Positions 1-64,000 of a DNA stretch of 64,000 nucleotides are shown here, piece after piece. A model generated the notes under the pieces. It did no database searches and was not told the DNA's origin. It saw only the letters and a program-made list of their open reading frames with translations. Position numbers and translations under genes: made by a program. The DNA lies in the NCBI RefSeq assembly GCF_007992435.1, contig NZ_BKAG01000041.1, positions 1 to 64,000 of the forward strand. Direction: 5' to 3'. Origin of the DNA: Prosthecobacter gellanilyticus (GTDB lineage: Bacteria > Verrucomicrobiota > Verrucomicrobiia > Verrucomicrobiales > Verrucomicrobiaceae). How positions within the stretch are numbered: position 1 is the stretch's first letter; the number at the start of each line of letters is the position of its first letter.

Positions 1-17
1 TCCGCGACTTCGGCGCG

Positions 18-1775
18 CTATTGCAGCACCTTCTTGATTGCAGGCACCAGGAGCTCAGTCACAAGTTCATGCCCGAGATCATTCGGATGCATGCCATCTG
101 GCAGCATGCCGCTGACGTCCGTCTGGTGCTTCTTGGCAAACGCCGGATACTCCGCATGCACATCGACCAACGGCACTTTGAGTTCGGCGGCCAGTTCACG
201 CATCGCCGCATTGTAGGCGACGAGATTCGGGGATTCAAAGCCATCCTCGGCAGCGGCATCGTAGGGCGGCTTGCCATACATCTGCTTGAGCCGGGCCGTC
301 CAGCGCAGCGGGTTGGTGGTCATGAGGATCACCTTCGCGTCCTGCTTTTGGAGCGTGGAGATCATTTGGCGCAGGTTTTTCAGGTAGTCCTTCACGGGCA
401 CGCGGGGAGAGGTCGCGGGCGGATTCTTCCACACATCCACAGCGGAGTCATTGATGCCGAACTGGATCACCACCAGCCTCGGCTTGTGACGCAGCACATC
501 ACTCTCTAGCCGCTGCATGGCCATGCTGGTGGTGTTGCCTGGGACACCTGCATTATACACAGCCAGACTGGATCCCACGCTCTGAAGAGCTTCCTGCACA
601 CGGTCCGCATACACCTTCTCAATGCCGCTGCGAACGGCGGTCGTGGAGTCGCCAAACATGATGATGCCGCCGGGCTTCGGATCTGGTTTGACGATAGGCA
701 CGTGCACAGGAATCTCGCCCTTGTTGAGGTCGTCGAGCTTCACCTTCATGCGCAGGCCGCCCTGCATGGTGGTGATCCATACCTCGCCGGGACTGCGCTC
801 ATAGAGATAAGGATAAGAGACACGCGCACCCGTGCCGTAGTTGGCCGCCACGATGACAGGCTTGCTCCAGGTGGCCGCCTCATCGCTGGAGAAGGCTAGC
901 GACAACTCCGAGCGGCTCGTGCCATTTTTCGGCGCATGACGTGGTGGTGCATTCCAAAGCAGCGCGATGCGGCCATCACTCAGACGAGCCATCTGCGGGC
1001 AGCAGGTAACGGAAGCAATGTTGGTTTGCTTCAGGCCTTCCCACTTCAGTCCATCCTTGGAGGTGGCATCCCAGAGAAACCCAGCCTCCGTGCGCAGGAG
1101 CAGGTAAAGCGAGCCGTCCTTTCTCTCGATGACAGCGCCTTCGAGGCTGCCTGCATGATCGTGTGTGCCCACGCCATAGTCGAGCATGTTGCTGCGCTGC
1201 CAGGACTTTCCCAGATCATCAGAAACCCACATCACCGTGGCGTGCCGCCATTCGGGAATGATCTCCTGACCCACCATGACGATGCGGCCACTGCGCATCT
1301 GGATCATGGAATGAATACAGCCGCACCAGGGATCGCTCAGCTTTACGGGAGTTTCCCAGGTCTTGCCATCGTCCGTGCTGCGGCAGGTATAGGTCGGCAG
1401 CACGAAGTCGGTCCACTTCACATCCGCCTCACCCCAGCGCCAGCCTTTGGGCTGACCTCTCTCCGTCATGTTCATCCAGCCAGCGATGATCACGCCTTCA
1501 CGCGTGCGCAGCAGAGCCCGCTCATTGCTAGTTTGAAACTTCTCCGGTGTGGCAAACAGAGGCGTGCTGGTCCAGGTGGCTCCTTCATCGGTGCTGCGCA
1601 GAGCATCCTTCGCATCAAAGCAGAGCGCGGCTCCATCCGCCGCGGTCACAAACGGGCCTTGATGAGGGAAGGGCAGGGCGGATGCCTTGGGGTGAAGAAT
1701 GGGCGCAGTGGCTGGTCGGGCCGCGAATGAAGCCATGCAAACCGCCAGGAGGCTGAGCAAGAGTGGGAGACGCAT
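18..1775 (-). CDS. Secreted sialidase-like BNR protein fused to SGNH/GDSL hydrolase
   Basis: A 585-residue exported two-domain protein. The start at 1775 is chosen because MRLPLLLSLL begins a clear signal peptide (about residues 1-24); an ATG three codons upstream only adds MCA. The N-terminal half (about 30-360) has Asp-box-like motifs (STDEGATW, STDDGKTW, SDDLGKSW, SDEAATW), as in sialidase/BNR beta-propellers. The C-terminal part (about 370-585) is an SGNH/GDSL esterase: FGDS with nucleophile Ser377, the GIND block, and DGMHP with Asp560 and His563 as the catalytic pair. Family knowledge suggests removal of sialic acids or related sugars plus deacetylation of an O-acetylated glycan. The pairing suggests one polypeptide that de-esterifies and trims the same substrate; that is inference. 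It is divergent from the Gfo/Idh gene, with 131 bp between starts. Sialidase activity is uncertain because Asp-box propellers have many functions. Confidence 0.85.
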   Translation of the reverse strand: MRLPLLLSLLAVCMASFAARPATAPILHPKASALPFPHQGPFVTAADGAALCFDAKDALRSTDEGATWTSTPLFATPEKFQTSNERALLRTREGVIIAGWMNMTERGQPKGWRWGEADVKWTDFVLPTYTCRSTDDGKTWETPVKLSDPWCGCIHSMIQMRSGRIVMVGQEIIPEWRHATVMWVSDDLGKSWQRSNMLDYGVGTHDHAGSLEGAVIERKDGSLYLLLRTEAGFLWDATSKDGLKWEGLKQTNIASVTCCPQMARLSDGRIALLWNAPPRHAPKNGTSRSELSLAFSSDEAATWSKPVIVAANYGTGARVSYPYLYERSPGEVWITTMQGGLRMKVKLDDLNKGEIPVHVPIVKPDPKPGGIIMFGDSTTAVRSGIEKVYADRVQEALQSVGSSLAVYNAGVPGNTTSMAMQRLESDVLRHKPRLVVIQFGINDSAVDVWKNPPATSPRVPVKDYLKNLRQMISTLQKQDAKVILMTTNPLRWTARLKQMYGKPPYDAAAEDGFESPNLVAYNAAMRELAAELKVPLVDVHAEYPAFAKKHQTDVSGMLPDGMHPNDLGHELVTELLVPAIKKVLQ

Positions 1776-1906
1776 GGCACACATACGCAGCAGCTTTCAC
1801 CGGCTTCACAGGCACCATGAGGAGACCAGACCCTAGCGCACAAAGCGCCCACTTCATGTCATGCCAGAACGCAACGAAATGTCCCTGGCGGGCGTTCTAT
1901 TTGCAC

Positions 1907-2890
1907 ATGACCCGCTCTACTTTTATCGCCCTTTCCACGGCCTTTCTCTCCCTCGCAGGCGCTGCTTCGGCCCAAAACATACGCGCAGGCATCATCGGTC
2001 TCGATACCTCCCATGTCCTGGCCTTCACCAAGACGCTGAATGCGAATCCGCAGAAGCCAGAAGTCATGGGTGTGCGCCTGGTGGCGGCCTATGCGCAGGG
2101 CTCCAAGGACATTGAGTCCAGTGTGAAGCGCGTGCCGGAATACACGGAAAAGGTAAAGGCGCTTGGCGTGGAGATCGTGCCGACCATCGAGGCCCTGGTG
2201 GAAAAGGTGGATGTGGTCTTCCTCGAAACGAATGATGGGCGTCCGCATTTGGAGCAGATCCGTCCCTGCTTCGCCGCGCACAAGCCCGTGTTCATCGACA
2301 AGCCCATCGCCGGCACCCTGGTGGACGCCATCAAGATCTTTGAGGAGGCCAAGGCTGCTGGGGTGCCCATCTTCTCCTCTTCCTCCCTGCGCTTTGGCAA
2401 AAACACCCAGGCTGTTCGCGGTGGTAGCGTCGGCATTGTGAAGCAGGCAGAGACTTCCAGTCCGGCCTCATTGGAAGCCACGCATCCCGACCTCTTCTGG
2501 TATGGCATCCACGGCGTGGAAAGCCTCTTCACCGTCATGGGCACCGGCTGCCAGAGCGTGAAGCGCGATACCAACCCCGAAGGCAAAATCCGCGTCACTG
2601 GCACCTGGGCAGGTGGTCGCACCGGTGTGTTCAATGAGAGCAAGGCCTATGGTGGCAAAGCCGTCGGTGACAAAGGCGAGTCCCCCGTGGGTGCGTACGA
2701 TGGCTATGATCCGCTGCTGTTTGCCGCCGTGCATTTCTTCCGCACCGGCATGGCTCCCGTGACGCCTGAGGAGACGCTGGAGATCTACGCCTTCATGGAA
2801 GCCGCGGATGAAAGCAAGCGCCGCAACGGTGCTGAAGTGACCCTCAAAGAGGTCATGGACAAGGCGAAGGCTGAAGCCGCGAAAAAGTAG
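1907..2890 (+). CDS. Exported Gfo/Idh/MocA-family oxidoreductase-like protein
   Basis: A 327-residue protein. The frame is open from 1763, but the start at 1907 (MTRSTFIALSTAF) gives a good signal peptide ending near AASA-QN, so upstream ATGs are rejected. After the signal the Rossmann N-terminus reads AGIIGLDTSHVLAF, a variant of the GxGxxG nucleotide site, followed by VDVVFLETNDGRPH and the KPVFIDKPIAG block, which matches the EKP motif region of Gfo/Idh/MocA dehydrogenases (Asp in place of Glu before the Lys). The family does NAD(P)-linked sugar oxidoreduction. Exported members are common in Verrucomicrobiota and Planctomycetes, and their cofactor source in the periplasm is unclear. Divergent from the sialidase-like gene, which suggests a shared glycan role. 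The atypical G-box leaves real enzyme activity open. Confidence 0.8.
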   Translation: MTRSTFIALSTAFLSLAGAASAQNIRAGIIGLDTSHVLAFTKTLNANPQKPEVMGVRLVAAYAQGSKDIESSVKRVPEYTEKVKALGVEIVPTIEALVEKVDVVFLETNDGRPHLEQIRPCFAAHKPVFIDKPIAGTLVDAIKIFEEAKAAGVPIFSSSSLRFGKNTQAVRGGSVGIVKQAETSSPASLEATHPDLFWYGIHGVESLFTVMGTGCQSVKRDTNPEGKIRVTGTWAGGRTGVFNESKAYGGKAVGDKGESPVGAYDGYDPLLFAAVHFFRTGMAPVTPEETLEIYAFMEAADESKRRNGAEVTLKEVMDKAKAEAAKK

Positions 2891-2920
2891 GTTAGACGGT
2901 GGGGGCGCGTCAGCGACGGG

Positions 2921-3082
2921 GCGCGGATCTCCGAATCCGCAGCCAGGTGGATGACACATGTGGCCGCGACTTTGCTGACGGAACCTTCAACCCGAAAACC
3001 AGGATGTGGATTCGAGTGGCATCACGATGATGCTCCTCGTCCATCCTGCGTTCGTGACGGCTGCGGATTCGGATATCCGCGC
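2921..3082. repeat. 24-bp inverted repeat flanking a 114-bp spacer
   Basis: Positions 2921-2944 (gcgcggatctccgaatccgc plus agcc) and 3059-3082 are reverse complements with one mismatch in 24 bases. They lie between the stop of the Gfo/Idh gene (2890) and the stop of the convergent response regulator (3172). A shorter hairpin, ggcgcg-atatctt-cgcgcc, follows at 3145-3163 and could stop transcription from either side. The long inverted repeat may be a REP/MITE-like element or a terminator-like structure; no transposase is nearby. Confidence 0.6.
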
Positions 3083-3171
3083 TCCATGGATGCTGCGGGC
3101 CGCTCGGTACGTAGATGTCGGAAACGAATCCATTGTTAGACTTGGGCGCGATATCTTCGCGCCTTCCACCT

Positions 3172-3786
3172 TTACACCTTCACCAAGCCACGCCTGATGG
3201 CCTCGGCCGTGGCTTGGGCGCGGTCATTGACCTTCATCTTCATGAGGATGCGGCTGACGTGCTGCTTCACGGTGTCCTCACCGATGCCGAGGGTGGCGGC
3301 GATTTCCTTGTTGGCATTGCCTTGGGTAATGAGTGTGAGAATCTCGCGTTCTCGGGGTGTGATCTCGGGCTCGGCAAGCCGGTCCTTCAAACGCTGTGCG
3401 ATGTCGGCAGGCAGGGTTTGCCCGCCTTTCGCCACGGTGCGGATGGCTTTGAGCAAGTCATCGCGCGAAGAAGACTTTTGTAAGTAGCCGAGTGCGCCCG
3501 CTTTGAGAGCGGCCTGGATCTCGTCATCACGGGCAAAGGTGGAGAAGATCAGCACCTTCGCGGCGGGATGCTCACGCAGGAGAGCGGCGGTGGCCTCGAT
3601 GCCGCTGATGCCGGGAAGCTGCAGGTCCATCAGAACCACATCCGGCTTCTTCTTGGCATACACCTTTGCCGCCTCTTCGCCGCGATCGACCTCGCCCACG
3701 ACCTTGAGATCATCCTCCAGTTCCAATGACGCGACGATGCCGCTTCGCACCACGAAGTGGTCATCAATGAGGAGAAGAGAAATCAT
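3172..3786 (-). CDS. NarL/LuxR-family response regulator
   Basis: A 204-residue DNA-binding response regulator. The receiver domain (about 1-120) has the acidic pair in LLIDDH, phospho-acceptor Asp54 in VVLMDLQLPG and the conserved Lys in LQKSSS. The C-terminal LuxR/GerE helix-turn-helix (about 135-204) starts with ITPREREILTLI and includes NANKEIAATLGI. It lies 32 bp downstream of a HisKA_3-type sensor kinase on the same strand, so the two almost certainly form a cognate pair. Upstream of the kinase is a 500-residue protein of unknown function, making a three-gene operon. The targets are not visible from the sequence. Confidence 0.93.
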   Translation of the reverse strand: MISLLLIDDHFVVRSGIVASLELEDDLKVVGEVDRGEEAAKVYAKKKPDVVLMDLQLPGISGIEATAALLREHPAAKVLIFSTFARDDEIQAALKAGALGYLQKSSSRDDLLKAIRTVAKGGQTLPADIAQRLKDRLAEPEITPREREILTLITQGNANKEIAATLGIGEDTVKQHVSRILMKMKVNDRAQATAEAIRRGLVKV

Positions 3787-3818
3787 GAGCCAAGGTCAAG
3801 CGGTCAAAGGGCAAGGAG

Positions 3819-5861
3819 TCAAGCGGGCAAAGGCAGGGCGATGGTCACAGTGGTGCCCTTTCCATGCTCGCTCTGCCAGTGGGCTTCGGCGCCGATCTTC
3901 CGGCAGCGCTCGCGAATGCCGATGCAGCCAAAGTGGCCGGGCTTGCCATGCGTTTGAGTGCTGGTGTCAAAGCCACCGCCATTGTCAGCGATGCTCAGGA
4001 TGAGCTGTCCGCTGCTCTCCGCCAGGTGCACGGTGATCCGTGATGCCTTCGCATGCTTGATCGCATTCGTGGTGGCCTCCTGGGCCATCATGCGCAGGTG
4101 ATGTGCCACCGGGGCCGCGATGGCAGGCACTGGATGGAGATCGAGCACGATCTCACATTGATCATGTTGCACACGTTCTGCCATGAGTTGCAGGGACTCT
4201 GGCAAAGTCACCGGATGCTCCGTGTCACGGAGATCGGAGACAAGATTGCGTGCCTCGCTCTGGATGCGAGAGACAAGGCTGCGCGAGGTTTCTAAAAGGG
4301 TGCGCGCCTTGTCTTCCAATGGTCGTGTGGTGGCGGCATCGAGACGCAGTGAAAGCCCGGCCAGCTCCTGCTCCAGTGTGTCATGAAACTCTCGTGCGAT
4401 GCGCTGGCGCTCATCCAGCGTGGCTTGATGGGCGATCTTCGATTGCAGCCGGCTGATCTGCCGGCGCTGCTGGGTGATCCAGAACAGCGTGAGCAAGATC
4501 ACTCCGCCGAGAATCGCAATGGCCATCACTAGACGGCGCGCCGTCCAAAATGGTGCGGTGCTCAGCACTTGGATGTCCTGGAGATTGCGCAGCAGCAGCG
4601 AGGCACGCTCGGGTTGCGAGCGAAAACCTTTGTCCGTGGAGGACTCGATCAGACAAATGCCGGCGAGCAGGCACGATGAGCCGATCTCCAAATCGGGTGC
4701 GTTTGTTTGCAGCAGGAAGGCGCGAATCGGAATGCCGTTGGAGGTGAAGCGAAGCTCGTACCCATCCGACGTGCGGAAGAAGTCATTCAGCACGGCGGGT
4801 GTGGTGAGCTGCACCAGGTCCGCATCATGAGAGCCGTCCTGAAGCTCTTTCAGCATCACTTGTTCGGCAGCGGGAGCGGTGTCGGGTGTCTGGGTGAGCA
4901 CCTGCGCATCTGCCAGGGAGGCACTGAAGCCTGCCATGATGGGGAAGCCAATGACCTCAATGCGGTGACCGGGCATCACGCTGGCGGCGGTGGTGAGCTG
5001 GATGGCGATGGAAGGAGACTGCGGCGGCTCCGGTGAGGCATCCTTCGGCACTTCCCGGGGTGGCGGCGGTGGTGTGGAGTCACGCAGAAACACACGACCA
5101 TCTGGAAAGGAAGCAAGCACGGTCCCGCGGATACGCACACGATGACTTAAAGCGTCTGCCTCACCAAAGCGCAGCAGCGCGGCGACGGAGGTGACGGGCA
5201 GTGATTCAGGCGGTGCGGCGGCCTCCATGACTTCCACGTCATCCCAGTCTGCCACGCGGAGGTAGGGGAAGACAAGCTGCCGGCGGTCATTGATGCCGCC
5301 GGCAGCGAGGGCGGTGATGCGCAGCCGTGAATCGATCACTCCGGGGGCAGAGTCCAGAGGTGCATCCACACGGACCTCAATGACACGGCTGCCCATGGAG
5401 ACGCGGAGGATGGATTTGTTTTCATCCAGCGCGGCGAGGGTGCGGCCGAGGCCCACCACGACCACGCGCTGGTAGTGATAGCGGCCTGTGGAGAGGTCAT
5501 CATAGGTGGCGGGCACGGCGACAGGCGGAGTCTCATGACCGAGCACCTGCACCTGAGTCACATCCACACCAGGAAAGTAGAGTCCGGCTGTGGTCGTGCC
5601 TTGAATGCGCACCCGGTCACCGGGACGGAGATTGTTCCGGAAAGGCCTGAAGTGCAGATGAGTGCCAGCCGTTTCATCCTGCACAAAGACTGTGCTGCCG
5701 CTTTCCACAAAGCCCACGGTGGCTGTGAGATCCACCGGCAGTTTTTCCAGGCTGCGCTCATAGGGGAGCGTGCGGATGTCGATGGCACGGGTGAGCGTGG
5801 TTTGCGCCATGGCCTGGCCCAACCAAAAGGAGAATAGAAGAATGAGCGTGGAGAATCTCAC
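3819..5861 (-). CDS. Sensor histidine kinase, HisKA_3 type, with OB-fold-like periplasmic region
   Basis: A 680-residue membrane kinase. A GTG start at 5861, just after the upstream stop, begins a signal peptide (FSTLILLFSFWLGQAMAQ). Residues about 20-440 are periplasmic and contain several repeats with the pattern 'VFVQDE ... LRPGDRVRIQGT' and 'HRVRIRGTV', which resemble OB-fold strands. A transmembrane helix (LVMAIAILGGVILLTLFWI) precedes a dimerisation domain with phospho-acceptor His493 in REFHDTLEQE, the NarX/DegS form. The ATPase domain has EATTNAIKHAKA (N box), DNGGGFD (G1) and GCIGIRERC (G2). It phosphorylates the adjacent NarL-type regulator, judging by order and spacing. The signal is unknown; ligand binding by the OB-like repeats is inference. 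Confidence 0.92.
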   Translation of the reverse strand: MRFSTLILLFSFWLGQAMAQTTLTRAIDIRTLPYERSLEKLPVDLTATVGFVESGSTVFVQDETAGTHLHFRPFRNNLRPGDRVRIQGTTTAGLYFPGVDVTQVQVLGHETPPVAVPATYDDLSTGRYHYQRVVVVGLGRTLAALDENKSILRVSMGSRVIEVRVDAPLDSAPGVIDSRLRITALAAGGINDRRQLVFPYLRVADWDDVEVMEAAAPPESLPVTSVAALLRFGEADALSHRVRIRGTVLASFPDGRVFLRDSTPPPPPREVPKDASPEPPQSPSIAIQLTTAASVMPGHRIEVIGFPIMAGFSASLADAQVLTQTPDTAPAAEQVMLKELQDGSHDADLVQLTTPAVLNDFFRTSDGYELRFTSNGIPIRAFLLQTNAPDLEIGSSCLLAGICLIESSTDKGFRSQPERASLLLRNLQDIQVLSTAPFWTARRLVMAIAILGGVILLTLFWITQQRRQISRLQSKIAHQATLDERQRIAREFHDTLEQELAGLSLRLDAATTRPLEDKARTLLETSRSLVSRIQSEARNLVSDLRDTEHPVTLPESLQLMAERVQHDQCEIVLDLHPVPAIAAPVAHHLRMMAQEATTNAIKHAKASRITVHLAESSGQLILSIADNGGGFDTSTQTHGKPGHFGCIGIRERCRKIGAEAHWQSEHGKGTTVTIALPLPA

Positions 5862-5864
5862 GGC

Positions 5865-7367
5865 TCAGAAGTTGTCGGGCAACTGACCCCAGTCCGGGTT
5901 CTTACCCGCGTCAAAGTCCTCGGGAAGAGTCGCGCTGATCTCGCCTTCCGGATCACTGACCATCACGACACCACCTTTGGCCGTGGCAATGGCTTGCACG
6001 CCGAGATTGCCTGTGTTGTTCAGCTGCAGGCTTCCCGCTTCCTGGTAGATGCCCAGGGACACGCGTTGGAAGCCAAGGTCATTGTTGATGAGCATACGCC
6101 CGCCATGATCCGTGGCATCCAGTGTGAGCTGCGGTGTGCCATCGGCCGTGGACAGCAGCAGCGAACCAGCCACGGGTCCGCCGGAAAGAGTCGCAATGCC
6201 GGCCTGCGAGGCTGCATTCCCATAGGCGCAGAAGACGCCGCCCTGGTCGCCTTCACCAAACATGAGCAAGGGTCGCTGCTGCTTTTGCAGGATCACCACG
6301 GGTTTGTTCGCGGTGACAGCGGAGAGCAGTTTGGTATCAGGATCGATCGGTGACATCAGCTCGACCGAAGAAACCTCGCCGCTGGCCACGGCGCGGAAGC
6401 CATCTTCCTCACCTGTGGACTGCAGTGTCAGCGCGGAGTGGCTGTCATAATGATGCGCCAGCATGACCCGCGCCTCGCCGTTCATGTCATGCAGCGTGAT
6501 GCTGCTGGCCACATCGAGCGCGGAGATGTCCACGGACTTTTCTCCACGCTCACCACGCAGGGAGAAGCTGCTTCCAGCTTCACCGGAAGAAATGTGCGCC
6601 TCAAAGCCACTGCCGGGAACCTTGCCTTCATGCACGCAGAGCTGGGCAGCACCATCGAGCGCCATCATGGAGATGCTCTGCAGCTCAGACGGGCTGTGGA
6701 GCATGAACGCGGGGCCATCATCACGTGCCACGAGAGCGATCGCGTCGGGCTGTCCTGGCGGTCCGAGGCTCAGCAGACCCCCCTGGCCATCCGAGTGCAG
6801 TTTCACCAGGCTGTTGAGGCTGCCATCGGCAAAGAGCAGATCGGTGGAGGATGGCTTCACGGTACCATCCTCACTGACTTCCCCGTCCTCATGCACCAGC
6901 ACGCCACGTGTGCCGCCGTCCTTCTGCAAAACTGCGATGGAGCCGCCTCGCGGCTGGGCACGCATGAGGGCACCTGGGCGACCCGCGTCCGCATGCACCG
7001 CCACAAATCCGCAGTCCTCCTGGGTGAAGAAGCTGATGCGCGGCTGGCGGTCCTCTCCCCTCAGCAGCATCTGGGGAGATCCCGCGCTGTCCAGAGACAT
7101 CTCCGCACGCACGGCGCTGCTTTCCTTTTGATGCAGATGCACAAAGCCGCCGTCCTCGTCCGCGCCCAGATGCAGGGAGATCCAGCGCGGGTCATGCGCC
7201 GGCCGGACAAACAGCTCATGGCACTCCAGGCAGACGCGGCGGACACCATCAGTGTCTGTTTCCACGCTGACGATCTTCTCCAGATCATCCAGCCGCTGGC
7301 GCACCCGCCGCAGTTCCTCCTGCACAGATGAGAGGGCGGATTGAAGGTCTTCGAGTGGGATGCTCAT
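5865..7367 (-). CDS. Beta-rich repetitive protein of unknown function
   Basis: A 500-residue protein I do not recognise. The N-terminus (about 5-38) is a predicted coiled coil (LSSVQEELRRVRQRLDDLEK), followed by one Cys pair (CLECHE). The remaining ~440 residues consist of short strand-turn units rich in Gly, Asp, Leu and Ser, each about 18-25 residues, such as GSIAVLQKDGG, GGLLSLGPPGQPD, GSLLLSTADG and GVVMVSDPEG. This suggests a beta-solenoid or propeller-like fold. There is no signal peptide or membrane segment, so it is probably cytosolic. The stop lies 3 nt before the GTG of the sensor kinase, so the two are very likely co-transcribed and may be coupled in translation. A role as a scaffold or accessory sensor for that pathway is possible but is inference from position only. 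Confidence 0.8.
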   Translation of the reverse strand: MSIPLEDLQSALSSVQEELRRVRQRLDDLEKIVSVETDTDGVRRVCLECHELFVRPAHDPRWISLHLGADEDGGFVHLHQKESSAVRAEMSLDSAGSPQMLLRGEDRQPRISFFTQEDCGFVAVHADAGRPGALMRAQPRGGSIAVLQKDGGTRGVLVHEDGEVSEDGTVKPSSTDLLFADGSLNSLVKLHSDGQGGLLSLGPPGQPDAIALVARDDGPAFMLHSPSELQSISMMALDGAAQLCVHEGKVPGSGFEAHISSGEAGSSFSLRGERGEKSVDISALDVASSITLHDMNGEARVMLAHHYDSHSALTLQSTGEEDGFRAVASGEVSSVELMSPIDPDTKLLSAVTANKPVVILQKQQRPLLMFGEGDQGGVFCAYGNAASQAGIATLSGGPVAGSLLLSTADGTPQLTLDATDHGGRMLINNDLGFQRVSLGIYQEAGSLQLNNTGNLGVQAIATAKGGVVMVSDPEGEISATLPEDFDAGKNPDWGQLPDNF

Positions 7368-7457
7368 GGGGAAAGAGAGAGAATTTCTTCAAGAAAGATA
7401 CGCCGCTGGCGGGCCGCCGCGCAAGCCAGGGACGTAAAGAGGAGCAACGAATTCCGA

Positions 7458-8936
7458 ATGACGAATGCCGAAATCTCCCGAAGCATGGTCTCACTTCCGC
7501 CCCTCATGTCTCCGTCATCCGCCATTTGCCGTCCGTCGTTGGCCATCACAGCCTCGCTGAGTCTGATCCTCGCCGGTTGCACCGTCGGTCCTGACTTCAA
7601 GCTGCCAGAGATGAATCTCAGCACGCGCTGGAAGAACAAGGCGGACGTCAGTGATCTCGGGATGCCTGACGCCTGGTGGACGCTCTATCGCAGCCCCGCG
7701 CTGAATCGTCTGGTTGATCAAGCGCTGACTTACAATCAAGACCTCGCGACTGCGCTCGCACGTGTGGAGACAGCGCGGGCCATGACGGGTGTGGAGAAGG
7801 CTGCCTGGTTCCCGCAGCTGGGCATGCAGAACGCGATGACGCTGGAGCGCATCTCCGGCAGCAGTTTTGGTGCGAACCTGCCGCCAAACATCCCGCTGCC
7901 TTCCCTGGAGCGCGATCGTCATCAAGCCTTCGCCACCCTGAACTATGAGGTGGACCTCTGGGGCAAGGTGCGCCGCAGTGTGGAAGCCGCGAAGGCTCGT
8001 GAAGGTGCGGCCATTGAACAAGTGGCTGTCCAGCGCCTGGTCATCGCAGCTGAAGTGGCGCGAAATTACTTCCTCGCCGCATCGCTCGACTCCCAGCGCC
8101 AGATCTTGAATGAAACCATCTCCCTCCGTGGCGAGGCGCTGAAACTGCAGCAGAGCCGTTTCCAAGGTGGTCTGGCCAATGAGATGGACGTGGCCCGTGC
8201 GCGCACGGAGCTCGAGCTCGCGAGACACGACCTCATCGGTGTGGAGCGTCAGCGTGCCAATGCGGCGAATGCACTGGCCTTGGTCTGTGGTTCGGCGCCT
8301 GTGGATTTCCAACTGGCATCAAGCCTGGCCCTGCCCGGCGCACCTCGCATCAGCTCGGGGCTTCCGGCGACTTTGCTCCAGCGCCGTCCTGACCTGCGTG
8401 TGGCCGAACAAACGATGCGGGAAGCCAATGCGAATATCGGCGTGGCCAAGGCGAACTTTTATCCCAGCTTCAAGCTGATCGGTAGCGGGGGCATCGAGAG
8501 CATCGGAGCGGAGGACTTCCTTGATTGGAAGAACAAGGCGGGCTCCATCGGGCCTCAGCTCACCCTGCCCATCTTCCAGGGCGGACGCCTGCGCGGAAAC
8601 ATGCGCGCTGCCTATGGGCGGTATGACGAAAGCGTGGCGGCGTATCGCCAGGCCATCTTGAAGGCCTTGCAGGAGGTCGAAAATTCAGTCGTGGATCTGA
8701 ATGCCTACACTCGTCAGCGCGCCGCCGTGACATCCGCTCTCGATGCCGCGCAGGAGACCAGCAAGCTCGCGCGTGTTCGTTATGACAAGGGGCTCGCGAG
8801 TTATTTCGAAGTCGTGGATGCCGACCGCACCGTGCTCACCACAAGGCTGCTTCGTGCGCAGATCGATGGTCAACGCCTGACGGCCAGCGTGCAGCTGATC
8901 CGCTCACTGGGTGGCGGCTGGGGTTCGGCCAAGTAA
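7458..8936 (+). CDS. NodT/OprM-type outer-membrane efflux lipoprotein
   Basis: An outer-membrane factor of the RND/MFS efflux type (NodT family). The lipobox LILAGC followed by TVGPDF is the hallmark N-terminus of NodT/OprM proteins. The repeated OEP domains follow, with YEVDLWGKVRRSVEA, the QRRPDLRVAEQ block and LPIFQGGRLRG. The start is ambiguous: ATGs at 7458, 7485 and 7506 are in frame. 7506 gives a normal 24-residue lipoprotein signal, while 7458 has an aggag about 13 bases upstream; an ATG at 7341 would overlap the divergent gene and is rejected. The protein forms the trimeric exit duct of a tripartite pump. No inner-membrane pump or adaptor gene lies next to it, so its partner is elsewhere. 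Confidence 0.9.
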   Translation: MTNAEISRSMVSLPPLMSPSSAICRPSLAITASLSLILAGCTVGPDFKLPEMNLSTRWKNKADVSDLGMPDAWWTLYRSPALNRLVDQALTYNQDLATALARVETARAMTGVEKAAWFPQLGMQNAMTLERISGSSFGANLPPNIPLPSLERDRHQAFATLNYEVDLWGKVRRSVEAAKAREGAAIEQVAVQRLVIAAEVARNYFLAASLDSQRQILNETISLRGEALKLQQSRFQGGLANEMDVARARTELELARHDLIGVERQRANAANALALVCGSAPVDFQLASSLALPGAPRISSGLPATLLQRRPDLRVAEQTMREANANIGVAKANFYPSFKLIGSGGIESIGAEDFLDWKNKAGSIGPQLTLPIFQGGRLRGNMRAAYGRYDESVAAYRQAILKALQEVENSVVDLNAYTRQRAAVTSALDAAQETSKLARVRYDKGLASYFEVVDADRTVLTTRLLRAQIDGQRLTASVQLIRSLGGGWGSAK

Positions 8937-9076
8937 GCTCTTAAGCTGAGTTTAGGGCGGTTTTAAGGTTAATTTTATCACAATTGATAGTCCTTCGCCG
9001 CTTTGATTCTTAGTTATAACAATTCAAAGATTGATAATTATGGTGATTAGATTGAATTCGGCATCTCGCCCCGCAG

Positions 9077-10912
9077 ATGCCGCGCCTCATCCCCACGACC
9101 TCTCGTCTCTCGCCTTCGCACTTTTTGGCGCTGGCAGTGTGGGTTGTTGTTCAGAGCATCGCGTGGTCCGCAACACCGAAGATGCGGCTGGAGATCACTC
9201 CGATGTGGCAGGGCAGGGCAGTTGTGCCCGGACAAGGCATCGCATCTGATCAGAAGCTCAGCATCACCCGCCTGGATGCCATGCTTTCGAAGCTGGCGTT
9301 GAAGCGTGCGGACGGCTCATGGCTGGAGTCAGAGGACTGGCATCACTTCATCAGTTTGGAGCGCGGCAAACTGACGGTGGAAGCTGATGGCCTGTCGGCG
9401 GAAAAATTCATGGCTCTGCGTTTCGATGTCGGAGTGCCTGCATCTATCAATGCGGCATCGCCAGCTCAATGGCCTGCCGGGCATCCACTGCACCCCGATG
9501 TGTGCGGGCTGCATTGGGGATGGCAAGGTGGTTATGTCTTCATGGCGCTGGAGGGCCGCTGGCACTCTGCGCGTGGTGATGATGGCTTCTCCTACCATCT
9601 CGCGAATGATCCGAATGTGGCGCACGTGGAGCTTCCTGTGGAGTTCAGCGGTGGCGGACCTTTGACCCTGCACCTCGAACTCGATGCCGCGGTTATTCTT
9701 GAGGGCATCGACTTTGCCAAAGACGGCTCCAGCACGCACAGCCGGGAGGGGGATGCGCTTGCGGCGAAGCTAAAGGCCAATGTTCAGAGAGCCTTTCGCG
9801 TCCACGGTGTGAGTCATGATCTGTTCCAATCAGTGGCGAATGCTGTGGCGACACCTGTTGAGCTTCCGGCGGGAACTCATGCCTATCCCCTGGCCATCAC
9901 GGAACGCTTTCCCCAGGTCGCCTTGCCTGCTGACAATCCGCTCACGAAAGAAGGTGTGGCTCTGGGGGAGAAGCTTTTTCACGACAAGCGGCTCTCCATC
10001 AACAACACGAAATCCTGCGCGAGCTGCCACGCCGCCGACGAGTCCTTCGCGGATTCGCGTCGTGTCAGCATCGGTGCGCTGGGAGATGCCGGCACCCGCA
10101 ATTCCATGCCGTTGGTGAATCTCGCCTGGGGCCAGAGCTTCTTCTGGGATGGGCGCGCAAAGAGCCTCCGCGAGCAGGTGCTCATGCCGGTGCAGGACGT
10201 GCATGAGATGGCCGAATCGATGGAGAGTGTGGTGGGCAAGCTCACCGATTCGGAGTCCGAAATCAAAGCGGACTTCGCCGCTGCCTTCGGATCACCCGGG
10301 ATCACTTCGGATCGCATTGCCAAGGCCCTGGAGCAGTTTCTTCTGACGCTGGTTTCGCAAGAGTCGCGCTTTGACAAAGCCGTGCGCAAGGTGGCGGACC
10401 TTACGGAGGAAGAGAAGCGCGGCCTGCAGCTCTTTGTCACCGAGCATGATCCGAAGCGCGGCTTGTTCGGCGCGGACTGTTTTCACTGCCATGGCGGCAC
10501 GCTTTTCACGGATCATCAGTTTCACAACAACGGTCTCGACCTGAAGGCTGAGGACTTGGGCCGCATGATCGTGAGCGGAAAAGAGGAAGATCGCGGCAAG
10601 TTCAAGACCCCCACGCTGCGCAATATCGCGCTCACCGCGCCCTACATGCATGATGGCCGCTTCCGGACATTGGAAGAGGTCGTGGAGCACTACTCCAGCG
10701 AGGTGAAGCGTGCCCCGAACCTGGATCCAAACCTGGCCAAGCATCCCATCGAAGGACTGAACCTGAGCGCTGAGGACAAGCGCGCTCTTGTGGCCTTTCT
10801 CAAGACACTCACGGACGAATCCTTCGGCACGAAAGCCGCCACTGCCACCGGGCAGGGCAGCGTTTCGGTTGCCGTCACGGGCACCGCTCCACCCACACCG
10901 GGAACTAAATAA
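9077..10912 (+). CDS. Exported MbnP-MbnH fusion: copper-binding partner plus MauG-like di-haem peroxidase
   Basis: A 611-residue exported protein (signal peptide about 1-32). Residues about 35-250 match the MbnP ('metallo-mystery pair') family, with the signature HPDVCGLHWGWQGGYVFMAL (Trp147, Trp149, Tyr153). Residues about 265-590 are a MauG/CcpA/MbnH-type di-haem peroxidase: haem-binding CASCH (Cys314, Cys317, His318) and CFHCH (Cys468, Cys471, His472), plus TPTLRNIALTAPYMHDGRF near the end. In the methanotroph system the two are separate proteins, and MbnH converts a Trp of MbnP to kynurenine, producing a copper site. Here both lie on one chain. It is followed after 26 bp by the copper radical oxidase giant protein, suggesting a joint copper role. 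The upstream 140 bp (8937-9076) is AT-rich and probably holds the promoter, but I find no well-spaced sigma-70 pair. Confidence 0.88.
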   Translation: MPRLIPTTSRLSPSHFLALAVWVVVQSIAWSATPKMRLEITPMWQGRAVVPGQGIASDQKLSITRLDAMLSKLALKRADGSWLESEDWHHFISLERGKLTVEADGLSAEKFMALRFDVGVPASINAASPAQWPAGHPLHPDVCGLHWGWQGGYVFMALEGRWHSARGDDGFSYHLANDPNVAHVELPVEFSGGGPLTLHLELDAAVILEGIDFAKDGSSTHSREGDALAAKLKANVQRAFRVHGVSHDLFQSVANAVATPVELPAGTHAYPLAITERFPQVALPADNPLTKEGVALGEKLFHDKRLSINNTKSCASCHAADESFADSRRVSIGALGDAGTRNSMPLVNLAWGQSFFWDGRAKSLREQVLMPVQDVHEMAESMESVVGKLTDSESEIKADFAAAFGSPGITSDRIAKALEQFLLTLVSQESRFDKAVRKVADLTEEEKRGLQLFVTEHDPKRGLFGADCFHCHGGTLFTDHQFHNNGLDLKAEDLGRMIVSGKEEDRGKFKTPTLRNIALTAPYMHDGRFRTLEEVVEHYSSEVKRAPNLDPNLAKHPIEGLNLSAEDKRALVAFLKTLTDESFGTKAATATGQGSVSVAVTGTAPPTPGTK

Positions 10913-10938
10913 AATCCCCCCGCTCTTCTCCCGAGACG

Positions 10939-13900
10939 ATGAACCTCCCCCTCCGCCATCTTTGCCTAACCTTTTGTTTGCTGTTAGCGGCCTTGCCCGC
11001 CCATGCCGGTGAGGATGATCATGGCCTGAATGACGCCCTGAGCGCCGAGGCCCAGGCTCTGGCGCCCGCGTTTGTCGTCCTCACAGGTCCTGCACCCACT
11101 GCCACGCAGCGCAACGAGGTGGGAACCTGGGGCAGCGTGATCAACTGGACCCCGCACATTCCCGTGTCAGCGGCCACGCTGCCGGATGGACGCTTGCTCA
11201 CTTTTGCCTCGAACCAGCGCACCACCTTCCCGGTCGGGCCTGAGTTCACCTATGCGGCGGTTTGGAATCCAGCCACGGGTGTCTTCACCGAGATCAACAA
11301 CACGCGTCATGACATGTTCTGCGGCGGCACGGCCTTGCTTCCAGATGGACGCCTGGTGGTGAATGGCGGGCGTAACACCACCCGTCTGAGCAGCATCTTT
11401 GACTGGCGCACGAACCAGTGGACCGCCCTGCCTAACATGAATGATGGACGCTGGTACAACACCAGCGTGGCCCTCATTGATGGCAGCGTCTTCACTGTCA
11501 CTGGAGATGGCGGCATCACCACGGCAGAGCGTTGGAATGAAGGCGTGGGCTGGAGCCGCCTGACGGGGATCAACTGGAGCACCGTGGTTTCACTTCCGGG
11601 CTATGTGCCGAACTGGCATCCGTTGGTGCTGGTGTCTCCGGACAACCGTCTGTTCCATGGTGGACCCACGGATACGATGAACTGGATCACCGCTGATGGC
11701 ACAGGCTCGCTGACCTATGCGAATGTGAATGTGCCCGGGGCACACTACCCGAAGGAGGGCTGCTTCGCGATGTACAACGAAGGCCGCATCCTGGTGGCAG
11801 GCGGCTCGGCCAGCACGACACCGAATCCGAATGACGGCTCCACGGGAACCAGCACGAATCTGGCCTTCACCATCGACATCCGTGGCAGCACGCCAGTGGT
11901 GGCTGCGACATCGTCGATGAAGTATGTCCGCCAGTTCGTGAACAGCGTCATCCTTCCGAATGGTGAGGTCATGGCCATCGGCGGCAACACCAGCGGCCTG
12001 AAGTTCAATGACACAGGTTCCATCCTCTCTCCGGAAATTTGGAATCCGACCACCGGCCAGTGGCGTGAAGTGACCGACATGAGCGTGCCGCGCAACTATC
12101 ACTCGCTGGCCTTGCTGCTTCCAGACGGTCGCGTCTTTTCTGGCGGTGGTGGCCTGGGCGGAAACAGCGCGGACCATCGTGATGCGCAGCTCTACACACC
12201 CGGCATGCTCTATGACGCGGCGGGCAATCTGGCTGCACGCCCCACCATTGCCTCGGCACCATCACTCATCGGCAGCGGTCAGGTCTTCCAGGTGCAGGGC
12301 AGCGCGGGCATCACGCGCTTCACCTTCATCAAGATGTCTTCCGTGACGCATTCCATGAACACGGACCTGCGCTTCCTGGAACTGCCTTTCACCAGCCCCA
12401 GCAGCGGGAACTACAGTGTCACGGCACATAGTAATCTGAGCGTGATGACGCCCGGTTACTGGATGCTCTTCGCGCATAACTCGGCAGGTGTTTATTCCGT
12501 CGCCAGCATCATCCAGGTGTCTGCCACGAATTCTCCCACGCTGACGAATCCGGGATCGCAGATCACACGCTCCACGACCTCGCCCAGCCTGCAATTGGTG
12601 GCTGGTGGCCCTGGCGCCAAGACCTTCAGCGCCACCGGGCTTCCGACGGGCCTGACGATCAATGCTGGAACCGGTTTGATCGGCGGCACGATCACCGCCG
12701 CCCCTGCGGCCTTCAATGTCAGCGTGACGGTCCTGAACGACCTGGGCTTCAGCGCCACGCAAAACTTCACCTGGACGGTCACGCCCGCGGTCCTCGGCTC
12801 CGGCACCATCCTCCGTGAACTCTGGACGAACATCAGCACTTCCAACCTCAGCGCTCTGACGAGCAGCAACAAGTATCCGAACTCGCCCAACAGTTCCACC
12901 CAGCTCACCTCTTTCGAGACACCGACGAATTCAGCGGACAACTATGGTCAGCGGCTGCGTGGGTGGGTTCATCCGCCTGTCACAGGCCAGTATCGTTTCT
13001 GGATCGCTGGTGATGATGAGTGTCGTCTGCTGCTGAGCACCAATGACAGCGCTGCAAATGCCACCATGATCGCCCAGGTGCCGCAGGGCGGATGGACGGA
13101 GTCCCGCGACTGGATTGAGTATGATTCCCAGGCCTCGGTTTTGATCAATCTGGTGGCCGGGCAGCGCTACTACATCGAGGCGCTGCACAAAGAAGGCGGC
13201 GGTGGTGATAACCTCGCCGTCGGCTGGCTCATTCCTGGCGCCACTGCCACGACCGTGGTGGAGGGGCAGTACCTCTCGCCCATGGTCGCCAATCGTGCGC
13301 CCACACTCACCAATCCGGGGGCACGCACCAGTGTGGCAGGCCTGCTGACCTCCTTGCAGTTGGTGGCATCTGATCTGGATAATGATCCACTGGTCTTTTC
13401 GGCCAGCGGACTGCCCGCGGGCCTAACTTTGAATGTCACCACGGGTGTCATCAGCGGCATCCCGACGGCTTCCGGCAACTTCAACGCCACTGCCAGCGTG
13501 AGTGATGGCAAGGCAGCCCTGGTCAGCGTAAACTTCACCTGGACCATCAATGCCTCCCTGGTGCTGAGCACGCCGCTTTCCACGGCGGCGGCGGTCAACA
13601 CGGCGGTGAACTTCACAGCCACCAGCGCGGGCGGCCTGAATCCACGCTACCGCTGGAACTTTGGTGATGGCAGCGCCACGACCGCCTACAGCGCCCTGGC
13701 CACGGCTTCGCGCACTTACGCGGCAGCGGGGCGCTATCTCGTCACTCTGGAAGCCACGGATGACGCGGGTGCCATTCGCAGCACCACCTTCTATCAGGTG
13801 ATCTACCCGGCGCTCACCACCCGGAAGCCCAATGTCTCCTCCAGCATCATTCTGGAAGATCGCGCCACGGCCAATGATCGTGTCTGGGTGGTGAACCCTG

Positions 13901-16900
13901 ACAATGACAGCGTCACGGTGTTTGATGCGGTGACTCGTGCCAAGCTCGCTGAGACAACGGTGGGCACGGCTCCGCGCAGCATCGCCATCGCTCCCGATGG
14001 TCGCGCCTGGGTGACCAATGTGGAGGCTTCCACCATCAGCATTCTCAATGCTTCCACGTATGCGGTGGCGGGCACCGTGGCGCTGCCTCGTGGTTCACGT
14101 CCATTTGGCATCGCCTTTGACCCTGTGGGCACCGCTGCCTTCGTGGCGTTGGAAGGCTCCGGCACGCTTCTGAAACTGAATCCTGCAACCGGCGTGCAGA
14201 TCAGCAGCATCAGCGTGGGCCAGCATGCGCGTCATGTTTCCGTGAATGCAGATGGCAGCCGCGTGTATGTGAGTCGCTTCATCACCCCGTCTCTGCCGGG
14301 TGAAAGCACCGCCACGGTAGACATCACGAACAAGGGGGGTGAAGTGGTGGTGGTCACGGGTGGCACGCTCGCCATTGAGCGCACCGTGATCCTGGCGCAC
14401 AGCGAGCGTCAGGATTCACCCAGCTCCGCGCATGGCATTCCGAACTACCTCGGTGCCACGGCCATCTCACCAGACGGGCTTTTCGCCTGGGTGCCTTCGA
14501 AGCAGGATAACATCAAGCGTGGCACGCTGCGCAATGGTGTGAACCACAATCATGATCAGAGCCTGCGTGCCATCGCCAGCCGGATCAATCTCACCACGCA
14601 GGCGGAAGACGCGGCAAGCCGTGTGGACTTTGACAACTCTGGCATGCCCAGCGCAGCCGTCTTTGATCCTTGGGGTGGTTATGTCTTCGTCGCATTGGAG
14701 TCCAGCCGTGCAGTGGCGGTGGTGGACGCCTGGAATCGCGAGGTCGTGGGTCGCTTTGATGTCGGCCGTGCTCCTCAGGGCCTGGCCTTGTCGCCGGATG
14801 GCCTCACGCTCTTCGTGCATAACTTCATGGATCGCACGGTGAGCGTGCACAATGTCACGAGCTACATTCGTGGTGGAGTCGCCCTGCCCACGAGCATTGC
14901 GACCCTGAATTGCATCACCACTGAAAAGCTGACTGCCACTGTGCTGCGTGGAAAGCAGTTCTTCTATGATGCGCAGGACGTGCGTCTGGCTCTTCAGGAG
15001 TACATCTCCTGCGCCTCCTGTCACAATGATGGCGGTCATGACGGCCGCATCTGGGATTTCACCGGCTTCGGTGAAGGTCTGCGCAATACCATCACCCTCC
15101 GTGGTCATGGCACTCATGGCGCGCTGCACTGGACGGGGAACTTTGACGAAGTTCATGACTTTGAAGGCCAGATCCGGGCCTTTGCAGGCGGCACGGGCTT
15201 GATGACGGATTCCCAGTTCAACACCGGAACGCGCAATCTGCCGTTAGGTGATGCCAAGGCGGGTGTGAGCGCGGATCTCGATGCTCTTGCGGCGTATGTG
15301 ACCTCGCTGACCGCGGAGTCGCGCAGCCCTTTCCGTAATGCGGATGGAACACTTACCACGGCAGCCGTGGTAGGTGAACGAGTCTTCCGCCAGCAGAACT
15401 GCGCCAGCTGCCACAATGGCGCGCGCTTTACCAACAGCGCGCTGAATGTGTTCAGTGATGTCGGCACCATCAAGCAACCCACGAGTGGCAAGCGCCTCAA
15501 TGCTGCGCTGACCGGCTTTGACGTGCCGACCCTGCGTGGCCTCTGGGCCACTGGACCGTATTTGCATGATGGCAGCGCTTCCACATTGACCGCCGCTGTG
15601 CGTGCTCACACAGGCGTGACGATCAGCGATGCCGATGTTGCCAGTCTCAGCGCTTATCTCCAGCAGATTGATGATGCTCCTGCCGCAGCTCCTGTGCCGG
15701 TCACCGTGCTGCTGAGCACTGCAGCCGCGGCGCCGGTGAGTGCGGCCTTCACGGTCACCGCCACCTTCAGCCATGCTGTGACGGGTTTTGACCTCACGGA
15801 CATCACCGTGACAGGTGGCACCGCAGGCAGCCTCACCGGCAGCGGCACTACTTATAATTTCATCATCACGCCCACTGACAACGTGGCGATCTCCCTGGCG
15901 GCTGGAGTGGCGCAGGATGGCGCTGGGTTGACGAACGCGGCTTCAAACAGCCTCGCTCTCACCTATTCACAAACACCCACGGGAGGTTTGCAGCTCTCGG
16001 GAGTGGATGTGGGCGGACCGGCGTTACCGGGCTTGACCCAACTCGACACTGCCACAGGTATCTACACGCTGCGTGGCGCGGGAGATGAGATCTACTTCAC
16101 TGCGGATCAGTTCCACTTCTCCAATACGCTGCTCGTGGGTGATGGCGAAATCCGCGCGCGTGTGCGCAGTCTGGACAACACCAATCCTTGGGCCAAGGCG
16201 GGTGTGATGATCCGCGAGAGCACGGCCGCGGGTTCCCGGCATGTGATGATGAGCATCACGCCTCCGGCGGCGGCAAATGGTTTCGGCCTCATCTCGCGAA
16301 CCACGCAGAACGGCGCGGCGAACTATATGCAGCTCGATCCCTTGAATCCGGTGCCTAACAATTGGGTGCGTCTGGTGCGCGCGGGCAGTGTGATCTCTGC
16401 CTTTTACTCGGCGGATGGTACGAACTGGATCCAGGCGGACGCGATCACTCTGACGGGCCTGCCCTCCCAGGTGCTTGTCGGCCTCGCTGTCGGTTCCGTG
16501 AATGTGAGCCAGCTCGCCACGGCCACCTTTGACAATGTACAAGTCACTGGATCACTCACCGGCGTGGCTCCTGCGGTCACTCTCTCCACGGCATCCACCG
16601 TGGAGTCTGCGGCCTTCAATGTGCAGGTGCAGTTCACTCAAGGTGTCACGGGCCTGACGACCTCTGATTTCACGGTGACGAATGGCAGCGCGGCTAGTCT
16701 CACCGGTTCAGGATCGGCTTACACCGTCAACATTCAGCCTGCAGCGGCGGGCAATGTCACCATCTCGCTACCAGCAGGGGCCGCGGTCAATGCCACGAAC
16801 ATGGCCAGCACGGTCTCTAACACGGTCACGGTGAGTTATGCTCCCCCCATCGTCTTTGCCCTCACGGGGCAGGATGTGGGCGCCGTGGGCGTGGTCGGCA

Positions 16901-19620
16901 GCACCAGTTATGCGGCGGGCACTGGTGCCTACACGGTGCGTGGGGCCGGTGGCGAAATCTTCTTCAATGCAGATGGCTTTCACTTCGCCCTCACCCAGCT
17001 CACCGGCGACGGTGAGATCCGCGCGCGTGTGACGAGCCAGACAAACACCGGTGGCTGGGCCAAGTCCGGTGTCATGCTGCGTGAGAATCTCACCGCAGGT
17101 TCACGGCATGTGATGATGTTCACCACGCCTTCAAATGGCACGGGATCGGTGTCACGAGTCACTGCCAGCGGCACGTCCACCTTCAGCTATGGTCCTGCAT
17201 TGAATCCCGCGCCTAACAACTGGGTGCGTCTCGTTCGCGCGGGCAATCTGGTCACCGCCTATGCTTCCGCGAATGGCACCACGTGGACCACGGTGAGCAG
17301 CGTGACACTGACCGGCCTGTCTTCCACGCTCTATGCAGGTTTGGCGGTGACGTCCACGGCGAATGCGCAGTTGAGCACAGCCGTCTTTGATAACGTGACC
17401 ATCACCGGCAGCCTCGCCGTGGTGGCTCCGACGGTGACGTTGACCTCTTCTGCCTCCGTGGAAAGCGGACCTTTCCTGGTGCAGACAGCGTTTTCACAAA
17501 GTGTCAGCGGCTTGGCGGCGAGTGACTACGTGGTCACGAATGGCAGTGTGACGAGCCTCACGGGCTCGGGCTCCACCTATCAAGCCCAGATCACCCCACT
17601 GAGCGCAGGAACTGTCACCGTGAGCCTGCCTGCGAATGCTGCGCAGAATGGCGCGAATGCGGGCAACTCTGCCTCGAGCACGCTTAGCGTGACCTACTCA
17701 CCCTCGGCTGCTCTGAGCTTCCTCGCTCGTGACGTGGGTGCTGTGGGCGTGCCTGGCAGCACATCGCTGGACGCTGGCACGGGTACCTACACGGTGCGCG
17801 GCGCTGGTGATGAGATCTTCTTCACCGCAGATGCTTTTCACTATGCGTCCATGACACTGAATGGTGATGGCGAAATCCGCGCACGCGTGACCGGCCTCAC
17901 AAACACCGGTGACTGGGCCAAGGCGGGGGTGATGATCCGTGAGACGGCCACGCCGGGCTCACGGCACATGCTCTACTGCTCCATGCCTGCCGTCAGCGGG
18001 AATGGCACCGGTGTCATCTGGCGCACCGCCACCGGCGGCAGCTCACTGTTTGAATATGGGCCTTCGCTCAATCCCGCGCCTAACAATTGGTTGCGTCTCG
18101 TGCGCGCGGGCAATGTACTCACTGCCTACTCCTCCGCCAATGGCACGGCATGGACGGCGGTGAACTCGGTGACCTTCACCAGTCTCGCCACGAGTGTGCA
18201 GGTCGGTCTGGCGGTGACCGCCACGAATCCGGCCACGCTGGCGAACGGTACCTTTGACAATGTGCAGATCATCGGCAGCACCAGCGCCGGCGGCTCCTCT
18301 CCTGGAGGCGTGATTGATGACGAAGGCAGCATCGCCACTGCCCAGCCCGTGGACACGGATGCCGATGGTGATGATGTGAATGATCTGCTTGAGGGCATTC
18401 TCGGCAATGACTCGGCCTTTGATGGTGGCTGGTGGATTGCCTCCCAGGCTGATGGCCGTGTGGATGCGCATCTTGTGCACGTCGCCGGCATCACCGGTTA
18501 TTCCTTTGCCTTGGAGTCTACCACCGATCTGGTTCATTGGCAGTCTTTGACTCTCGCCTCCACGACGGCGGACATTGGCGGCGGGTGGACTCAGCGCTCC
18601 TGGACCGGCATCACGAATCTGCACGGGCAGAGCCTGGATCACGGCATGCTGCGCCTGCGTGTCACTCATAACTCCGGGTTGACCGCCTCCACCGCGCCGC
18701 AGGCCTGGCAGAAGTTCAGCCTGAATCCAGGTACGCAGACGGTGGGTGTCAGTCTGGTGAATGCGCCTGTGTATGCAGGTTTCGTGGCCGGTGTCACCGG
18801 CCCTGGCCAGCTGCAACTGACGGGCAGCGCGCTGCCGGTGAATGCAGGCGTTCCTTGCTACCTGGAAGTGCGTGAGGGGCCGCACGCTGGCCAGCGCTTT
18901 GATGTGGTCTCGGTGGATGGCAGCCAGGTCGTCCTGGATCTCACGGCACCTCATAACACACTCAGCGTGCTGCCGGACGGCATCGCAGGCGAGTCTGTCT
19001 TCATCCGTCCGCACGTGACCTTGGGGCAGGTCTTTCCGAAAGAGCTTTTCGTGGGAGGCACGCGCAGCACGCAGGCTGATCAGGTGCTCTTCTTCAATGG
19101 CACCGCCTGGGACACCTGCTGGCTGGTTCAGAGTGGCGGGCATCATCATTGGGCGCTGACCACAGATGCCACGCTGGCACCGCAGGAAGGGCGCATCATC
19201 CCGCCGGGAAGCGGTGTGATGGTGAAGCTCTTCAACCGCGGCACTGCCAGCACCATCACGGGTTATGTGCGGACCACGCCGTTTGTGCTTCCGCTGGCAG
19301 AGGGGCATCACTTCCTGGCTCCTCCGCGTCCGGTGGATGCCACGCCTAACCAATGGCATCTCAATGCAGAGGCCGGCCTCACTCCTTCCACCCGCTCCTC
19401 GACAGCCGATCAACTGCAGATCTGGGCCGCTGACAGCACCCCGGGGATTGCGAGCTACCTCGTGCACTGGCTGTATACCACCGGCTGGGTTCCACAGTGG
19501 GATGCCTCCAAAACTCCGGTCGGTGACACGCTGCTCCTGCCTGGTCATCGCGCCTTCTTCCTGAAGACTCAAGCTGCGGCCCAAGGCAAGGTCTGGAGTG
19601 TGCCAGGCGCCGGGGAGTGA
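10939..19620 (+). CDS. Giant exported copper radical oxidase / YVTN propeller / two-haem cytochrome / Ig-LamG multidomain protein
   Basis: A 2,893-residue protein with a signal peptide (1-23). Domains in order: a galactose-oxidase/kelch propeller with DUF1929-like end (about 40-530), with all ligand residues in place: Cys128 (HDMFCGG), Tyr173 (GRWYNTS), Tyr387-His388 (RNYHSLALLLPDGRV) and His471 (SVTHSMNTD); putative Ig (about 535-620); PA14 (about 620-780); a second putative Ig (about 785-870); PKD (about 873-957); a YVTN propeller (about 958-1320); a cytochrome region with CASCH at 1358-1362 and 1488-1492; three tandem Ig plus LamG-like modules (about 1585-2445); an Asp-rich calcium-type motif (DTDADGDDVND); and a TIGR02597-like C-terminus (about 2490-2893). 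Copper radical oxidases (AA5) oxidise alcohols or aldehydes and release H2O2. The haem region may take up electrons or peroxide (inference). Probably extracellular or surface-bound; the substrate is unknown. Confidence 0.9.
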   Translation: MNLPLRHLCLTFCLLLAALPAHAGEDDHGLNDALSAEAQALAPAFVVLTGPAPTATQRNEVGTWGSVINWTPHIPVSAATLPDGRLLTFASNQRTTFPVGPEFTYAAVWNPATGVFTEINNTRHDMFCGGTALLPDGRLVVNGGRNTTRLSSIFDWRTNQWTALPNMNDGRWYNTSVALIDGSVFTVTGDGGITTAERWNEGVGWSRLTGINWSTVVSLPGYVPNWHPLVLVSPDNRLFHGGPTDTMNWITADGTGSLTYANVNVPGAHYPKEGCFAMYNEGRILVAGGSASTTPNPNDGSTGTSTNLAFTIDIRGSTPVVAATSSMKYVRQFVNSVILPNGEVMAIGGNTSGLKFNDTGSILSPEIWNPTTGQWREVTDMSVPRNYHSLALLLPDGRVFSGGGGLGGNSADHRDAQLYTPGMLYDAAGNLAARPTIASAPSLIGSGQVFQVQGSAGITRFTFIKMSSVTHSMNTDLRFLELPFTSPSSGNYSVTAHSNLSVMTPGYWMLFAHNSAGVYSVASIIQVSATNSPTLTNPGSQITRSTTSPSLQLVAGGPGAKTFSATGLPTGLTINAGTGLIGGTITAAPAAFNVSVTVLNDLGFSATQNFTWTVTPAVLGSGTILRELWTNISTSNLSALTSSNKYPNSPNSSTQLTSFETPTNSADNYGQRLRGWVHPPVTGQYRFWIAGDDECRLLLSTNDSAANATMIAQVPQGGWTESRDWIEYDSQASVLINLVAGQRYYIEALHKEGGGGDNLAVGWLIPGATATTVVEGQYLSPMVANRAPTLTNPGARTSVAGLLTSLQLVASDLDNDPLVFSASGLPAGLTLNVTTGVISGIPTASGNFNATASVSDGKAALVSVNFTWTINASLVLSTPLSTAAAVNTAVNFTATSAGGLNPRYRWNFGDGSATTAYSALATASRTYAAAGRYLVTLEATDDAGAIRSTTFYQVIYPALTTRKPNVSSSIILEDRATANDRVWVVNPDNDSVTVFDAVTRAKLAETTVGTAPRSIAIAPDGRAWVTNVEASTISILNASTYAVAGTVALPRGSRPFGIAFDPVGTAAFVALEGSGTLLKLNPATGVQISSISVGQHARHVSVNADGSRVYVSRFITPSLPGESTATVDITNKGGEVVVVTGGTLAIERTVILAHSERQDSPSSAHGIPNYLGATAISPDGLFAWVPSKQDNIKRGTLRNGVNHNHDQSLRAIASRINLTTQAEDAASRVDFDNSGMPSAAVFDPWGGYVFVALESSRAVAVVDAWNREVVGRFDVGRAPQGLALSPDGLTLFVHNFMDRTVSVHNVTSYIRGGVALPTSIATLNCITTEKLTATVLRGKQFFYDAQDVRLALQEYISCASCHNDGGHDGRIWDFTGFGEGLRNTITLRGHGTHGALHWTGNFDEVHDFEGQIRAFAGGTGLMTDSQFNTGTRNLPLGDAKAGVSADLDALAAYVTSLTAESRSPFRNADGTLTTAAVVGERVFRQQNCASCHNGARFTNSALNVFSDVGTIKQPTSGKRLNAALTGFDVPTLRGLWATGPYLHDGSASTLTAAVRAHTGVTISDADVASLSAYLQQIDDAPAAAPVPVTVLLSTAAAAPVSAAFTVTATFSHAVTGFDLTDITVTGGTAGSLTGSGTTYNFIITPTDNVAISLAAGVAQDGAGLTNAASNSLALTYSQTPTGGLQLSGVDVGGPALPGLTQLDTATGIYTLRGAGDEIYFTADQFHFSNTLLVGDGEIRARVRSLDNTNPWAKAGVMIRESTAAGSRHVMMSITPPAAANGFGLISRTTQNGAANYMQLDPLNPVPNNWVRLVRAGSVISAFYSADGTNWIQADAITLTGLPSQVLVGLAVGSVNVSQLATATFDNVQVTGSLTGVAPAVTLSTASTVESAAFNVQVQFTQGVTGLTTSDFTVTNGSAASLTGSGSAYTVNIQPAAAGNVTISLPAGAAVNATNMASTVSNTVTVSYAPPIVFALTGQDVGAVGVVGSTSYAAGTGAYTVRGAGGEIFFNADGFHFALTQLTGDGEIRARVTSQTNTGGWAKSGVMLRENLTAGSRHVMMFTTPSNGTGSVSRVTASGTSTFSYGPALNPAPNNWVRLVRAGNLVTAYASANGTTWTTVSSVTLTGLSSTLYAGLAVTSTANAQLSTAVFDNVTITGSLAVVAPTVTLTSSASVESGPFLVQTAFSQSVSGLAASDYVVTNGSVTSLTGSGSTYQAQITPLSAGTVTVSLPANAAQNGANAGNSASSTLSVTYSPSAALSFLARDVGAVGVPGSTSLDAGTGTYTVRGAGDEIFFTADAFHYASMTLNGDGEIRARVTGLTNTGDWAKAGVMIRETATPGSRHMLYCSMPAVSGNGTGVIWRTATGGSSLFEYGPSLNPAPNNWLRLVRAGNVLTAYSSANGTAWTAVNSVTFTSLATSVQVGLAVTATNPATLANGTFDNVQIIGSTSAGGSSPGGVIDDEGSIATAQPVDTDADGDDVNDLLEGILGNDSAFDGGWWIASQADGRVDAHLVHVAGITGYSFALESTTDLVHWQSLTLASTTADIGGGWTQRSWTGITNLHGQSLDHGMLRLRVTHNSGLTASTAPQAWQKFSLNPGTQTVGVSLVNAPVYAGFVAGVTGPGQLQLTGSALPVNAGVPCYLEVREGPHAGQRFDVVSVDGSQVVLDLTAPHNTLSVLPDGIAGESVFIRPHVTLGQVFPKELFVGGTRSTQADQVLFFNGTAWDTCWLVQSGGHHHWALTTDATLAPQEGRIIPPGSGVMVKLFNRGTASTITGYVRTTPFVLPLAEGHHFLAPPRPVDATPNQWHLNAEAGLTPSTRSSTADQLQIWAADSTPGIASYLVHWLYTTGWVPQWDASKTPVGDTLLLPGHRAFFLKTQAAAQGKVWSVPGAGE
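15690..18276 (+). repeat. Three tandem ~860-bp coding repeats in the giant gene
   Basis: Three consecutive units encode one Ig-like domain (xVTLSTxxxVESxxF ... LTGSG) and one LamG/concanavalin-like domain (GAGDEIxFTAD ... GDGEIRARV ... WAKAGVMIRE ... NNWVRLVRAG). The shared codons for PNNW-RLVRAG occur at 16354, 17212 and 18079, giving periods of 858 and 867 bp. The Ig unit of copy one starts near 15697, copy two near 16560 and copy three near 17415. The strong similarity at DNA level indicates duplication within the gene and makes copy-number variation between strains plausible. Confidence 0.85.
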
Positions 19621-19682
19621 GTTTGGTGTTCCCAACGAAGCGTGCGTGAAGCACTTTTTGATTAGGCCAACGATCAAAAAAG

Positions 19683-19709
19683 AGAGCCAGCCTTTTCCAG
19701 GCTGGCTCT
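19683..19709. terminator. Bidirectional intrinsic terminator
   Basis: An 11-bp perfect stem, agagccagcct / aggctggctct, with a tttcc loop. An A-run lies on its left (caaaaaag) and Ts follow on its right, so it can end transcription from both sides. It sits between the stops of the giant gene (19620) and the convergent DUF1080 gene (19745). Confidence 0.9.
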
Positions 19710-19744
19710 TTCGTTGAAGGGGAAATGAAGAGTCTTGGCGCCGG

Positions 19745-20398
19745 TTACAGCTCCTTGATCTTGATGTTGCGGAACCAGACTTCATCGCCGTGATCGGTCA
19801 GCATGATGTGACCATGACCGGGGGCGAAGCCTTCCTTGCTCTTGAACTTGCTGGCGGCGATGCGGGTCTTCCAGTCTTCGCTGCTGGTGTCGGAGTCGCA
19901 GACCAGCTTGCCGTTCAGATAGTGCTCAATCTTGCCGTCCTTCACCACCACGCGGCTGGTGTTCCACTGTCCGGGAGGATTCAACGGCTTGTCTTTCGCT
20001 GGCTCCTTGATGTCATAGATGCTGCCCGTGACATGGCTGCCGCCGCGAAGACCGTCCGGATGCTTGTTGTCATCGATCATCTGATACTCGATGCCGAGCC
20101 ACTCCTTGCCACCGATCTTGGTGACCCAGTATTTCACGCCGTTGTTGCCGCCTTCCTCGACCTTCCACTCCCACTCGAGCTCGAAGTTCGTGTATTCCTT
20201 GTCACTGAGCAGCATGCCGCCCGGGGTGCCATTGAGATGCAGCTCGTCATTTTCGATGGACCAGCCTGCGCCGGGCTTTTTGCCATCGGGCGCATGCCAG
20301 CCGGTCATGGTCTTGCCGTCGAAGATGGAGACGAAATCACCGGCCTGCACATTCAGTGCGGCCAGGGCGAGAAGGGTGGAAACGAAGAGAGGTTTCAT
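19745..20398 (-). CDS. Secreted DUF1080 (3-keto-disaccharide hydrolase-type) protein
   Basis: A 217-residue protein with a signal peptide (MKPLFVSTLLALAALNVQA). It is a single DUF1080 domain: FVSIFDGKTMTGWHAPDG at the start, EYTNFELEWEWKV, GSIYDIKEP, WNTSRVVVKDGKIEHYLNG, and a closing GHIMLTDHGDEVWFRNIKIKEL. The fold is concanavalin-like; some family members hydrolyse 3-keto-glycosides, and most Verrucomicrobiota and Planctomycetes copies are unassigned. It is 30 bp downstream of mnmA on the same strand, so co-transcription is possible but without an obvious functional link. Substrate not predictable from the sequence. Confidence 0.9.
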   Translation of the reverse strand: MKPLFVSTLLALAALNVQAGDFVSIFDGKTMTGWHAPDGKKPGAGWSIENDELHLNGTPGGMLLSDKEYTNFELEWEWKVEEGGNNGVKYWVTKIGGKEWLGIEYQMIDDNKHPDGLRGGSHVTGSIYDIKEPAKDKPLNPPGQWNTSRVVVKDGKIEHYLNGKLVCDSDTSSEDWKTRIAASKFKSKEGFAPGHGHIMLTDHGDEVWFRNIKIKEL

Positions 20399-20428
20399 GG
20401 AAGGGTAGGGAGGAACGGAGTTTGCGGC

Positions 20429-21586
20429 TCAGTCATACGAAATGCTTTCAAAAAAAGCCCCGCCGAGCAGGCGGTCGCCATCATAGAGGGCGCAGATCTG
20501 GCCAGGGGTGAGCGCCCGCTGAGGCTTATGGTAGATCAGTGATGCGCGGCCCTCTCCGAGCGGCACGAAGTCCGCCAGACCGGCAGGGCAGCGGTAGCGT
20601 GGCTGGGCATTCAGCGTGCGTGCTCCGGTCAAAGGCAGGCCAGTGGTGGAGATGCCTGTCAGGGTGCAGCGGCGCGCCCACAGCAGCGGTGTGTCCGGAC
20701 GCTCGATGGCGATTACCAGTTCATTCTTCTCCGGCCTCTTCGCGACCGCGACGTAGGCCTGTTTGTGCAAAGGACTGGCCACGCCGATGCCCTTGCGCTG
20801 GCCGAGCGTGTAGAGATGCAGACCTTTGTGCTGGCCTAGGACCTTGCCCTCGAGATCCACGATGGGGCCTGGTGAGTCTGGAACGAAGTTGCGCAGAAAG
20901 TCCTCCATCTTCACCTGGCCGATGAAGCAGATGCCCTGGCTGTCCTTCTTGTCCGCCGTCTTCAAACCGAGCTCTCGCGCCTGATCACGCAGCTCTGGTT
21001 TGAGCAGATGACCGATGGGAAACTGCGCGATGCGCGCCTGCTCCGGCTGCATCATCGCCAGAAAGTAGGTTTGGTCTTTGTTCGAGTCCGCGCCGCGATA
21101 GATGGCGTCTGAATCCAGTTCACTGTTCACCGTTCCCGGTTCGCTGTTGGTGCCTGTGAAGCGGGAACCGTGAACTGAGAACTGAGAACCAGGAACTGAA
21201 GAACCCTTTTGCGCGTAATGACCGGTGGCGATGGCTTCAAAGCCGCGCTCCTTGGCCCAGTCCCAGAGCACGCCAAATTTCATCTCGCGGTTGCACATCA
21301 CGTCCGGGTTCGGCGTGATGCCGCTCTGGTAGCCCTCGAGGAGATATTTCACCACACGCTCGCGGTACTCATGCATGAGGTTCACCACGTGAAATTCGAT
21401 GCCGAGCTGGTCCGCGACCGCGCGCGCATCGGTGATGTCCTCTTCCCAAGGGCAGTGGCCGATGATGCCCTCCTCATTGATCCAGTTTTTCATGTAGGCT
21501 CCGGTCACGTCATGCCCCTGGCGGACGAGCAGCGCGGTGGCGAGGCTGCTGTCCACTCCTCCAGACATGGCGGCGAGTATCTTCAT
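20429..21586 (-). CDS. mnmA: tRNA 2-thiouridylase MnmA with an in-frame insertion
   Basis: MnmA makes the 2-thio group of s2U34 in tRNAs for Lys, Glu and Gln, using ATP and sulfur from a relay. The start at 21586 ([14 protein letters not shown]) puts the PP-loop SGGVDSS at the N-terminus; the frame is open seven codons further upstream, which is rejected. Catalytic cysteines lie in [11 protein letters not shown] and [16 protein letters not shown], and [14 protein letters not shown] is intact. The protein is 385 residues against 368 in E. coli. The excess is an unusual stretch at about residues 127-158, between GHYAQ and DAIYRG, encoded by a low-complexity repeat (see the repeat entry). The frame is preserved and all active-site motifs remain, so the enzyme is probably functional. 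Confidence 0.95.
21115..21205. repeat. Imperfect palindromic 'cagttc' repeat inserted inside mnmA
   Basis: About 90 bp made of variations of cagttc/ggttc in one half (ccagttcactgttcaccgtt...) and their complement (ggaaccgtgaactgagaac...) in the other, forming an imperfect inverted repeat of about 22 bp around a ~25-bp centre. Such tgaactgagaactg tracts are usually intergenic in other bacteria. Here the element lies in frame in mnmA and encodes a Ser/Gly/Asn-rich loop. Confidence 0.7.
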
Positions 21587-21776
21587 GGGTCGTTCTTCCC
21601 TATGCACGGCGATACGCCGCAGGCAAAGGCGACGATGCGGGCAGGCGGAAAATGTTAGAATCAGGTAATCTTTGAGGCTGGTCCGGCAATCAGGGCGGAA
21701 ATGAGGATACGAATGAACAGGGCCGCGGACGAGCGCAGATGCGAAGCTTTTCGCAATATGTCCCCTTCATCACGCC

Positions 21777-22865
21777 ATGACCTCTTTTAACTGCTCCTGC
21801 GGCAATGCGCTCTTCTTCGAGAATTCCGTCTGCCTTCAATGTAACAGCCTGGTCGGCTACGAACTGGACTCCAATAAAATGCTGCCCGTATCCGGTGACT
21901 GGGTCATGTGCAAGAATGGTGCCGACTACGGTGCCTGCAACTGGCTGGTGCCGGCAGACGGTCTCGCCTACTGCCCGGCCTGCAAGCTGAACCGCACAGT
22001 GCCGGATCTGAGTAACACGGTGAACGTGGAACCGTGGCATAAGATGGAGGTGGCGAAGCGGCGGACCATCTACACCCTGGCCAGGTTAGGCCTGACTCCA
22101 ACCAGCCAGATAGAGCAGCCCGATGGCGTGGCCTTTGATTTCCTGATGTCCACACCTCAACTGCGCGTGACCACAGGCCATGAAAACGGCTTGATCACGC
22201 TGAACCTCCTTGAGGCGGACGACCTCTATCGTGAGCACGAAAGGCATGCTTTGGGTGAGCCTTACCGCACCTTGGTGGGGCACTTTCGTCATGAGCTCGG
22301 TCACTACTACTGGGATCGCTTTTTCCTGCCTCCGGAGGCGAGCTCGTTGCTTGAGGAATGCCGAGCGCTCTTCGGTGATGAGCGCGCCGACTATGCGGCG
22401 GCGCTGTCCCAGCATTATGCAAATGGTCCGGTGGCCAACTGGCAGGACACCTTCATCACGAGTTACGCAGCCTCGCATCCCTGGGAAGATTGGGCGGAAA
22501 CCTGGGCCCAGTATCTGCATATCATCGATGGTGTGGAGACGGCCAATGCCTTTGGCTGGACCAGTGATCGCGTGCCACTGCCATTCACTCCCTTCAAGCT
22601 TGCACCAGCTACTGAAAAAAGCTCAAAAAGCGAAGCTGATTTCCTGCGGATCTTGAACGGATGGGCAAAGATTTCACCCGCTCTCAATGAGATCGCTGCG
22701 AGCATGGGGCATGCGACGCTCAATCCCTTCGTGTTCTCCGAGTCGGCCGTACGTAAGATTATGTTCGTCCACAAGATGGTGGGCATCGCTGCGGCAAACT
22801 GGACGAAGAAGTCGCCGGTCATGCGTCCCACGAAAGCCGTGGTCACCGCAGCAGCGGCAGCGTGA
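21777..22865 (+). CDS. Zinc-ribbon putative zinc metallopeptidase (Peptidase_Mx type)
   Basis: A 362-residue protein with an N-terminal zinc ribbon (about 1-75: CSCGNALFFENSVCLQC, then MCKNG and CPACKLNR) and a metallopeptidase domain. The HExxH is HELGH at His172-Glu173 to His176, within VGHFRHELGHYYWDRF. A further acidic/aromatic patch (HPWEDWAETWAQYLHIIDG) probably supplies the third ligand. This matches the putative zinc-binding metallopeptidase family, whose substrates are not known. There is no signal peptide, so it is cytosolic. It stands alone, divergent from mnmA and convergent with the topoisomerase gene. Confidence 0.88.
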   Translation: MTSFNCSCGNALFFENSVCLQCNSLVGYELDSNKMLPVSGDWVMCKNGADYGACNWLVPADGLAYCPACKLNRTVPDLSNTVNVEPWHKMEVAKRRTIYTLARLGLTPTSQIEQPDGVAFDFLMSTPQLRVTTGHENGLITLNLLEADDLYREHERHALGEPYRTLVGHFRHELGHYYWDRFFLPPEASSLLEECRALFGDERADYAAALSQHYANGPVANWQDTFITSYAASHPWEDWAETWAQYLHIIDGVETANAFGWTSDRVPLPFTPFKLAPATEKSSKSEADFLRILNGWAKISPALNEIAASMGHATLNPFVFSESAVRKIMFVHKMVGIAAANWTKKSPVMRPTKAVVTAAAAA

Positions 22866-22898
22866 GTATTGGTCTTACACACTATAGGTTCGGCGGGT

Positions 22899-24038
22899 TC
22901 AGGTGGCTTTCTTGCGCCCTTGACGTGTGAGGTTGATCGCACGCTGGGCTCTGCCATTTTGTCCCGTCTGATTCAGGCGTTCACGGAGCAGCATCATGAC
23001 GGCAGCTTCCTCCGGGCGGAGTTTGCGCAAGGAACCTTGCAGGCTCTCATTGGCGGACTGCTGAAGGGCGGCGATGGTCTGGCCAGAAAGGTAGCTGTCC
23101 AGGATCGCAGGATGCACATAGCACTTGCGGCATACAGCCGGCGTGTTGCCCAGCATCTTCGCCACGGCCTTGACTGCATGTGCCACATTTTGTTTGGCCT
23201 GACGTTCGGAGCTGAACTCCTCAAATTCACGCAGGGCAACGGCCGCAAGGATGGTGCCTGCCCAGGTGCGGAAGTCTTTGGCGGAGAAGTCATCCCCGGC
23301 GATTGCTCTTAGATAGCCGTTCACATCATCGGAGGTCACGTCACGGACCTTGCCGTCCTCATCCACGTAGCAGAAGAGATCCTGACCGGGCAGCTCCTGG
23401 CATTGTTTCACGAGCTTCGCCAGTTTGGGCTCGTGCACATCCACCCGGTGTGACTTGCCGCTCTTGCCCTTGAACTCGAAGGTGATCCGGCCGCGCTCCA
23501 CTTTCGCGTGTCCATTGTGCAGGGTGGTCAGGCCGTAGCTGCCATTCTGCTGGGCATATTCGTCGTTTCCCACGCGGATGAGGGTGGTCTCAAGGAGTCG
23601 CATGATCGTCGCCATCACCTTCTCCCTTTTCATGCCGCGCTTCCGGAGATCTGCGGTGACCCGCCGACGGATGCGTGGCAGTGCCGCACCGAAGGCCAGC
23701 ACGCGCTCATACTTGGATTCGTCCCGCACCTCCCGCCAGCGGGGATGATAGCGGTACTGCTTCCTCTTCCGTGCGTCGCGGCCCGTGGCCTGGATATGCC
23801 CGTTTTCATGAGGGCAGATCCAGACTTCGGTCCATGCAGGTGGAATGACCAGGCTGCGAATGCGCTTGAGCGTTTCTTTGTCACGTAACGCAGCGCCAGA
23901 CGCGGACCGATACACGAAGGCGCCTCCGCGCGCGTGACGCGAGATGCCGGGCTTGTCATCAGACACATACCTCAGGCCGGCAGCACGGGCCGCAGCCGCA
24001 GGCAGAGCTGTGACAGCATTCGTTGCCTTGGATTTCAT
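22899..24038 (-). CDS. DNA topoisomerase IB (poxvirus/bacterial type)
   Basis: A 379-residue type IB topoisomerase, which relaxes supercoils through a 3'-phosphotyrosine intermediate without ATP. The start at 24038 (MKSKATNAVTALP) is preferred to the longer frame start at 24077. Motifs: GLRYVSDDKPGISR at the start, PPAWTEVWICPHENGHIQATG, YRYHPRWREVRDESKY, RVGNDEYAQQNGSYGLTTL, FEFKGKSGKSHRVDV and SAKDFRTWAGT. The nucleophile is Tyr307 in KCYVHPAILDSYL. Bacterial members are accessory enzymes, often in small stress or radiation-tolerance clusters. It is next to a tiny DUF3309 gene on the same strand, only 16 bp away. Confidence 0.94.
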   Translation of the reverse strand: MKSKATNAVTALPAAAARAAGLRYVSDDKPGISRHARGGAFVYRSASGAALRDKETLKRIRSLVIPPAWTEVWICPHENGHIQATGRDARKRKQYRYHPRWREVRDESKYERVLAFGAALPRIRRRVTADLRKRGMKREKVMATIMRLLETTLIRVGNDEYAQQNGSYGLTTLHNGHAKVERGRITFEFKGKSGKSHRVDVHEPKLAKLVKQCQELPGQDLFCYVDEDGKVRDVTSDDVNGYLRAIAGDDFSAKDFRTWAGTILAAVALREFEEFSSERQAKQNVAHAVKAVAKMLGNTPAVCRKCYVHPAILDSYLSGQTIAALQQSANESLQGSLRKLRPEEAAVMMLLRERLNQTGQNGRAQRAINLTRQGRKKAT

Positions 24039-24054
24039 CGAGCCTTGCCAGCAC

Positions 24055-24207
24055 TCAGATGACCCCAAGCAACACAAGAATCAGGATGATGACCAGAACC
24101 ATGCCGAGGCCGCCGCTAGGCCCGTAACCCCACTTCTTGCTGTGCGGCCAGGTGGGCAGGGCTCCGACGAGCAGAAGAATCAGGATGATGAGCAATAGAG
24201 TATTCAT
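24055..24207 (-). CDS. Small DUF3309-type membrane protein
   Basis: A 50-residue protein below normal ORF-calling length. It starts at 24207 (ATG), reads MNTLLLIILILLLVGALPTW, then a polar centre (PHSKKWGYGPSGG) and a second hydrophobic helix (LGMVLVIILILVLLGVI), and stops at 24055. Two helices joined by a short TWPHS..WGYGPSGG loop are the DUF3309 signature. Function unknown. It is upstream of topoisomerase IB and divergent from the mini-kinase at 24258. Confidence 0.85.
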   Translation of the reverse strand: MNTLLLIILILLLVGALPTWPHSKKWGYGPSGGLGMVLVIILILVLLGVI

Positions 24208-24257
24208 GCAAAGAGATCGGGACAGCCGGAAGGGGCGGATGTAACGTACAGGGCATT

Positions 24258-24914
24258 ATGGATGAAAATTCGATCCCCTGGACACGCGTGGCAGCCTTTG
24301 TGCGGCAGCACACCCATGATGTCCGCAATGATCTCAACAGCCTCGATCTCGAAACCGAGCTGTTGCGGGATCTAGTGACGGACCTGGAGGCCACCACCAG
24401 CATCCAGAGCATGCAGAAGCAGTTGCGCAGCGTCGCCATGCAGCTCCGCACGCTTGCCTCCCTGTTTCATGAGGTGCAACCGATGATGGAGCCGATGGAT
24501 GCCCGTTCGCTGCTCACCCTCTGGCGTGAAAAGCACTCGGCGATGCAGAGAGCTCCCGAAGTGAAATGGATCGATGAACTCGGCGAACAGGAAGTGAATG
24601 CTGATGCCAGCATGTTCGCGAGAGTCTTCCTGGAACTCCTCACGAATGCCGCGGCCTTCTCTCCAGGCGCGGCGCTGACTGTTTCCGCACGCGTGGAAGG
24701 TCAGGATGTCATCTTTGAACTCAAAGAGCCCAAAAAATCGCCCGTGGATCCGAGCACCTGGGGACAGCCGCTTCACACCAGCCGCCATGGCAGTTATGGC
24801 ATGGGACTGTTTGCAGCCAAGCGCTGCATGGCTGCGAATGGAGCCGCGTTCACGCAGTCGTATGATGAGTCATCCGGATGTCTCATCAGCCGGATCGTGT
24901 TGGGTGTGATCTGA
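24258..24914 (+). CDS. Mini histidine kinase / ChpT-like phosphotransferase
   Basis: A 218-residue cytosolic protein without a sensor domain. A short helical region carries a histidine-kinase-like H box, THDVRNDLNSLDLE, with His20 in the phospho-acceptor position. The rest is a GHKL ATPase fold: FLELLTNAAAFSPGA is an N box and GSYGMGLFAAKRCMAANGA is a G2 region. The usual DxGxG (G1) between them is not recognisable; the sequence there is ELKEPKKSPVDP. A kinase that has lost the key nucleotide-contact box could act as a phosphotransferase of the ChpT kind rather than as an ATP-using kinase; that is inference. No response regulator is adjacent. Confidence 0.75.
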   Translation: MDENSIPWTRVAAFVRQHTHDVRNDLNSLDLETELLRDLVTDLEATTSIQSMQKQLRSVAMQLRTLASLFHEVQPMMEPMDARSLLTLWREKHSAMQRAPEVKWIDELGEQEVNADASMFARVFLELLTNAAAFSPGAALTVSARVEGQDVIFELKEPKKSPVDPSTWGQPLHTSRHGSYGMGLFAAKRCMAANGAAFTQSYDESSGCLISRIVLGVI

Positions 24915-24930
24915 TCACATAGGCTGGCCT

Positions 24931-27138
24931 TCAGGCGACTGCGGGCAGTTGATCGATCAGTTTGTCCAGGGTGATGGGATAGTCACGCACGCGCACACCG
25001 GTCGCGTTGTAGATGGCATTCGCCACCGCGGCGCCCACGCCACAGATGCCGAGTTCGCCCACTCCCTTGGCTTTCAGCGGAGAGGAGATCGGATCTGTTT
25101 CGTCCAGGAATATGACCTCTTGATGAGGGATGTCAGCATGCACGGGCACCTCATAGCTGGCGAGATCGTGATTCACGAAGAAGCCTCTCTTCTTGTCCAC
25201 CTTCAGTTCCTCCATCAGCGCCGCTCCCACGCCCATGGTCATGGCTCCGATGACCTGGCTGCGGGCTGTCTTGGGATTCAGGATACGTCCCGCCGCGCAC
25301 ACCGCGAGCATGCGCCGCACGCGTGTTTCACCTGTGAAGCTGTCCACTGCCACCTCCACATAGTGAGCACCGAAGGTGGACTGCTGAAACTTCTTGTCCA
25401 GATCGCCATACTCCATCGTGTCTTCCACCTCGAGCCCCTTGTCTCCGGCGGCCTCGGCGAGTGACACACTACGACCTCCTGCGCTTACCTTGCCATCTGC
25501 AAAAATCGCCTCAGTCGCGCTGAGGCCTGTCTTTAGAGTGATGGCAGCCCGCAGCTTCATGCATGCTGCGTAGACGCCTGATGAGGAGCTGTTGCCTCCC
25601 CACTGTCCACCGGAACCGCAGGACACTGGAAACGTGGAATCTCCCAGCCTAACCGTGACTTTGTCCAAAGACACACCGAGTGTCTCGGCAGCAGTCTGAG
25701 CGATGACGGTATAGCTGCCTGTGCCGATGTCTGTCATGTCGGTCTCAACCGTGATATGGCCGCTTTTGTCGAGTTTCACTCGCGCGGCGGACTTCATCAC
25801 AAGGTTATTGCGAAGTGCCGCTGCCACGCCCATGCCCATGAGCCAGCGGCCTTCGCGTGTTTGGCCGGGCTTGGCGTTACGCTTGTCCCAGCCGAATTTC
25901 TCGGCGCCGGTGCGCAGGCATTCGATCAAGCGGCGCTGCGAAAAGGGGCGCTCGGGCTTCTCAGGGTCGACCTGTGTGTCATTGAGAATGCGGAACTCGA
26001 CAGGATCCATGCCCAGCTTTTCCGCCATCTCATCCACAGCAATCTCCAGCGCCATCATGCCCGGCGCCTCGCCAGGCGCACGCATGGCATTTCCCTCCGG
26101 TAGATCCAGCTCTGCAAGCCGCATGGCTGTCAGGCGATTGGCTCCCGCATACAGCAGCCGTGTCTGGCTGACTGCCGTTTCGGGTTCACCGCCCGGCAGA
26201 TCACCAGACCAGCTTTCGTGGGCGATGGCGCTGAGCTGGCCATCCTTCGTCGCACCCAGGCGGATGCGCTGGATCGTTGCGGGACGATGGGTCGTGTTGT
26301 TGATCATCAGTGCCCGTTGCAGAGCGATTTTCACAGGCCTCTTCACGGCCCGGGCACCGAGCGCTGCCAGCAAAGCATCCGCTCGCAGGAAAAGCTTTCC
26401 ACCGAAGCCGCCGCCGATAAAGGGGGAGATGAGGCGGACGTTTTCCTTTTGAATGCCGAGCGTTTTCGCCATGTCACCCACGCCCCAGCCCACCATTTGG
26501 TTGGAGGTCCAGATGGTGAGCTTGTCACCTTCCCAGGCGGCGATGGTCGCATGCGGCTCTATCATGGCATGGGACTGGTCCGGGGTGGTGTAGGTTGCAT
26601 CCAGCTGCACTGGCGCAGCGGCAAAAGCCTTGTCGAAATCACCCACAGCCGTCTCAGGTGGTCCGCCAAAACCTTCCTTGGGCTTCTTGCCGGAGTCCTT
26701 GACACTGGCGAGATCGAAGGAGCCTTTGGCTGCTTCATACTTTACCCGAACCAATTGTGCGGCTGAGCGAGCTTGTTCAAAAGTTTCAGCCACCACTACG
26801 GCGATGGCTTGATGGTAGTGCTGGATCTCCGGACCTCCCAGCAGCTTCGCGGTATTGTGATCTCCCTTGTCCAGCTTACCGGCATTCTCGGCGGTGATGA
26901 TGGCCAGCACGCCAGGAGCCGCTTTCGCCTGCCCAAGGTCCATGGATGAGATGCGTCCTTTGCCAATGGCCGCACCGACCACGTAGCCATAGGCTGGATT
27001 GGGGGCTGCCTCATGCTGCTCATACGCATAAGGAGCCTTGCCCGTGGTTTTCAGGGGGCCGTCGACTCGATCGAGTGGTTGGCCAACGACCTTGAGCTGG
27101 TCGATCGGATTCGTGGTGGCAGGCGTTTCGAATTTCAT
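24931..27138 (-). CDS. paoC: Aldehyde oxidoreductase molybdenum-binding subunit (PaoC/YagR-like)
   Basis: A 735-residue large subunit of a xanthine-oxidase-family enzyme, carrying the molybdenum cofactor and active site. It starts with VGQPLDRVDGPLKTTGKAPYA, has IGGGFGGKLF (cofactor loop), MRAPGEAPGMMALE and GSGGQWGGNSSSSG, and the catalytic glutamate Glu695 in KGVGELGICGVGAA. Together with the two genes upstream (27141-28747) it forms a three-subunit enzyme like E. coli PaoABC, which oxidises aldehydes in the periplasm. Because the cofactor-bearing subunit lacks an export signal, it should be carried out in the folded complex by the Tat signal of the small subunit. The gap to the FAD subunit is 2 bp. 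Confidence 0.92.
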   Translation of the reverse strand: MKFETPATTNPIDQLKVVGQPLDRVDGPLKTTGKAPYAYEQHEAAPNPAYGYVVGAAIGKGRISSMDLGQAKAAPGVLAIITAENAGKLDKGDHNTAKLLGGPEIQHYHQAIAVVVAETFEQARSAAQLVRVKYEAAKGSFDLASVKDSGKKPKEGFGGPPETAVGDFDKAFAAAPVQLDATYTTPDQSHAMIEPHATIAAWEGDKLTIWTSNQMVGWGVGDMAKTLGIQKENVRLISPFIGGGFGGKLFLRADALLAALGARAVKRPVKIALQRALMINNTTHRPATIQRIRLGATKDGQLSAIAHESWSGDLPGGEPETAVSQTRLLYAGANRLTAMRLAELDLPEGNAMRAPGEAPGMMALEIAVDEMAEKLGMDPVEFRILNDTQVDPEKPERPFSQRRLIECLRTGAEKFGWDKRNAKPGQTREGRWLMGMGVAAALRNNLVMKSAARVKLDKSGHITVETDMTDIGTGSYTVIAQTAAETLGVSLDKVTVRLGDSTFPVSCGSGGQWGGNSSSSGVYAACMKLRAAITLKTGLSATEAIFADGKVSAGGRSVSLAEAAGDKGLEVEDTMEYGDLDKKFQQSTFGAHYVEVAVDSFTGETRVRRMLAVCAAGRILNPKTARSQVIGAMTMGVGAALMEELKVDKKRGFFVNHDLASYEVPVHADIPHQEVIFLDETDPISSPLKAKGVGELGICGVGAAVANAIYNATGVRVRDYPITLDKLIDQLPAVA

Positions 27139-27140
27139 GG

Positions 27141-28094
27141 TCAGGCTCCTTTCGCTTCCGCCAGCACGGCACCCAGCACGCGTTCGACGAGTTTGACTTT
27201 GAAGGCATTGTCCTTGGTAGGCTTAGCATCCGCCAGCAGGCGCTCCGTCACTGCCTTGGCTCCGCGCGGCAGTTCGGCCTCGGCTGCCTCCACACGCCAG
27301 GGCTTGTGCGCCACGCCTCCCACAGCCACACGACCGGAGCCATCACGCTGAATGACGGCCGCGATCGAGACGAGGGCGAAGGCATAGGAAGCCCGGTCGC
27401 GAACTTTGTGGTAGATGTGCGTGCCACCGAGAGGTTTAGGCAGCGTGACGGCCGTGATCAGCTCACCTGGCTGCAGTACGGTCTCGAGGTGAGGCGTGTC
27501 GCCAGGCAGCCGGTGGAAGTCGGCGATGGGGATCGTTCGTGTTGTGCCATCAGGGAGGATGGTTTCGACGCTGGCATCCAGCACGCGCAGCGCCACCGCC
27601 ATGTCACTCGGGTGTGTGGCGATGCATGCCTCGCTCACTCCAATGATGGCCAGCTGGCGGCTTGCACCGTCCACCGCACTGCAACCACTGCCTGGCAGCC
27701 GTTTATTGCACGGCTGGTTGGTATCGTAGAAATAGGGGCAGCGAGTGCGCTGCAGCAGATTACCTGCGGTGGTGGCCATGTTGCGCAACTGGCCGGAGGC
27801 ACCCGCCACCAGCGCGCGAGACAGCACTCCGTAGTCTCGACGCACCCGTTCGTCAGCCGCGAGATCGGTGTTCCGCACCAGAGCGCCGATACGCAAGCCG
27901 CCCTCTGGAGTGGGCTCGATCTTGTCGAGCTGCAAACCGTTCACGTCGATCAAATGCATCGGCTCTTCGATCTCGAGCTTCATCAGGTCCAGCAGGTTCG
28001 TTCCACCGGCGACAAACTTGGCTCCTGGATGACGCATCGCGGCTCCAGCTGCTGCTGCGGGTGACTCTGCGCGTTCGTAGGTGAAAGGTTTCAT
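27141..28094 (-). CDS. paoB: Aldehyde oxidoreductase FAD-binding subunit (PaoB/YagS-like)
   Basis: A 317-residue FAD subunit. The N-terminus has [13 protein letters not shown], the FAD pyrophosphate loop of xanthine-dehydrogenase medium subunits, and later [20 protein letters not shown]. The segment [20 protein letters not shown] contains the extra cysteines that in the YagS/PaoB branch bind a [4Fe-4S] cluster, which separates it from ordinary xanthine dehydrogenase FAD subunits. It passes electrons between the small [2Fe-2S] subunit and the acceptor. Its start overlaps the small-subunit stop by 4 bp (ATGA), indicating translational coupling. Confidence 0.92.
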
Positions 28095-28747
28095 GCCCTG
28101 CCTCCCGCGACTTGAGTGATGGCTTCCATGATGTTCGAGTAGGCACCGCAGCGGCAGAGATTGCCGCTCATGCGCTCTCGGATCTCAGAGGAGTCCCAGG
28201 ACGGCGGTTTCATGAGATCTTCTGTGACGTGGCTTGGGATGCCCTCCTTGATCTCGCCAAGCACTGCCACCGCAGAGCATATCTGGCCGGAGGTGCAGTA
28301 TCCGCATTGATAGCCATCACATTTCACAAAAGCCTCCTGCATGGGATGCATGTTCTCCGGTGTTCCAAGGCCCTCGATCGTGGTGACTTCGCTGCCTTGC
28401 TGCATCACCGCGAGTGTGAGGCAGGAATTGATGCGCCGCCCGTTCACCATGACCGTGCAGGCTCCGCACTGGCCTTGGTCACAGCCTTTCTTGCTGCCGG
28501 TGAGATGCAGGTGCTCGCGCAGTGCATCCAGCAGCGTGGTGCGGGTGTCGAGCTCGAGGTCGCAGGCCTTGCCGTTGACCTTGAGAGACACCTTCGCCAG
28601 GGAAGGTGCTGTGACCGGATTTACCGCAGCTGGGGCGGTCTCTGTCTGGGCGTGGACATCCGATCGCATGGCGGCGGCCGCCATCGTTGACGTACCCAGA
28701 ACTAAAAAATCACGGCGAGAAATGTCAGATGCATCAGGACTTTGCAT
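28091..28747 (-). CDS. paoA: Aldehyde oxidoreductase [2Fe-2S] subunit with Tat signal (PaoA/YagT-like)
   Basis: A 218-residue small subunit. The N-terminal Tat signal is [18 protein letters not shown]. Two [2Fe-2S] clusters are bound by [16 protein letters not shown] plus SCL, and by [13 protein letters not shown] with CRCGAYSNI. It is first in the operon paoA-paoB-paoC, followed by overlapping stop/start codons. The Tat motif argues that the complex is exported, as for E. coli PaoABC. The likely role is detoxification of aldehydes in the periplasm; substrate range is unknown. Confidence 0.93.
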
Positions 28748-28857
28748 AGGGGTGGTCTCCTTTTGCGTTAAGCCGAACAGAGAAATCCGGCTCCGACAGA
28801 TCGTTGGTTAGCGGCCATGCGGATGTCTTGATGTTGTGAGGTTTGCCCCTGACTGCA

Positions 28858-29436
28858 TTACCGGGCTCTCCAGGTCATCACATCTTCCAAGGTGTCGAGG
28901 TCGAGGACTCCGTCTTCGAAGCTGTAGGTGGTAACCCTCCCGGCATCAGCCTTGATCACGGCCTTGGCTCCACGATCATCAGGCAGTGCCTGCAATTCAG
29001 CGAAGCACGACTGATCAAACAAGGCGGGAATGCCAAGTGTGCCCGCATAAGAGGAAGCAACGATGGCGCTGCCGGTTTGTGCCTGCTGCTCAACAAGACC
29101 GCGGATGACATCACGATTCACCGCAGGTTGATCACAGGCCAGGACGACGACGGCCGAGGCTGAGTGGATGGCATTCAGGCCGAGGCGGAGAGATCTGCCC
29201 ATGCCACGTTGCCAGTTCTCGTTATGCACCAGCAGCGGATGCAGATCAGCGACAGCGTTTTCCACAGCTTCACGCTCGTGACCTGTCACCACGCAAACGA
29301 TATCACAGCCTCCATCCTGCGCAGCTCGGACGGCGGCATGAACCAGTGTCTCACCGTTGCTTGTGAGCAACTGCTTTGGCTCACCGAGGCGTGTGGATCC
29401 ACCTGCGGCCAGGATTATGCCGCCGATTCGACGCAT
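28858..29436 (-). CDS. MocA-type molybdenum cofactor nucleotidyltransferase
   Basis: A 192-residue NTP transferase. The start at 29436 (MRRIGGIILAAGGSTRLGEPK) is chosen because the family begins with exactly this signature loop; a longer frame from 29517 is rejected. ACDQPAVNRD matches the metal-binding CDxP region. The family activates molybdopterin with CTP or GTP. Next to a Pao-type enzyme, which uses molybdopterin cytosine dinucleotide, CTP use is likely (inference). Its start overlaps the end of the XdhC gene by 22 bp, so the two are co-expressed, 110 bp upstream of paoA. Confidence 0.88.
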   Translation of the reverse strand: MRRIGGIILAAGGSTRLGEPKQLLTSNGETLVHAAVRAAQDGGCDIVCVVTGHEREAVENAVADLHPLLVHNENWQRGMGRSLRLGLNAIHSASAVVVLACDQPAVNRDVIRGLVEQQAQTGSAIVASSYAGTLGIPALFDQSCFAELQALPDDRGAKAVIKADAGRVTTYSFEDGVLDLDTLEDVMTWRAR

Positions 29437-30323
29437 AGGCCAGAAGTGAGGGTGGTTTGGTGGATGGGGGCCTTGCGATGACGTAACTGCTGGGCAGTGC
29501 CAGAGCCAAAGACGCACTGGATCTCAGCCACCATGGCCAGGGCAATTTCCTCTGGAGATTCTGCGCCGAGATGCAGACCCGCTGGTGCGAAGAGATCGGA
29601 CTCCAGGGAGACTCCGGCCTGCATCACATCAAACAAGAGATCTTCACGCCGCCGCCGCGAACCCACGACGCCAACGTACTTCAACCCTCGTGGCAGAAGC
29701 TCCCGCAAAGCCGTGCAGTCCCGGCCAAAATGGTGCGTGGCCAGCACGACGGCGGTGCGGTCATCATACATCTCCGGTGACTCAGGTGCCTTTTCGTAAT
29801 GCAGCACATCCCAGCCGAGCAGAGCTGCGTGAGCACGCAGGGCACTCGTCTCCGCTCCATTGCCGATCACCATGATCCGCAAGAAGGGCTCGATGGTTTG
29901 CACGAAGGCACCTGGGGTGGTTGTGAAGCCTGCCATCCGGGTGCCGCGATGAGCTCCGTGCAGAATCGTCTCGAGCTGGAAGGGCTGGCGGCTCTCCATC
30001 GACTCATGCCACACCTGCATCAGTCCCTCGGCAGCGGGCTCGACCAGAATCTCGATGGCGCCATGGCAACCGAAACGCAGGCGTGTGTCGAAGGTCATCA
30101 ACTGCGGAATGCCTGTGCTTAGAACCCGGGCCGCGCAGACTATGACCTCGTCCTCGATGCAGCCGGCACTGACACCGCCTGCTGATTCACCTTCAGCACC
30201 GATGAGCATGCGCGCACCAGGACGCCGATAGCTGGATCCATGTGCTGCGACGAGGGTTGCCAGGGCAAGTGGCTGCTTGCGCCGTGCCTGCCAGAATCTG
30301 AGGATGTCACGAAGTTGCTTCAT
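29415..30323 (-). CDS. XdhC/PaoD-family molybdenum enzyme maturation factor
   Basis: A 302-residue XdhC-family protein. The N-terminal XdhC/CoxI domain has PLALATLVAAHGSSYRRPGA and GGVSAGCIEDEV. The C-terminal Rossmann domain has RIMVIGNGAET and LKYVGVVGSRRRREDLL. XdhC/PaoD proteins bind the finished, sulfurated molybdenum cofactor and insert it into xanthine-oxidase-family enzymes. It is the first gene of the pao cluster. The divergent 195 bp to glgX (30324-30518) holds the promoters for both directions. Confidence 0.9.
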   Translation of the reverse strand: MKQLRDILRFWQARRKQPLALATLVAAHGSSYRRPGARMLIGAEGESAGGVSAGCIEDEVIVCAARVLSTGIPQLMTFDTRLRFGCHGAIEILVEPAAEGLMQVWHESMESRQPFQLETILHGAHRGTRMAGFTTTPGAFVQTIEPFLRIMVIGNGAETSALRAHAALLGWDVLHYEKAPESPEMYDDRTAVVLATHHFGRDCTALRELLPRGLKYVGVVGSRRRREDLLFDVMQAGVSLESDLFAPAGLHLGAESPEEIALAMVAEIQCVFGSGTAQQLRHRKAPIHQTTLTSGLCVESAA

Positions 30324-30518
30324 ATCACATGGAGGCTCATGATGCGCATCACTGCCGCCAGGACGTAATCGTGCGCCGAACCAAAAAGGCCGGACGAATT
30401 GTGATGCAGAACTTTATTCCGAGGGGCCGCACGACGGGGAGGAGCCCTGATTGCTACATCCGGCGGGCCCATCAACAGCGATGATAAAACAGAAAATTAA
30501 CTCTCTCATCTCCCGCAC

Positions 30519-32651
30519 ATGAATTCATTTCGGCTATGGCAAGGAAGTTCTTATCCGCTTGGCGCAAACTGGAATGGAGAAGGCACGAATTTCGCCCTGT
30601 TCAGCGAGCATGCTGAGAAGGTGGAACTGTGTCTCTTCGACCCAGCTGATCCTTTGAAAGAAGTGGCGCGTCTGCATCTCCGCGAGCGCACGGACCATGT
30701 GTTCCACGGCTTCATGCCGGATGTGAAGCCGGGAATGCTATATGCCTACCGCGTGCATGGCCCGTGGAAGCCTGAGGAGGGGCACCGCTTCAATGCGAAG
30801 AAGCTGCTGCTGGATCCCTACGCCAAGGCGATCTCGGGCGGCTTCACTTGGAAGGATGAGATGTTTGGCTACAAGATGGGGGGAAACGAAGACTTCGACA
30901 TGGATGACCGCGACAATGCGGCCCTGATGCCACGCTGCGTGGTAGTGGATGACACCTTTGACTGGTCGGGCGACCGCCGGATCGACCGGGCCATGGCGGA
31001 GACGGTGATCTACGAAGTGCATGTGAAGGGTTTTTCCAAGCTCTGGGAGGTGCTGCCGGAGAATCTGCGTGGCACTTATGCAGGCATCGGCTCCAGTGAG
31101 GCGATCGCCTATTTCAAAGAGCTGGGTATCACGGCGGTGGAGTTGCTGCCTGTGCACCATTTTGTGAATGACAGCTTCCTGGAAGGACGAAACCTAACGA
31201 ATTATTGGGGATACTCCAGCATCGGCTACTTTGCACCTGAGTCCCGTTACTCGGCCAGTGGAACGCTGGGGCAGCAGGTGACTGAGTTCAAAGGCATGGT
31301 CAAACAGCTTCATGCGGCAGGGATCGAGGTCATCATGGACGTGGTCTACAACCACACGGCGGAGGGCAACCACATGGGGCCGACGCTTTCCTTCAAGGGG
31401 ATCGACAATGCGAGTTACTACCGCCGCGTGGCGGACTCTCCCCGTCATTACATGGACTACACCGGTACGGGTAACACCCTGAACATGCAGCATCCACGTG
31501 TGCTGCAGCTGGTCATGGACTCTTTGCGCTACTTTGCGGTGGAGTGCCGGGTGGACGGCTTCCGCTTTGATCTGGCCTCAACCCTCGCCCGCGAACTGCA
31601 TGAGGTGGACAAGCTGGGCGGCTTCTTTGACATCATCCATCAGGATCCAGTTTTGCAGCGCGTGAAGCTCATCGCTGAACCGTGGGATGTGGGTGAGGGC
31701 GGTTATCAGGTCGGAAATTTCCCGGTGGGCTGGGCGGAGTGGAACGGGAAGTATCGAGATTGTGTGCGTGCTTATTGGCGGGGCGATGATTCGCAGATTG
31801 GCGAGCTGGCAGCACGTCTGACCGGCTCGAGCGACCTCTATCAAAATGATGGCCGCCGGCCTTATTCGAGCATCAATTTCCTCATCGCGCATGACGGTTT
31901 CACGCTGAACGATCTCGTCAGCTACAATGACAAGCACAACGAGGCCAACGGCGAGGGCAACAATGATGGGGACAACAACAACCATTCCTGGAACTGTGGT
32001 GCGGAAGGTCCCACGGAAGATGAAGCCATCAACAAGCTGAGGCGGCGCCAGCAGCGGAACCTTCTGGCCACACTGTTCTTTTCCCAGGGAGTGCCGATGA
32101 TCTGCGGCGGGGATGAGTATGGACGCACGCAGATGGGGAATAACAATGCCTACTGCCAGGACAATGAGATCAGCTGGTTCAAATGGGAGCGGACGGCGGA
32201 GGAGAATGCTCAGAAAGATTTTACGGCGCGGCTCATCGCACTGCGGCATGAACATCCGATCTTGCGCCGGCCGAAGTTCTTTCACGGGCGGAAGGTGCGT
32301 GGTGCCGGGGTGAAGGACATCACCTGGCTGAATCCTGGAGGCCAGGAGATGGGTGACGAAGAGTGGGACACGCACTTCGTGAAAACCCTCGGTGTGCTGC
32401 TGTCTGGTGAAGCCGTGGATGTGCGGGACTGGTATGGCTCTCCTGTGAAGGACGATACCTTCCTGATGCTGCTGAATGCCTCGCATGAACCGATCGACTT
32501 TGTCCTGCCCAACCATGCGGCCAAACGCTGGGCCGTGATCTTGAACACCGCGGCTGAGAGTGGCTTTGTGACGCCCCAACCCGAGTTTGCGGCAGGAAAG
32601 AAGTTCAGTCTTACCGACCGTTCCTTTGTGCTGCTCCGGCGTTGCGCTTGA
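30519..32651 (+). CDS. glgX: Glycogen debranching enzyme (GlgX/TreX type)
   Basis: A 710-residue GH13 isoamylase-type enzyme that hydrolyses alpha-1,6 branches of glycogen. An N-terminal CBM48 (YPLGANWNGEGTNFALFSEHA) precedes the TIM barrel. The catalytic residues are visible: Asp351 in GFRFDLAST, Glu387 in LIAEPWDVG and Asp459 in IAHDGFTLND. Other conserved blocks are VIYEVHVKGFSKL and GGDEYGRTQMGNNNAYCQDN. Full length for the family. It pairs functionally with treY at 53 kb, since TreX-type debranching supplies linear chains for trehalose synthesis, but the two genes are 20 kb apart. The next gene starts about 27 bp downstream. Confidence 0.95.
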   Translation: MNSFRLWQGSSYPLGANWNGEGTNFALFSEHAEKVELCLFDPADPLKEVARLHLRERTDHVFHGFMPDVKPGMLYAYRVHGPWKPEEGHRFNAKKLLLDPYAKAISGGFTWKDEMFGYKMGGNEDFDMDDRDNAALMPRCVVVDDTFDWSGDRRIDRAMAETVIYEVHVKGFSKLWEVLPENLRGTYAGIGSSEAIAYFKELGITAVELLPVHHFVNDSFLEGRNLTNYWGYSSIGYFAPESRYSASGTLGQQVTEFKGMVKQLHAAGIEVIMDVVYNHTAEGNHMGPTLSFKGIDNASYYRRVADSPRHYMDYTGTGNTLNMQHPRVLQLVMDSLRYFAVECRVDGFRFDLASTLARELHEVDKLGGFFDIIHQDPVLQRVKLIAEPWDVGEGGYQVGNFPVGWAEWNGKYRDCVRAYWRGDDSQIGELAARLTGSSDLYQNDGRRPYSSINFLIAHDGFTLNDLVSYNDKHNEANGEGNNDGDNNNHSWNCGAEGPTEDEAINKLRRRQQRNLLATLFFSQGVPMICGGDEYGRTQMGNNNAYCQDNEISWFKWERTAEENAQKDFTARLIALRHEHPILRRPKFFHGRKVRGAGVKDITWLNPGGQEMGDEEWDTHFVKTLGVLLSGEAVDVRDWYGSPVKDDTFLMLLNASHEPIDFVLPNHAAKRWAVILNTAAESGFVTPQPEFAAGKKFSLTDRSFVLLRRCA

Positions 32652-32677
32652 GGTCGCGTCATGCTTTGCTCAAGTGC

Positions 32678-35077
32678 ATGAAGGATCTGGCCCTCAGCTG
32701 GAAGACGACCTCCCGTATTCTGGGCCTGACCGCCGCAGGAATAGGGTTGCTCGGCTTCCTGGGTTGGGTCTTGCAGGTGGATGTGCTGAAGCGAGTTCAC
32801 CCGGCCTGGGTGACGATGAAGGCGAACACGGGTCTGTGTCTCATGCTGGCAGGAATGGCGGTGGCGCTGCTGCATGATGAGCAGCTCAGCCATGCACGGC
32901 GCCGTGTGTCCCAGGTCTTCGCTGTCATCATCGCCATGGTGGGGCTGCTGACGCTGGGAGAGCATTTTGAATGGTGGCACACACCTTTGGACCAGTGGCT
33001 GTTTCATGAAACGGTTCCGGAGGCCGGACGCTCCTTTCCTGGCAGGATGGGTCCTGCCTCCGCCGCGAATTTCATGCTGCTGGGCCTGGCGCTGCTACTG
33101 ATCGACCGCAAACCGGGGCAGTTGTGGTGGCCGGCGCAGATCTGCGCACTCGCGGTGATGGCCCTCACCTTCCTCATCTCCCTAACCTACTTTTATGCCT
33201 TCGATGTGCCGCTTGCCCTGGCGAAATATCTCTCCATTGCACCGCATACGGTGGTGGCCTTCATGATGCTTTCCACGGCCATCCTCTTCGCGCGGCCGGA
33301 GCGTGGTTTCATGGCCGTGATCTGCGCAGACAACACGGGCGGCATCATCGCGCGCCGGCTGCTGCCAGCAGCCTTGATCTGGCCCACCTTCATCGGCTGG
33401 CTTTGTACGCTTGGGCATCTGGCCGGCTATCTGGGGCGCGGGTTGGACACGGCATTGCTCGCCAGCTCGCTGACCCTGATCTTTACGGGACTGGTGTGGT
33501 GGGCGGCGCGTGCGCTGGGGAGCGCGGCGGAACGCAGGCGGCGTGCGGAGGACAAGCTGCGGCGCAGTGAGCACGAGCTCTCAGACTTCTTCGACAATGC
33601 GGCGATCGCTCTGCACTGGATGGGACCTGATGGATGCGTGCTGCGGGTGAATGACAAGGAACTCTCGATGCTAGGCTACTCACGCGAGGAGTATCTGGGC
33701 CGGCACATCAAGGATTTCCACGCCGATCCAAAGGTCAGTGCCGACATTCTGGCGCGGCTCACACTGGGCGAGATCCTCACAGACTATCCTGCGCGCATGC
33801 GCTGCAAAGACGGCTCCATGCGTGACGTGCTCATTCATTCCAGCGTGTATTGGGAGAATGGAAAGTTCATTCACACGCGCTGCTTCACGCGTGACGTGAC
33901 CGAGCGCCTGCGGGACGCGGCGGCACTGGCACAGGCACGTGATGTGGCGGAGGCGGCCAACCGGGCTAAGGATGACTTCCTGGCAGTGCTCAGCCATGAG
34001 CTGCGCACGCCGCTGATGCCAGCGCTCGCCACCGTGTCTGACCTGGAGTCTGAGCTGCCTCAAGATCCTGCGGAACTGCGCCAGGAACTCTCGGTGATCC
34101 GGCGGAACATCGAGCTGGAAGCCAGGCTGGTGGATGACCTGCTGGATGTGACGAGGATCAACCACGGCAAGCTGCGAATCCACGCCGCGCCGGTGAATCT
34201 GCACACGGCCCTGACTCACGCGCTGACCATCGCAGGCCCCATGCTGCGTGAGAAGAACATCTCGGTCGTGTCAGATCTGGCGGCACAGGATCGCTTCGTG
34301 CGTGGAGATGCGGCGCGCCTGGCGCAGATCTTCTCCAACCTGCTGACGAATGCCGCCAAGTTCACGCCCAAGGCTGGCAAGGTCGAGGTGCACAGCATGA
34401 ACGAGGGCAATGTCATCAAGGTGGTGGTCAGTGACACGGGCATTGGCATTGATGCCGCGATGCTGCCGCGCATTTTTGAGGCCTTTCATCAAGGTGGCAT
34501 CAGTGCCACGCGGCAGTTTGGCGGCCTGGGACTGGGGTTGAGCGTGGCAAAGAGTCTGGTGGAGTCTCATGGAGGGAGCCTCAAGGCCTACAGCGGAGGA
34601 CTCGGCCGTGGTGCCACCTTCGTGGTAATCCTTCCGGTGCAGGAAACTCCTGCTGCGGACATCACAGCCACACCTCCTGCGGATGCACCCCCTGCCAGTG
34701 TCATCCGCATCATGCTGGTGGAGGATCACGAGGACACGCGCCGCATTCTCCAGCGCCTCCTTGAGCGGTGGGGGCATCATGTCACCGTGGCTGGCAATGT
34801 GGCGGATGCGAGGCGCGCGATCACCAGCGGTGAGTTTGATTTGCTGCTGAGCGACTTCGGTCTGCCGGATGGCACGGGCCTGGACGTTATTGCCGCATTG
34901 CGTGAGAAGTCCACCATTCCGGCGGTGGCGATGAGCGGCTACGGCATGGACGCGGATCTGGCGCGCACACGTGCGGCAGGATTCTCTGAGCATCTGGTGA
35001 AGCCGATCACGGCGGATGTCCTCAAACAGTTGGTGAGCCGCTACGCCGCGGCGAGGAAGAGTCAGGAGCTCGTCTGA
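32678..35077 (+). CDS. Membrane hybrid histidine kinase (7-8 TM, PAS, HisKA, HATPase, REC)
   Basis: About 799 residues from the ATG at 32678 (MKDLALSW); an ATG at 32642 overlaps glgX and is less likely. About seven or eight hydrophobic helices form the first 280 residues (GLTAAGIGLLGFLGWVL, VFAVIIAMVGLLTLG and so on). A PAS domain follows (FFDNAAIALHWMGPDGCVLR). The kinase core has the H box FLAVLSHELRTPL (His440), the N box NLLTNAAKFTPKAG, the G1 box DTGIGID and the G2 box GLGLGLSVAK. The receiver (about 680-799) has MLVEDHEDTRR, SDFGLPDG and AMSGYGMDADL. It closely resembles the kinases at 55990 and 60617, so it belongs to a local paralogue family. The signal is unknown. Confidence 0.92.
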   Translation: MKDLALSWKTTSRILGLTAAGIGLLGFLGWVLQVDVLKRVHPAWVTMKANTGLCLMLAGMAVALLHDEQLSHARRRVSQVFAVIIAMVGLLTLGEHFEWWHTPLDQWLFHETVPEAGRSFPGRMGPASAANFMLLGLALLLIDRKPGQLWWPAQICALAVMALTFLISLTYFYAFDVPLALAKYLSIAPHTVVAFMMLSTAILFARPERGFMAVICADNTGGIIARRLLPAALIWPTFIGWLCTLGHLAGYLGRGLDTALLASSLTLIFTGLVWWAARALGSAAERRRRAEDKLRRSEHELSDFFDNAAIALHWMGPDGCVLRVNDKELSMLGYSREEYLGRHIKDFHADPKVSADILARLTLGEILTDYPARMRCKDGSMRDVLIHSSVYWENGKFIHTRCFTRDVTERLRDAAALAQARDVAEAANRAKDDFLAVLSHELRTPLMPALATVSDLESELPQDPAELRQELSVIRRNIELEARLVDDLLDVTRINHGKLRIHAAPVNLHTALTHALTIAGPMLREKNISVVSDLAAQDRFVRGDAARLAQIFSNLLTNAAKFTPKAGKVEVHSMNEGNVIKVVVSDTGIGIDAAMLPRIFEAFHQGGISATRQFGGLGLGLSVAKSLVESHGGSLKAYSGGLGRGATFVVILPVQETPAADITATPPADAPPASVIRIMLVEDHEDTRRILQRLLERWGHHVTVAGNVADARRAITSGEFDLLLSDFGLPDGTGLDVIAALREKSTIPAVAMSGYGMDADLARTRAAGFSEHLVKPITADVLKQLVSRYAAARKSQELV

Positions 35078-35210
35078 ACGAGACACAGGCACAGGCCTTA
35101 ACGTGGGCTCAGGAGTGGAGAATGGTCGTACGCGGGGAGAACCAAAGTGTCATACCCAGGCGAATCTGAGTGCGTCGATCGCATTCCACCAAACTCAAAC
35201 TTACACCCTT

Positions 35211-35714
35211 ATGAAATTGAAGACACTCAACGACCTGTTCATCCATGAACTCAAAGACCTTTACAGCGCAGAGAACCAGCTTGTGAAGGCATTGCCGAAG
35301 ATGGCCAAGGCTGCTTCGAATGAAGACCTCCGCGCAGGCTTCGAAGCGCATTTGGAAGAGACCAAGACTCACGTCGCGCGCCTGGAGGAGATCGCCGAGA
35401 GCTGCGAATGCAAACTCACCGGTCACAAGTGCAAGGCCATGGAAGGTTTGATCGCAGAAGGCAGCGAGCTCATCAGCGAGGATGCTGATGAGGCGGTGCG
35501 TGATGCCGGCCTGATCGGCGCGGCACAGCGCGTGGAGCACTACGAGATCGCCGGCTATGGCACTGCACGCGCCCTGGCCGAGTGTCTCGGTTACGACGAT
35601 GCGGTGAAGCTGCTGTCGGAAACGCTGGAGGAGGAGAAGGCGTGTGATGAGAAGCTCACCGAGCTCGCCGAAAGCACCATCAATGCCGAGGCGGCCGAGA
35701 TGTCCGACGCTTGA
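35211..35714 (+). CDS. DUF892 ferritin-like protein (YciF/YciE family)
   Basis: A 167-residue protein. The start at 35211 (MKLKTLNDLFIHELKDLYSAE) is the standard family start; the frame upstream to 35103 is non-coding leader. YciF-type proteins are four-helix, ferritin-like bundles with conserved Glu/His metal ligands (ELKDLYSAENQL, EETKTHVARLEEI, RVEHYEIAGYGTA) and are induced in general stress. The leader (caccaaactcaaacttacaccctt) contains no Shine-Dalgarno. It opens a run of small stress-type genes to 37.5 kb. Confidence 0.93.
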   Translation: MKLKTLNDLFIHELKDLYSAENQLVKALPKMAKAASNEDLRAGFEAHLEETKTHVARLEEIAESCECKLTGHKCKAMEGLIAEGSELISEDADEAVRDAGLIGAAQRVEHYEIAGYGTARALAECLGYDDAVKLLSETLEEEKACDEKLTELAESTINAEAAEMSDA

Positions 35715-35778
35715 TATGAACCACTGCCAGCGGGGGCGCTGCTGCTCCCGCTGGCCTAATCATCAACATGCCAATCCA

Positions 35779-36012
35779 ATGACTCCCTGTGACACCTGCG
35801 GAAACACCTACGACAAGGCCTTCACTGTCATCATGGATGGCCAGTCTTATGTTTTCGACAGCTTCGAATGCGCCATCCAGCGGCTCGCGCCAACCTGTGA
35901 AGTCTGCCAGTGCCGCATCATCGGGCACGGTCTCGAGTCAGATGGCAAAATGTACTGCTGCGCGCACTGTGCGGAGCATGGTGGAGAAACCTCACTCCGT
36001 GACCGGGCATGA
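35779..36012 (+). CDS. Metallothionein-like Cys-rich protein
   Basis: A 77-residue protein (start ATG 35779 preferred; in-frame ATGs exist upstream). The C-terminal part CEVCQCRIIGHG, followed by DGKMYCCAHCAEHGG, matches bacterial SmtA-type metallothionein, where CxxCxC and YCCxxCA bind zinc or other metals. The N-terminal half (CDTCGNTYDKAFTVIMDGQS, then FDSFECAIQ) looks like a second small metal-binding finger of the TRASH/YHS kind. Likely role: binding of zinc, cadmium or copper in the cytosol. Its stop overlaps the start of the lipocalin gene (ATGA), so the two are coupled. Confidence 0.75.
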   Translation: MTPCDTCGNTYDKAFTVIMDGQSYVFDSFECAIQRLAPTCEVCQCRIIGHGLESDGKMYCCAHCAEHGGETSLRDRA

Positions 36013-36575
36013 TCACGCGCTACCCCCTGGCTGTCGGCATTGCCGACCTGATGTCATTCGGTCAGGAACTACGGTCAGCGGCCGACGTGGACCTGACCTG
36101 CTTCATGGGACCCTGGCGGGTCATCGCCTGCATGGACAATGCGATGGAGCGTGAAATGGTCGATGCGGTTGAAACATATATGCTGCGAGAGGACGGCAGC
36201 ATTGAGGTGCATTTTCGCTGGCGGGAAAAGTCCTTCACGGCTGAGGAGAAGGCTTTTGAGTCGGTGTGCCAGGTGGCCGGAGGCTCGACGAACGCGCAGT
36301 GGAAGGCCGCGCTCTTTCCGCTGTTGAGCGCACGTTTCTCCATCCTTGCCGTCCATCCCCAGTATGAGTGGGCCGCCATGGCTCATCCATCCCGTAAATT
36401 TGGCTGGGTGCTTTCACGCGGACGGGCCATGGAGGCGCGTGACTACCGGGAGGCTTTGCGTGTTTTTGAACATCAGGGCTTTGATATTCGCAGCTTCATC
36501 AAAATACCTCAGTTTGTCAGGCGGGAGAAATATTCGGGCATCTGCCTGCCGCAGGCTTCGTTTAAGTGTGCCTAA
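36009..36575 (+). CDS. Lipocalin-like protein (Blc-type)
   Basis: A 188-residue protein. VDLTCFMGPWRVIACMDN matches the lipocalin first block (DLxRYxGxWYEIAR), and TYMLREDGSIEVHFRW is the next strand pair. The end has FGWVLSRGR, EHQGFDI and IPQ, corresponding to the YxWILSR and 'GYD ... PQ' blocks of bacterial lipocalins. Unlike Blc it has no lipoprotein signal, so it would act in the cytosol if the start is right. The family binds lipids or hydrophobic ligands and is stress-linked. The ATGA overlap with the metallothionein gene indicates coupled expression. Confidence 0.75.
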   Translation: MITRYPLAVGIADLMSFGQELRSAADVDLTCFMGPWRVIACMDNAMEREMVDAVETYMLREDGSIEVHFRWREKSFTAEEKAFESVCQVAGGSTNAQWKAALFPLLSARFSILAVHPQYEWAAMAHPSRKFGWVLSRGRAMEARDYREALRVFEHQGFDIRSFIKIPQFVRREKYSGICLPQASFKCA

Positions 36576-36740
36576 GGACTTGGTCTATGTGTCGGAATTG
36601 CCACCACACTGGCCCGACATGCATGGAAAATGCAGCGAAGTTTGTCATCAGGGAACATCAGGGAAAGCCTGAGTAAACATACAGGCTGCGGCCCGATTGT
36701 CCTGATGAGTAGTTGATCCATAATCAGGTTACCAACAATC

Positions 36741-37043
36741 ATGAAAACACAGACCCTTACCAAGAGCGTAGTCGCCAAAAAGCCGGCTTCCGGCGCTAAG
36801 AATGGTGCCAAGAAAAACGGCACTCTGAATGGCGGTTCGAACGGGGCACACAAGCCCGGAGATCAAGCCACAGAACCTGTTGGAGATGAGGAAAACGTCA
36901 CGGCCAGCATGGCTGCCTTCCAGGAGGAAGAGATTGCGGCGCGTGCCTACTACATCTGGATGCAACGAGGCTGCCCGGATGGTTGTGATGAGGAGAACTG
37001 GCACCAGGCCGAGCAGGAGCTGGCGAGTGCCTCCAAAGTGTAA
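36741..37043 (+). CDS. DUF2934 protein with basic Ala/Lys/Gly-rich tail
   Basis: A 100-residue protein. The C-terminal 45 residues (EEEIAARAYYIWMQRGCPDG, then NWHQAEQEL) are a typical DUF2934 domain, a helical motif whose function is unknown. The N-terminal half is low complexity, rich in Lys, Gly, Asn and Ala, and resembles DNA- or RNA-associated tails. The leader ends in ggttaccaacaatc before ATG, without a Shine-Dalgarno. Part of the small-gene stress cluster. Confidence 0.85.
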   Translation: MKTQTLTKSVVAKKPASGAKNGAKKNGTLNGGSNGAHKPGDQATEPVGDEENVTASMAAFQEEEIAARAYYIWMQRGCPDGCDEENWHQAEQELASASKV

Positions 37044-37090
37044 TTTTCAGCGTCAAAGTTTAGCATTGTTTGCGACCTCCCTCCCCGACA

Positions 37091-37255
37091 ATGAACAATT
37101 TCTCTTCCGATCTCGAACTGCCTGAGGAAGTCGCTCCTAATCATTCTCTGAGCTGGCTGTATGATGCCGTCCCAGAGGCTGAGCAGGACGAAGACCGTGA
37201 ACCGGCGGAACTGTCTGCCGCCGGGACATGGGCCAATGAATATTCCCCTTTGTAA
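37091..37255 (+). CDS. Small acidic hypothetical protein
   Basis: A 54-residue protein starting MNNFSSDLELPEEVAPNHSL at 37091 (chosen over a frame start at 37070). It is strongly acidic (Glu/Asp-rich, ending EYSPL) and has no recognisable domain, membrane segment or signal. It lies 47 bp after the DUF2934 gene and 24 bp before the Cys-rich gene on the same strand, which supports it being real. Function unknown. Confidence 0.55.
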   Translation: MNNFSSDLELPEEVAPNHSLSWLYDAVPEAEQDEDREPAELSAAGTWANEYSPL

Positions 37256-37279
37256 GACATAACCCAACCAATAAACTTT

Positions 37280-37516
37280 ATGTCAACGCATCATAAGACC
37301 CAGCCGTGCCAATGGATCTGCCAGTGGAAGGGAACGCAGATGTGCGCTCAATGTGTGCTTAATTCACAGTCCCTCGCCGACCATCGTGTCAGTCTGGGTG
37401 TGCTGTGCGGAGTGAACAACCTTTATTACCCGCATGATCTGCCGCCATGCATGGTCGGTGATAAGATCGATTGGTCCGGCAAGGTGCCAGAGAGCCAGAT
37501 GCTGGCAGCAGCCTGA
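37280..37516 (+). CDS. Small Cys-rich hypothetical protein
   Basis: A 78-residue protein with six cysteines: CQWICQWKG, MCAQCVLNS, LCGVNN and PPCMVGD. The CxxxC...CxxC spacing suggests metal binding. No known family is recognised. The leader aacccaaccaataaacttt before the ATG contains no Shine-Dalgarno and resembles that of the GlsB/YeaQ gene at 43870. A strong terminator follows directly (37537-37571), marking the end of this small-gene run. Confidence 0.7.
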   Translation: MSTHHKTQPCQWICQWKGTQMCAQCVLNSQSLADHRVSLGVLCGVNNLYYPHDLPPCMVGDKIDWSGKVPESQMLAAA

Positions 37517-37536
37517 GAAGGCTGACTAGATAACAT

Positions 37537-37571
37537 TCAAAAAGCCCCGCCTTAATCCGGCGGGGCTTTTT
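37537..37571. terminator. Bidirectional intrinsic terminator
   Basis: A long stem, caaaaagccccgcc / ggcggggctttttg, with a ttaatcc loop. A-run on one side and T-run on the other, so it works in both directions. It lies between the Cys-rich gene (stop 37516) and the convergent CBS gene (stop 37584). Confidence 0.93.
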
Positions 37572-37583
37572 GTTGAATGACGA

Positions 37584-38012
37584 TCAAGCTTTGTCTTGCT
37601 CATCTGTCGAAGATGATTCGACACGTTCCTGAATCTCCCGCCGACTGAAAAGGCCGACAATCCTCATCTCCCTGTCCACCACGGGGATAAAGGCCAGACC
37701 GGACTCCTTCATCCGCTTTTTAGCCTCTTCACAGTCCTCGTCTTCGTAGCAGAAGATGAGATCTTTGCTCATGATCTCGCCGACCCGGCAGTCGTCTGGA
37801 TCGTGGCCATGGCGCGTCACCTGCCAGTCGGGATTCTTCTGGTCGACCATGCCCACCAGATTGCGGCCGACGGTAACTGGCCAGGTGGTAGCGTCATGCT
37901 GCCGCATGCGGTCACCTGCAGTCTTCACGCTGTCCTCCGGGTGCAGCGCGCCGGATTTTTCGGCGGCAAGGCTCTTTAGTGGCACAGCGTCTTCTAATTT
38001 GTTTTCAGACAT
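37584..38012 (-). CDS. CBS-domain protein
   Basis: A 142-residue protein with two CBS motifs. The first is around HPEDSVKTAGDRMRQHDATT and GRNLVGMVDQKN; the second is around VGEIMSKDLIFCYEDED, then GLAFIPVVDREMRIVGLFSR. CBS pairs bind adenine nucleotides such as AMP or ATP and regulate partners. Stand-alone CBS proteins like this are usual in stress regulons. It is monocistronic, with a perfect palindrome upstream (38099-38136) and a terminator downstream. Confidence 0.9.
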   Translation of the reverse strand: MSENKLEDAVPLKSLAAEKSGALHPEDSVKTAGDRMRQHDATTWPVTVGRNLVGMVDQKNPDWQVTRHGHDPDDCRVGEIMSKDLIFCYEDEDCEEAKKRMKESGLAFIPVVDREMRIVGLFSRREIQERVESSSTDEQDKA

Positions 38013-38098
38013 AAATTTTGTTAGGGGAGTGCTTGAGACGGCCAGAGAGGCCAGCCGCCATCCAAGTTTTTTGTTCGTACTAAATCCAATTTCGGTAA

Positions 38099-38136
38099 CA
38101 CCACGGGCCAGCAGGCATGCCTGCTGGCCCGTGGTG
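38099..38136. repeat. Perfect 38-bp palindrome
   Basis: caccacgggccagcagg-catg-cctgctggcccgtggtg: a 17-bp stem and a catg centre which is itself palindromic, so all 38 bases are self-complementary. It lies 18 bp downstream of the stop of the 39-residue protein gene and 87 bp upstream of the CBS gene start, both on the minus strand. It can act as a terminator hairpin for the former, but has no T-run; an operator or an attenuator for the latter is also possible. Confidence 0.75.
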
Positions 38137-38153
38137 GCCTCCTGTTAAATGTG

Positions 38154-38273
38154 TCAGGTGCAGCCGCGAAGCAGATACAGAGCGAGCAGCACAGGAACCG
38201 GGATGCCGATTAGCCAGAGGAAGACCCAGCCAATCTTGCCGGAGTTGTAGCGGTTTTTGATGGATGTTTTCAT
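38154..38273 (-). CDS. 39-residue single-helix membrane protein
   Basis: A tiny ORF: ATG at 38273, stop at 38154. It reads MKTSIKNRYNSGKIGWVFLW, then a hydrophobic helix LIGIPVPVLLALYLL and RGCT. Similar short proteins, with NSGKIGW..LW..GIP.PVL..LYLLRG, occur in several bacterial phyla, often next to DUF1328, GlsB or other stress genes, and are annotated as hypothetical. The N-terminus is basic and the helix probably spans the inner membrane. Function unknown. Confidence 0.75.
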   Translation of the reverse strand: MKTSIKNRYNSGKIGWVFLWLIGIPVPVLLALYLLRGCT

Positions 38274-38461
38274 AACACTGTGGATTCGCGGGGATAAGGG
38301 GGGGCGCGCTTATCAAGTGCCCGGGGTCTTTCCCCCAGTGCCGATCATTTTTCCCGCTCCTATGAACAATGAGCACGGCCAGACGTGCGGCCATTTGCGA
38401 ACGTTTGACGAATGAATTGTTCATCTGTGCCCCACCCGATGGGAGCGTCGCTAACACCAAC

Positions 38462-39148
38462 ATGAACCTCGCAGCCACTCCAAGAATCCAGCCCGTCGTG
38501 GGCAGACGAATGATGGTCGTGGACGATCATCCTATCTTCCGTCACGGCATCTGCCAGTTTTTAGGCCAGTTTTCCGAAGTCAGTGTATGCGGCGAGGCCG
38601 CCAATGCGCAGCTGGCTTTGGAAAACATGCGCCGGCTGAATCCCGAGATCGTGGTGCTGGACATCTCCATGCCAGGCATGAATGGCATCGAGCTGATCAA
38701 GCACATGCTGGCCGAGCACCCGAAGGTGCTGATCCTGATGCTTTCCTCTCATGAGGAGTCCCTCTATGCTCTGCGTGCGCTGCGCGCGGGTGCCAAAGGG
38801 TATGTGATGAAGCAGCAGGCGATGGAGCACATTCTGGAAGCGTTGCGCAAAATCATCAGCGGGGGCATCTACGTGAGTCCGGAATTCAGCGAGAAGCTTG
38901 TCTTCAAAGCCATCGTGGGAAGCACCGGAGATCTGGGATCTCCCGTGGAGAAGCTCTCGGACCGCGAGCTTGAGGTGCTGCAGTTGTTCGGACAGGGCAA
39001 GAGCACGCGAGAGATCGGCGAGACGCTGCGTCTAAGCATGAAGACCATTGAGACTCACCGCTCTCACATTAAAGAGAAGTTGGGATTTAGCAGCGCGGAG
39101 GAACTGGTGAAGTTTGCCACCGAGTGGGTCACGGCGAACGGCCCCTAG
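38462..39148 (+). CDS. NarL/LuxR-family response regulator
   Basis: A 228-residue regulator. The start at 38462 (MNLAATPRIQPVVGRR) is preferred; the frame is open from 38369. Receiver: MMVVDDHPIFRHG and phospho-acceptor Asp67 in VVLDISMPGMNG, with a conserved Lys in YVMKQQA. The C-terminal LuxR helix-turn-helix is LSDRELEVLQLFGQGKSTRE followed by LRLSMKTIETHRSHIKEKL. No kinase gene is adjacent, so its partner is one of the many kinases elsewhere. A second regulator of the same type lies convergent at 39242. Confidence 0.92.
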   Translation: MNLAATPRIQPVVGRRMMVVDDHPIFRHGICQFLGQFSEVSVCGEAANAQLALENMRRLNPEIVVLDISMPGMNGIELIKHMLAEHPKVLILMLSSHEESLYALRALRAGAKGYVMKQQAMEHILEALRKIISGGIYVSPEFSEKLVFKAIVGSTGDLGSPVEKLSDRELEVLQLFGQGKSTREIGETLRLSMKTIETHRSHIKEKLGFSSAEELVKFATEWVTANGP

Positions 39149-39187
39149 AGGTTTCTAACAATCCTTCGGGGTCGATTGGCTCCAACG

Positions 39188-39220
39188 AAAATGCCGACCA
39201 CAGTGAGTGGTCGGCATTTT
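39188..39220. terminator. Bidirectional intrinsic terminator
   Basis: A stem aaaatgccgaccac / gtggtcggcatttt with an agtga loop. It separates the two convergent response regulator genes (stops at 39148 and 39242). A- and T-runs on the stem ends make it usable in both directions. Confidence 0.92.
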
Positions 39221-39241
39221 CATTTCCGGAGGCAGCTTCCG

Positions 39242-39910
39242 TCAGCCCGCCACACGGACCTCGCTGTCAACCAGTCCGCGGTCGATGGCATAACGTGTGA
39301 GTCCGGCAGTCTCATGAATGTTCAGCTTGTCCATGAGGTTCTGACGATGCTTCTCCACGGTCTTCATGCAGATGTTGAGCTCGGCAGCCATCTCTTTGTT
39401 GGCCTTGCCTTCCGCCACAAGCTGGAGGACCTCGGTCTCACGGGTGGTGAGTTGAGTTGGCTTGCGACGGCCGAGGTCCATCTGGCTCTCTTCTGTGAGG
39501 CGCTGCATGTATCTGGCCACAGTGGGGTTGAAGCATGTCTCCCCCTTGTAGGCTGCACGGATGGCCGTTGGCAGGGAACTGGCCGCAGTCTGCTTCAGGA
39601 GATAACCGGAGATTTTGAGGTTCACCAGTTCCTCCAGATGCGCGGGGTCGCTGGAGGCGGACAGGATGAGGATCTTCGTGTTGGGCGCTTCTTTGAGAAT
39701 CTGCCGTGTGGCCTCCAGCCCGTTGAGAAGAGGCATACGAATGTCCATGACGACCACATCAGGCTTGAGGGACTGGCAGAGCTTCACGGCGAGACGCCCA
39801 TTGGCGGCCTCTCCGACGATCTTGATGTCTTCCTGATCTGACAGGAGGGAGCGCAGTCCATCTCTCAGCATGGTGTGATCTTCACAGAGCAGAATGGAAA
39901 TGGTATTCAT
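39242..39910 (-). CDS. NarL/LuxR-family response regulator
   Basis: A 222-residue regulator. Receiver (1-125): ISILLCEDHTMLRDGLRSL with phospho-acceptor Asp56 in VVVMDIRMPLLNG, and LKQTAAS. The C-terminal LuxR/GerE domain starts LTTRETEVLQLVAEGKANKE and has LNICMKTVEKHRQNL. Only distantly like its convergent neighbour. No cognate kinase adjacent. Together with the upstream DUF1328 gene (100 bp away) it may form a stress-related unit. Confidence 0.93.
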   Translation of the reverse strand: MNTISILLCEDHTMLRDGLRSLLSDQEDIKIVGEAANGRLAVKLCQSLKPDVVVMDIRMPLLNGLEATRQILKEAPNTKILILSASSDPAHLEELVNLKISGYLLKQTAASSLPTAIRAAYKGETCFNPTVARYMQRLTEESQMDLGRRKPTQLTTRETEVLQLVAEGKANKEMAAELNICMKTVEKHRQNLMDKLNIHETAGLTRYAIDRGLVDSEVRVAG

Positions 39911-39966
39911 GGTGGGAGCAAAGAGTGCAGTCTAACCTTCTCAAGCGTTTCTTGATCAGGCGAGCC

Positions 39967-40001
39967 GGGGGAAACGGGCAGGTTTAGCTGCCCGCTCCCC
40001 C
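39967..40001. terminator. Hairpin between DUF1328 gene and response regulator
   Basis: ggggg-aaa-cgggcag / ctgcccg-ct-ccccc around a 6-nt loop: a GC-rich stem with a small internal bulge just after the DUF1328 stop (40011). There is no T-run, so it may be a weak or Rho-assisted terminator, or an mRNA-stabilising hairpin. Confidence 0.45.
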
Positions 40002-40010
40002 TGGAAACGT

Positions 40011-40175
40011 TCACACCGAAGGGCGACGGCCCGTAAACAGCGAGATCAGAAACAGGATCAAAAACACGACAAAGCAGATGTGGGCGATGGAGGTGGCAGC
40101 GCCGGCGACGCCGCTGAAACCTAGTGCCGCTGCGATGAGGGCGATGATGAGGAATGTGATGGTATAAGATAGCAT
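40011..40175 (-). CDS. DUF1328 small membrane protein (YtjA-like)
   Basis: A 54-residue protein below ORF-calling size; ATG at 40175, stop at 40011. It reads [34 protein letters not shown], then a second helix [15 protein letters not shown] and RRPSV. The GFxGVAGxAxxIA centre between two helices is the DUF1328 signature. Such proteins are strongly induced in stress and their role is unknown. Confidence 0.88.
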
Positions 40176-40272
40176 GATGGTTTACCTTTCTATGCCCATC
40201 ATTCGCGTCACCTCACCGGGTTGGCTGTCTCACAGAGCAGGTTTCCTCATAGATGTCTCAGGCATTGTCCTG

Positions 40273-41337
40273 TCATTCGACGGATTTGTTTCTTTGAAAC
40301 AGTGGCTTGCGTGAAGTGCTGGAGTCCGCAGGCTGAGCAAAGGGTGGTGTCTTCTTCGCAGCGATGGATGAAGCAGCTTCTTCGCCAGGGTATTTCTTGG
40401 TGGTTGGCCAGATGAGCCGCCAAGGCTGGCGCTTCACGGTATCCGAGGCCTGGGTAAGGTTTCCGGCTACAGAGGAGAATTTGTCACCAAGACGTGAGAT
40501 CTGGCGGTCGAGATTCTGCACGGCTAACCGAATGTTTCGCAAGGCGGCGTCGATGTCTTCATTGTTAGCCAGGCCGGAGGTGAACTTCTCCGCATGGGTC
40601 ATGGCCTTGGCCAGGTCGCTGTCAGGCCCTGTGAGGTTGCTTATGTTGTCCAGGGTCTCCGCGAACTTGCCGTCCTCCCCGGTCATTTTCTCGAGGTTGG
40701 CTAGAGAGCGGCGCAGCGAGCTGTCCGGGCCGCTGAGTTCGTTGAGATGAACCCCGAACTTGCGGAACTCGGCGAGAGCCTTGGGCATGTCTGCGTTGTC
40801 CTCGGTGAGGTGAGAGAGGTTGTCTGATGTCTTCTGCAGGCTCCCGAGCGTCTCGGTGAGCTTCGCCAGCACTGGGTCGAGCTTTTTGAGAATGGTGGGC
40901 ACGGCATCTGCGAGGCCGGGCTGCCGTTCGCCAATGAAGGCTGTGTCTTCCTCGGCAAGTCCGCTGGACTCCTCGCCGCTGGTGAAGTCGATCACAGGTT
41001 TGCCGAGCATGCTGGGCAGAGTCATGCGTGCCTGTACTTCCTTGAAGATTTTTGATGATTTGGCGACCTGGATTTCAACCATGGCCTCAAGCTTCGGCTC
41101 GGGGCGTTCCTTCTCTGGCACGGGAGAATGCAGGACGGTGACCTGGCCAATTTTACGACCCGCCAGCAGCACAGGCGCGCCAGGTTCCAGCCCGGAGGCG
41201 TTGTCGAAGTAGATCCGAAAAGTTTTCTGGGCCACGAACACACCGGGCGAGCCGAGGTAGATCAGCAGGCCGACGAGTCCGACGAGGGTGCTCACGACGA
41301 GCAAACCTGTGCGGATTTCATTGCGAAAGATGGTCAT
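40273..41337 (-). CDS. MlaD-family lipid-transport substrate-binding protein
   Basis: A 354-residue protein with one N-terminal transmembrane helix (TGLLVVSTLVGLVGLLIYLG) and one MCE domain (about 38-120: FRIYFDNASGLEPGAPVLLA, GRKIGQV). A long helical tail follows with repeated Leu/Asn heptads (LTETLGSLQKTSDNLSHLT, LANLEKMTGEDGKFAETL), as in MlaD/TtgC proteins that bridge the periplasm. It works with the ATPase (41334) and permease (42110) genes; both junctions are 4-bp overlaps, so mlaE-mlaF-mlaD form one operon. The system moves phospholipids between membranes. Confidence 0.9.
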   Translation of the reverse strand: MTIFRNEIRTGLLVVSTLVGLVGLLIYLGSPGVFVAQKTFRIYFDNASGLEPGAPVLLAGRKIGQVTVLHSPVPEKERPEPKLEAMVEIQVAKSSKIFKEVQARMTLPSMLGKPVIDFTSGEESSGLAEEDTAFIGERQPGLADAVPTILKKLDPVLAKLTETLGSLQKTSDNLSHLTEDNADMPKALAEFRKFGVHLNELSGPDSSLRRSLANLEKMTGEDGKFAETLDNISNLTGPDSDLAKAMTHAEKFTSGLANNEDIDAALRNIRLAVQNLDRQISRLGDKFSSVAGNLTQASDTVKRQPWRLIWPTTKKYPGEEAASSIAAKKTPPFAQPADSSTSRKPLFQRNKSVE

Positions 41338-42113
41338 GTTTTTTGAGGTGCTTGGAGAATGGGACCCTCGGTCTCACCGGCGATAAATTGGGCGACGACG
41401 GGGTTGTCAGAGTTTTTGAATCTTTCCGGTGTGTCTGCGGCGATGATGGTGCCCTGGTAGAGCATGGCCATGTGCGTGGCGACCTTGAACGCGCTGTCCA
41501 TCTCATGGGTGACGATGATGGAGGTAGCGCCGATCTTTTCACTCAGGCTGATGATGAGCTCATTGATGACAGAGCTGATGACAGGATCGAGACCCGCACT
41601 GGGCTCGTCATAGAGGATGAGCTCCGGATCCATGATGATGCCACGGGCGAGACCGATGCGTTTACGCATGCCACCGCTGAGCTCCGCAGGCATCTTGTCA
41701 CGAGCATCTGCCATGCCCACCAGCTCGAGCTTCTCATCCACAAGCTGGTCGATCTCGTCGCGTGACTTGCGGGTGAGTTCCTCCAGGGGCAGCGCCAGGT
41801 TGTCCCTCACACTGAGAGAGCTGATGAGAGCGCTGTATTGGTAGACCATGCCGATCTTCTGGCGCATGCGGTTCAGGCGAAGCCGGCTCATGCGTGAGAC
41901 GGTGAGACCTTTGAAGGTCACTTCACCCTTCGTGGGCCGGAGGATGCCGAGAATGAGCCTGAGCAGCGTGCTCTTACCTCCCCCGGACTGGCCGAGGATG
42001 ACGAGGCGTGCTTTTTGAGGAACGCTCAAGTTGATGCCAGAAAGAATCTCCTTCTCGCCGAAAGCGAGATGCACGTCCTTCATCTCGACACTGGATGCAG
42101 GGGTGGTGTTCAT
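41334..42113 (-). CDS. MlaF-type ABC transporter ATPase
   Basis: A 259-residue ATPase. Walker A is LGQSGGGKSTLL, the signature is LSGGMRKRIGLARGI, Walker B is ELILYDEPSAGLD, and the H loop is IIVTHEMDSAF. The order and sequence are typical of the Mla/Ttg2A branch. It overlaps the start of mlaD and the end of mlaE by 4 bp each. It powers the lipid transport complex from the cytosolic side of the inner membrane. Confidence 0.93.
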   Translation of the reverse strand: MNTTPASSVEMKDVHLAFGEKEILSGINLSVPQKARLVILGQSGGGKSTLLRLILGILRPTKGEVTFKGLTVSRMSRLRLNRMRQKIGMVYQYSALISSLSVRDNLALPLEELTRKSRDEIDQLVDEKLELVGMADARDKMPAELSGGMRKRIGLARGIIMDPELILYDEPSAGLDPVISSVINELIISLSEKIGATSIIVTHEMDSAFKVATHMAMLYQGTIIAADTPERFKNSDNPVVAQFIAGETEGPILQAPQKT

Positions 42114-42910
42114 GTGTCGAAGAGGGCCACGAGCACGATGTTGCAGAGGGTATCAAAGCCGATGACGGTGGTGATGGCGGTCACGACACTGGACGTTGTG
42201 GCGTTTCCCACCCCTGCGGCACCGCCTTTGACGGTCAGACCCTTGTAGCAGGAGACCAAACCGATGATCAGCCCGAAGAGAAAGCTCTTGATCGTGCCGG
42301 CGATGATGTCGCGGATAAGCATGCTATCGAGAGCTGTGTCGATAAAGCGTGTGAAGGGAATATCAAAGGCCCAGCGTGAGATGAGGGCGGCCCCGGACAT
42401 GGCGGTGAAGTTTGACACGACGACGAGGCAGGGCAGCAGGAAGAACACGGCGAGGACGCGGGGGCCTACCAAAAAGCGTAATGGGCCGATGCCCATCGCC
42501 TCGATGGCCTCGACTTCTTCCGAGACCGTCATGGTGCCCAGCTCGGCAGTATAGGCGGCGCCGATGCGAGCGGCGATCATGATGCCAGTCATCAGCGGGC
42601 CTAGCTCACGCGTGAAAGAGATACCCACCAAGCCAGGCACCAGACGCTCCTGGCCGAAGGTTTGAAGCTGATAGCCGGTCAGCAGGGCCATGGTCAGCCC
42701 AATGAAAAAGGAGACGAGGGAAATCAGCGCGATGGAACCCACGCCCGTGCGATCTGTCTGCTCGAAAAAGATGGAGAAGCGGAATGGCAGGCGGCCACGC
42801 ATCATCCGGTCTCCCATCTCCTTGCCGGTGTCCACAAGCAGCCAGACCACGCTGCTGAGATGCTGCAGGGTGGTGCGGATCGGACTGGGAGACCGCTGCA
42901 TACACCTCAT
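42110..42910 (-). CDS. MlaE-type ABC transporter permease
   Basis: A 266-residue inner membrane permease with five to six hydrophobic segments. Family blocks: FTRELGPLMTGIMIAARIGA, AELGTMTVSEEVEAIEAMG, GPRVLAVFFLLPCLVVV, then FGLIIGLVSCYKGLTVKGGA and GVGNATTSSVV. Start 42910 (MRCMQRSP) is chosen; a second ATG lies three codons in. It is the first gene of the mlaEFD operon, 49 bp after the DUF2383 gene, which might be co-transcribed. Confidence 0.92.
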   Translation of the reverse strand: MRCMQRSPSPIRTTLQHLSSVVWLLVDTGKEMGDRMMRGRLPFRFSIFFEQTDRTGVGSIALISLVSFFIGLTMALLTGYQLQTFGQERLVPGLVGISFTRELGPLMTGIMIAARIGAAYTAELGTMTVSEEVEAIEAMGIGPLRFLVGPRVLAVFFLLPCLVVVSNFTAMSGAALISRWAFDIPFTRFIDTALDSMLIRDIIAGTIKSFLFGLIIGLVSCYKGLTVKGGAAGVGNATTSSVVTAITTVIGFDTLCNIVLVALFDT

Positions 42911-42959
42911 GTTCGGTCCTGATGGCCGTATCGGACGTCACCATGATGGCGGGGCCCCC

Positions 42960-43412
42960 TCAGTGTCTGGGAGCGAGAGCACTCCGTAGCTTGCAGAGCT
43001 GGTCATGCACTGTGGTGATCTCGATGGCCTGGGTACGCAGCGTGTCTGCCACATCTGCGGGTAGGTCCGGATCATTGAGAGCCTTTCGGTAGGCGGAGAT
43101 CGCATGCTGCTCACCGCGCTCGCATTCGGTCAGGATGACGTGATCATCCCTGTGAGTGATGGCGGACTTGATGTCCATCCAGCCTCTGTGCAGGGCGCCG
43201 GCGATGGAGCCGCCATCTGGAGGCTCGGACTCACCCAGAGTCTCCGCCAGTTCCTGGAGCTCGGTGGCAAAGGTGCCGCGTTGAAGTGAATACTGGAGCA
43301 GCAGCGCCTTCAGTTCCTCGGACTCAACATCATCAGACGCGGACCGGAAGCCCTCCTGGCCGTCCGTGAGGGTCTCCATCAGGTGATGCAGAATTGTGAG
43401 CGGCTCAGACAT
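42960..43412 (-). CDS. PA2169-family four-helix-bundle protein (DUF2383)
   Basis: A 150-residue protein. The start at 43412 (MSEPLTILHHLMETLTDG) is the family start; the frame runs on to 43493. It is a helical bundle of the ferritin-like DUF2383 kind, with LLLQYSLQRGTFATELQELA, RGWMDIKSAI and ERGEQHAISAYRKAL. Usually found in stress-induced gene sets with DUF892 and CBS proteins, as here. Function unknown. Confidence 0.88.
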   Translation of the reverse strand: MSEPLTILHHLMETLTDGQEGFRSASDDVESEELKALLLQYSLQRGTFATELQELAETLGESEPPDGGSIAGALHRGWMDIKSAITHRDDHVILTECERGEQHAISAYRKALNDPDLPADVADTLRTQAIEITTVHDQLCKLRSALAPRH

Positions 43413-43425
43413 GGGGGTGATCTTT

Positions 43426-43620
43426 CTAGAAGTGGTAGCTGACACCGATGAAGCCACCGACGAGCGTTTCCAGCTCCATGCGACCTTGCGCAAAGGGATC
43501 TAAGACGTCCGTGTCGATCAGGGGTGGAGGAGCTGGCTCACCTGCCTGAGCTCGTGACAGCGGCTGGACCAGCGTGAAAGCTAGGACGAGCAGGGCAGGG
43601 GAGCGCAATAGTGTTTTCAT
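43426..43620 (-). pseudogene. Exported 64-residue remnant, probably of a PagL-like acyloxyacyl hydrolase
   Basis: A 64-residue ORF with a clean signal peptide (MKTLLRSPALLVLAFTL, then SRAQA-GE) followed by only ~40 residues: DVLDPFAQGRMELETLVGGF and GVSYHF-stop. The 'DxFAxGxxELExxxGGF' start resembles the first strand of Verrucomicrobial acyloxyacyl hydrolase/PagL-like outer-membrane barrels, of which nothing further is left; the DUF2383 start comes 13 bp after the stop. I read it as a truncated gene. A genuine short exported protein cannot be excluded. Confidence 0.5.
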
Positions 43621-43869
43621 GAGGGCGGGGTGCTGCTCGCGGAGAAGGCGCAGGATTCGCCTAATGTACATTGCTTGATCGCGGGAAGCTCAGTGTACGG
43701 CTGCCCGCATGTGTACTCTGGGCCCTCCTCATGAGCGGACTCGCCATAAACCTTACTTTTTGCGGCACCGTTCATGCTTCGGCACGGCCAAAGAAATCCT
43801 GGCCGCCGTAATGGTGGCAAAGCACACATCACACACAAGCGTGCTTCATCCCAAACCAATAACGCTACT

Positions 43870-44115
43870 ATGGAATTCCTCTGGATGCTCATCATCGGCC
43901 TCGTCGTGGGCCTCGTCGCCAAAGCACTGACACCGGGCAAGGACCCTGGTGGTTGTCTCATCACGATGCTCCTCGGCATCGCGGGTTCATTAGTGGCAGG
44001 TTATCTGGGTCGTGCCATGAACTGGTATCAGGAAGGCCAGCCGGTGGGCTTCCTGGCCTCTGTGCTCGGCGCTATCCTTCTGCTGGTGGTGTTCCGCCTC
44101 ATCACCAAGAGGTAA
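43870..44115 (+). CDS. GlsB/YeaQ/YmgE-family small membrane protein
   Basis: An 81-residue protein. The start at 43870 (MEFLWMLIIGLVVGLVAKAL) is the standard family start; the long frame upstream is leader. Three hydrophobic segments with GKDPGGCLITMLLGIAGSLV in the centre and a C-terminal LLLVVFRLITKR are typical of transglycosylase-associated (GlsB/YeaQ/YmgE) proteins, which are stress-induced and of unclear function. The leader cccaaaccaataacgctact lacks a Shine-Dalgarno. Confidence 0.92.
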   Translation: MEFLWMLIIGLVVGLVAKALTPGKDPGGCLITMLLGIAGSLVAGYLGRAMNWYQEGQPVGFLASVLGAILLLVVFRLITKR

Positions 44116-44127
44116 CCGGGCCCGTCC

Positions 44128-44583
44128 ATGAGCCGGGCTTTTGTCAAAGAAGACGTCGACGTGCCGGAGCCCTCCGGACGTCGACGTTCGGCTTCTGGAT
44201 TGCCGCCAGGTGCCCTCAATCTGATGACTCCTGATGGCGCGGAGCGGCTGCGGGCGAGGCTACTGGAGCTGAAAAGCGCCCAGTCACTCCATGACGACAT
44301 TGATCACCTTGAGCGCGTGCTTGGGGCAATGACGATCGTGCCTTCTCAACCGAGCCCGGAGGCAGTCGTTTTTGGAGCACGCGTGACTCTCATGAATTCG
44401 GCTGGTGATTCAGCAAGCTACCGGATCGTGGGAGTTGACGAAACGTCACTTGATCCCACGTATGTCAGCTGGGTCTCTGCCAAAGGCAGGATTTTGTTAG
44501 GCGCCATGCCAGGGCAGCGGCTTCGTCTGGATGACGGAAGCACCCTGTGGTGGACGGTAGTGAAAGTGGAAGAGGGCCGGTGA
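44128..44583 (+). CDS. GreA/GreB-family protein with shortened coiled coil
   Basis: A 151-residue protein. It begins MSRAFVKEDVDVPEPSGRRR and has LMTPDGAERLRARLLELK, the first helix of Gre factors. The C-terminal FKBP-like part (VVFGARVTLMNSAGDSASYR, VSAKGRILLGAMPGQRL) is complete. The coiled coil that reaches through the RNA polymerase secondary channel is shorter than in GreA/GreB, so the acidic tip needed for transcript cleavage is probably missing. That suggests a regulator that binds polymerase without cleavage, as for Rnk or Gfh1-like proteins (inference). 12 bp after the GlsB-type gene, so probably co-transcribed. Confidence 0.8.
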   Translation: MSRAFVKEDVDVPEPSGRRRSASGLPPGALNLMTPDGAERLRARLLELKSAQSLHDDIDHLERVLGAMTIVPSQPSPEAVVFGARVTLMNSAGDSASYRIVGVDETSLDPTYVSWVSAKGRILLGAMPGQRLRLDDGSTLWWTVVKVEEGR

Positions 44584-47500
44584 TCATTCCCGGCCTGTGG
44601 CAAGGCGTGCGCGGAGTGCCGCCAGGTCAATGGGTTTGACGAGATAGTCGTCAAACCCGGCTGCCTGCGCGTTGATGCGGTCTTCCGCGCTACCGTAGCC
44701 GCTCATGGCGATGAGCAGGGTGTGCTGCATGTCGGGGAGGGAGCGGATCTGGCGGGCGACTTCGAAGCCGTCCATGCCAGGCAGTCCGATGTCCAGCAGG
44801 ACGGCCTCGGGCTTGAAGTCTTTGACTGCAATAAGCGCATCCGGGCCGGTGAAGGCGGTCCGGGTCTCATGCCCGCGGCGGCTTTGCAACAGTGCCAATG
44901 TGCGTGCGGAGTCTGTGTTGTCATCCACGATGAGGATGCGGCGGAGTGTCTCAATTCGGCTGACTTGGGACTGCTGAGGTTCGGCCGGTGGCTCGCGCAA
45001 CAGAGGCAGGCGGACGATGAACTCGGCGCCCTGTCCCTGACCCTGGCTGTGGGCTTCAATGCGGCCGCCGTGGAGCTTAACCAGCCGCTGCACCAAGGTG
45101 AGTCCAATGCCAAGGCCGCCGTGGGATCTGTCCAGTGTGCGGCTGGCCTGTACGAAGAGGTCGAAAATGCGCGGGAGAAGCTCGGGATCGATGCCAATGC
45201 CGTCATCACGGACGCTGATGAGGACCTCCGGTGTCTCGTTGTCCTCCACGCGCTCAGCGGAGATAGTGATGTGGCTGCCTTCACCGCTGTATTTGCTGGC
45301 ATTGGTGAGGAGGTTCCCGAAGACCTGCTCCAGCCTGGTGGCATCTGCCTCAAGGTAAAGAGGCTCCTTGGGAAGCGAGACAGACAACTCCTGTTTCTGG
45401 GTGGCACAACTGGCGCGCACAAGGCTGAGCGCGGCGGTGATGATGCTGCCCAGTGCCACAGGCTTTTTGCGCATCTCGATCTTGCCTTCCGTGATGCGGG
45501 AGACGTCCAGCAGGTCGTCGAGCATGCGGCTCATGTTCTCGATCTGACGGCCGATGATGCTCTGCGCGTGGGTGCGATCGTCCTCACCCAGCAGGTTGTC
45601 CTTGAGCAGCTCCGTCGCATTGCGCAAGGGGGCCAGCGGATTGCGCAGCTCATGGGCCAGCATGGCCAGGAACTCATCCTTGCTGCGGTCAGCCTGGGCC
45701 AGCTGGTCCGCACGGGCGACGAGGGAGTTTTCCATCTGCCGGCGTTGAGTGATGTCACGCAGGAAGGCGGTGAACATGGGCGGTCGTGTGCCGGGAATGG
45801 CGATGATGGCAAGCTCGGCGGGGAACTCCGTGCCATCTGCCCGCAGGGCGGGAAGCTCGATCTGCTTGTTGAGCACCGGTCCCTCGCCGGTGGCCAGGAA
45901 ACGAGCCAGCCCCTGCTGATGGCGCTCACGCAAACGTTCAGGGATGATGAGGTCAGCCAGCTGCCTGCCGAGGACGTCGGCACGGGCATAACCAAAGATG
46001 CGTTCGGCAGCCTGGTTAAACTCCACCAGCATGCCCTCATGATCCATGGTGATGATGGCATCCAGCGCGGAGCTCAGGATGGCGTCTTTGCGTGCTTCAC
46101 TGGCACGCAGGGCATTCTCCATCTCACGGCCTTCGGTGACGTCACGGGAGACGGCCAGGAGGCTGACGGGACGGCCTTCGGAGTTGAGGATCGGAGTGAC
46201 GGCTACGTTCCACCATTTGTCATGGCCATGCATGGTGCGGAAGAAGCCGGTGAACTTGCCCTCGCCTCCTGCAACTGCCATCTCGACCGCAGCTTTTGCG
46301 GCGGCGTGATCGTCGGGACGCACCCAGAAGTCGATCCATGACTGGCCGATGAAGGGAGAGATGTCGGTGACACCAAAGAGCTCATGCCCGGCTTCCAGGG
46401 AGAGGAGGTGGCCCTGCAGATCCAGCACCTTCACACAGTCGGGACTGCTTTCGATGATGCTGCGGTTGAATGCCTCGCTTTTGCGCAGGGCATCACTGGC
46501 CTGCTTGCGCTCCGTGATGTTCAGGAAATAGATGGTCAGGCCGACTGCGGAAGGATAGGCGCGGATGTCAAACCACTGCTTCAGAGGCGCATAGTAGGTT
46601 TCAAAGAAGGCCGGCTTTTGCTGGGCCATGGCAAGACGGAGTTTTTCCTCCATCTCAGTGCCCACGGTGTCGGGGAACTCCTCCCAAAAGCCTTGTCCGG
46701 AGACGTTGTCCGCCGTTTTCTCCAAAGGCTCCAGGATCTCTGCGCCACGGGGGCTGAGGTAAGTGATGCGCCAGTCGGCATCCAGGGTCATAAAGCCGTC
46801 CGTGATGCTCTGCACAATTTGTTTGGCGCGCTGCTCGCTGGCACGCAGCCTGGCCTCCATGGTGCGCTGCTCGGTGACATCGTTGAAATAGCAAACCACG
46901 CCGTGACGGCCGTTGGGCAGGGTGATGCGCTGGGTCTCCCACTCGAAGGACTGCTCCACTCCGAGATCCTGGCGTATGCCGGAGTAGTTGGAGGAGTGAT
47001 AACGCTCGCCGGTGTCCAAGGTGTGTTGGAAGATGGCGGTGAGCCGAGGCCCTTCCTCGGGTCCCCAACAAATGTCCATGACCTCGCCGAAATAGCGGCC
47101 GATCACGGGCTCGGCATTGGCAAAGATAGGACGTGAGAAGGAGTTCATCTGCAGCACGCGCATATTTTCATCCAGCACATGCATGCCGCCGGGGGCCTGT
47201 TCGACGATTTTGGAGAACAGGGCTTCACGCTCGCGCAGGGCTACTTCAGCCTCGCGCTTCTCGGTGATGTCCGTGTGCACGCCCACCCACTCGACGACGG
47301 TGCCGTCATCCGCCAAAGTGGGCTTGGCGAGGATGCTGCAGAGACGCCACTGGCCATCCGCGCGGCGCACGCGATGCTCGAATTCAAACAGGCTCTTTTC
47401 AGTGACAGCTTTTTCCCAGGCATGAATGGTGGGCTGCACATCATCCGGATGCACGGCCTTGCCCCAGCCAAAGTTCTGGTACTCCTCCAAGGTTTGCCCG

Positions 47501-50265
47501 GTGAAGGCTCCCCACGCGGGTTGCTCGCCCTCCATCCTGCCCTCGGCATTGTTCGTCCAGACGTGGCTGCTGAGGATGCTGACCGCATTGCGGAAACGCT
47601 GCTCGCTCAGCCGGGTGGCGGCCTCGGCCTCCTTCAGACCACGGATGTCCAGATTGATGCCCGCCCACTTCACGATCTGGCCTTTGTCATCCCTCACCGG
47701 CACACCACGGGCGAGCACGTGGTGCCACCGTCCATCCGCTCCGCGGAAGCGATGCTCGCGATCCCAGGGCTGGCCGGTGCGCACGCATTCCAGCCATGCG
47801 GCGATGGTGGCCTCCGTGTCATCCGGATGCAGCACGTCTCCCCAGCCCATGTTGGAGCACTGCTCCTGAGTCATGCCCACGAGCTTCAGGAAGCTTTCGC
47901 TGGCATAGATGTTCTTGCCGTTCGGCTCGCAGATCCAGACGCCGTAGTTGATGCTTTCACCGATGGCGCGGTAGAGGTTTTCGCTCTTGCTCAGCTCCTC
48001 ATTCACCCGGTTCAGCTCGGCGTTGCGGCTGGCGAGCTCATCGGTAAGGGCTGTGAGTTCCTTGTTCCGCGCCTCGATCTCTGCCTTGGAGTTCTCCAGC
48101 TCCTCGTAGATGCTCTGCATCTCCTCATTGGCTGACTGGGCTTCTTCATTGGCGGACTGCAACTCCTCCGTGGCCGCCTCATGCTGCTCGATGGTGGCCT
48201 GCATGGTCTCGCGTGCGGTGGCAAGCTCCTCCGTGAGATGGGCGATTTCTTCCGACTGCCACTCGGTGGGCGCGGCCTTGGCGGAGGAACTGTTGATCCC
48301 GTGCCAGAATCGTTTCCACCAGGGGTGTGCTCCGGTCTGCGTTGACTCCTTGCCGCCGACTTCGTCAAAGAGCACGATGTAACCCGCGCCTTTGCCAGCG
48401 GCACCTGGCTTGAGCGGAATGACCTCCACCGCGAGACGGCGGAAGCCGCCATTGCTGCGCACGCGCAGGTTCTCCACACGAACGGTGCTGCCGGTCTGGT
48501 CGACCTTTTGCACGGCATCACGCACGGCGGTGGGCAGCCCCTCACGAAGCATTTTGATCAGATGCAGACTGGCCGCACCCGCGGCAGGGGCGAGATAGGG
48601 GCCAGTGTCTCCCTGAAACTGCACGATCTCCAGCGCACCTGACACGACCACGCCAGGCGGGGCATACTTGGCCAGCAGCAGGCGCTCAGCATCTCGTGGC
48701 AGGGCCGTCTGCACGGGCTGGCGTGCATGCATGGGCTCATGCAGCGTGAGGCTGGAAAAGGCCGGTTGAAGGCGTGTGGAGGGGGTGCGACCTCCCGCGC
48801 GGCGGGTGTAGATCTTATGCCGCACGTCCGTGGCATCAAAGAGATCGCGCACAGATCCCGCAGACTCTGAACTGCCTAGCCAAAGCCAGCCGCCTTGCTT
48901 CAAGGCATAGTGAAAGAGCGGAACGATCTTCTGCTGAAGAATGGGCTCCAGATAGATCAGCATGTTCCGGCAGGACAAAAAGTCCATGCGCAGAAAGGGC
49001 GGATCCGCCAGGGCATTGTGGCGGGAAAAGACGCAGTGCTCACGCAGCGCCTTGTGAATGCGGTAACCACCGCCTTCCTCGACGAAGAACTGCTTCAGCC
49101 GCTCCGGTGACACATCATGCGATATCGTGCGCGGATACCATGCTGCGCGCGCCTTTTCCACGCAACGCTGGTTCACGTCCGTGGCGAAGAGCTGGAACTG
49201 CACATCACTGCCCAGCGCTTCCACGCATTCGGTGAAGCTCATGGCCAGGGAGTAGGCTTCCTCACCGCTGGAGCAGCCGACGACCCAAAACCGCACCTTC
49301 TCGCCTTTGGGGCATTCAGAGATGAGCTTGGGGAAGACATCTCGTGCAAGAGCTTCAAAGGCATCGGGATTGCGGAAGAAGGTAGTCACTCCGATCAGAA
49401 TGTCCTGATACAGCTCTTCCACCTCTTCCGGCGTGCGGCGCAGAAACTCCTCATAGTCGGCAGCAGTGGCGTGCCGGTTCAGCATCATGCGGCGCTTGAT
49501 GCGGCGCTGCAGCGTGCTGGCCTTGTAGTGCGTGAAGTCCACACCGGTGGCACGGCGGATGATCTCCGTCACGCGCGCATGTCCGGGCTCGCCCTCGATG
49601 GTGACATCCTCATCAGGCACCAGGTAGGGATGGCGCGCAAAGCGCACCAGCTCCTGGGCGATGCCTTCTGGCGGCAGCACGTAGTCCACGCAGCCGGCAT
49701 CGATGGCGCTCTTCGGCATGGATTCATGCTCCGCGCTTTCGTCTTGTGCAAAGGTGACACCGCTGGCGGCCTTGATCTCTTCCAGGCCGACGGTTCCATC
49801 ACTGAGTCCGCCTGACAAGACAACACCGACCGCGAGATGCCCCACGTCCTCCGCGAGGGAGCGGAAGAAGTAATCAATGGCATGCAGGCCTGCGCTGCGC
49901 AGCTGCTGGATGAGCTGGAGCCTTCCTCTCGAAATGACCATGTCACGCGCAGGAGGAATGACGTAAACATGGTTAGGCTCCACCGGGGCGTCATGGATTG
50001 CCACGGACACAGGCATCGTGGTCTCGCGGGCCAGGATGTCCGCCAGATTGCTCTCATGGTCAGGCGCCAGATGAATGACGACGACATAGGCCATGCCCGT
50101 GTCCACAGGCAGAGACTTGAAGAGCACCTGCAAGGCGGCGAGTCCACCGGCGGAAGCGCCGATGCCGACAACGGGGAAGGCAGCGCGCTGCTGCTGCGGC
50201 TCCTGCTGCGCCGCGTCATCGGGAACCGCTTCGGCGTTCGGGTGAGGTGCGTTGTCTTCGGCCAT
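44584..50265 (-). CDS. Giant CheB-CheR-PAS hybrid histidine kinase
   Basis: A 1,893-residue cytosolic protein; start 50265 (MAEDNAPHPN) chosen over 50310. Domains: CheB methylesterase (about 30-210; GIGASAGGLAALQ, HLAPDHESN, LSGGLSDGTVGLEEI), CheR methyltransferase (about 230-480; GVTTFFRNPDAFEAL, VVGCSSGEEAYSLAM), a coiled coil of about 80 residues (EELQSANEEAQSANEEMQS), six PAS domains, HisKA with His1538 in FLAMLAHELRNPL, HATPase (NLLTNASKYSGEGS, DDGIGID, GLGIGLTLVQ) and a C-terminal receiver (RRILIVDDNTDSAR, LLDIGLPGMDG). There is no chemotaxis cluster in the window, so the CheB/CheR parts probably sense or modify in a non-chemotactic pathway. Its kinase/receiver end is very like the sensorless kinase at 51371. 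Confidence 0.93.
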   Translation of the reverse strand: MAEDNAPHPNAEAVPDDAAQQEPQQQRAAFPVVGIGASAGGLAALQVLFKSLPVDTGMAYVVVIHLAPDHESNLADILARETTMPVSVAIHDAPVEPNHVYVIPPARDMVISRGRLQLIQQLRSAGLHAIDYFFRSLAEDVGHLAVGVVLSGGLSDGTVGLEEIKAASGVTFAQDESAEHESMPKSAIDAGCVDYVLPPEGIAQELVRFARHPYLVPDEDVTIEGEPGHARVTEIIRRATGVDFTHYKASTLQRRIKRRMMLNRHATAADYEEFLRRTPEEVEELYQDILIGVTTFFRNPDAFEALARDVFPKLISECPKGEKVRFWVVGCSSGEEAYSLAMSFTECVEALGSDVQFQLFATDVNQRCVEKARAAWYPRTISHDVSPERLKQFFVEEGGGYRIHKALREHCVFSRHNALADPPFLRMDFLSCRNMLIYLEPILQQKIVPLFHYALKQGGWLWLGSSESAGSVRDLFDATDVRHKIYTRRAGGRTPSTRLQPAFSSLTLHEPMHARQPVQTALPRDAERLLLAKYAPPGVVVSGALEIVQFQGDTGPYLAPAAGAASLHLIKMLREGLPTAVRDAVQKVDQTGSTVRVENLRVRSNGGFRRLAVEVIPLKPGAAGKGAGYIVLFDEVGGKESTQTGAHPWWKRFWHGINSSSAKAAPTEWQSEEIAHLTEELATARETMQATIEQHEAATEELQSANEEAQSANEEMQSIYEELENSKAEIEARNKELTALTDELASRNAELNRVNEELSKSENLYRAIGESINYGVWICEPNGKNIYASESFLKLVGMTQEQCSNMGWGDVLHPDDTEATIAAWLECVRTGQPWDREHRFRGADGRWHHVLARGVPVRDDKGQIVKWAGINLDIRGLKEAEAATRLSEQRFRNAVSILSSHVWTNNAEGRMEGEQPAWGAFTGQTLEEYQNFGWGKAVHPDDVQPTIHAWEKAVTEKSLFEFEHRVRRADGQWRLCSILAKPTLADDGTVVEWVGVHTDITEKREAEVALREREALFSKIVEQAPGGMHVLDENMRVLQMNSFSRPIFANAEPVIGRYFGEVMDICWGPEEGPRLTAIFQHTLDTGERYHSSNYSGIRQDLGVEQSFEWETQRITLPNGRHGVVCYFNDVTEQRTMEARLRASEQRAKQIVQSITDGFMTLDADWRITYLSPRGAEILEPLEKTADNVSGQGFWEEFPDTVGTEMEEKLRLAMAQQKPAFFETYYAPLKQWFDIRAYPSAVGLTIYFLNITERKQASDALRKSEAFNRSIIESSPDCVKVLDLQGHLLSLEAGHELFGVTDISPFIGQSWIDFWVRPDDHAAAKAAVEMAVAGGEGKFTGFFRTMHGHDKWWNVAVTPILNSEGRPVSLLAVSRDVTEGREMENALRASEARKDAILSSALDAIITMDHEGMLVEFNQAAERIFGYARADVLGRQLADLIIPERLRERHQQGLARFLATGEGPVLNKQIELPALRADGTEFPAELAIIAIPGTRPPMFTAFLRDITQRRQMENSLVARADQLAQADRSKDEFLAMLAHELRNPLAPLRNATELLKDNLLGEDDRTHAQSIIGRQIENMSRMLDDLLDVSRITEGKIEMRKKPVALGSIITAALSLVRASCATQKQELSVSLPKEPLYLEADATRLEQVFGNLLTNASKYSGEGSHITISAERVEDNETPEVLISVRDDGIGIDPELLPRIFDLFVQASRTLDRSHGGLGIGLTLVQRLVKLHGGRIEAHSQGQGQGAEFIVRLPLLREPPAEPQQSQVSRIETLRRILIVDDNTDSARTLALLQSRRGHETRTAFTGPDALIAVKDFKPEAVLLDIGLPGMDGFEVARQIRSLPDMQHTLLIAMSGYGSAEDRINAQAAGFDDYLVKPIDLAALRARLATGRE

Positions 50266-50485
50266 GAAAAAAGTCAGTGCGAGAATGCCGTTTGGAGAAG
50301 GCGGTGGCAATCTTTTATGAGTGCGCTCGGCTGAGGTTCATCGCAGGGATGATGGCGAATTGTGAATCGGGACAAATGCATGAAGACTGAAGGCAAAAGG
50401 AGGTGAAGACCCTACGGCCGCGAGCGGTTGGTTTGGCGAATAAAATCACAGTAACCGAAATAAAATCCCACCTTCTCTACCTTCT

Positions 50486-51130
50486 ATGAAAACGTTGTCC
50501 TTTTCGATCGCTGTCATCTCTTTGCTGACTGTTCCTCTCTCAGCCCAAACCACGGAAAAAGTGGTGGTGGTAAATCCGGGCGTGCAGCTCCTGGACCGGG
50601 CCGAAGTAAGGACCCGCCTTTCCGTGGCCCCGAAAATAGTGGTGCTCCCTGCTCCGCCAGCCTCGACAGTCAAGACGACCACCACGGTGACGGAATTACC
50701 GGCGATCCCACGACGTGTCTACAATGTGGAGCGGAATGTGGTGGTCGTGGAAGAGCAGGACAAAAGCTATGAACTGCCTTACGTGACGCTACCGGTGCTC
50801 TTCGTGAAGGAAACGGCGGAACTGCTGGATGCTGAATCCCGTGCCGCGCTGGACCAGATGGCCGCAGTGATCCAGGAAATCAGCAAGACGGAGCCGGCCA
50901 CGCGCTTTGACATCGAAGGTCACACCAGCACAGAAGGGACAGATGAGTTCAACATGAACCTTTCGGCGGCGCGTGCACAGCGTGTGTTTGATGAGCTGAC
51001 CCAGCGCTACGGCATCCCTGCCAGCGTGCTCACCGCTCATGGACACGGTGAAAACTATCCGCAGTTCCCCAACGGCACCGAGGCCGAGCTCCAGCAAGAC
51101 CGTCGTGTGCTGGTGGTGCGTGTGAAGTAA
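50486..51130 (+). CDS. OmpA-family outer-membrane/peptidoglycan-associated protein
   Basis: A 214-residue exported protein with a signal peptide (MKTLSFSIAVISLLTVPLSA-QT). A Val/Pro-rich linker precedes a C-terminal OmpA-like domain (about 105-214): VLFVKETAELLDAESRAALD, FDIEGHTSTEGTDEFNMNLS, AARAQRVFDELTQRYGI and VLTAHGHGENYP. This domain normally binds diaminopimelate of peptidoglycan. The Asp that follows GHT in most members (GHTD) is Ser here, while the Arg of LSxxRA is present. There is no barrel, so it anchors to peptidoglycan but not by a membrane barrel. A hairpin (51158-51183) follows. Confidence 0.88.
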   Translation: MKTLSFSIAVISLLTVPLSAQTTEKVVVVNPGVQLLDRAEVRTRLSVAPKIVVLPAPPASTVKTTTTVTELPAIPRRVYNVERNVVVVEEQDKSYELPYVTLPVLFVKETAELLDAESRAALDQMAAVIQEISKTEPATRFDIEGHTSTEGTDEFNMNLSAARAQRVFDELTQRYGIPASVLTAHGHGENYPQFPNGTEAELQQDRRVLVVRVK

Positions 51131-51157
51131 GTCCGAAAGGCCTCTCTCATGCAAATG

Positions 51158-51183
51158 TTGGGATGACCTGAGTGTCATCCCAA
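51158..51183 (+). terminator. Hairpin after the OmpA-like gene
   Basis: ttgggatgac-ctgagt-gtcatcccaa: a perfect 10-bp stem with a 6-nt loop, 28 bp after the stop. No clear T-run follows (atgctgttgtg), so termination strength is uncertain. Confidence 0.5.
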
Positions 51184-51194
51184 ATGCTGTTGTG

Positions 51195-51362
51195 ATGAAT
51201 GGTATTGTCTTGTCATTGATCACTGTTTTTGGAATGTCGGGCTGCCGGTCTGCGAAGGTCGGCAGCCCTCCTCATTTGCCAGGGCAACGTGTGGTCGTGA
51301 GCATCGCTGATGTGGACATCGTGATGGGAGATCTGCCGAAGTCTCACCATCTGCCACCGTGA
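51195..51362 (+). CDS. Putative 55-residue lipoprotein
   Basis: A small ORF not obvious by length. ATG at 51195 starts MNGIVLSLITVFGMSGCRSA, a good lipoprotein signal with lipobox MSGC (Cys17), then GSPPHLPGQRVVVSIADVDIVMGDLPKSHH and the stop at 51360-51362. No Shine-Dalgarno is visible, and the ORF begins right after the OmpA-gene hairpin. No homologous family recognised. It may be a small outer-membrane lipoprotein or a chance ORF. Confidence 0.45.
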   Translation: MNGIVLSLITVFGMSGCRSAKVGSPPHLPGQRVVVSIADVDIVMGDLPKSHHLPP

Positions 51363-51370
51363 CGGCAATC

Positions 51371-52627
51371 TCAGTCTCGTGAATGATGGCGGACGGATCC
51401 GGCATGCCGTCCGTTCACCATGGACTTCAGGTCCAGAGGTTCGGTGCCGCCTGTGATGGGGAAATTAGCGAAGCGGGCCCTGGCAGCGGAGGGGAAGGGG
51501 TCTGACAACAGCTTACGCAGGGCGCCGAGATCTATGGGTTTAACAAAATAGTCGTCAAAACCTGCGGCGGCCGCGCGGGCGAGGTCCTCCCGGCTGCCAT
51601 AGCCGCTCATGCCAACGATCAGCGGCCTGCCGATCTCCGGCATGGCACGGATTCTGCCAGCGACTTCGAAGCCGTCCATCCCAGGGAGTCCAATATCCAG
51701 CAGGATGATCTCTGGCTTGAAGGTCATGGCCGCCGTGAGTGCTTCTGGGCCTGTGAAGGCGGTGCAGGTCTGATGGCCGCGGCGAGCCTGCAGCATGGCC
51801 AGGCTGCGCGCAGAGTCAGTGTTGTCATCCACGATGAGGATGCGGCGGGGCAGCTCGTGGACATGAGGTTTCGTCACCGGGCCTGGTGGAGCAAGCCGAA
51901 GAACTGGTAGATGCGCCGTAAATGTGGTGCCTTGTCCCAGGCCGCCGCTGTGCGCTTCTATGCGGCCCCCGTGTAGTTTCACCAGTCTCTGGGCGAGTGT
52001 GAGACCGATGCCCAAGCCACCCTGCGAACGATGCGAGGGACGCGTTGACTGGACAAAGAGATCGAAGATGTGAGGCAGTAGTTTCGGATCAATGCCGACG
52101 CCGTCATCCTGGATGGTGATCGTCACCTCAGGTGGTTCTGTATCTGGCGCCCTTTCCGCACGCACTGAGATGGAGCAGCCGATGCCGCTGTATTTGCAGG
52201 CATTGGCCAGGATATTGCCAAAGATTTGCTCGAGCCGGGTGGCGTCACCATTCACATACACGGGGTCTTTCGGCAGCGTGAGGGACAATATCTGATGCTG
52301 TGCCGCACAGGCGGGACGCACAAGACCGAGCGCAGCGGTGAGGACGCTTTCGAGGGAAACGGGGGCTCTTCGCAGCTCGATCTTCCCCTCTGTGACACGC
52401 GAGACATCCAGCAGGCCGTCGAGCATGCGGCTCATGTTCTCGATCTGGCGATGAATGATGTGCGTTGCCTGCGCATGATCTCCCTCGGTGGTATGTTCAC
52501 CATCGAGCAATTCCGCCGCATTGCGCAGGGCCGACAGGGGATTGCGCAACTCATGGGCTAGCATGGCCAGAAACTCGTCTTTGCCACGATCCACGCCAGG
52601 GGGTGCGCTGTTCGTGTGTTTTCTCAT
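51371..52627 (-). CDS. Sensorless hybrid histidine kinase (HisKA-HATPase-REC)
   Basis: A 418-residue cytosolic protein with no sensor domain: the H box KDEFLAMLAHELRNPL (His25) comes almost at the N-terminus. The ATPase has NILANACKYSGIG, DDGVGIDPKLLP and GLGIGLTLAQRLVKLHGG. The receiver has RRILIVDDNTDSARSLAML, ILLDIGLPGMDGFEV, GMSGYGSRED and FDDYFVKPIDLGAL. Strong similarity along its whole length to the last ~400 residues of the giant CheB-CheR kinase (44584-50265) suggests a partial duplication. Its input must come from another protein or by phosphotransfer. Confidence 0.92.
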   Translation of the reverse strand: MRKHTNSAPPGVDRGKDEFLAMLAHELRNPLSALRNAAELLDGEHTTEGDHAQATHIIHRQIENMSRMLDGLLDVSRVTEGKIELRRAPVSLESVLTAALGLVRPACAAQHQILSLTLPKDPVYVNGDATRLEQIFGNILANACKYSGIGCSISVRAERAPDTEPPEVTITIQDDGVGIDPKLLPHIFDLFVQSTRPSHRSQGGLGIGLTLAQRLVKLHGGRIEAHSGGLGQGTTFTAHLPVLRLAPPGPVTKPHVHELPRRILIVDDNTDSARSLAMLQARRGHQTCTAFTGPEALTAAMTFKPEIILLDIGLPGMDGFEVAGRIRAMPEIGRPLIVGMSGYGSREDLARAAAAGFDDYFVKPIDLGALRKLLSDPFPSAARARFANFPITGGTEPLDLKSMVNGRHAGSVRHHSRD

Positions 52628-53040
52628 GGTGCCGACCTCCTCACGTTTTCACGGCCATGGGTGTCCGGGTTCCCAGGCTGGCTTTCCGGGAGGTGATGAT
52701 GGAATGGGGGGGGGAATTCATAACGGTTTCGTCTCGCGGAGAAAGATGCTGCCCTCCGGGAGCCTGAGCAATAAGGGGGCTTCCTTCTTCGGATATAAGA
52801 GCTTGGACGGTTGGTCCGCCTTTCGGCGTATCAGGCTCCTGCCTGACTCTGGCATCAGGCGGGTTCGCATTCGGCGAAAGAACGCATGGTCGGTGGGAGA
52901 CGTGGCGAAAAAATGGAATCGGATTGATCTGCTTTCGTGAGCGTTTTCTTGTCTCACCGGGACCTCGACGGGAAGCACCGGCATACGGCCATTCGCCATG
53001 GCGAGGGCGAATGAAAGGGGAACAACTCTTATTCCCCCCC
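52628..53040. other. 413-bp non-coding stretch between hybrid kinase and treY leader
   Basis: No convincing gene. The long reverse-strand frames have no domain features. It contains a run of nine G (52706-52714) and a cluster of short inverted repeats: cgcc-tttc-ggcg at 52817-52828, then tcaggc (52831-52836), gcctga (52841-52846) and tcaggc (52855-52860), which can pair in two exclusive ways. It probably holds the divergent promoters of the minus-strand kinase and the plus-strand treY unit. Confidence 0.5.
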
Positions 53041-53202
53041 ATGAAACCACAACATTCTTCTCCAAAGCCCGCGGAACTCGCCGCGAGCAAGCGCCGTCCG
53101 GACCGTGATGACATCCGTGCACGCAGCGGCACCATTCCTGCCTCCCGCCAGTCCCTGCGTCCTCAGGAGCGGTCCAACCAGGAACGTCCGCACCACTCCT
53201 GA
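53041..53202 (+). CDS. Possible 53-residue polar leader protein before treY
   Basis: ATG at 53041 encodes MKPQHSSPKPAELAASKRRP and a further Arg/Ser/Gln-rich tail ending QERPHHS, with stop at 53200-53202, four bases before the treY start. The composition is very polar and basic, with no domain or signal. The close spacing suggests a translational link to treY, but there is no well-placed Shine-Dalgarno, and a chance frame is possible. Confidence 0.35.
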   Translation: MKPQHSSPKPAELAASKRRPDRDDIRARSGTIPASRQSLRPQERSNQERPHHS

Positions 53203-53206
53203 CCGC

Positions 53207-55972
53207 ATGATGATGAGTCACCTCCCGAGTGCCACCTATCGGTTCCAGTTTCACCAGCACTTCACCTTCGCTCACGCGAAGGTGCTGGTGCCTTATTTGG
53301 CGCGGTTAGGGATCAGTCATGTCTATGCGTCACCCATCTTCCGTGCTGCTCCCGGAAGCATGCATGGTTATGATGTCTCCGATCATAACGAGCTGAACCC
53401 TGAACTCGGCACGCGGGAGGATTTTGAGGCACTATCTGCGGAACTGCAGAGTCATGGTCTTGGCTTCATCTTGGATTTTGTGCCTAACCACATGGGTATC
53501 GAGCATGCGCTGAACCCGTGGTGGCGTGATGTGCTGGAAAGTGGTCCCGCATCTCCTTATGCCAAATACTTTGACATCGACTGGCAGCCGCTGAAACGCG
53601 AACTGGAGAACAAGGTGCTGCTGCCTGTGCTGGGTGAGCAGTATGGAGCCACCTTGGAAAGCGGTGGCTTTCAGATCGAGTTCGAGGGAGGTGACTTCGT
53701 GGTGCGGCATGGCTCGATGACACTGCCGCTCAATCCCCTGACGCTGCAGCCGCTGCTGCGCGAGGTGGCACAGCAGCTTTCACCAGCTCCGCCGGAAATC
53801 GAGAGCATCATCACCTCCATCGACCATCTGCCACTGAGCACGGAAACGGCTCCGGAACGTGTGGCCGAGAGAGTGCGTGAGCGGCAAATCATTCGCGAGA
53901 GGCTGCAACGACTGTGCACCGAGATGCCGCCAGTGCTTGATGCCCTGCAGCAAAGGGTGGCAGCCTGGAATGACCGTGCAGATCCTATGTATGCCGACCG
54001 GCTGGATCAGCTGTTGAGCGCGCAGCCCTACCGCCTCAGTTCCTGGAGAGTGGCAGGTGAGGAGATCAACTACCGCCGCTTCTTTGATGTGAACACGCTG
54101 GCGGCCATTCGCATGGAGCTCCCGGAGGTTTTTGATGCGACGCACCGGCTGTTGTTTGAGTTAATGGATGCGGGCCATGTCACCGGTGTGCGCATTGATC
54201 ATATCGATGGTCTGGCGGCACCTCAGGATTATCTCATGCGGCTGCGTGAGCGCGGTGGCGCGGACCTTTATCTGCTGGTGGAGAAGATCCTGGGACCAGA
54301 TGAAAAGCTGCGTGCCACCTGGCCAGTGCACGGCACCACGGGTTACGAGTTTGCGAACCAACTGGTGCAGCTTCTGGTGCCCCCGGCGGGAGTCACTGAT
54401 ATCAGTGTCATCTATGATCGTTTCCTGAGTTTCAGGCTGGATTATCGTGAAGTGATTTATCGCAGCAAGAAGGTGGTCATGCAGTCATTGCTGGCCAGTG
54501 AGACGAATGTCCTGGGCCAGCTGCTTAACCGCATTTCGGAGAGCCATCGATGGTATCGTGACTTCACCGTGAATGCACTCACGGCGGTGGTGCGCGAGGT
54601 GATCGCCTGCTTTCCGGTTTACCGAACCTACCTTGAGCCCGACCAGCCGGTGACGGAGTCAGACGTGCTCATCATCAGGCGCGCGGTGAATCTGGCGCGG
54701 CGGCGAAATCGCGCGATGGAGCGGACGGTGTTTGAGTTCCTGCGAGATGTGCTGCTGCCGCCGAAGGACAATGCGCATCCTGTGGATGAAGAACTGCGTC
54801 GCTTCTTCGTGCAGAAGTTTCAGCAATGCACGGGGCCCATCACCGCGAAGGGTGTGGAAGACACGGCTTTTTATGTCTTCAACCGGCTGGTGGCGCTGAA
54901 TGAAGTCGGTGGCGAGCCTGCGGCGACGGGCCTGACGCTGGAAGCCTTTCATCGGCAGAATGCAGCAAGACAAGCGGAGCTTCCTCACACGATGCTGGCC
55001 ACCTCCACGCATGACACGAAGCGAAGTGAAGATGTGCGCGCACGTCTGGCCGCGATCGCCGAGCTTCCGGAAGAATGGGGGCGTGCCGTGAAGCGCTGGC
55101 AGGTGATGAACCGCAAGCATAGGCAGGACTTCGAAGGCGAAACTGCGCCGGATGCCAACGAGGAGTATCTGCTCTATCAAACGCTCCTTGGTGCCTGGCC
55201 GCTCGAAGGTCTTCACGATGGCAACCGGGAGGAGTTCATCCAGCGCATCCAGGACTATATGGTGAAGGCCCTGCATGAGGCCAAGGTGAACAGCAGTTGG
55301 TTAGAACCGAATGCCGCGTGGGATGATGCGGTGAAGAGCTTTGTCGCAGCCTTGCTTGCTCCAGGCAGGAAGAACCGCTTCCCCCAGAGCATCTCTCCGC
55401 TGGCGGAGCGCCTGGCGCAGCTGGGCATGGTGAACTCTCTCACGCAGACCGTGCTGAAGCTCACTTGTCCCGGCGTGCCGGACATCTATCAGGGCAGCGA
55501 GCTTTGGGACTTCAGTCTGGTGGATCCGGACAACCGCCGGCCTGTGGACTATGAGAAGCGTCAACAGGCTCTGGATGGCATCGCGCATGCGACACCCGGG
55601 GAGATGCTGGAGCACTGGCAGGATGGACGGATCAAGATGTTCATCATTCACAGCCTGCTGACTCTGCGCAGGGCGCGGCCGGAACTTTTCGCGAAAGGTG
55701 GTTACACGGGCCTGGCAGCCACGGGCATCTGGACGGACAAGGTGGTGGCGTTTGAGCGGCGCATTGAAGGTTCTTCAATGGTCGTTATCGTGCCGCGTCA
55801 TGTCTCGGAACTCGGCTGGCCGCCCCTGGGCCAAGCATGGCATGACACGCAGCTCAGCCTGGCCACCGCCGCGCCGTGGCGGGATGTTTTCACGGGGCGC
55901 GAACATGCGGGCGCTGCTGTGTCGCTGAGCGAGCTCTTTGCGGAGCTGCCGTTCGCTGTCCTGCTGGCGTAA
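53207..55972 (+). CDS. treY: Malto-oligosyltrehalose synthase
   Basis: A 921-residue GH13_26 enzyme that turns the reducing-end maltose unit of maltodextrins into a trehalosyl unit. Three ATGs lie in a row (53207, 53210, 53213); the frame upstream to 53105 is rejected. It starts [19 protein letters not shown] and has [18 protein letters not shown], typical of TreY. Catalytic residues: Asp331 ([10 protein letters not shown]), Glu359 (LLVEKILG) and Asp603 ([16 protein letters not shown]). [20 protein letters not shown] is near the end. No treZ is in the window; with glgX at 30.5 kb it would make trehalose from glycogen. Convergent with the kinase at 55990, gap 17 bp. Confidence 0.95.
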
Positions 55973-55989
55973 GACATCATTTCTGCGGA

Positions 55990-58194
55990 CTATCGCAAGA
56001 CACGGCGGATGGCTTCGATGAGCTGCGATGCCTGAATGGGCTTAACTAAATGTTCGACAAATCCTGCGTCGTGGCTGCGGCGCAGGTCTTCATCCATACC
56101 GTAGCCGCTCATGGCGATGCCTGGCACTTTGTGAAGAGTGCGAACTTGCTTCATGACCTCATGTCCAGTGCCGTCGGGCAGCCCCAGATCACTGATCAGC
56201 ACATCAAAGGCTTCCGATTTCGCGATGGCAACAGCGCTGGCGACGTTCGGAGCGGAGAGCACCGTGAATCCGGCACGTGTCAGAAGCCGGCTGAGCATGC
56301 GGGCTGTGTCGGCGTTGTCCTCGACCAGGAGCAGTCGGAGAGATGGAAGGGGTGGCGCGGCGTCCGGGAGGGTGAGACGGATGCGGGCTGTGGCAGTCAG
56401 TAACTTGCCCGGAATCTGGATAAGAAAGGTGGCACCCTCTCCGGCACCTGCGCTTTCGGCGTGTATGGAGCCGCCATGGAGATCCATGAGCGCCTTGCAG
56501 ATGGCCAGGCCCAGCCCCAAGCCACCAAACTGGCGGGTGATGCCGCTGCCTCCCTGCTCGAACGCATTGAAGACGTGTGGCAGGACTTCCGGCGGGATAC
56601 CAGCGCCACTATCCTGGATACGGACCTCGCAGATATCGTCCTTCGTCCGCGTGGTGCTGATCTGAATGCGGCCATTCATCGGGGTGAACTTGATGGCATT
56701 TTTCAGCACATTCCACAGCACTTGGCGGAAACGCGCAGGATCCGCGCTGATCACGCCCGCCTTCGGATCCAAGGACATGTCCAAGGTGAGGCCTTGCTCC
56801 TGCACCTGGGAACGGCAGATCTCACAGACGTCACGCACGATCTCGTTCAGATGCACAAGCTCGCTGTTCAAGGTGAGTTTGCCGGTGGTGATGCGGCTAA
56901 GATCGAGAAGGTCATCAATGAGCTTCGTTTCGAGCTCGATGTTCCGTTTGATCATGGCGAGCTCCTCACGCGCCTCGGCGGGGAGGCCGCTGTCCTGCTC
57001 CAGGGCAGCCACCGCCAGCAAAGCGGGAGTGAGAGGCGTGCGTAACTCGTGACTGAGGACGGCGAGAAACCGATCCTTGCTCTTGTTCGCCAGTTCCGCT
57101 GCCTCTTTGGCCTCCAGGAGTGACTGCGCGGCGAGATCTCTCTCCATGGCGATCGCGACCAACGAGGTGCCAAACTCCACGAGCCGCTGTTCCCATTGAG
57201 TCGGGGAGCGTGCCTCATCGAGACAGAGCATGACGGAGGCGAAGGCCTCGCCATTCGTGTTGAGCACGGGAGCTGAGCGGCAGGCTTTGATGCCATGCGA
57301 GAGGCACAATTCACGCCACAGCGGTGACCAGCGGGTCTCGTTGGCAATGTCCGCGCAGGTCACTTGGGTGCTGGAGAAAACAGCATCTCCGCAGGTGCCC
57401 ATGGATTCCTCCTCTATGGGCGCATCTCGAAGCGCCTGGCCAAAAGACGGCATCAAGGTGGGAGCGATGGAGCGATGGAATTTCTTCCGCGCGGCATCTG
57501 CCAACAGAACACAGGCGCGGGAGCGTGGACTCAGGCGTGTGACAGCATTGCAAAGGTTGGCCAGGCATTCATCCAAGGGCCGGCCTTTGGCGATGGTCTC
57601 GAGCAGGTGTTTTTGCTCGAGCATCAGAAGCTCGGTGCGCTTGCGATCCGTGATGTCGCGAATGGTGGCCAGCGAGCCGATGGACGAGCCTGCCGGATCC
57701 TGCAAAGGTGTCACCGAGGACTCGACATGGATCGTCTCCCCATTGCGCTTCACATGCCTGGTCTCACCACGCCAGCAGACTCCGTCTGTAAGGGCTTTCG
57801 TAGCGGCGTCCTCATCAGCAGGACTGCTCCATTCACCGGTCCACAATTCATTCAAATGACGGCCCAGAGCCTCGGAAGCGGTGATGCCATACTGCCGCTC
57901 GGCGGCATAGTTCAGGTAGGTGACATGCTGGTCATTGTCCACCGCTACCACGGCATCACTGATCTGGGAGAGGATGTCTCCGCGAAATTGGTTAGACTCG
58001 GCCTCGGTCCCTTGCAGGGTGAAGATCTGCGCCCCGGAGTGCCCTTCCACCACCAAGGCATCCACCTCGCCGTTGCGAATGGCGTTCAGTGTCTCCTCCG
58101 CTTCCCGGAGCCGTGTGCGGAGCTCTGCATTGTCTGCGTAGAGGCGCGCCGTCTCGGCTGTTTCAGACAAAATCTGGTCAGAGGGGGGCATCAC
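55990..58194 (-). CDS. PAS-GAF hybrid histidine kinase, last gene of the kai operon
   Basis: A 734-residue cytosolic protein. An N-terminal coiled coil (LRTRLREAEETLNAIRNGEV) leads to a PAS domain (about 85-190; QISDAVVAVDNDQHVTYLNY), then a GAF domain (about 205-345). The kinase core has His382 in FLAVLSHELRTPLTPALLAV, NVLKNAIKFTPMNG (N), DSGAGIPPEVLPHVF (G1) and GLGLGLAICKALMDLHGG (G2). The receiver (about 615-734) has RLLLVEDNADTARML, ISDLGLPDG and AMSGYGMDEDL. It is 11 bp downstream of the second kaiB and on the same strand, so it is co-transcribed with kaiC-kaiB-kaiB. It may read out the Kai proteins, as SasA does in cyanobacteria (inference). Confidence 0.93.
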   Translation of the reverse strand: MMPPSDQILSETAETARLYADNAELRTRLREAEETLNAIRNGEVDALVVEGHSGAQIFTLQGTEAESNQFRGDILSQISDAVVAVDNDQHVTYLNYAAERQYGITASEALGRHLNELWTGEWSSPADEDAATKALTDGVCWRGETRHVKRNGETIHVESSVTPLQDPAGSSIGSLATIRDITDRKRTELLMLEQKHLLETIAKGRPLDECLANLCNAVTRLSPRSRACVLLADAARKKFHRSIAPTLMPSFGQALRDAPIEEESMGTCGDAVFSSTQVTCADIANETRWSPLWRELCLSHGIKACRSAPVLNTNGEAFASVMLCLDEARSPTQWEQRLVEFGTSLVAIAMERDLAAQSLLEAKEAAELANKSKDRFLAVLSHELRTPLTPALLAVAALEQDSGLPAEAREELAMIKRNIELETKLIDDLLDLSRITTGKLTLNSELVHLNEIVRDVCEICRSQVQEQGLTLDMSLDPKAGVISADPARFRQVLWNVLKNAIKFTPMNGRIQISTTRTKDDICEVRIQDSGAGIPPEVLPHVFNAFEQGGSGITRQFGGLGLGLAICKALMDLHGGSIHAESAGAGEGATFLIQIPGKLLTATARIRLTLPDAAPPLPSLRLLLVEDNADTARMLSRLLTRAGFTVLSAPNVASAVAIAKSEAFDVLISDLGLPDGTGHEVMKQVRTLHKVPGIAMSGYGMDEDLRRSHDAGFVEHLVKPIQASQLIEAIRRVLR

Positions 58195-58205
58195 TGTTGG
58201 CCGCT

Positions 58206-58502
58206 TTAAGTTCCGGCCTTCTTCACATCAAGGCCCACAAGGATACGTTCCGTCTGGGACATGTCGCCAATGAAACGACGCAAAGGTTCAGGCAATTGTT
58301 TGATCAGAGTAGGAGCGGCTACGATCTGCTCGGCCACAGCGATCTCGGGGTGCTTGGACACGTCCACGACTTCGAGTTCATATCTGCCTGCGAGATTCTC
58401 CTCGCAGATCTTGCGGATGTTGACGATCGCGCGGTTCGACAGGACCGACTGGCCTGTGACAAACAACCGGAGGACATAGCGGGATGGATCAGGCTCTTTC
58501 AT
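58206..58502 (-). CDS. kaiB: KaiB-family protein 2
   Basis: A 98-residue thioredoxin-fold KaiB homologue. YVLRLFVTGQSVLSNRAIVN is the first strand-helix, CEENLAGRYELEVVDVSKHP the second, and AAPTLIKQLPEPLRRFIGDM is the hallmark block around the cis-Pro-like loop. Ends RILVGLDVKKAGT. KaiB switches fold to bind phosphorylated KaiC and recruits output kinases in cyanobacteria. This is the second of two neighbouring copies, 14 bp after the first, and about half identical to it by eye. Two KaiB proteins could compete for or alternate on one KaiC (inference). Confidence 0.93.
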   Translation of the reverse strand: MKEPDPSRYVLRLFVTGQSVLSNRAIVNIRKICEENLAGRYELEVVDVSKHPEIAVAEQIVAAPTLIKQLPEPLRRFIGDMSQTERILVGLDVKKAGT

Positions 58503-58516
58503 CGAGGTGGAGGCGT

Positions 58517-58825
58517 TCAGGCCGCAGTTGGTTGCACATCAAGGCCGACGAGGACGCGCTCCTCATTGGAAAGGTCTCCGATGATCTTTTTGATGGGTTC
58601 TGGAAGCCGGCGCACCAGGGTGGGCACGGCGAGGATCTGGTCTCCAGCAGCGAGCTGCGGAGTCTTCAGAAGGTCGATGACTTCGATGCGGTATTCACCC
58701 GCAAGGTGGGTTTCGCAGATCTGCTTGAGGTTCGCCAGTGCCGCGTTGGACTTGGCCGTCTGGCCAGCGACGTAAAGCCGCAGGTCAAAGGCGGGACGTT
58801 TGGAAGATCGGGCAGTCGTGCTCAT
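58517..58825 (-). CDS. kaiB: KaiB-family protein 1
   Basis: A 102-residue KaiB homologue: [60 protein letters not shown] and [14 protein letters not shown]. Its start overlaps the kaiC stop by 4 bp (ATGA), so translation is coupled, as expected for a KaiC partner. It differs from copy 2 mainly at the N-terminus (SSKRPAFD) and in the helix after LVGLD. Binding to the adjacent KaiC is a firm expectation from family behaviour; whether rhythmic or stress-type is unknown. Confidence 0.94.
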
Positions 58826-60582
58826 GACTTGGCGGCTGGTTTGGATGACTTGGTGATGACTCCTCCGCGCAAAGCAGCCTGTGTCTGGGCGCTTTTCTGA
58901 GCAGTCTGCTGACGCAAAAGCTCCTGGGCGATGGTGAACTTGAGCTCTGTCTCCTCATCCTCCGCCTCGGCCTGCAGGATGGCAATCTGGGTCTGGATGG
59001 CCTTCCGCTTGCTGGCGATCTGTCGCTCCTTGCGCTGTTGACTTTGCTTCGCCAGGTCCAGCGCGGCGCGTGCCCTTTCCTGCTGGCTGATGCGCGCGCT
59101 GCCGGTGAGCACGCGGTCTTCGTCCACATACACCTCGACGAGGTCAATGCCCTTGTCCGTGAGGACAAATTCACGGACTTGATTGGAGTGGGGGATGCCG
59201 CGTGCCTTGAGGGTGTAGATGGTGCGGTTCCGCTCGCCATTGTATTCCACATTTCGCAGCAGCAGCCAGGCATCCATGAGGGAGGAAACACCCACCTGGG
59301 AGTCTTCCGGTGCCGTGGTGGATGCGCCACCGGTGGTGAGGCTGGTGAAGATGGCGGTGATGTTTTCCTGCTTCAGAAAGTCAATCAGGCGCATGAGGGT
59401 GGCGCGCACCTCCGAGTCATCCCGGTCGAGAGTGAGGTTCGTGATCGGGTCCACCGCCACCACGTCAGGATGGAATCTCTGCACCATGTCATGCATGAGC
59501 ACGAGATGCTGCTCCAGGCCATGCAGGGTGGGGCGTGAGGCATGGATCTCCAGAAGGCCTTTTTTCACCCACGGCTCGAGGTCGATGCCGATGGAGCGCA
59601 TGTTTCGGACGATCTGTTCTGCTGACTCTTCATAGGCGAAGAGCAGCGCGCGCTCACCGCGCTGGCAGGCGGCCTCCACGAACCTGGCGGAGATGCTGCT
59701 CTTGCCTGTGCCGGCGGTGCCTGAAACCAGGATGCTGCTGCCGCGGAAGAAGCCCTTTCCGCCCAGCATCTCGTCCAGCTTCGGGATGCCGGTGGAGACA
59801 CGCTCCCTGGACGCGAAGTGGTCCAGCTGGAGTGAGGTGATGGGCAGCACGGAGAAGCCGCGCTCACCGATGAGAAAGGGATACTCATTCATCCCATGCG
59901 CGGTGCCGCGATACTTCAGCACACGCAGACGGCGCGTGGAGATCTGGCCCTGGACGCGGTGGTCCAGCACGATGACGCAGTCAGCCACATACTCCTCCAA
60001 GCCATGACGGGTGAGGCTGGACTCCCCCTTCTCACCGGTGATGAGGGCGGTCACACCGCGATCCTTCAGCCAGCGGAAGAGGCGGCGCAGTTCAGCGCGG
60101 AGGATGGCATGGTTAGGCAGCCCTGAAAACAGCGCTTCCAATGTGTCGAGCACCACGCGCTTCGCGCCAATGGAGTCGATCGCGTGCCCGAGGCGGATGA
60201 AGAGTCCCTGCAGATCATACTCACCGGTCTCCTCGAACTCGGAGCGGTCGATGTGCACGTGGTCGAGCACGATCTTTTTCTGCTTGCTGAGCTTGTCGAG
60301 ATCAAAGCCTAGGGAGCGGACGTTCGCCGTGAGCTCGGCGGCGTTTTCCTCAAACATGATGAACACACCTGGCTCATCAAACTGGGTGGCACCACGGACC
60401 AGGAACTCCAGGGCCAGCATGGTCTTGCCGCACCCTGCTCCGCCGCAGACCAGGGTGGGACGTCCGGCGGGCAGACCGCCTTGAGTGATTTCATCCAGTC
60501 CTTGGATGCCGGTGGCGGCTTTTGGCAGGGTAACAACTTTGGGGGCGACGGCTTTGGGCGAACTAACTTTCTTTGCTTTCAT
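58822..60582 (-). CDS. kaiC: KaiC-family double-ATPase with C-terminal coiled coil
   Basis: A 586-residue protein with two RecA-like domains. CI (about 22-250): Walker [11 protein letters not shown], catalytic Glu pair in [23 protein letters not shown] (about 260-495): Walker [33 protein letters not shown]. At the site of the cyanobacterial phosphorylated residues (S431/T432 and T426) lie Ser433-Ser434 and Ser428 in [16 protein letters not shown], so phosphorylation remains possible. Instead of the cyanobacterial A-loop tail bound by KaiA, residues about 500-586 form a charged helix ([20 protein letters not shown]) with a basic end. No kaiA is present. It is followed by two kaiB genes and flanked by hybrid kinases, 34 bp after the upstream kinase gene. 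Confidence 0.94.
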
Positions 60583-60616
60583 GGATTCTAAGACAACTTT
60601 ACGACGTAGCTTTTTC

Positions 60617-62266
60617 CTAGGCTGGCATCTTTTTCACGAGGCGGGAGATAGCTTGTTGCAGGGCCGCGAACTCGATAGGCTTGGTGAGATGCTCAGTGAA
60701 GCCTGCCTGGCGGCTGCGCTCGAGGTCATCATCCATGCCAAAGCCGCTCATGGCGATGGCGGCGGGAGGTTGCCCGCGCATGGTGGTGAGCTGCTCCAGC
60801 AGTTCGGTTCCGCGGCCATCGGGCAGGCCGATGTCTGAGATGAGCACCTCAAAGTCATACTCGCGTGCCACGGCCAGCGCTTCGGTGATGCTCCCTGCGG
60901 TCCGGATCTTGTAACCGCGGCGCTCGAGCAGACGTGTGAGGGTGGTCAGGGTGTCGTGATGATCTTCCACCACCAGGAGACGCACGCCGGGAGGGGGGGC
61001 AGGTTCTGTTTTCTGCACCTCGCTCGGCTGGCTGTCGGACGAAGTCTGGATCAGTTGAATGGTGAAGGTGGAGCCTTGGTTCATCCCCTCGCTGCGCACA
61101 AAGATATCTCCGCTGTGCATCTGCACGAGTGCCTTGCAGATGGCCAGACCGAGGCCCAGGCCGGTCTGGGAATGATGCGCGCCCTGTTCGAAAGCATCGA
61201 AGATGCGGTCCACCTTGTCAGGGGCGATGCCGACGCCTTGATCTGCAATCTCAACGACAACGAGCGAGCCGGGATCCGAGGTGCGAGTGCGGATTTCGAT
61301 GACACTCCCATCCGGACTGAACTTCGCGGCATTAGTGAGCAGGTTCCAGAACACCTGCTGGAGACGGGCGAAGTCACCTCTCACCTGGGCTCCGGAAGCC
61401 TCGAGTTTTTCCACGACCTGGATGCGGCGTGCGGTGAGTTCCGACTGGCATATTTTTATGGCCTGTCTCAACACTTCATGGATCTCCACGGGTTGAAGCT
61501 CAAGACGAAGCTTGCCATTGCGAATGCGTGCAAGGTCCAGCAGGTCATCAATGAGCCGGGCCTCCAGACGTACATTGCGCTGGATGGTGGCGATGTGCTC
61601 GCGAATGGCAGGCGGGCATTCGATCTCCTCCAGCAGCGTGACCGCGTGCACGATGGGTGAAAGCGGGGTGCGCAGCTCATGGGAGAGCATGGCGAGGAAG
61701 CGGTCCTTCGCCGCATTCGCCTCCTCCGCCTCGGCCTGGGCGGATTCTGCACGGATGCGGCGTTCCCGTTCCTCAGCTTCGCGCAGGAGCGCCTCGTTGC
61801 GGGCGGCCAGCTCTGTGTTGGCGATCCGCAAGGCATCTTCAGCCGCCTGCGCGGTACGATTCATGGCGGCGAGAGCCCGGGTCTTCCTGAAAAGATCCAC
61901 GAAGACGTTCACCTTGGAGCGCAGGACCTGCGGGTTGATGGGCTTTGTCAGGTAGTCAACAGCACCCACATCATAGCCGAGCACGGCATGCTCATCCTCA
62001 CGGTAGTGAGCCGTGAGGAAGATGATGGGAATGTGCTGCGTGCGCCGGCGCTCCTTGATCATCTGGGCCAGCTCGAACCCCGTCATGCCGGGCATCTGAA
62101 TGTCCAGGATGAGCAGTGCAAACTCCTCCGCGACGAGTGCCAGCAGCGCCGCCTCCGCAGACTCCGCACGCACCAGCCGGTAGTCTGGATCATCGAGCAA
62201 TGACTCAAGCACCCGGAGATTTTTGGGCTCGTCGTCCACGATCAAGATGTTGATGGAAGGATCCAT
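60617..62266 (-). CDS. REC-histidine kinase-REC protein upstream of kaiC
   Basis: A 549-residue cytosolic protein. An N-terminal receiver (1-125) has INILIVDDEPKNLRVLESL, LLILDIQMPGMTG and YLTKPINPQVL. A coiled coil follows, with the kinase H box FLAMLSHELRTPLSPIVHAV (His196), NLLTNAAKFSPDGS (N), DQGVGIAPDKVD (G1) and GLGLGLAICKALVQMHSG (G2). The C-terminal receiver (about 428-549) has RLLVVEDHHDTLTTLTRLL, ISDIGLPDGRG and AMSGFGMDDDL. This order allows input by phosphotransfer to the first receiver and output through the last. 34 bp before kaiC, same strand; likely feeds the Kai module (inference). Confidence 0.93.
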   Translation of the reverse strand: MDPSINILIVDDEPKNLRVLESLLDDPDYRLVRAESAEAALLALVAEEFALLILDIQMPGMTGFELAQMIKERRRTQHIPIIFLTAHYREDEHAVLGYDVGAVDYLTKPINPQVLRSKVNVFVDLFRKTRALAAMNRTAQAAEDALRIANTELAARNEALLREAEERERRIRAESAQAEAEEANAAKDRFLAMLSHELRTPLSPIVHAVTLLEEIECPPAIREHIATIQRNVRLEARLIDDLLDLARIRNGKLRLELQPVEIHEVLRQAIKICQSELTARRIQVVEKLEASGAQVRGDFARLQQVFWNLLTNAAKFSPDGSVIEIRTRTSDPGSLVVVEIADQGVGIAPDKVDRIFDAFEQGAHHSQTGLGLGLAICKALVQMHSGDIFVRSEGMNQGSTFTIQLIQTSSDSQPSEVQKTEPAPPPGVRLLVVEDHHDTLTTLTRLLERRGYKIRTAGSITEALAVAREYDFEVLISDIGLPDGRGTELLEQLTTMRGQPPAAIAMSGFGMDDDLERSRQAGFTEHLTKPIEFAALQQAISRLVKKMPA

Positions 62267-62340
62267 GCTCAGCGGTGATGGGCGTACTTGGAAATCGTCA
62301 AAAGGGGAAGAGGATTTTGCGGCGTTTGAAGAGGATTTGT

Positions 62341-62628
62341 CTAGTGGTCGATCAGGTCTGATTTCACCCGGGGATTGCGTTGGAGATTTTTGTCCACGAT
62401 GGCGGCGATGATGATGAGGAAGGCGAAGAGACGGATGAGATATAGATAAGAGTCGTCTTCGTGGGCTTGTGAGAAAGCCACGAGCAGCCCGCGGTTCAAT
62501 CCGAGGATGCCGAAGGCCAGTGCAAAGAGCAGAAAGAGCCGGTCACGGGTCTGCTTCCAGTATCTCAGGAAAAAGATCCCGGCGATGATGAAGGCTGTGG
62601 AGATGGCACCTTGGAGAAACGAGTCCAT
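62341..62628 (-). CDS. DUF5985-like small membrane protein 1
   Basis: A 95-residue protein with three hydrophobic helices; start 62628 (MDSFLQGAISTAFIIAGIFF) chosen over 62661. RYWKQTRDRLFLLFALAFGI and GLNRGLLVAF lie between helices 1-2 and 2-3, and the tail is polar (DKNLQRNPRVKSDLIDH). The pattern 'FxxRFWxxTxDRLFLxFxxAF' is that of DUF5985 proteins. It lies next to a second copy (62643-62903) and just before the REC-HK-REC gene, 74 bp away. Possibly forms a hetero-oligomer with its neighbour. Confidence 0.75.
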   Translation of the reverse strand: MDSFLQGAISTAFIIAGIFFLRYWKQTRDRLFLLFALAFGILGLNRGLLVAFSQAHEDDSYLYLIRLFAFLIIIAAIVDKNLQRNPRVKSDLIDH

Positions 62629-62642
62629 AAGAGTGGCGGATG

Positions 62643-62903
62643 TTACTTTTTGTCCTCCCAAATCATGCCATAGAGAAGCATGGCAAGGCCGACGAGGGCG
62701 ATGTGCCGGCGCCAGGGAATGTCCTCCGAGGTGGCCCAGATGGTGCGATCTAAAAGCAGGAGAAGATTTTCAAAAGTCAGGACGGAAAAACACAGGCCGC
62801 TCCAGAACAAAAGGCGGAAACCGGAACGCCTGAAACCACGGAACAGCAGCACCGTGCAGAGCAGGGCCGTGAGAGCGCATAAGAAGTAGATGAGCGGGGC
62901 CAT
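62643..62903 (-). CDS. DUF5985-like small membrane protein 2
   Basis: An 86-residue protein, start 62903 (MAPLIYFLCALTALLCTVLL) chosen over 62948. Three hydrophobic segments, with RGFRRSGFRLLFWSGLCF between the first two and ENLLLLLDRTIW before the third; ends LLYGMIWEDKK. The 'Y.LCa..s..ca.LL.R.y.rsg.rLLfWS.lCF' pattern is the typical DUF5985 form. 14 bp from its neighbour and part of the same leftward operon. Function unknown; these pairs commonly occur next to hybrid kinases. Confidence 0.75.
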   Translation of the reverse strand: MAPLIYFLCALTALLCTVLLFRGFRRSGFRLLFWSGLCFSVLTFENLLLLLDRTIWATSEDIPWRRHIALVGLAMLLYGMIWEDKK

Positions 62904-62913
62904 GGAAGCGGGC

Positions 62914-63294
62914 TTATCTGGGTTTGCGGATGCGGAAGGCATCGGCAAATGCCTGGGGTTCTGTGGGCCGGGAGTAGATCATGCGGATGAGTGAGACGGG
63001 GCGCTCCCGATCAAGATCGGCGAGTTTGCGCATCATGACGGCGAGCTCCTCCCGCTGAGGCGCATAGCTGTAGCAACCATCCTGATCAGGCTGGATGAAG
63101 CCCCTGGCATGGAGGTCGGTGAAGACGGTATGGACGACAGGCGGTGGCAACCGCAAACGACCCACGACCTCCGACTCCTGCCACCGGCGCTCCGGGTCAT
63201 CATGCAGCAGCAACACCACGCGGAAGTGATCGACCGAATGAATGTTGGCATGAATGAAGCCACGTGCCTGTTCAATGGGGTCGGATTCATCCAT
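62914..63294 (-). CDS. Small winged-helix-like protein
   Basis: A 126-residue protein with no name that I can assign. Residues 15-80 (SVDHFRVVLLLHDDPERRWQ, ESEVVGRLRLPPPVVHTVF, TDLHARGFIQPD) read as a winged helix with a recognition-like helix and a wing, as in MarR/ArsR-type folds. The C-terminal part (MMRKLADLDRERPVSLIRMI) is helical and basic. It lies 11 bp before the DUF5985 genes and 33 bp after the partial hybrid kinase gene, so it is in the operon. DNA binding is inferred, not shown. Confidence 0.7.
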   Translation of the reverse strand: MDESDPIEQARGFIHANIHSVDHFRVVLLLHDDPERRWQESEVVGRLRLPPPVVHTVFTDLHARGFIQPDQDGCYSYAPQREELAVMMRKLADLDRERPVSLIRMIYSRPTEPQAFADAFRIRKPR

Positions 63295-63327
63295 TTGTCG
63301 TTAGGTGGGGGGAGTTGGCTACCATGC

Positions 63328-64000
63328 TTAACGGAAGAGCCAGACGCGCATCAGTGAGAGGAGCTGGTCGGTGTTCACGGGTTTGGCGATGTAGTCGCTC
63401 GCGCCGGCATCGAGGCATTTTTCGCGGTCGCCCTTCATGGCTTTCGCGGTGAGGGCGAGGATGGGCAGGGTACGGAAGGCAGGGTTCCTGCGGATCTCCC
63501 GCATGGTCTCGTAGCCGTCCATGTCAGGCATCATGATGTCCATGAGGACGATGCTGAGGTCTGGTGTGCTCTGGATGATCTCGATGGCGCTGCGGCCATT
63601 GGTGGTGCTGAGGATGTCCATCTCCTGGTTCTCGAGCAGGGAGGTGAGAGCGAAGATATTGCGCGCGTCATCATCGACGATGAGCACCTTGCGGTGGCGG
63701 AGGACCTCGCCGGAGTTATGGAGACGCTCCAGCATGGCCTGTTTCTCCGGTGGAAGGTCGGTGACCACGCGATGAAGGAAGAGAGCCGTCTCATCCAGCA
63801 GACGCTCAGGCGAACGCACATCTTTGAGCACGATGCTTTTGGCCATCGTCTTGAGCTTGATTTGCTCCTCCGTGCTGAGATCCTTGCCGGTGAAGACGAC
63901 GACCGGTAGCTCGGCGAGCTTTGGATTGGCGTGCATCTTCTCCAGCAACTCAAAGCCTGTCATGTCCGGGAGGCGGAGATCAAGCACCACGCAGTCGAAG
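63328..64000 (-). CDS. Hybrid kinase/multi-receiver protein, 3' part only (cut by window edge)
   Basis: Partial: the reading frame stays open to the window end. The visible ~224 residues are the end of one receiver (CVVLDLRLPDMTGFELLEKM, VVVFTGKDLS, IVLKDVRSPERLLDET) and a complete C-terminal receiver (HRKVLIVDDDARNIFALTSL, IVLMDIMMPDMDGYETMREI, ILALTAKAMKG, YIAKPVNTDQLLSL). The arrangement REC-REC at the C-terminus is typical of large hybrid kinases. It is the first visible gene of the leftward operon that includes the kai genes. Confidence 0.85.
   Translation of the reverse strand, partial: FDCVVLDLRLPDMTGFELLEKMHANPKLAELPVVVFTGKDLSTEEQIKLKTMAKSIVLKDVRSPERLLDETALFLHRVVTDLPPEKQAMLERLHNSGEVLRHRKVLIVDDDARNIFALTSLLENQEMDILSTTNGRSAIEIIQSTPDLSIVLMDIMMPDMDGYETMREIRRNPAFRTLPILALTAKAMKGDREKCLDAGASDYIAKPVNTDQLLSLMRVWLFR

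Follow-up and report, generated by a model that had tools for sequence, protein, structure and literature searches.

The window analyzed here, a 64,000-nucleotide stretch of Prosthecobacter gellanilyticus DNA, carries an MbnP-MbnH fusion gene followed by a single uninterrupted open reading frame (ORF) of 2,893 codons with an ATG start. A sequence-only reading of the window had proposed that this ORF encodes one protein in which a copper radical oxidase (CRO) is joined to PA14, PKD, and YVTN domains and to two c-type haem motifs at residues 1358 and 1488. The frame was indeed intact, and profile matches recovered each domain and both CASCH motifs. Beyond that reading, the chain also contains Ig-like (Big_12 and He_PIG), DUF1349, and C-terminal sorting-like domains, and the MbnP-MbnH gene lies immediately upstream. 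The features are as follows.

9077..10912, + strand: MbnP-MbnH fusion, 611 aa, 26 nt upstream of the CRO gene (PF20243 E=1.8e-25, PF03150 E=5.7e-53, TIGR04039 E=2e-74, TIGR04052 E=1.8e-9)
9515..9523, + strand: Trp147-Gly-Trp149, WxW motif of MbnP (W147 in 28/28, W149 in 26/28)
9950..10810, + strand: MbnH/MauG-type dihaem domain with Trp357, Gln367, Pro371, Glu377, and Tyr539, the haem-2 ligand (6e1c E=1.1e-63)
10939..19620, + strand: CRO–PA14–PKD–YVTN–dihaem–Big_12/DUF1349–C-terminal domain protein, 2,893 aa, predicted exported
10939..11007, + strand: probable Sec signal peptide, residues 1-23 (..LLLAALPAHA/GEDD, cleavage at the slash), read by eye
11098..12522, + strand: CRO domain (kelch propeller and GO-like E-set), residues 54-528 (phmmer 9g43 E=3.2e-92; PF09118 E=2.6e-19)
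11320..11322, + strand: Cys128 of the Cys-Tyr cofactor (kept in 54/55 homologues)
11452..11457, + strand: Trp172-Tyr173, second-shell Trp directly before the cross-linked Tyr (W 54/55, Y 55/55)
12097..12102, + strand: Tyr387-His388, axial Tyr and Cu ligand (55/55)
12349..12351, + strand: His471, Cu ligand (55/55)
12889..13260, + strand: PA14, residues 651-774, within a variable linker (PF07691 E=1.6e-5, above cut-off)
13564..13800, + strand: PKD, residues 876-954 (PF00801/PF18911)
13873..14817, + strand: YVTN beta-propeller, residues 979-1293, hydrazine-synthase-beta-like (TIGR02276 E=2.6e-17, NF052340 E=4.3e-12)
14941..15705, + strand: dihaem domain, residues 1335-1589, nearest hydrazine synthase gamma (5c2v_C E=7.3e-22, profile A6; PF03150 above cut-off)
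15010..15024, + strand: haem-1 motif CASCH, residues 1358-1362 (35/35)
15130..15132, + strand: Trp1398, inter-haem Trp equivalent (invariant in A6 and 35/35)
15400..15414, + strand: haem-2 motif CASCH, residues 1488-1492 (35/35)
15607..15609, + strand: His1557, predicted sixth ligand of haem 2 (33/35; alignments)
15703..18138, + strand: three Big_12 and three DUF1349 domains (PF19078 E=9e-24, PF07081 E=1e-21)
18079..19617, + strand: C-terminal domain with a weak TIGR02597 match (profile match, genome homologues)

Export of both the CRO fusion and the MbnP-MbnH protein is suggested because their N-termini are signal-like and haem attachment needs the periplasm. Genes of the ResB and ResC type were found in the genome, so haem attachment is possible. 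The C-terminal ~500 aa (18079-19617), which are perhaps a sorting or anchoring domain, are common to giant proteins of the same genome encoded by ORFs of 2,317, 6,412, and 12,122 codons. Genes for the MoCo-binding and FAD subunits of a molybdenum hydroxylase (xanthine-dehydrogenase type) lie at window positions 24931-28094.

The copper radical oxidase domain

In addition to the bacterial enzyme 9g43, fungal galactose oxidases were matched by the CRO domain at about 1e-69 (phmmer). The five residues assigned by the sequence-only reading to the copper radical center, Cys128, Tyr173, Tyr387, His388, and His471, fell where it had placed them and aligned to 9g43 within the galactose oxidase motifs MFC, GR-xY, YHS, and THxxNTD. 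Among 55 aligned CRO homologues, the Tyr and His residues were invariant, and Cys128 was lost once, in L106. This Thiotrichaceae homologue (L106:1393-6393) has an Ala where the cofactor Cys would be and keeps the remaining active-site residues; it may be a CRO without the thioether. The structure prediction that had been proposed as a check (AlphaFold, residues 40-531) gave a mean pLDDT of 94.1 and a pTM of 0.92, and the model superposed on 9g43 with a TM of 0.90 and an rmsd of 1.8 A (Foldseek). The predicted galactose oxidase fold, a seven-bladed kelch propeller followed by a GO-like E-set, was thus recovered by profiles, AlphaFold, and Foldseek alike. The domain is complete in its active-site residues and is predicted to bind copper.

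The CRO resembles the Pseudarthrobacter siccitolerans galactose oxidase (9g43, 9g8h) and the fungal AA5_2 enzymes in fold, at 38% identity, and in all five residues. However, some differences were apparent. First, the stacking aromatic residue found at the Trp290 position in AA5_2 is absent, the position being deleted (VTGD-GG). Second, W172 is found instead beside Tyr173, directly before the cross-linked Tyr. Third, a YVTN-dihaem unit is fused to the domain. The Trp-Tyr pair has a counterpart in the Fusarium graminearum aldehyde oxidase (AA5_1, 9n3u), whose W509-Y510 residues are consecutive and whose preferred substrates are aldehydes, methylglyoxal among them (PMC13094651). Because W172-Y173 matches the W509-Y510 pair of fungal aldehyde oxidases, the substrate is likely to be an aldehyde (methylglyoxal, glyoxal, or an aldehyde end group) rather than galactose, a prediction drawn from one residue. 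The Fusarium enzyme is nevertheless distant (18% identity, Foldseek rank 27) and contains no haem.

The YVTN-dihaem unit

The haem part of the long protein matched the CCP_MauG and RoxA-like cytochrome profiles above Pfam cut-offs, and the best PDB match of the dihaem domain was hydrazine synthase (HZS) gamma, 5c2v_C. Chance occurrence of the CxxCH motifs was ruled out by the haem profile (E=7e-22). In a homologue model, the propeller matched HZS beta (5c2v_B) with a TMt of 0.78, with a generic archaeal YVTN protein ranking ahead. Across homologues, the gap between the YVTN and dihaem domains was 1 to 22 aa, whereas the linker from CRO to PKD ranged from 18 to 977 aa and was merely 18 to 27 aa long in the compact forms. 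This near-constant gap, set against a variable CRO linker, means that YVTN-dihaem is a fixed unit to which the CRO is flexibly tethered. AlphaFold modeling of the compact homologue L116 (CRO-YVTN-haem) gave a pTM of 0.59 with weak haem-domain confidence, which is too low for CRO-haem contacts.

The fused haem domain shares its two CxxCH motifs and the CCP_MauG profile with dihaem peroxidases and MauG. However, the sixth-ligand place of haem 2 is occupied by His1557, not by the Met of peroxidases or the Tyr of MauG/MbnH, which makes bis-His ligation of this haem probable. The distal Pro/Glu of bCCP/MauG is also absent from the haem-1 pocket, the aligned stretch being FEGQIRAFAGG, where the equivalence is weak. 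An ordinary cytochrome c peroxidase was ruled out by the absent Pro/Glu together with the His ligand. The arrangement is that of HZS beta-gamma (5c2v) and its non-anammox homologues (PMC12758564), in which a YVTN propeller is directly followed by a dihaem domain, with His at haem 2 and, as predicted here, bis-His ligation. Haem gammaII of HZS gamma has bis-His ligation and serves in electron transfer (PMC12607021; PMC12758564). Trp1398 lies at the gamma-144 place, where the non-anammox homologues also have Trp (PMC12758564). In contrast to HZS, neither gamma-Cys165 nor gamma-His144 is kept, and the N terminus carries a CRO where some homologues have cytochrome c554 domains. A true hydrazine synthase was ruled out by the loss of these two residues and by an NCBIfam HZS score far under the cut-off (82.6 versus 1250 bits). 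The "haem region" of the sequence-only reading therefore holds as far as the two c-type motifs go, but it is no ordinary one, being a fixed YVTN unit nearest to HZS beta-gamma and without the distal Pro/Glu.

Since no solved structure is closer to the haem unit than HZS gamma, HZS-gamma-like catalysis might be the main activity, with NO or another small ligand reduced at haem 1 and the CRO supplying or removing substrate; the missing Cys and His and the low HZS score make this very improbable. Hardly credible at all is a haem module that has decayed or become structural, leaving the CRO alone active. The peroxidase pocket residues are absent, as such decay would predict, but invariance in 35/35 sequences from three phyla extends to both CxxCH motifs, to the Trp, and to a new cluster of acidic residues (E, D, and E within NFDE..DFE).

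Distribution of the fusion and its neighboring gene

A CRO match was found in 49 of 143 related genomes, and the strong ones lay nearly all inside ORFs of 2,100 to 3,500 codons. At the 20 loci read in detail, every long CRO homologue (18/18) had YVTN and two CxxCH motifs in the same ORF. Scanning named GTDB genomes yielded 80 CRO loci, and the fusion was counted in the 62 CRO ORFs that were complete at the 3′ end. YVTN and dihaem domains were present in the same ORF in 54 of the 62; the eight exceptions were three split genes, three CRO-only genes, and two Acidobacteriota genes with a different haem domain. A sequencing or assembly artefact was ruled out by the presence of the same fusion at about 58 loci of independent genomes, and a chance combination of domains by E-values to 1e-92 and the same domain order in 54/62 ORFs. 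At one locus with MbnP-MbnH upstream (L074:8953-15702), a natural or assembly break precisely at the PA14/PKD boundary divides the fusion into two adjoining ORFs.

The fusion hosts were Verrucomicrobiota (including the isolates Roseibacillus persicicus and Haloferula luteola), Chloroflexota, and Gammaproteobacteria (Leucothrix pacifica, Granulosicoccaceae, and Chromatiales). In the CRO tree, the hosts from the three phyla formed one supported branch (100/99), with a CRO-only Colwellia nested inside and the window CRO grouping with Verrucomicrobiaceae. The same architecture across three phyla within one supported branch means that the fusion is old and has been kept. What had first been called an unusual combination is thus real, in that a CRO and two c-type haem motifs share one chain, but it is no one-off. 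The divergence of the CRO and haem domains was correlated (r=0.81), as expected of any linked domains.

Seven Acidobacteriota loci (L128, L123, L127, and L133-L136) formed a separate CRO clade (100/100). L128:2556-8198 shows the arrangement in full: its CRO shares a chain with a MauG/MbnH-type domain that has FWDG, Q..P..E, and the Tyr ligand. Judging by these sequences, Acidobacteriota joined a CRO to a MauG-type enzyme independently of the YVTN fusion. Because both the clade and the MauG-type domain are separate, fusion of a CRO with a dihaem enzyme exists in at least two forms. Another kind of chain was seen in paralogues such as G000:C13:21242-23275 and L058:5584-11469 (+), in which an N-terminal LVIVD-like propeller replaces the CRO and the YVTN-dihaem part is about 45% identical; about 30 such copies were found in relatives. 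Since it is also joined to this propeller, YVTN-dihaem is a reusable module.

These observations bear on whether the CRO and the haem module work together. They might be independent activities that happen to share a surface scaffold, an adhesin-like giant exoenzyme that co-displays the haem module with no redox coupling. The many Ig-like, PA14, LamG, and DUF1349 modules, the C-terminal domain common to other giant proteins, and the joining of YVTN-dihaem to an LVIVD-like propeller in place of the CRO would all fit. However, three phyla keep the CRO-dihaem pair, in some cases as compact forms in which CRO and PKD are just 18 to 27 aa apart, and a separate CRO-MauG fusion exists in Acidobacteriota, so this reading is quite unlikely.

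In MbnP, the Trp of a WxW motif is turned into kynurenine by MbnH, and copper binds afterwards. The MbnP/MbnH pair (7l6g, 6e1c) is reportedly that of Kenney et al. (cited in PMC12607021). The upstream gene of the window resembles this pair in the WxW Trp, the MauG-type Gln/Pro/Glu, and the Tyr ligand. It differs in having both proteins in one chain, in lying outside a methanobactin operon, and in scoring below the NCBIfam cut-offs, with 37.3 versus 140 bits for the MbnP part (TIGR04052) and 250.6 versus 362.85 bits for the MbnH part (TIGR04039). In the MbnH part, the MauG-type Trp, Gln, Pro, Glu, and Tyr ligand were kept in all sequences with letters at those positions. The WxW motif of the MbnP part aligned weakly with that of 7l6g (E=0.007). 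At the candidate copper site of MbnP (His, Met), an invariant His was present.

MbnP-MbnH was immediately upstream of the CRO gene in 33 of the 70 loci with enough context, all of them in Verrucomicrobiota, and the junction was an exact 4-bp overlap in 20 of the 35 measured. The cultivable relatives Haloferula luteola and Roseibacillus persicicus both have the two-gene pair. Roughly half of the loci, and every non-Verrucomicrobiota locus found, lacked MbnP-MbnH next to the CRO gene. Among the flanking genes examined, it was the sole conserved neighbor; the flanking OEP and kinase genes, conserved in merely 0 to 2 loci, were rejected as parts of the system. In raw counts taken regardless of kinship, a strong CRO match was accompanied by an MbnP-MbnH or MbnH-type match in 42 of 43 relatives, compared to 40 of the 100 relatives that had no strong CRO match. 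MbnP-MbnH fusions with no CRO beside them were also found in many Verrucomicrobiota (L139-L154), near sulfatase, AcrB-type, GSDH, DUF1501, and histidine-kinase genes. Because it also occurs without an adjacent CRO, the role of MbnP-MbnH may be wider than the CRO.

A proposed copper-and-haem oxidation system

The pair at 9077-19620 may constitute a two-gene exported copper-and-haem oxidation system made up of a CRO, its redox-partner dihaem unit, and a copper-handling MbnP-MbnH, a reading for which we consider the case evenly balanced. It builds on domains, residues, conservation, layout, and co-occurrence taken from sequence, and from these we infer copper and haem binding, substrate, electron flow, copper transfer, and kynurenine formation. 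The N-terminal CRO would oxidize a small aldehyde or an aldehyde end group and produce H2O2, with the tethered dihaem unit as its redox partner. The dihaem unit may oxidize the inactive, semi-reduced Cu(II) form of the CRO by one electron, turning on the Cys-Tyr radical, and/or it may drain H2O2 or electrons and hand them on via the bis-His haem. MbnP-MbnH would use peroxide to convert the Trp of its own WxW to kynurenine, would then bind Cu(I), and would supply or buffer copper for the CRO.

A precedent for activation is found in fungi, where a peroxidase encoded beside a CRO activates that CRO by one-electron oxidation (PMC9770985). This tandem peroxidase-alcohol oxidase pair is similar in that a CRO is genetically paired with a one-electron-oxidizing haem protein, but the fungal haem protein belongs to another family and the two are separate chains. 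Because the haem-1 pocket lacks the distal Pro/Glu, peroxidase-type activation by the fused module is unsupported. The canonical peroxide-using site would sit in MbnH of the adjoining gene, not in the fused haem module. The two genes might even form a self-sustaining circuit, in which the dihaem unit activates the CRO radical or draws off electrons from the CRO, H2O2 from the CRO feeds MbnH, MbnH generates the kynurenine copper site of MbnP, and MbnP provides the copper of the CRO; this fuller version is doubtful.

In cellobiose dehydrogenase, electrons leave through its cytochrome domain. The long protein might likewise be a copper radical dehydrogenase, in which substrate electrons exit via the dihaem unit to an external acceptor, not O2, and H2O2 is a side product. 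The HZS-gamma-type bis-His haem is an electron-transfer haem (PMC12607021, PMC12758564), the His ligand is predicted here, and the peroxidatic Pro/Glu is not present in the fused module. On the other hand, the CRO residues for O2 use are fully kept, and the CRO-haem linkers of 18 to 977 aa contain differing domains and hence enforce no short electron path. Since such variable tethers speak against a fixed electron wire, the dehydrogenase is unlikely and ranks second, after the two-gene oxidation system.

Every domain family involved has been described before. The literature searched, which was the open literature, contained no account of the full chain, of how it is conserved, or of its association with MbnP-MbnH, and no report of a cytochrome or MauG joined to a CRO. 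The fusion looks like a real but uncharacterized redox machine. If the circuit is true, it would be the first enzyme, per the literature searched, in which a CRO and its haem redox partner share a single chain. As to how CROs are naturally activated and obtain their copper, what is known so far is a fungal peroxidase on a chain of its own; in these bacteria, the haem unit is attached covalently to the CRO. The operon-like pair also puts a kynurenine-type copper protein beside the CRO, and haem-assisted CRO activation becomes testable. It provides a relative of HZS beta-gamma with an assayable enzyme attached and, for the MbnP/MbnH "metallo-mystery pair," a possible client outside methanobactin operons.
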